DNA from: Kiritimatiellia bacterium
GTDB lineage: Bacteria > Verrucomicrobiota > Kiritimatiellia > RFP12 > UBA1067
NCBI GenBank assembly: GCA_017547265.1
Contig: JAFYQC010000137.1
Coordinates: 1 to 11,169, forward strand
Length of the DNA stretch: 11,169 nt
Direction: 5' to 3'
The position numbers and the translations under genes were made by a program. The notes below the pieces were generated by a model. It did not search any database, was not told the DNA's origin, and saw only the letters and a program-made list of their open reading frames with translations. Within the stretch, counting starts at the first letter, position 1, and each line of letters begins with the position of its first letter. This document shows, piece after piece, positions 1 to 11,169 of the stretch.

Positions 1-1014
1 AACACTCAAACCCTCAAACCCTCAAACCCTTTCTCCCGATTCCTCTCCATCTCCGGCTGCACCGAGCACAACCTCAAGAACATCACCGCCCACTTTCCCG
101 TTGGCGCGTTCACGGTCGTAACCGGCGTCTCTGGCTCTGGCAAGTCGACGCTCGTCGACGAGACGCTTAAGAGGGCGCTTCTCCAGAAGTTCTACCACGC
201 GAAGGACATCCCCGGCAAGTTCAAGAAGCTCACGGGCTGGGAGAACTTCGACAAGGTCGTCGAGATCGATCAGTCGCCCATCGGCCGTACGCCGCGCTCG
301 AACCCGGCGACATACGTCGGCTTCTTCTCCGAGATACGCGAGCTTTTTGCGAAGACCGAGTCTGCGCGAGCGCGCGGCTACACCCCTGGGCGCTTCTCCT
401 TCAATGTGAAGGGCGGGCGCTGCGAAACTTGCGGCGGCGACGGGTTGCAGAAACTCGAGATGAGTTTCCTTCCTGACGTCTACGTTACATGCGACCAGTG
501 CGGCGGCAAGCGGTTCAACTCCGAGACCCTTGAAGTCACCTACGGCGGCAAGAACATCGCGGACGTCCTCGAGATGACGGTCGCGGAGGGGTGCGAGTTC
601 TTCGCGAAGGTGCCGTCTCTCGCCCGCAAGCTCCAGACGCTAGTCGACGTCGGGCTTGGCTACATCGCGCTCGGGCAGTCCGCGACGACGCTTTCAGGCG
701 GCGAGGCCCAGCGCATCAAGCTCGCGACGGAACTCTCCCGTCGCTCGACGGGCAGAACCCTCTACCTTCTCGACGAGCCGACGACGGGGCTTCACTTCGA
801 CGACGTGGCGAAGCTGATGAAGCTTCTCCTGCGGCTACGAGACCAGGGGAACACCATTATCGTCATCGAGCACAACATTGATGTCATCCGTTGCGCCGAC
901 TGGGTTGTAGATCTTGGGCCAGGCGGAGGCGATGCAGGCGGCGAACTCGTCTGCGAAGGGCCCTTGGAAGCAGTGAAGGCCAGCCCTCGCTCGCTCACCG
1001 CCAAATTTATCTGA
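1..1014 (+). CDS. uvrA: UvrA, excinuclease ABC subunit A, C-terminal half (5' truncated by window)
   Basis: DNA damage sensor of nucleotide excision repair: a dimeric ABC ATPase that loads UvrB at lesions. The frame is open from base 1 and ends at TGA 1012-1014, giving 337 residues, the second ATPase half. The start codon lies upstream; no in-frame ATG, GTG or TTG occurs before 406. Visible in order: a segment starting [15 protein letters not shown] that matches the start of the second ABC domain, Walker [10 protein letters not shown] (124-150), the UvrA hallmark [17 protein letters not shown], the zinc finger with Cys codons at 421, 430, 490 and 499 (CETC...CDQC), ABC signature [12 protein letters not shown] (from 691), Walker [13 protein letters not shown] and H-loop IVIEHN. 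All catalytic motifs are intact. The C-terminus (SLTAKFI) is short but normal for the family. No rho-independent terminator follows. The first ten or so residues come from a repeat tract (see 5-30). Confidence 0.97.
5..30. repeat. 8-bp tandem repeat (CTCAAACC x3.25)
   Basis: Three perfect copies of CTCAAACC (5-12, 13-20, 21-28) plus CT. The first 37 bases of the window hold no G on this strand. The tract is in the open uvrA frame and would encode part of the linker before the second ATPase domain. The unit is not a multiple of three, so a change in copy number would shift the frame. It resembles in composition the G-poor spacer before recA (5476-5546). Its upstream extent is unknown. Confidence 0.8.
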
Positions 1015-1041
1015 TTTCTTTTGATTTTCGCAATAAGAAAT
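1014..1041. repeat. Inverted repeat around the -35 of the C10 peptidase promoter
   Basis: ATTTCTT (1014-1020) and AAGAAAT (1035-1041) form a perfect 7-bp inverted repeat with a 14-base interval. It starts at the last base of the uvrA stop codon, and the -35 hexamer lies in the interval. It could be an operator or a weak AU-only hairpin at the uvrA 3' end. An AT-rich palindrome of this size can also arise by chance. Confidence 0.35.
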
Positions 1042-1049
1042 GGTATCAT
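1021..1049 (+). promoter_or_regulatory. Sigma70-type promoter of the C10 peptidase gene
   Basis: -35 TTGATT (1021-1026), a 17-base spacer, and -10 TATCAT (1044-1049) preceded by TGG, an extended -10. Transcription should start near 1056, giving a leader of about 22 bases before ATG 1078. Upstream of the ATG only a weak GGG is seen as Shine-Dalgarno. The promoter lies entirely in the spacer after uvrA, so the gene is probably transcribed independently. Confidence 0.75.
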
Positions 1050-1077
1050 ATCGGCTTGTAATATCGGGTAAAATACC

Positions 1078-4000
1078 ATGAAAACAAGAAAAGCACTGTC
1101 GCTCTTCTTCTGTACGGTTGCGTTTGCCGCAGGCGCGGCAACGGTTTCCGTTGACACGGCCAAATTTGCGGCCGGCTCCTGGGCACTTTCTGATGCCGCG
1201 CTTGGCGTGAGACACGGTCGCACGGTCAGTGGCGCGACTGCATACGAAGTTGACGGAAAGCCCGGCTTCTACGCAGTCTCCCTCAAGGGGGGTGGAACGC
1301 TCTTCCTCGCGGCTGACGACGAGATCGGACCAGTCCTCGCGTTTACGGCGGAGTCTGCGCCAGACCTTTCTGCAGGAAGTCCATTGCTGGATCTTCTTGA
1401 GCGGGATATAAGGGCGCGTCGCGGAATTGTTGCGGGCGAGAAGGAGCTGGACGGCGCAATGCCCAATGCTGCGCCGAAGGCCAGGGTCTCGAAAACGGCG
1501 GGCGCAAAGGCGGGCTGGGCTGCGCTTACGGCCTCGGCCACCAAGGCGTCCAACCTTGATCACGCCGACGGCGCTTCGTCCGATGCTGCGCAAGCTGCGG
1601 CCAAGCCACAGGAGACCCTTGCCGTTTCCGACATCCGCGTCGAGCCCTTGATCAAGTCGCAGTGGAGTCAGCAGAAGGCAGGTGGGGGCAATTGCTACAA
1701 CTACTATACGCCAAACAACTATCCCTGCGGCTGTGTCGCGACGGCGGCGGCTCAGATCATGCGCTATTGGAGATATCCGGACATGGAGCTTCCCGCATTT
1801 TCGAATGACTGCACCGTCAACGGTGCGACAGTGCCACTTTCTTCCGTGGATAGCCCCGATCTCCGCGTCTACGACTGGGACAGCATGAAGCTGATACCGA
1901 AAGCGTCTGCGACAGTAGCGGAACGCCAGGCCATTGGCCGGCTCACTTCTGACATTGGCGTCGCCTTGGGCGCAATCTACGGTTCCAGCGGTACTGGTGC
2001 GATGTCCATCGACGTAAGCAAGGTGTTCCGCAATACGTTCGCCTATCCAAGCGGCGTGGAGTACTGGAACAACGATTGGGAGAATGCGCTTAGGAACGGC
2101 GGCGGGCTTCATGGGCGCGAGGCGCGCAACAAGGTTATATACGCCTGTCTTGACGCGGGGCTTCCCGTCCAGCTGGCGATTGCGGATGGCAACGGCTACA
2201 ACGGCCATGCGGTTGTCTGCGACGGATACGGTTTTGTGACGATTGGCGACGTGGAGACCGAATTCGCCCACATCAACATGGGCTGGGCTGGTTCCGGCGA
2301 CATGTGGTACAACATCCCCGACATCGATTCCACCGTCGGTTCGACGGCCGGGCAGGGTGGCGTTCACTTCCAGATCATAAAGGGAGCGACCTTCAATATT
2401 GCGACCGAGGCTTTCGGCGCGCTGCTCACCGGGCGTATAACCGACGACGGGGATCCTGTCGCCAATGCCGTTGTGACGGTCTACGACGTGAGAACCTACA
2501 CCTTGCTCGGCACCTGCACGACAGATGCGCACGGCATATATGCTTTCAGACTCCCTTCTCGCGTGGACTACTATGTCAAGGCGGTGTCCGAGGACGGCGT
2601 GAAGACCGGTTCGCTCGATGCTGTTCCTCTCGGGGAGACTCAGGAAGACGGCAACTATGTCGTTTACAGCATAGACGACGTCGGCAACTCGTGGGGCAAC
2701 GACATTGACATTACCATTCCGCACGTTAGGATCGTCGGTGGAAACTACTATGCAAACTTGAACTCGGCACTTGTCGACGCGTCGACGATGGAAAATCCCA
2801 TTGTCGAGATTTTCGGCCCTACGCAGCTCAAGAAGCCGGTCACCATCACTACGAATATCACGATTCGCACCGTTCCAAGCCCGAGTGCCGACTATCCAGA
2901 CCCGACGCTCGCCGACTGCGAGGTGACCGTTCTCGACGACGCGATTACGTATAACGGCTGGGTTCTGCAGGTGGCCGATGGTGCACGCGTTGATATATCC
3001 AACATATTGGTCCGTGCGGGAACTGCTTTGACCATCGGTCTCGACGTCCTCGAGGGTGGAGCTGCGTCGTTTGCCGGGCAGATTGACCTCGGCACTGTAG
3101 TTACGCGCACTGACGATGCTTTTATCCTTGCCGGGCCGCTTGAGCCAGTGGGCACAGGCCGCCTTTCGGTCTCCTATTCTGGTGCCATGGCCCGTTACTC
3201 GCAGTTTGGCGTTTACGAGTGTTCCGACGCAGATGCTGAGAACTATGCCAAACTCGTCTTCAACATGCTTGCTCCGACGCTGACCGGCAAGGTCGGCGAG
3301 CCAGGCACCCTCGTATGGGAACGAGTCTCCATCGACCCTTCCATTGCTGTTGCCTCTGCTTCAAATGACGAAATCGGCGTTACGCGCTATCTCTCGGTGG
3401 ACTTGCTTTTCGAGGACTACACCAACGGCGCCGAAATCGTCTTCTTGAGGGACTGCCCCGCGGAAATGTTCACAAACGCCGTTACCGTGTCCAAGGCGAC
3501 TACAATTCGCTCTGACGGCGATGTTCCTTTTGTCGTGACCATGGGGAAGAACGCCGGCTTCACGGTGCAGGGCGGTGACGCAAGCCTTGAATTCTCCAAT
3601 GTCACGTTCACGCGTTCCGAATCTTCTCCTGTAAATCTCGTAACAGTCAAGGACGGTGCATCGTTTACGCTCGGTGACGGTGCAACCATTGCCGACCTTA
3701 AGCCTTCTGGGAATGCCAGCGCGGTGTACGTCGAGAAGGGACTTGTTACCATGCAGGATGGTTCCGCCATTACGAATTGCGTGGCGACGCGTCTGGCCAC
3801 AGGCATGGCGGGCGGCGTTTACCTCAAGGGCGCGGATTGCACGTTTGACTTCGCGGGCGGTCAGATAACAGGCTGCAAGGCAAATCCAGGCAAAGGCAGC
3901 GGAGCCGTGTATGCAGAGAAATCCGCGACTGTCAAGGTCTCCGGTTCGGCTACCGCGTATGGGAACAAGGCCAATACGAGCGTTCGCAACATCTATGTTC

Positions 4001-5475
4001 CTGGCTATGATGCCCTTATTCTCTCCGGCGGGCTTACTGGTGGCGAAATCGGCGTCTACTGCTATGGTGGCACCGCGAGTGGAAAGTCGTTTGCCACTGT
4101 CGGCGACAGCGTCTCGCCCGATCTCGTGTCCGAGCACTTCAGCAACGACTATAGCGCAAACTGCTCCGCAGAGCCGTCTGACGACGAAGCTACGCTTGTG
4201 TGGGTAGCAGAGCCCCCAGGGCCCAAGCCCGTGCCAGAGGCCGAGGCCGAGGCCCGACTCACCGTCGGCTCGTCGTCTGCGACTTATGCCTCCGTAAGCG
4301 ACGCTTTTGAGGCCGCCGGAGAGAGCGATGCGAAGATAGAATTGCTAAAGGATGCGTCGCTTTCCGGCAATCTGGCTGTTGCTGCCGCTGTTGTCTTGGA
4401 CGGCAATGGCTTTACGCTCTCCCGCTCTGGCGACTTCTGCATTTCGGTCACGAACGCGGATGTGTCTCTCGTTGTGACTAACATAGTCCTAGACGGTGGA
4501 ACGGGTGAAGGCAGGATACTTGACGTCGTCGCCGGTTCCCTTTGCCTAGATTCTGGCACGGCGGTGCAAAACGTCTCTGGGTCGACAAAGGAAATGGTCG
4601 CACCAATCGTGATCTGGAACGGTTCGCTTGTCGTGAATCCCGGTGTAACGATTTCCGGCTGCACCAACAACTACACGCCGGAGCCTGGCGGCTCGCTTAC
4701 TGCGGGCGCCATAGTCGTGAATGGCCCGAAGGCGCATGTGGAGTTCCTAGGCGGCTCGATAACTGGCTGCACTGGCGCACGTGCCGGCGGCGTCACTGTC
4801 GCTAACGGCGCCGAGGCGCGCGTAAGTGGCGACTTGCAGATAAAGAACAACAAGCTCATCTCCGGCGAGGACGGAAACCTTGTCGTTCACGACAACAGCA
4901 GTCTTGTGCTGGCAGGACTCCTGACCGGTCGAGTAGGTTACACTGAAGGTGTGGGCGGCGACACTAACGTGTTCGGCACTGTTGACGCAGACTTCATTGC
5001 GTCCACCACGGCGAGCAATCTCGTCGTCAGCGCGCGCAGGTTCCGGCATGACGTTATTGATGCGAAGGGCATGGTCGCCACGAACGAGACGGAGGCGCTG
5101 CTCGTGTGGAGTTCCGCAGTTGGCGATTCGACCGAGTTCACCAACGTCGTCGACAACGTGACGAATGTCTACAGTGTCATCCTCGTTGAGGTCGACGACG
5201 ATGAACCTGAAATAGTGGAGTGTGCGCCGTTTGCATTTGCCGCAATCGAAGAGGTCGCGTCGGGCACTTGGAAGCTCACGCTTAAGCCGGGCACCGAGCA
5301 CTGCGTCTACACGCTCAAGAGTTCCAGCGACCTTCAGACCTGGACTGCGGTCGGCAGCCCGAAGGAGCTTTCGGCCGACGACATTTCAGGCGCAGAACTT
5401 GAGTTCGTTTTCGAGGTCAATGACGCCGACGGAAAGAAATTCTGGAAGGTTGAGGGTGCAGACGGAATCCAATAA
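1078..5475 (+). CDS. Secreted C10-family (streptopain-like) cysteine peptidase with beta-helix modules
   Basis: An exported 1465-residue protein. Residues 1-20 are a Sec signal peptide: KTRK, a hydrophobic core, AGA as likely cleavage site, no convincing lipobox. Residues ~22-112 resemble the C10 prodomain (GFYAVSL, LFLAADDEIGPVLAFT). An Ala-rich linker follows to ~180. The peptidase domain spans ~185-435: YNYYTPNN, nucleophile Cys219 in CGCVATAAAQIMRYW, His377 in GHAVVCDGYGF, and Asn400/Trp403 in HINMGWAG. Residues ~447-520 look like a carboxypeptidase-regulatory-like beta sandwich. Repetitive beta-strand segments follow; modules ~762-1043 and ~1060-1345 are homologous, with GGQITGC/GGSITGC turns and matching TLVWV/LLVWS ends, joined by a Pro/Glu linker. 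Residues ~1378-1465 form a terminal beta domain (YTLKSSSDLQTW...KKFWKVEG). Streptopain itself is about 400 residues, so most of this protein is appendage. It probably acts at the cell surface or outside; substrate unknown. Catalytic residues look intact, so activity is expected but inferred. Confidence 0.9.
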   Translation: MKTRKALSLFFCTVAFAAGAATVSVDTAKFAAGSWALSDAALGVRHGRTVSGATAYEVDGKPGFYAVSLKGGGTLFLAADDEIGPVLAFTAESAPDLSAGSPLLDLLERDIRARRGIVAGEKELDGAMPNAAPKARVSKTAGAKAGWAALTASATKASNLDHADGASSDAAQAAAKPQETLAVSDIRVEPLIKSQWSQQKAGGGNCYNYYTPNNYPCGCVATAAAQIMRYWRYPDMELPAFSNDCTVNGATVPLSSVDSPDLRVYDWDSMKLIPKASATVAERQAIGRLTSDIGVALGAIYGSSGTGAMSIDVSKVFRNTFAYPSGVEYWNNDWENALRNGGGLHGREARNKVIYACLDAGLPVQLAIADGNGYNGHAVVCDGYGFVTIGDVETEFAHINMGWAGSGDMWYNIPDIDSTVGSTAGQGGVHFQIIKGATFNIATEAFGALLTGRITDDGDPVANAVVTVYDVRTYTLLGTCTTDAHGIYAFRLPSRVDYYVKAVSEDGVKTGSLDAVPLGETQEDGNYVVYSIDDVGNSWGNDIDITIPHVRIVGGNYYANLNSALVDASTMENPIVEIFGPTQLKKPVTITTNITIRTVPSPSADYPDPTLADCEVTVLDDAITYNGWVLQVADGARVDISNILVRAGTALTIGLDVLEGGAASFAGQIDLGTVVTRTDDAFILAGPLEPVGTGRLSVSYSGAMARYSQFGVYECSDADAENYAKLVFNMLAPTLTGKVGEPGTLVWERVSIDPSIAVASASNDEIGVTRYLSVDLLFEDYTNGAEIVFLRDCPAEMFTNAVTVSKATTIRSDGDVPFVVTMGKNAGFTVQGGDASLEFSNVTFTRSESSPVNLVTVKDGASFTLGDGATIADLKPSGNASAVYVEKGLVTMQDGSAITNCVATRLATGMAGGVYLKGADCTFDFAGGQITGCKANPGKGSGAVYAEKSATVKVSGSATAYGNKANTSVRNIYVPGYDALILSGGLTGGEIGVYCYGGTASGKSFATVGDSVSPDLVSEHFSNDYSANCSAEPSDDEATLVWVAEPPGPKPVPEAEAEARLTVGSSSATYASVSDAFEAAGESDAKIELLKDASLSGNLAVAAAVVLDGNGFTLSRSGDFCISVTNADVSLVVTNIVLDGGTGEGRILDVVAGSLCLDSGTAVQNVSGSTKEMVAPIVIWNGSLVVNPGVTISGCTNNYTPEPGGSLTAGAIVVNGPKAHVEFLGGSITGCTGARAGGVTVANGAEARVSGDLQIKNNKLISGEDGNLVVHDNSSLVLAGLLTGRVGYTEGVGGDTNVFGTVDADFIASTTASNLVVSARRFRHDVIDAKGMVATNETEALLVWSSAVGDSTEFTNVVDNVTNVYSVILVEVDDDEPEIVECAPFAFAAIEEVASGTWKLTLKPGTEHCVYTLKSSSDLQTWTAVGSPKELSADDISGAELEFVFEVNDADGKKFWKVEGADGIQ

Positions 5476-5546
5476 CCCCTAGCCTCCAACTCCAACTCTG
5501 AACTCCAACTCCTGACCCCTGACCCCTAACTACTGACTCCTAATCT
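5476..5546. repeat. G-poor repetitive spacer upstream of recA
   Basis: The 71 bases between the peptidase stop and recA are almost all C, T and A, with only five G. They consist of degenerate short repeats: CTCCAACT (three near copies at 5483-5511), CCTGACC twice, then CTAACT, CTGACTC and CTAATCT. No terminator, sigma70 promoter or Shine-Dalgarno is visible, although recA follows directly. It may be an unstructured C/A-rich leader or a lineage-specific intergenic filler. It resembles the CTCAAACC repeat at 5-30. Confidence 0.65.
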
Positions 5547-6578
5547 ATGGCAACAAAAGATACTGCAAAGAAGACTGCTGGCAATACCGCGCTTGATGCG
5601 GTGATGAGCCAGATCCGCAAGGAATTCGGCGAGATGGCGATCATGCGTCTCGGCGACCAGGAGGTGAAGGAAGTTCCCGTGATTTCCACCGGTGCGCTTT
5701 CGCTCGACATGGCGCTTGGCGTCGGCGGGCTTCCGCGCGGACGCATCGTTGAGTGCTACGGCCAGGAATCGTCGGGCAAGACGACGCTTACCCTGCACGT
5801 TATCGCGAATGCCCAGAAGGCGGGCGGCGTCGCGGCGTTTATCGACGCGGAACACGCGCTCGATCCGGGCTACGCCAAGAAGATCGGCGTCGATCTCGAC
5901 AACCTGATTGTCTCCCAGCCGAACAGCGGCGAAGAGGCGCTTACGATTTGCGAGCAGCTCGCGAAGTCGGGCGCGCTTGACGTGATCGTGGTCGACTCTG
6001 TCGCGGCGCTCGTTCCGCAGGCCGAAATCGACGGCAACATGGGCGACAGCCACATGGGGCTTCAGGCACGTCTCATGTCGCAGGCGATGAGAAAGCTCAC
6101 CGCTGTTGTCGCGCAGACGAAGACGCTGATCATCTTCACGAACCAGGTGCGCGAGAAGATCGGTGTGATGTTCGGCAATCCCGAGACGACGCCCGGCGGC
6201 AAGGCGCTCAAGTTCTACGCAAGCTGCCGCTTGCAGGTGCAGCGCATCGGCGCGATCAAGAATCCCGCCGGACAGGTCGTTGGCAACAGGACGCGCGTCA
6301 AGGTCGTGAAGAACAAGGTCGCGCCGCCTTTCACCGAGGCCGAGTTCGACATCCTCTACACTTGCGGCATTTCGTACGAGGGCTCGGTCCTCGACGCGGC
6401 GCTTGCGCGCGGCGTAGTCGAGAAGCGCGGCAGCTGGCTCAGCTTTGGCGACGAGCAGCTTGCGCAGGGCGCGCTTGCGACGATCGAGTACTTAAAGGCG
6501 AACCCAGACGTGACGGCGAAGATCGTCGAGCTCGTGAAGTCCACGCCGGTCAACCCAGCGCTGGCTAAGAAAAAATAG
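5547..6578 (+). CDS. recA: RecA recombinase
   Basis: ATP-dependent strand-exchange protein for homologous recombination and activator of LexA-type self-cleavage. 343 residues, normal core length. Visible: Walker [10 protein letters not shown] (72-80), catalytic Glu in DAEHALD (Glu102), Walker [11 protein letters not shown] (147-156), loop L1 around [20 protein letters not shown] (160-179), loop L2 [20 protein letters not shown] (199-218), and [11 protein letters not shown]. Oddities: the Walker A second residue is Gln where almost all RecA have Pro, and the C-terminus ends in a basic ALAKKK instead of the acidic tail of E. coli RecA. The ATG at 5547 is chosen because the protein aligns from its first residues; no Shine-Dalgarno precedes it. 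No palindrome matching the E. coli or Gram-positive LexA box was found in the spacer. It may be transcribed from the peptidase gene or from an unrecognised promoter. No terminator follows it before the repeats at 6599. Confidence 0.98.
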
Positions 6579-6598
6579 GGAAGCGGCAAGAAAAGATT

Positions 6599-6751
6599 TT
6601 GCGAGTCCCGGAGCGAGTGAGCAGAGCGGGACGAACGAAGGCAGAAAAGAATTGCGAGTCCCGGAGCGAGTGAGCGAAGCGGGACGAACGAAGGTAGGAA
6701 AGAAAGATTTGCGAGTCCCGGAGCGAGTGAGCGAAGCGGAACGAACGAAGG
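6599..6751. repeat. Three copies of a 43-bp imperfectly palindromic element
   Basis: Copies at 6599-6641, 6652-6694 and 6709-6751, each beginning TTGCGAGTCCCGGAGCGAG and ending ACGAACGAAGG or close to it, separated by 10 and 14 bases of A/G-rich sequence. Within a copy, GTCCCG and CGGGAC can pair across 16 bases. Copy 3 has CGGAAC and loses one pair; copy 1 differs as GCAGAG against GCGAAG. The array fills most of the 193 bases between recA and tRNA-Ser and contains no recognised gene. It looks like a REP-like or short mobile intergenic repeat. It is not a CRISPR: the spacers are far too short and no cas gene is present. Confidence 0.85.
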
Positions 6752-6771
6752 GACGAGCCTCAACTAATAAA

Positions 6772-6861
6772 GGAGAGTTGGCGGAGTGGTTGAACGCGGC
6801 GGTCTTGAAAACCGTTGAGGATGCAAGTCCTCCGGGGGTTCGAATACCTCACTCTCCGCCA
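6772..6861 (+). tRNA. tRNA-Ser(UGA)
   Basis: 90 nt with encoded CCA (6859-6861). Acceptor GGAGAGT pairs fully with ACTCTCC (6851-6857), discriminator G. D-stem GCG/CGC. Anticodon stem GCGGT/ACCGT with loop CTTGAAA, anticodon TGA at 6806-6808, reading UCA and other UCN codons. The long class II variable arm (GAGGA/TCCTC) is typical of tRNA-Ser. Oddity: the T-arm reads GGGGG-TTCGAAT-ACCTC, so the conserved 53-61 G-C pair is G-A. No promoter is obvious just upstream; it may be transcribed with recA. Confidence 0.95.
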
Positions 6862-6884
6862 CCTATGGCGGGTGGCAAAAAGAA

Positions 6885-6926
6885 ACTTCGCGCACTTTTT
6901 ATAAGGGGTGCGCGAAGTCTTTTTTC
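6885..6926. terminator. Bidirectional rho-independent terminator between the two tRNA-Ser genes
   Basis: A perfect 11-bp stem, ACTTCGCGCAC (6885-6895) with GTGCGCGAAGT (6908-6918), and a 12-base loop. On the plus strand it is followed by C and six T (6920-6925). On the minus strand it is followed by TTTCTTTTT, because the plus strand has AAAAAGAAA before it. It ends tRNA-Ser(UGA) transcripts from the left and nagA/tRNA-Ser(GCU) transcripts from the right. It lies only two bases from the CCA end of the minus-strand tRNA. Confidence 0.92.
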
Positions 6927-6928
6927 AC

Positions 6929-7022
6929 TGGCGGAGAGAGAGGGATTCGAACCCTCGGTACGGAAATTAACCCGTACGACGATTTAGCAAACCGTTGCCT
7001 TCAGCCACTCGGCCATCTCTCC
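6929..7022 (-). tRNA. tRNA-Ser(GCU)
   Basis: 94 nt on the minus strand with encoded CCA (complement of 6929-6931). Acceptor GGAGAGA pairs with TCTCTCC, discriminator G. D-stem GCC/GGC. Anticodon stem ACGGT/ATCGT with loop TTGCTAA, anticodon GCT at 6986-6988, reading AGC and AGU. Variable arm GTACGG/CCGTAC, T-arm GAGGG-TTCGAAT-CCCTC, fully canonical. It lies 22 bases downstream of the nagA stop, with its own promoter at 7039-7067 and the shared terminator just after it. Confidence 0.96.
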
Positions 7023-7038
7023 AAATCGTTTGGTGCGT

Positions 7039-7067
7039 ATTGTATCAAATGCGCTGTTCGCCGTCAA
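7039..7067 (-). promoter_or_regulatory. Promoter of tRNA-Ser(GCU), embedded in the nagA 3' end
   Basis: On the minus strand: -35 TTGACG (7062-7067), a 17-base spacer, and -10 TACAAT (7039-7044). The -35 and the spacer are inside nagA. The nagA stop codon TGA (7045-7047) directly abuts the -10, giving TGATACAAT, so the stop codon doubles as the TGn extended -10 element. Expected start near 7032, about ten bases before the mature tRNA 5' end at 7022. Confidence 0.75.
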
Positions 7068-8208
7068 TGAAGACGGCCGATGGCTTCCAGCTGCGCGGAT
7101 TGATTACGACGAGGTCTGCGATGTATCCCTTCTCGACCTTGCCGAGCGTCTTGCCCCAGCCGAGTTCGATGGCCTGGTTCCACGAGGTCGTGCGGACGAG
7201 GTCCTTGAGCGGAATGCCTGTGACGTCGTGGACGTTCTTGAGGCCCATGCCCATCCAGAGCGTCGAGCCAGCGAGGTTGCCGCCTTCGACGAGACGTGCC
7301 TCGCCGCCCTTGAGAAGAACCTTGAGTCCGCCCATCTCGAAGGCGTAGCCGTCCTTGCAGTGCGAGCAGCGGAGCGAGTCGGTGATCATCTGGATGTGCG
7401 CGAGACTGCGACGCGTGAAGATGAGGTTGAGCATGTCGGGGCAGAGGTGGATCTTGTCGCAGATGACCTCGGTGTTGAGGTCCTCGACGAGGAAGCCAGC
7501 GCCGACCATGCCGATCTCGCGGTGGTGGAGCGGCGTCATCTGGTTGCAGAAGTGCGTCATGTGGCGAAGGCCGTTCTTGTAGGCGGGAATGAGATCCTTG
7601 AACTTCGCGCCAGTGTGGCCGCAACTCGGTACGACTCCCATCTTGAAGCACTCTTTCGCGAACTTAGCGCCGCCCTCGGTCTCGACCGCGTAGGAGATGA
7701 GTTTTACGGGATAGACCTTCGAGATCTCCTTGACTTCCTTGATGTCGGGCCTGCGGACGAACTTGGGGTTCTGCGCGCCGCAGCACTTAACGTTGATGAA
7801 CGGACCCTCGAGGTGGATGCCGGGAACCTTCGCGTATGGCATGCCGGCGTCGGCATAGGCCTTGGCGTTCTTTGCGGCCGCCTTAAGCTCGCCGTTGGAG
7901 ACAGTGAGAGTCGTCGGGAGGACAGTCGTAACGCCCTCTTCGAGCTTCGCCTTCGCGAACTCAAAGATCGCCTTGGGGTCGGCATCGCAGAAGTCGTAGC
8001 CGAGCGCGCCGTGGGTATGGACGTCGATGAAGCCAGGCATCACATACTGCCCGCGCACGTCGACGACGGTCGTGTTGGCGTCGGACTTGACGGACTTGGA
8101 GCCCTTGACGATCTTCTTTATCTTCTTGCCTTCGATGATGATCGTGGCGTTCTCGATGTCGACGTCGGGGGAAACGACGTGCGCGTTTACAATGACGGTC
8201 TTTTTCAT
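7045..8208 (-). CDS. nagA: N-acetylglucosamine-6-phosphate deacetylase
   Basis: Cytoplasmic amidohydrolase removing acetate from GlcNAc-6-phosphate to give GlcN-6-phosphate, a step in amino-sugar catabolism and cell-wall recycling. 387 residues, normal length. Visible: PGFIDVHTHG (58-67) with His64 and His66, metal ligand Glu134 in GIHLEGPFIN, His198 in GHTGA, His219 in MTHFCNQMTPLHHREIG, His254 in CDKIHLCPDML, catalytic Asp277 in MITDSL, and LAGSTL near 312. Spacing of Glu134, His198, His219, His254 and Asp277 follows the E. coli residues with a small constant offset, so an active enzyme is expected. It is fairly Cys-rich (CC at 142-143, CSHC at 281-284). ATG at 8206-8208 is preceded by AAGGAG seven bases upstream and a strong promoter. 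No nagB or transporter gene is in the window. Transcription can continue into tRNA-Ser(GCU). Confidence 0.95.
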   Translation of the reverse strand: MKKTVIVNAHVVSPDVDIENATIIIEGKKIKKIVKGSKSVKSDANTTVVDVRGQYVMPGFIDVHTHGALGYDFCDADPKAIFEFAKAKLEEGVTTVLPTTLTVSNGELKAAAKNAKAYADAGMPYAKVPGIHLEGPFINVKCCGAQNPKFVRRPDIKEVKEISKVYPVKLISYAVETEGGAKFAKECFKMGVVPSCGHTGAKFKDLIPAYKNGLRHMTHFCNQMTPLHHREIGMVGAGFLVEDLNTEVICDKIHLCPDMLNLIFTRRSLAHIQMITDSLRCSHCKDGYAFEMGGLKVLLKGGEARLVEGGNLAGSTLWMGMGLKNVHDVTGIPLKDLVRTTSWNQAIELGWGKTLGKVEKGYIADLVVINPRSWKPSAVFIDGEQRI

Positions 8209-8215
8209 GTTAAGT

Positions 8216-8221
8216 CTCCTT
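8216..8221 (-). promoter_or_regulatory. Shine-Dalgarno of nagA
   Basis: AAGGAG on the minus strand, seven bases before ATG (8206-8208). It fixes the nagA start. It contrasts with recA and the ketosynthase gene, which have no such site. Confidence 0.85.
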
Positions 8222-8231
8222 GTTGACAGAG

Positions 8232-8260
8232 ATTATCCTAAAAATCGCCTGCGAAGTCAA
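8232..8260 (-). promoter_or_regulatory. Promoter of nagA
   Basis: Minus strand -35 TTGACT (8255-8260), a 17-base spacer, and -10 GATAAT (8232-8237). Expected start near 8225, giving a short leader of about 17 bases that holds the Shine-Dalgarno. The -35 lies only about 25 bases from the -10 of the divergent ketosynthase promoter, so the two promoters are nearly back to back and could interfere or share an operator. Confidence 0.8.
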
Positions 8261-8283
8261 GTGGGCAGACACCTCCCTTTTTT

Positions 8284-8292
8284 TGGTATAAT
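8284..8292 (+). promoter_or_regulatory. Extended -10 promoter of the ketosynthase-like gene
   Basis: TGGTATAAT: a consensus -10 TATAAT (8287-8292) with the TGn extension. The -35 is weak (CAGACA at 8266-8271, with a short 15-base spacer). Seven bases separate the -10 from GTG 8300, so the expected transcription start coincides with, or is within a base of, the start codon. This predicts a leaderless mRNA. Confidence 0.7.
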
Positions 8293-8299
8293 ACGGACA

Positions 8300-9703
8300 G
8301 TGGAATCTTCTATCGCCATTGTCGGCATGTCGTGCCGATTCGCCGGGTGCCCGACGCCGCCGGCTTTCTGGGGCGCCATCATGGCGCGCCGATGTTGCCT
8401 TTCGCCGCTTGGCCCCGACGCCGAGATCCCGCTCGGCCAGCGCAATGTCTTCAAGCGGCCCTATCCAGTGAGGATGGGACAGCTCGGACCTCTCTTCTCG
8501 TGCGTTCCGTCGATGCAGAACTTCCCGCGCCAGGTGAACGCTGGCGAGAACCAGGACCTCTACTTCGCGACTCAGCTCGCGTTTGACGCGCTTGCAGACG
8601 CTGGACTTCGCCCGCACTCTCCGACTCCCATAAGGGGCAGTGTGCGCGTCGGCTACGCTCCGCCGTTCAATGCCTCTACGGTGAACTGGCTTCAGCATAC
8701 GGCGTTCCTCGACCAGACGATGGATATCATCCGCCGCTTCTTCCCGCGATCGCCCGAGGAGTCGCTCGACATCGTGAAGGAGAAGCTCGTAGAGTCGCTT
8801 CCCGCGCCAAACGCCTCGTCCTTCCTGCTTGGCACCGGCTACCGCTTTGCGTCGTGGATTGCACGCGAATGCTCTTTTGCGGGCGTGGCGACGACGATGG
8901 ACGCTGGGCTTCTGACCGGCGCCGCGACTTTGCAGGACGCAATAGCCGATCTTGAGTCAGGCCAGGTAGACGTCGCTCTCGCGGGTGCGCTTACGCCGCC
9001 GATTCCACGCGCCTATCTAGAGGGGCTCTCAGGCGAGGTGCCGTTTTCGACGCGTACCGAGCTCTATCCTTTTGCGCAGGATCAGGACGGCACGATCCCC
9101 GGCGAGGGCGGTGCGTTCTTCGTGTTGAAGCGCCGCGCCGACGCGCTGCGTGACCACGATCGAATCTACGCGCTTATTCGCACGATTGCGATAGGCCACA
9201 ACCCAGAGGACGACCCATCCGCCATTCTCGCGCAGGCGACCGAGGGGAGCGGAATCCCCGTCAAGACAGTCGGGCTCATAGAGGCGGACGGCTCTGGAAT
9301 AGCCGTCTCCGAGCAGCGAGAGATCGACGCTGTCCACCGGCTTTGGGGCGAACACCGCCCTGGCGGGCCGCTCGTTGCGATGGGCTCGGTGAAGGGCAAT
9401 ATCGGCCACACGCTGCGCGCGGCCATGGCGGCCGGCGTCGCGAAGGCAGCGCTTGCGCTTTTCCGCCGTGTCCTTCCGCCGCAGATTTCGCCGGAGCGCC
9501 CGCACGAGTCGCTCGCCAACCTTGCATCGAGCGCATACCTTCTCGACGAGGCGCGTCCGTGGATAACGGGCGACAGCTCGAGCCCGCGCCGAGCCGCCGT
9601 CCTTGGCGCGAACTTCGACGCAATCGACCCAGTTGGCACCGCCGCGAAGGGCGGTCGTGCCGCGGCGATAGTCCTTGAAGAGGAACCGGAGGACCGGCCG
9701 TGA
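8300..9703 (+). CDS. Ketosynthase-fold protein with degenerate active site (PUFA/Hgl-type, CLF-like)
   Basis: 467 residues, a stand-alone KS. GTG 8300 is chosen as start because the KS family opening IAIVGMSCRF follows at residue 5; reading the same frame further upstream only gives antisense nagA. KS features: DLYFATQLAFDALADAGL, an SLPAPNASSFLLGTG segment like the SLP...F.G.LGN region of PUFA and Hgl-type synthases, DGTIPGEGGAFFVLKRRADA, and SVKGNIGH. Ungapped alignment of the nucleophile elbow puts DAGLLTGAATL where DTACSSSLVAL is expected, so the catalytic Cys is Leu204. EAHGTGT appears as EADGSGI, so the first catalytic His is Asp330. The second His, His370, is kept. Condensation activity is therefore unlikely; a structural or chain-length-factor-like partner role is inferred. 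Cys191 is 13 residues before the elbow and not positioned to replace the nucleophile. It overlaps the next gene by four bases. Confidence 0.88.
   Translation: MESSIAIVGMSCRFAGCPTPPAFWGAIMARRCCLSPLGPDAEIPLGQRNVFKRPYPVRMGQLGPLFSCVPSMQNFPRQVNAGENQDLYFATQLAFDALADAGLRPHSPTPIRGSVRVGYAPPFNASTVNWLQHTAFLDQTMDIIRRFFPRSPEESLDIVKEKLVESLPAPNASSFLLGTGYRFASWIARECSFAGVATTMDAGLLTGAATLQDAIADLESGQVDVALAGALTPPIPRAYLEGLSGEVPFSTRTELYPFAQDQDGTIPGEGGAFFVLKRRADALRDHDRIYALIRTIAIGHNPEDDPSAILAQATEGSGIPVKTVGLIEADGSGIAVSEQREIDAVHRLWGEHRPGGPLVAMGSVKGNIGHTLRAAMAAGVAKAALALFRRVLPPQISPERPHESLANLASSAYLLDEARPWITGDSSSPRRAAVLGANFDAIDPVGTAAKGGRAAAIVLEEEPEDRP
9688..9693 (+). promoter_or_regulatory. Shine-Dalgarno deciding the start of the AT-like gene
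   Basis: GGAGGA, six bases before GTG 9700 and twelve before ATG 9706 in the same frame. The spacing favours GTG 9700, which overlaps the upstream stop as GTGA. It lies inside the upstream coding sequence, consistent with translational coupling. Confidence 0.65.
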
Positions 9704-11169
9704 ACATGGACTTCGGAGCAGCGGGAAGAAGCGAACTCGTCCTCGTGTCGGCGACGGACGACGAGGCGCTTGTCGGCGAAATCTCCCGCATCGTTGCGTT
9801 CCTCGACCGCATACCGGACGTGCCGCTCGCAGACGTCGCCTACACATGTTCGCTTACGAGCGGTGCCGCGGTCCTTGCGCTCGTAGTGTCGAGCGTCAAC
9901 GAACTCAGGGCGCGGCTTTTCTCCGCACGTTCGCGCATCGCGGCGGGCGCTGTGAAGATACGCGACAAGAGCGGCACTTACTACTTCCGCGAACATCTCG
10001 TTGGAGAGGGCCTTGGCAAGCTTGCGTTCGTCTACCCCGGCGTGATGAGCTACTACCCCGACATGCTCCGCGACATAGCGATACTCCATCCAGAGTGCCG
10101 CTCTGCGTTCGACGAGCTTGAGGAGGCGCTTTCCGACGATCCCGACTTCACGCCGTCGAGCTTCATCTTTCCGCCTGCGCCCTACTATCGCCACGACGCC
10201 GACATCTTCAGCTCTGGTGCGTACGCCCAGGCGTTCGTCGCGTCGTTCGCGGGATGCATTGCAATGTCGCGGCTTCTCGATCGCCTCGGCATCGTTCCCG
10301 ACGGCGTCGTCGGCTGCGTGGGTGGAGATCTCGCCGCGGTGATGCGCTCGGGTGCGGCAGGAGTGGGTAATCCGCGTCCCGTGAGGGTGCGCGCGATTCG
10401 CGAAATCTACAAGATCGTTGACAAGGCGGTGGACCATTCGGGGCTTCCCAAGACGTCGATGATCTCCGTTCTCCTCAAGCACGAGGGCGAGGCGGACGAG
10501 GTCGTCAAGGGCTTTCCGTCGGACAAAGTTGCGCTCGTGCTCGACTTCTCTCCGCGCCAGCGCACGTACGCGGTTGCGCCCGATTACGAGGAGACCGCGC
10601 TAAAGGCGTTTGCCGACGCCGGGATCCGCACGATGAAGCTCGCGCTTGAACGACCCTTCAACACGTCGAAGTGCAAGCCGATTGTTGCAGGCGTGAAGAA
10701 GTTCGCAGGCGACTGGATGAAGCATGAGGCGGTGTGCGACGTATATTCGTGCGCGCAGGCCGACCGGCTCCCCAGGAAAGCGCGTCCTGCTCGCAACGAC
10801 ACGGCCGAGCGTTGGGCGCAGCCGGTGAGGTTCCGCGAGACGATCCTCAAGATGCACGCCGACGGCTATCGCGTGTTCCTCGAAGTCGGCCCTCGCGGGC
10901 TGATGACGGCGGCGGTCTCCGAGACGCTGAAGGGTTCCGACTTTGCGGCCATTGCGCTCAACTCGATACACCGTCGCGGCGTATTGCAGGCGTGCCATGC
11001 GATTGGCCAGCTTGCCGCGTACGGCGTGAAGTTCGATTTTTCCAAGGCTTTCGAGCGCCGTCGCGTGAGGAAGCTCGACTTCGACTCCGCGATATCGCTC
11101 GAGGTGCGCCGCGATGCCGAGATGCTGCTTTCGAGCGCGTTCCCGCGGCTGACGCTTCTTGGCGACGAG
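9700..11169 (+). CDS. Acyltransferase-fold protein with degenerate active site (PKS/PUFA-type), 3' truncated
   Basis: Open from GTG 9700 (alternative ATG 9706) to the window end, at least 490 residues. Residues ~12-100 match the KS-AT linker of modular synthases (IPDVPLADVAYTC at 38-50). The AT-like domain begins at LAFVYPG (109-114) and includes LDRLGIVPDGVVG, FNTSKCKPI and FLEVGPRG (393-400), followed by a LAAYGVKFDF segment of the usual AT tail. The catalytic set is lost: FPGQGSQ is YPGVMSY (oxyanion Gln is Val115), GHSxGE is GCVGGD (nucleophile Ser is Val207, its His is Cys206), and the FHTP/FHSP His is Asn321. Acyl loading is therefore unlikely. It is translationally coupled to the KS-like gene, as if a KS-AT polypeptide had been split in two. 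Whether further domains (ACP, KR) follow after ~residue 455 cannot be seen. An alternative is a divergent PfaB-like subunit. Confidence 0.8.
   Translation, partial: MNMDFGAAGRSELVLVSATDDEALVGEISRIVAFLDRIPDVPLADVAYTCSLTSGAAVLALVVSSVNELRARLFSARSRIAAGAVKIRDKSGTYYFREHLVGEGLGKLAFVYPGVMSYYPDMLRDIAILHPECRSAFDELEEALSDDPDFTPSSFIFPPAPYYRHDADIFSSGAYAQAFVASFAGCIAMSRLLDRLGIVPDGVVGCVGGDLAAVMRSGAAGVGNPRPVRVRAIREIYKIVDKAVDHSGLPKTSMISVLLKHEGEADEVVKGFPSDKVALVLDFSPRQRTYAVAPDYEETALKAFADAGIRTMKLALERPFNTSKCKPIVAGVKKFAGDWMKHEAVCDVYSCAQADRLPRKARPARNDTAERWAQPVRFRETILKMHADGYRVFLEVGPRGLMTAAVSETLKGSDFAAIALNSIHRRGVLQACHAIGQLAAYGVKFDFSKAFERRRVRKLDFDSAISLEVRRDAEMLLSSAFPRLTLLGDE

Follow-up and report, generated by a model that had tools for sequence, protein, structure and literature searches.

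Two domains encoded side by side at this locus, a ketosynthase (KS) and an acyltransferase (AT), have lost catalytic residues and remain in frame, which raises the question of why a dead synthase should be retained. The locus lies in an 11,169-nucleotide stretch of DNA from a Kiritimatiellia bacterium, referred to here as the window; statements about whole genomes derive from the genomes of orthologues and relatives, not from the window's own genome. All features are on the + strand. The pseudo-KS open reading frame (ORF) (8300..9703) runs from a GTG start to a TGA stop (9701-9703), encodes 467 aa and matched the profiles PF00109 (1e-20) and PF02801 (3.7e-18). Reading of the sequence against the consensus placed a putative extended -10 element, TATAAT with TG one base ahead (8287..8292), 7 nt from the GTG, which suggests a transcript that may be leaderless or almost so. 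A GGAGG Shine-Dalgarno sequence (9688..9692) precedes the GTG of the pseudo-AT by 7 nt, and the two ORFs share GTGA (9700-9703), an arrangement present in the window and in 9/9 orthologous loci. The downstream gene (9700..11169), recognized from orthologues L001 to L009, is the 5' part (490 codons) of a pseudo-AT-pseudo-DH-PPTase fusion truncated by the window end. It contains a KS-AT linker domain (PF22621 profile match; residues 13-73, 9736..9918) and the AT fold (about residues 106-465, 10015..11094). The window stops before the DH and PPTase domains, whose presence in its own gene we infer from the orthologues.

The first-pass annotation had described both domains as inactivated, and this was borne out by alignment. 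Comparison with FabF-like and intact KSs (window plus 37 of 120 KS homologues aligned) placed Leu204 (8909..8911) in the catalytic Cys column and Asp330 (9287..9289) in the first catalytic His column, while Lys365 and the second His, His370, of KGNIGH (9392..9409) were kept. Instead of the Cys-His-His triad of active ketosynthases, the pseudo-KS therefore has Leu204, Asp330 and His370. In the window and its best 120 homologues, the Cys column was without Cys in 121/121 (I 52, M 42, L 15, V 10, N 1 and A 1), and Asp330, Lys365 and His370 were each matched in 121/121. KSQ decarboxylating ketosynthases have Gln in the Cys column; this identity was rejected, as the window has Leu and Gln was absent from that column in all 121. 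In the pseudo-AT, which has the fold of an active acyltransferase (PF00698, FabD type), Val115 (10042..10044) occupies the Gln column of FPGQGSQ, GCVGGD (10312..10329) replaces GHSxGE with Val207 in the Ser column, and RPFNT (10651..10665) has Asn321 in the His column. Both Ser and His were missing from 121/121 proteins of the window's clade, in all of which the PFNT Asn and either GGD or GGE were present. His was found in the DH His column of none of the 107 proteins shown among the 121. Within this clade, the KS Cys and His, the AT Ser and His, and the DH His and Asp were all absent. The homologue lists comprised the best 120 of 605, the best 120 of 238 and the best 120 of 678. A poor model of the pseudo-KS (pLDDT 64) gave Foldseek matches to PKS KS-AT structures with E values down to 7.4e-27. 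The AT fold was retained in the modelled protein despite the loss of residues, with structure matches spanning residues 1-465 of the long pseudo-AT-pseudo-DH-PPTase model.

The complete fusion protein was 1108 to 1113 aa long in the nine orthologues, with a dead AT, a dead DH and then a PPTase with intact motifs. The 1108-aa protein of L002 matched PF01648 (1e-17), PF14765 slightly below its cut-off and, in two stretches, TIGR00556 above its cut-off (55.3 bits). A PF00550 carrier domain was detected neither in the L002 protein nor in that of L008 at E values up to 1. The Lys-Glu pair of WCAKE was retained in 121/121 proteins, Asp-x-Glu strings were shown for 117/121, and D992, E994 and E1035 (P0001 numbering) were invariant in the 57 of 241 proteins that were aligned. 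In a set of 151 proteins (the complete P0122-P0241 series of 120, 15 proteins from the 121 of P0001-P0121 and 16 locus proteins), where loss of the DH His defined erosion and two fragments were excluded from both ratios, the PPTase motif was retained in 79/79 eroded proteins readable there and failed by 10/70 intact synthases. The motif was also present in 40/40 readable eroded loci among those read later. Two AcpS-like halves, seen as two TIGR00556 stretches in one frame, and an Asp-Glu-Glu magnesium triad agree with group II (Sfp-type) PPTases; location on one polypeptide with synthase domains in L002 and L008 agrees with group III, without the cis carrier domain of that group. Group I AcpS is a free-standing protein of about 120 aa, an identity rejected since the PPTase sits in open frames of 1115 to 1166 aa in the nine orthologue genomes. 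The best match of the PPTase region to the sequence of a solved structure was 4v58, the alpha chain of a fungal FAS (E 1.3e-5).

Median NG86 dN/dS values, uncorrected for codon bias and with pairs of dS up to 1.9 kept in, were 0.095 for the pseudo-KS, 0.124 for the pseudo-AT, 0.134 for the pseudo-DH and 0.107 for the PPTase; the L002 KS, out of frame over its N-terminal 25 residues, was omitted. The highest PPTase value, 1.524, came from one pair. The dN/dS analysis proposed in the first-pass annotation thus indicated purifying selection, with a median near 0.1 for dead as for live domains, and spoke against the relaxed selection that had been named as a sign of decay. The fusion frame was uninterrupted in the window and in 9/9 orthologues. 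Loss of key residues, preservation of frames and purifying selection make a noncatalytic role, for example as a scaffold, the most fitting interpretation of both dead domains. Of the earlier proposal of a scaffold or different chemistry, retention of the two dead domains in frame and their conservation stood, and a third dead domain and an intact PPTase had been unforeseen.

A PF01648 search indicated that the fusion was the only PPTase over the cut-off in 127/132 eroded genomes listed (126 by position and G408 by inference), the absence of stand-alone PPTase or AcpS being a profile-HMM result on genomes that include metagenome-assembled ones. The fusion of G408 ends at a contig end, and its sole PPTase match, a 128-aa frame starting another contig, is probably the missing piece. 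The search was silent in G428 and G473 (2/132), in which the fusion runs off the end of its contig. An additional PPTase over the cut-off was detected in 3/132: in G397 on contigs C87 and C176, alongside KS domains in frames of 1305 to 2038 aa; in G110 on a contig that also has two frames (1125 and 2527 aa) with carrier-domain matches; and in G398, where no link to a KS or carrier frame was seen. G496 had an extra match under the cut-off. A second model, applied at E≤1 to 22 genomes (18 eroded), detected nothing beyond the fusion in 17/18 eroded genomes and a partial match besides the fusion in G110. By comparison, a separate PPTase was present in 106/114 of the class members sampled that lack a PPTase fusion. 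PF01648 was positive in 10/14 control genomes, the four silent ones being archaea, and in 118/126 genomes of the class. The 132 eroded genomes were defined by similarity to P0135, with active sites read directly in part of the loci; of at least 139 matching genomes, seven were set aside as intact (G047, G148, G186, G276, G313, G319 and G524, the AT of G524 being unreadable when so classed). The KS triad and DH residues of G524 are intact and the fusion is its sole detected PPTase, so that sole-PPTase status need not follow erosion. Carriers of the eroded fusion are gut bacteria.

Distant relatives of the fusion were intact synthases. In a tree of 55 of the 151 proteins, which did not include loci of the class-wide fusion survey, all eroded rows fell into one clade (SH-aLRT 100), and parsimony gave one change each for the DH His and AT His and three each for the AT Ser and DH Asp. 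Losses were mosaic between lineages, with KS, AT and DH residues gone in varied combinations. The AT Ser was lost and the AT His retained in G406, G407 and G408, and the KS Cys was retained in 5/55 eroded genomes in which the KS was read (G239, G407, G408, G412 and G496); these cases contradict a single universal order of loss. Elsewhere among eroded lineages, the KS Cys column held Glu, Thr, Gly, Ala, Ser or Asp, and GVGLGA occurred as an AT motif. Identical domain order and clear kinship were found in two-subunit type I PKS/secondary lipid synthases (members of P0179-P0241; G186 and G276). G186 encodes a KS-AT-ACP-KR megasynthase and, no more than 17 kb away, an intact KS and AT-DH-PPTase; on one contig of G276, an intact KS occurs together with a megasynthase, and AT-DH-PPTase begins another contig. 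In contrast to these intact systems, the window's clade lacks the KS, AT and DH residues, an ACP domain and a detected partner megasynthase.

Taken from sequence comparison, these results suggest that the gene pair is probably a degenerate subunit of a type I polyketide synthase (secondary-lipid synthase) that now serves as a holo-ACP synthase. The ancestor would have been a KS-AT-(ACP)-DH-PPTase subunit partnering a megasynthase. Loss of the megasynthase and of the stand-alone PPTase in this lineage would have left the C-terminal PPTase as the sole enzyme moving 4'-phosphopantetheine from CoA onto AcpP, in trans. KS, AT and DH would then have been free to drop catalysis with their folds kept, the dead domains perhaps being maintained for dimerization or stability of the PPTase or for ACP docking. 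The dead synthase would thus be retained probably because its tail is the only carrier-protein activator for fatty acids in the cell. On this proposal, the PPTase would act on AcpP and be essential, and the pseudo-KS would assemble with the fusion, whose dead domains would form a platform. FabF-like, FabD-like and AcpP-like frames were found in 9/9 orthologue genomes, and an AcpP motif search matched 16/20 AcpP loci (not L166-L169). A strict need for the pseudo-KS as partner was weakened by eight eroded genomes in which the fusion is not directly preceded by a KS (G430, G431, G433, G435, G443, G444, G448 and G503); three of the eight had the pseudo-KS on another contig, and the single KS found in G503 was FabF-like. 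In G417 and G440, the pseudo-KS and the fusion are on separate contigs, both at contig ends, a separation attributable to a contig break.

The replacements fixed in the window's clade (KS Asp330/Lys365/His370; AT GGD and PFNT) could reflect a residual binding function beyond that of a platform. A tentative elaboration, possible at most, is that the dead KS, AT and DH pockets recognize ACP or acyl-ACP and gate the PPTase, making the protein the regulated holo-ACP synthase of the lineage. It seems unlikely that the three dead domains act as a sensor that binds, but does not turn over, acyl-ACP, malonyl-CoA or CoA and gates the PPTase so that holo-ACP supply is coupled to lipid demand. The invariance of the KS and AT replacements across all 121 proteins and the similarly low dN/dS of live and dead domains are consistent with a sensor; however, other eroded lineages fix different letters and lose different residues, which makes one conserved sensing pocket unlikely.

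Altered chemistry, or active partners elsewhere in biosynthesis with the PPTase incidental, is a distinctly improbable explanation. The earlier annotation had named orthologues with an intact GHSxGE as grounds for refuting its interpretation, and such proteins were found in part: the Ser was missing from all 121 proteins of the window's clade, and the motif was intact, together with the His, in more distant eroded members (G107, G210, G397, G398 and G412). This retained AT dyad, like the KS triad in the five genomes that keep the KS Cys, would suit continued catalysis. Nevertheless, no KS, AT or DH catalytic residue was common to all eroded members read (loss of the DH His having also defined erosion in the 151-protein set), and the L002 and L008 proteins lack a carrier domain. 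Furthermore, no KS in a frame of >1000 aa and no partner megasynthase was listed for the nine orthologue genomes or was among the matches listed in 58/59 eroded genomes. Active KS, ACP, KR and DH genes had been anticipated beyond position 11169, but the next ORF resembled, by eye, a KamA-type radical-SAM protein in L002 and MnmA in L008.

There is only a slim chance that the PPTase serves a secondary-metabolite carrier alone and that AcpP is activated by an enzyme invisible to the profiles. The integrated PPTases described in excerpts of PMC3909215 and PMC4103896 act on carrier domains of their own polypeptide, and further short carrier-protein matches besides the AcpP-like ORFs were present in these genomes. 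Against this, PF01648 did detect PPTases in most controls and most genomes of the class, and the orthologous loci read had no PKS cluster left beside the fusion. Gene decay of a polyketide synthase that is dying out, to which the missing catalytic residues, one TAA in the stretch of G499 bearing part of the PPTase and one TGA in the matched stretch of G053 (its frame yet open over 1173 aa) might point, is hardly credible and was rejected because of the median dN/dS of about 0.1 across dead and live domains, the frame being open in the window and all nine orthologues and the fusion being kept in at least 132/345 genomes of the class, in lineages as distant as 36% identity to P0001.

Relationships to known systems were partial. 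PfaB has a KS-like part, catalytically incomplete, and an AT; the present locus likewise has an incomplete KS beside an AT, but this AT is dead and is followed by DH and PPTase. Membership of PfaB (TIGR02816) was rejected at 17.8 bits against a cut-off of 144.3 bits for the window's 490 residues. Sppt and Hppt are free-standing enzymes, whereas here the PPTase forms the C-terminal end of a pseudo-synthase of 1108 aa. Excerpts of PMC4103896 describe the Asp-Glu-Glu triad of Sfp-type PPTases and bacteria whose one PPTase is an Sfp-type enzyme (Sppt in Synechocystis and Hppt in Haemophilus); similarly, the fusion keeps Asp-Glu-Glu and would, as the single PPTase per genome, have to serve the fatty-acid ACP. 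Group III integrated PPTases include, in excerpts of PMC3909215, the C-terminal domain of yeast type I FAS and domains of bacterial PKSs, and a PPTase inside pfaC of Pseudoalteromonas sp. DS-12 appears in an excerpt of PMC3098273. The fusion resembles these in carrying its PPTase within a synthase polypeptide; those described in the excerpts act in cis on the carrier of an active synthase, whereas the fusion has no carrier domain and has lost its synthase residues. A PPTase borne by a dead synthase was not found described in the open-licence literature.

The proposed conversion of a megasynthase subunit into an apparent housekeeping enzyme would offer an answer to the retention of a catalytically dead synthase under strong purifying selection, namely, a valuable tail. 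Graded intermediates run from an intact synthase to loss of all synthase sites, the active sites lost differing by lineage. Such genes risk annotation as polyketide synthases though no polyketide would be made. The usual length of a holo-ACP synthase is about 120 residues; if the proposal is true, at least 132/345 genomes of the class would rely for fatty-acid synthesis on one of 1108 residues.

Two overlapping forward-strand ORFs were found at the end of the window. The first (KS*, 8300-9703) was identified as a ketosynthase by Pfam (PF00109, 1e-20; PF02801, 3.7e-18). The second (AT*), which starts at a GTG at 9700 and is open to the last base of the window, had a KS-AT linker domain at residues 13-73 (Pfam) followed, after residue 73, by a PF00698 acyltransferase fold that scored just at the cut-off (32.7 bits). 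Nine loci related to the window were found in the genome collection, some originating from goat duodenum or sheep colon. A GTGA overlap of the two ORFs with GGAGG ahead was present in the window and in 9/9 of these orthologous loci, which supports the AT* start and suggests that the ORFs are translationally coupled. A TG-n-TATAAT box (TATAAT at 8287-8292) lies very near the KS* GTG at 8300, such that a transcript from it would be nearly leaderless. In one of the nine loci (L002, ~8600-8676), the first 25 KS* residues were out of frame with the remainder, reflecting an assembly error or a real change. Elsewhere in the window, a 1,465-aa ORF (1078-5475, +) carries a Peptidase C10 (streptopain-type) domain (PF01640, 1.1e-36); its start looks signal-like by eye, and its long C-terminal region gave no strong Pfam match. 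Further on, recA and an amidohydrolase-family gene flank two tRNA-Ser genes on opposite strands (tga, 6772-6861, +; gct, 6929-7022, -), 67 nt apart.

Alignment of the KS* protein placed Leu204 at the position of the catalytic Cys and Asp330 at that of the first His, with Lys365 and His370 kept. Loss of the Cys and first His with retention of the Lys and second His was observed in 121/121 KS* proteins (the window and the best 120 of 678 homologues). Asp330 (9287-9289) was fixed in all 121 alongside Lys365 (9392-9394) and His370 (9407-9409), while the Cys column varied and was mostly hydrophobic; a residual binding role for these three residues is possible. The first-pass annotation had read GCVGGD at the AT Ser motif, Asn for the catalytic His and Val for the FPGQGSQ Gln, and all three were confirmed when the columns were set by alignment with a solved AT (8jpt) and with intact ATs and FabD. 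Both Ser and His were lost in 121/121 AT* proteins (reference protein P0001 and the best 120 of 605 homologues).

The full-length orthologue, L002, encodes 1,108 aa comprising the linker, AT*, a disordered stretch, a DH-like part (DH*; PF14765, 23.4 bits, just below its cut-off of 23.7) and a phosphopantetheinyl transferase (PPTase; PF01648, 1e-17); no carrier-protein domain was detected in it by domain search. The predicted structure of the whole protein was confident (mean pLDDT, 86.9), with values of <50 at residues 1-9, 165-172, 465-506 and 517-528. The catalytic His of DH* is absent (Phe in L002), and the Asp is also gone in close relatives of the window. The PPTase Lys-Glu pair was present in 121/121 proteins (P0001 and the best 120 of 605 homologues); D992, E994, K1034 and E1035 (P0001 numbering) were invariant across 57 aligned proteins, and the protein scored above the TIGR00556 cut-off, in two stretches. 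Judging from these orthologues, the window's own gene would continue into DH* and PPTase domains.

Median dN/dS values (NG86) were 0.095 for KS* (36 pairs), 0.124 for linker plus AT* (45 pairs), 0.134 for DH* (36 pairs) and 0.107 for the PPTase (36 pairs). Constraint on the dead domains is thus about the same as on the live PPTase, which argues strongly against a decaying gene and leaves that explanation very improbable. An earlier suggestion that the pseudo-KS and pseudo-AT form a scaffold was partly supported, with this purifying selection in its favour, and was made concrete by the intact PPTase tail.

Intact forms of the system were found. In genome G186, a KS retaining the Cys-His-His triad and an AT-DH-PPTase in which every residue is present lie no more than 17 kb from a megasynthase (KS, AT, carrier domains and KR), and G276 has an intact KS and megasynthase on one contig and an intact AT-DH-PPTase at the start of another. 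Single-chain proteins of 1,574-1,919 aa, in which KS and AT precede DH and PPTase, often with a carrier domain between them, accounted for most entries in the lower half of the best 120 of 238 homologues. In a quick 55-row tree with some long branches, fusions with lost synthase active sites (eroded proteins) formed one clade (41 rows; SH-aLRT, 100), and parsimony gave one change each for the DH His and AT His and three each for the AT Ser and DH Asp. By whole genomes, the losses are a mosaic between lineages: G406, G407 and G408 have lost the AT Ser and kept the AT His, G407 and G408 retaining the KS triad; G412 retains the KS triad and AT dyad and not the DH residues; and in G410 and G411 the KS is dead and the AT Ser absent. 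Among the eroded members read, no KS, AT or DH catalytic residue was shared by all. The PPTase motif was present in 40/40 readable eroded loci and, in a comparison of 151 proteins where erosion was defined by a missing DH His, in 79/79 eroded proteins with a readable PPTase; 10/70 intact synthases failed it.

A search of the class with P0135 detected matches in 139/345 genomes (E<=1e-30), with 132 counted as eroded. The fusion was the sole PPTase over the PF01648 cut-off in 127/132 (126 by position, G408 inferred). Three had another besides it (G397, G398 and G110), and two (G428 and G473) had no match because the fusion was cut by a contig end. Among 126 sampled genomes of the class, 12 had a PPTase fusion; a separate PPTase was recovered in 106 of the other 114 and none in 8 (PF01648). 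At this recovery, ~123 of the 132 eroded genomes would be expected to show a separate PPTase, had they one. Across the phylum, 283/288 sampled genomes had a PF01648 match, most of the matches listed being in frames of <400 aa. A second PPTase model (E<=1) agreed in 17/18 eroded genomes.

AcpP-like (fatty-acid carrier protein) frames were detected in 22/22 genomes, with a DSL motif in 16/20 loci read, and FabF-like and FabD-like frames were each present in 9/9 orthologue genomes. No KS in a frame of >1,000 aa was found in these nine or among the matches listed for 58/59 eroded genomes; G110, outside that 59-genome search, had carrier-domain matches in a 2,527-aa frame. The AcpP loci of the window's relatives (L150-L153, L155-L158, L164 and L165) carry DSLDSVELIM in the carrier-protein stretch, and those of four intact-synthase genomes (L154 and L160-L162) carry DSLDTVELVM; L163 (G110) and L159 (G107) match neither. 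Covariation of this stretch with the changed PPTase is possible.

Bacteria with a single PPTase have been described (PMC4103896), as have PPTases inside lipid-synthase proteins (PMC3098273). A PPTase both borne by a catalytically dead synthase and the only one in the cell was not found in the open-licence literature searched. The fusion is set apart from AcpS (group I) by size and, unlike an ordinary group III PPTase, which acts in cis, has no carrier domain on which to do so. Its PPTase is two-lobed by sequence, and of the solved structures AcpS and the PPTase domain of fungal FAS matched it best.

In active synthases, the carrier protein is bound by KS, AT and DH alike. The dead domains are probably folded platforms on which the PPTase now depends, either to dimerise or to hold the carrier protein. 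KS* is probably still in the assembly within the window's clade, where its reading frame and that of the fusion overlap. G430, G443 and G444 (L240-L242) have KS* on another contig than the fusion, which lies away from contig ends in these genomes; KS* is nonetheless kept there, without the Cys. KS* was not found in G503. The proposed function would be that of a holo-ACP synthase, in which the PPTase would move phosphopantetheine from CoA onto AcpP in trans and would be the sole enzyme able to do so.
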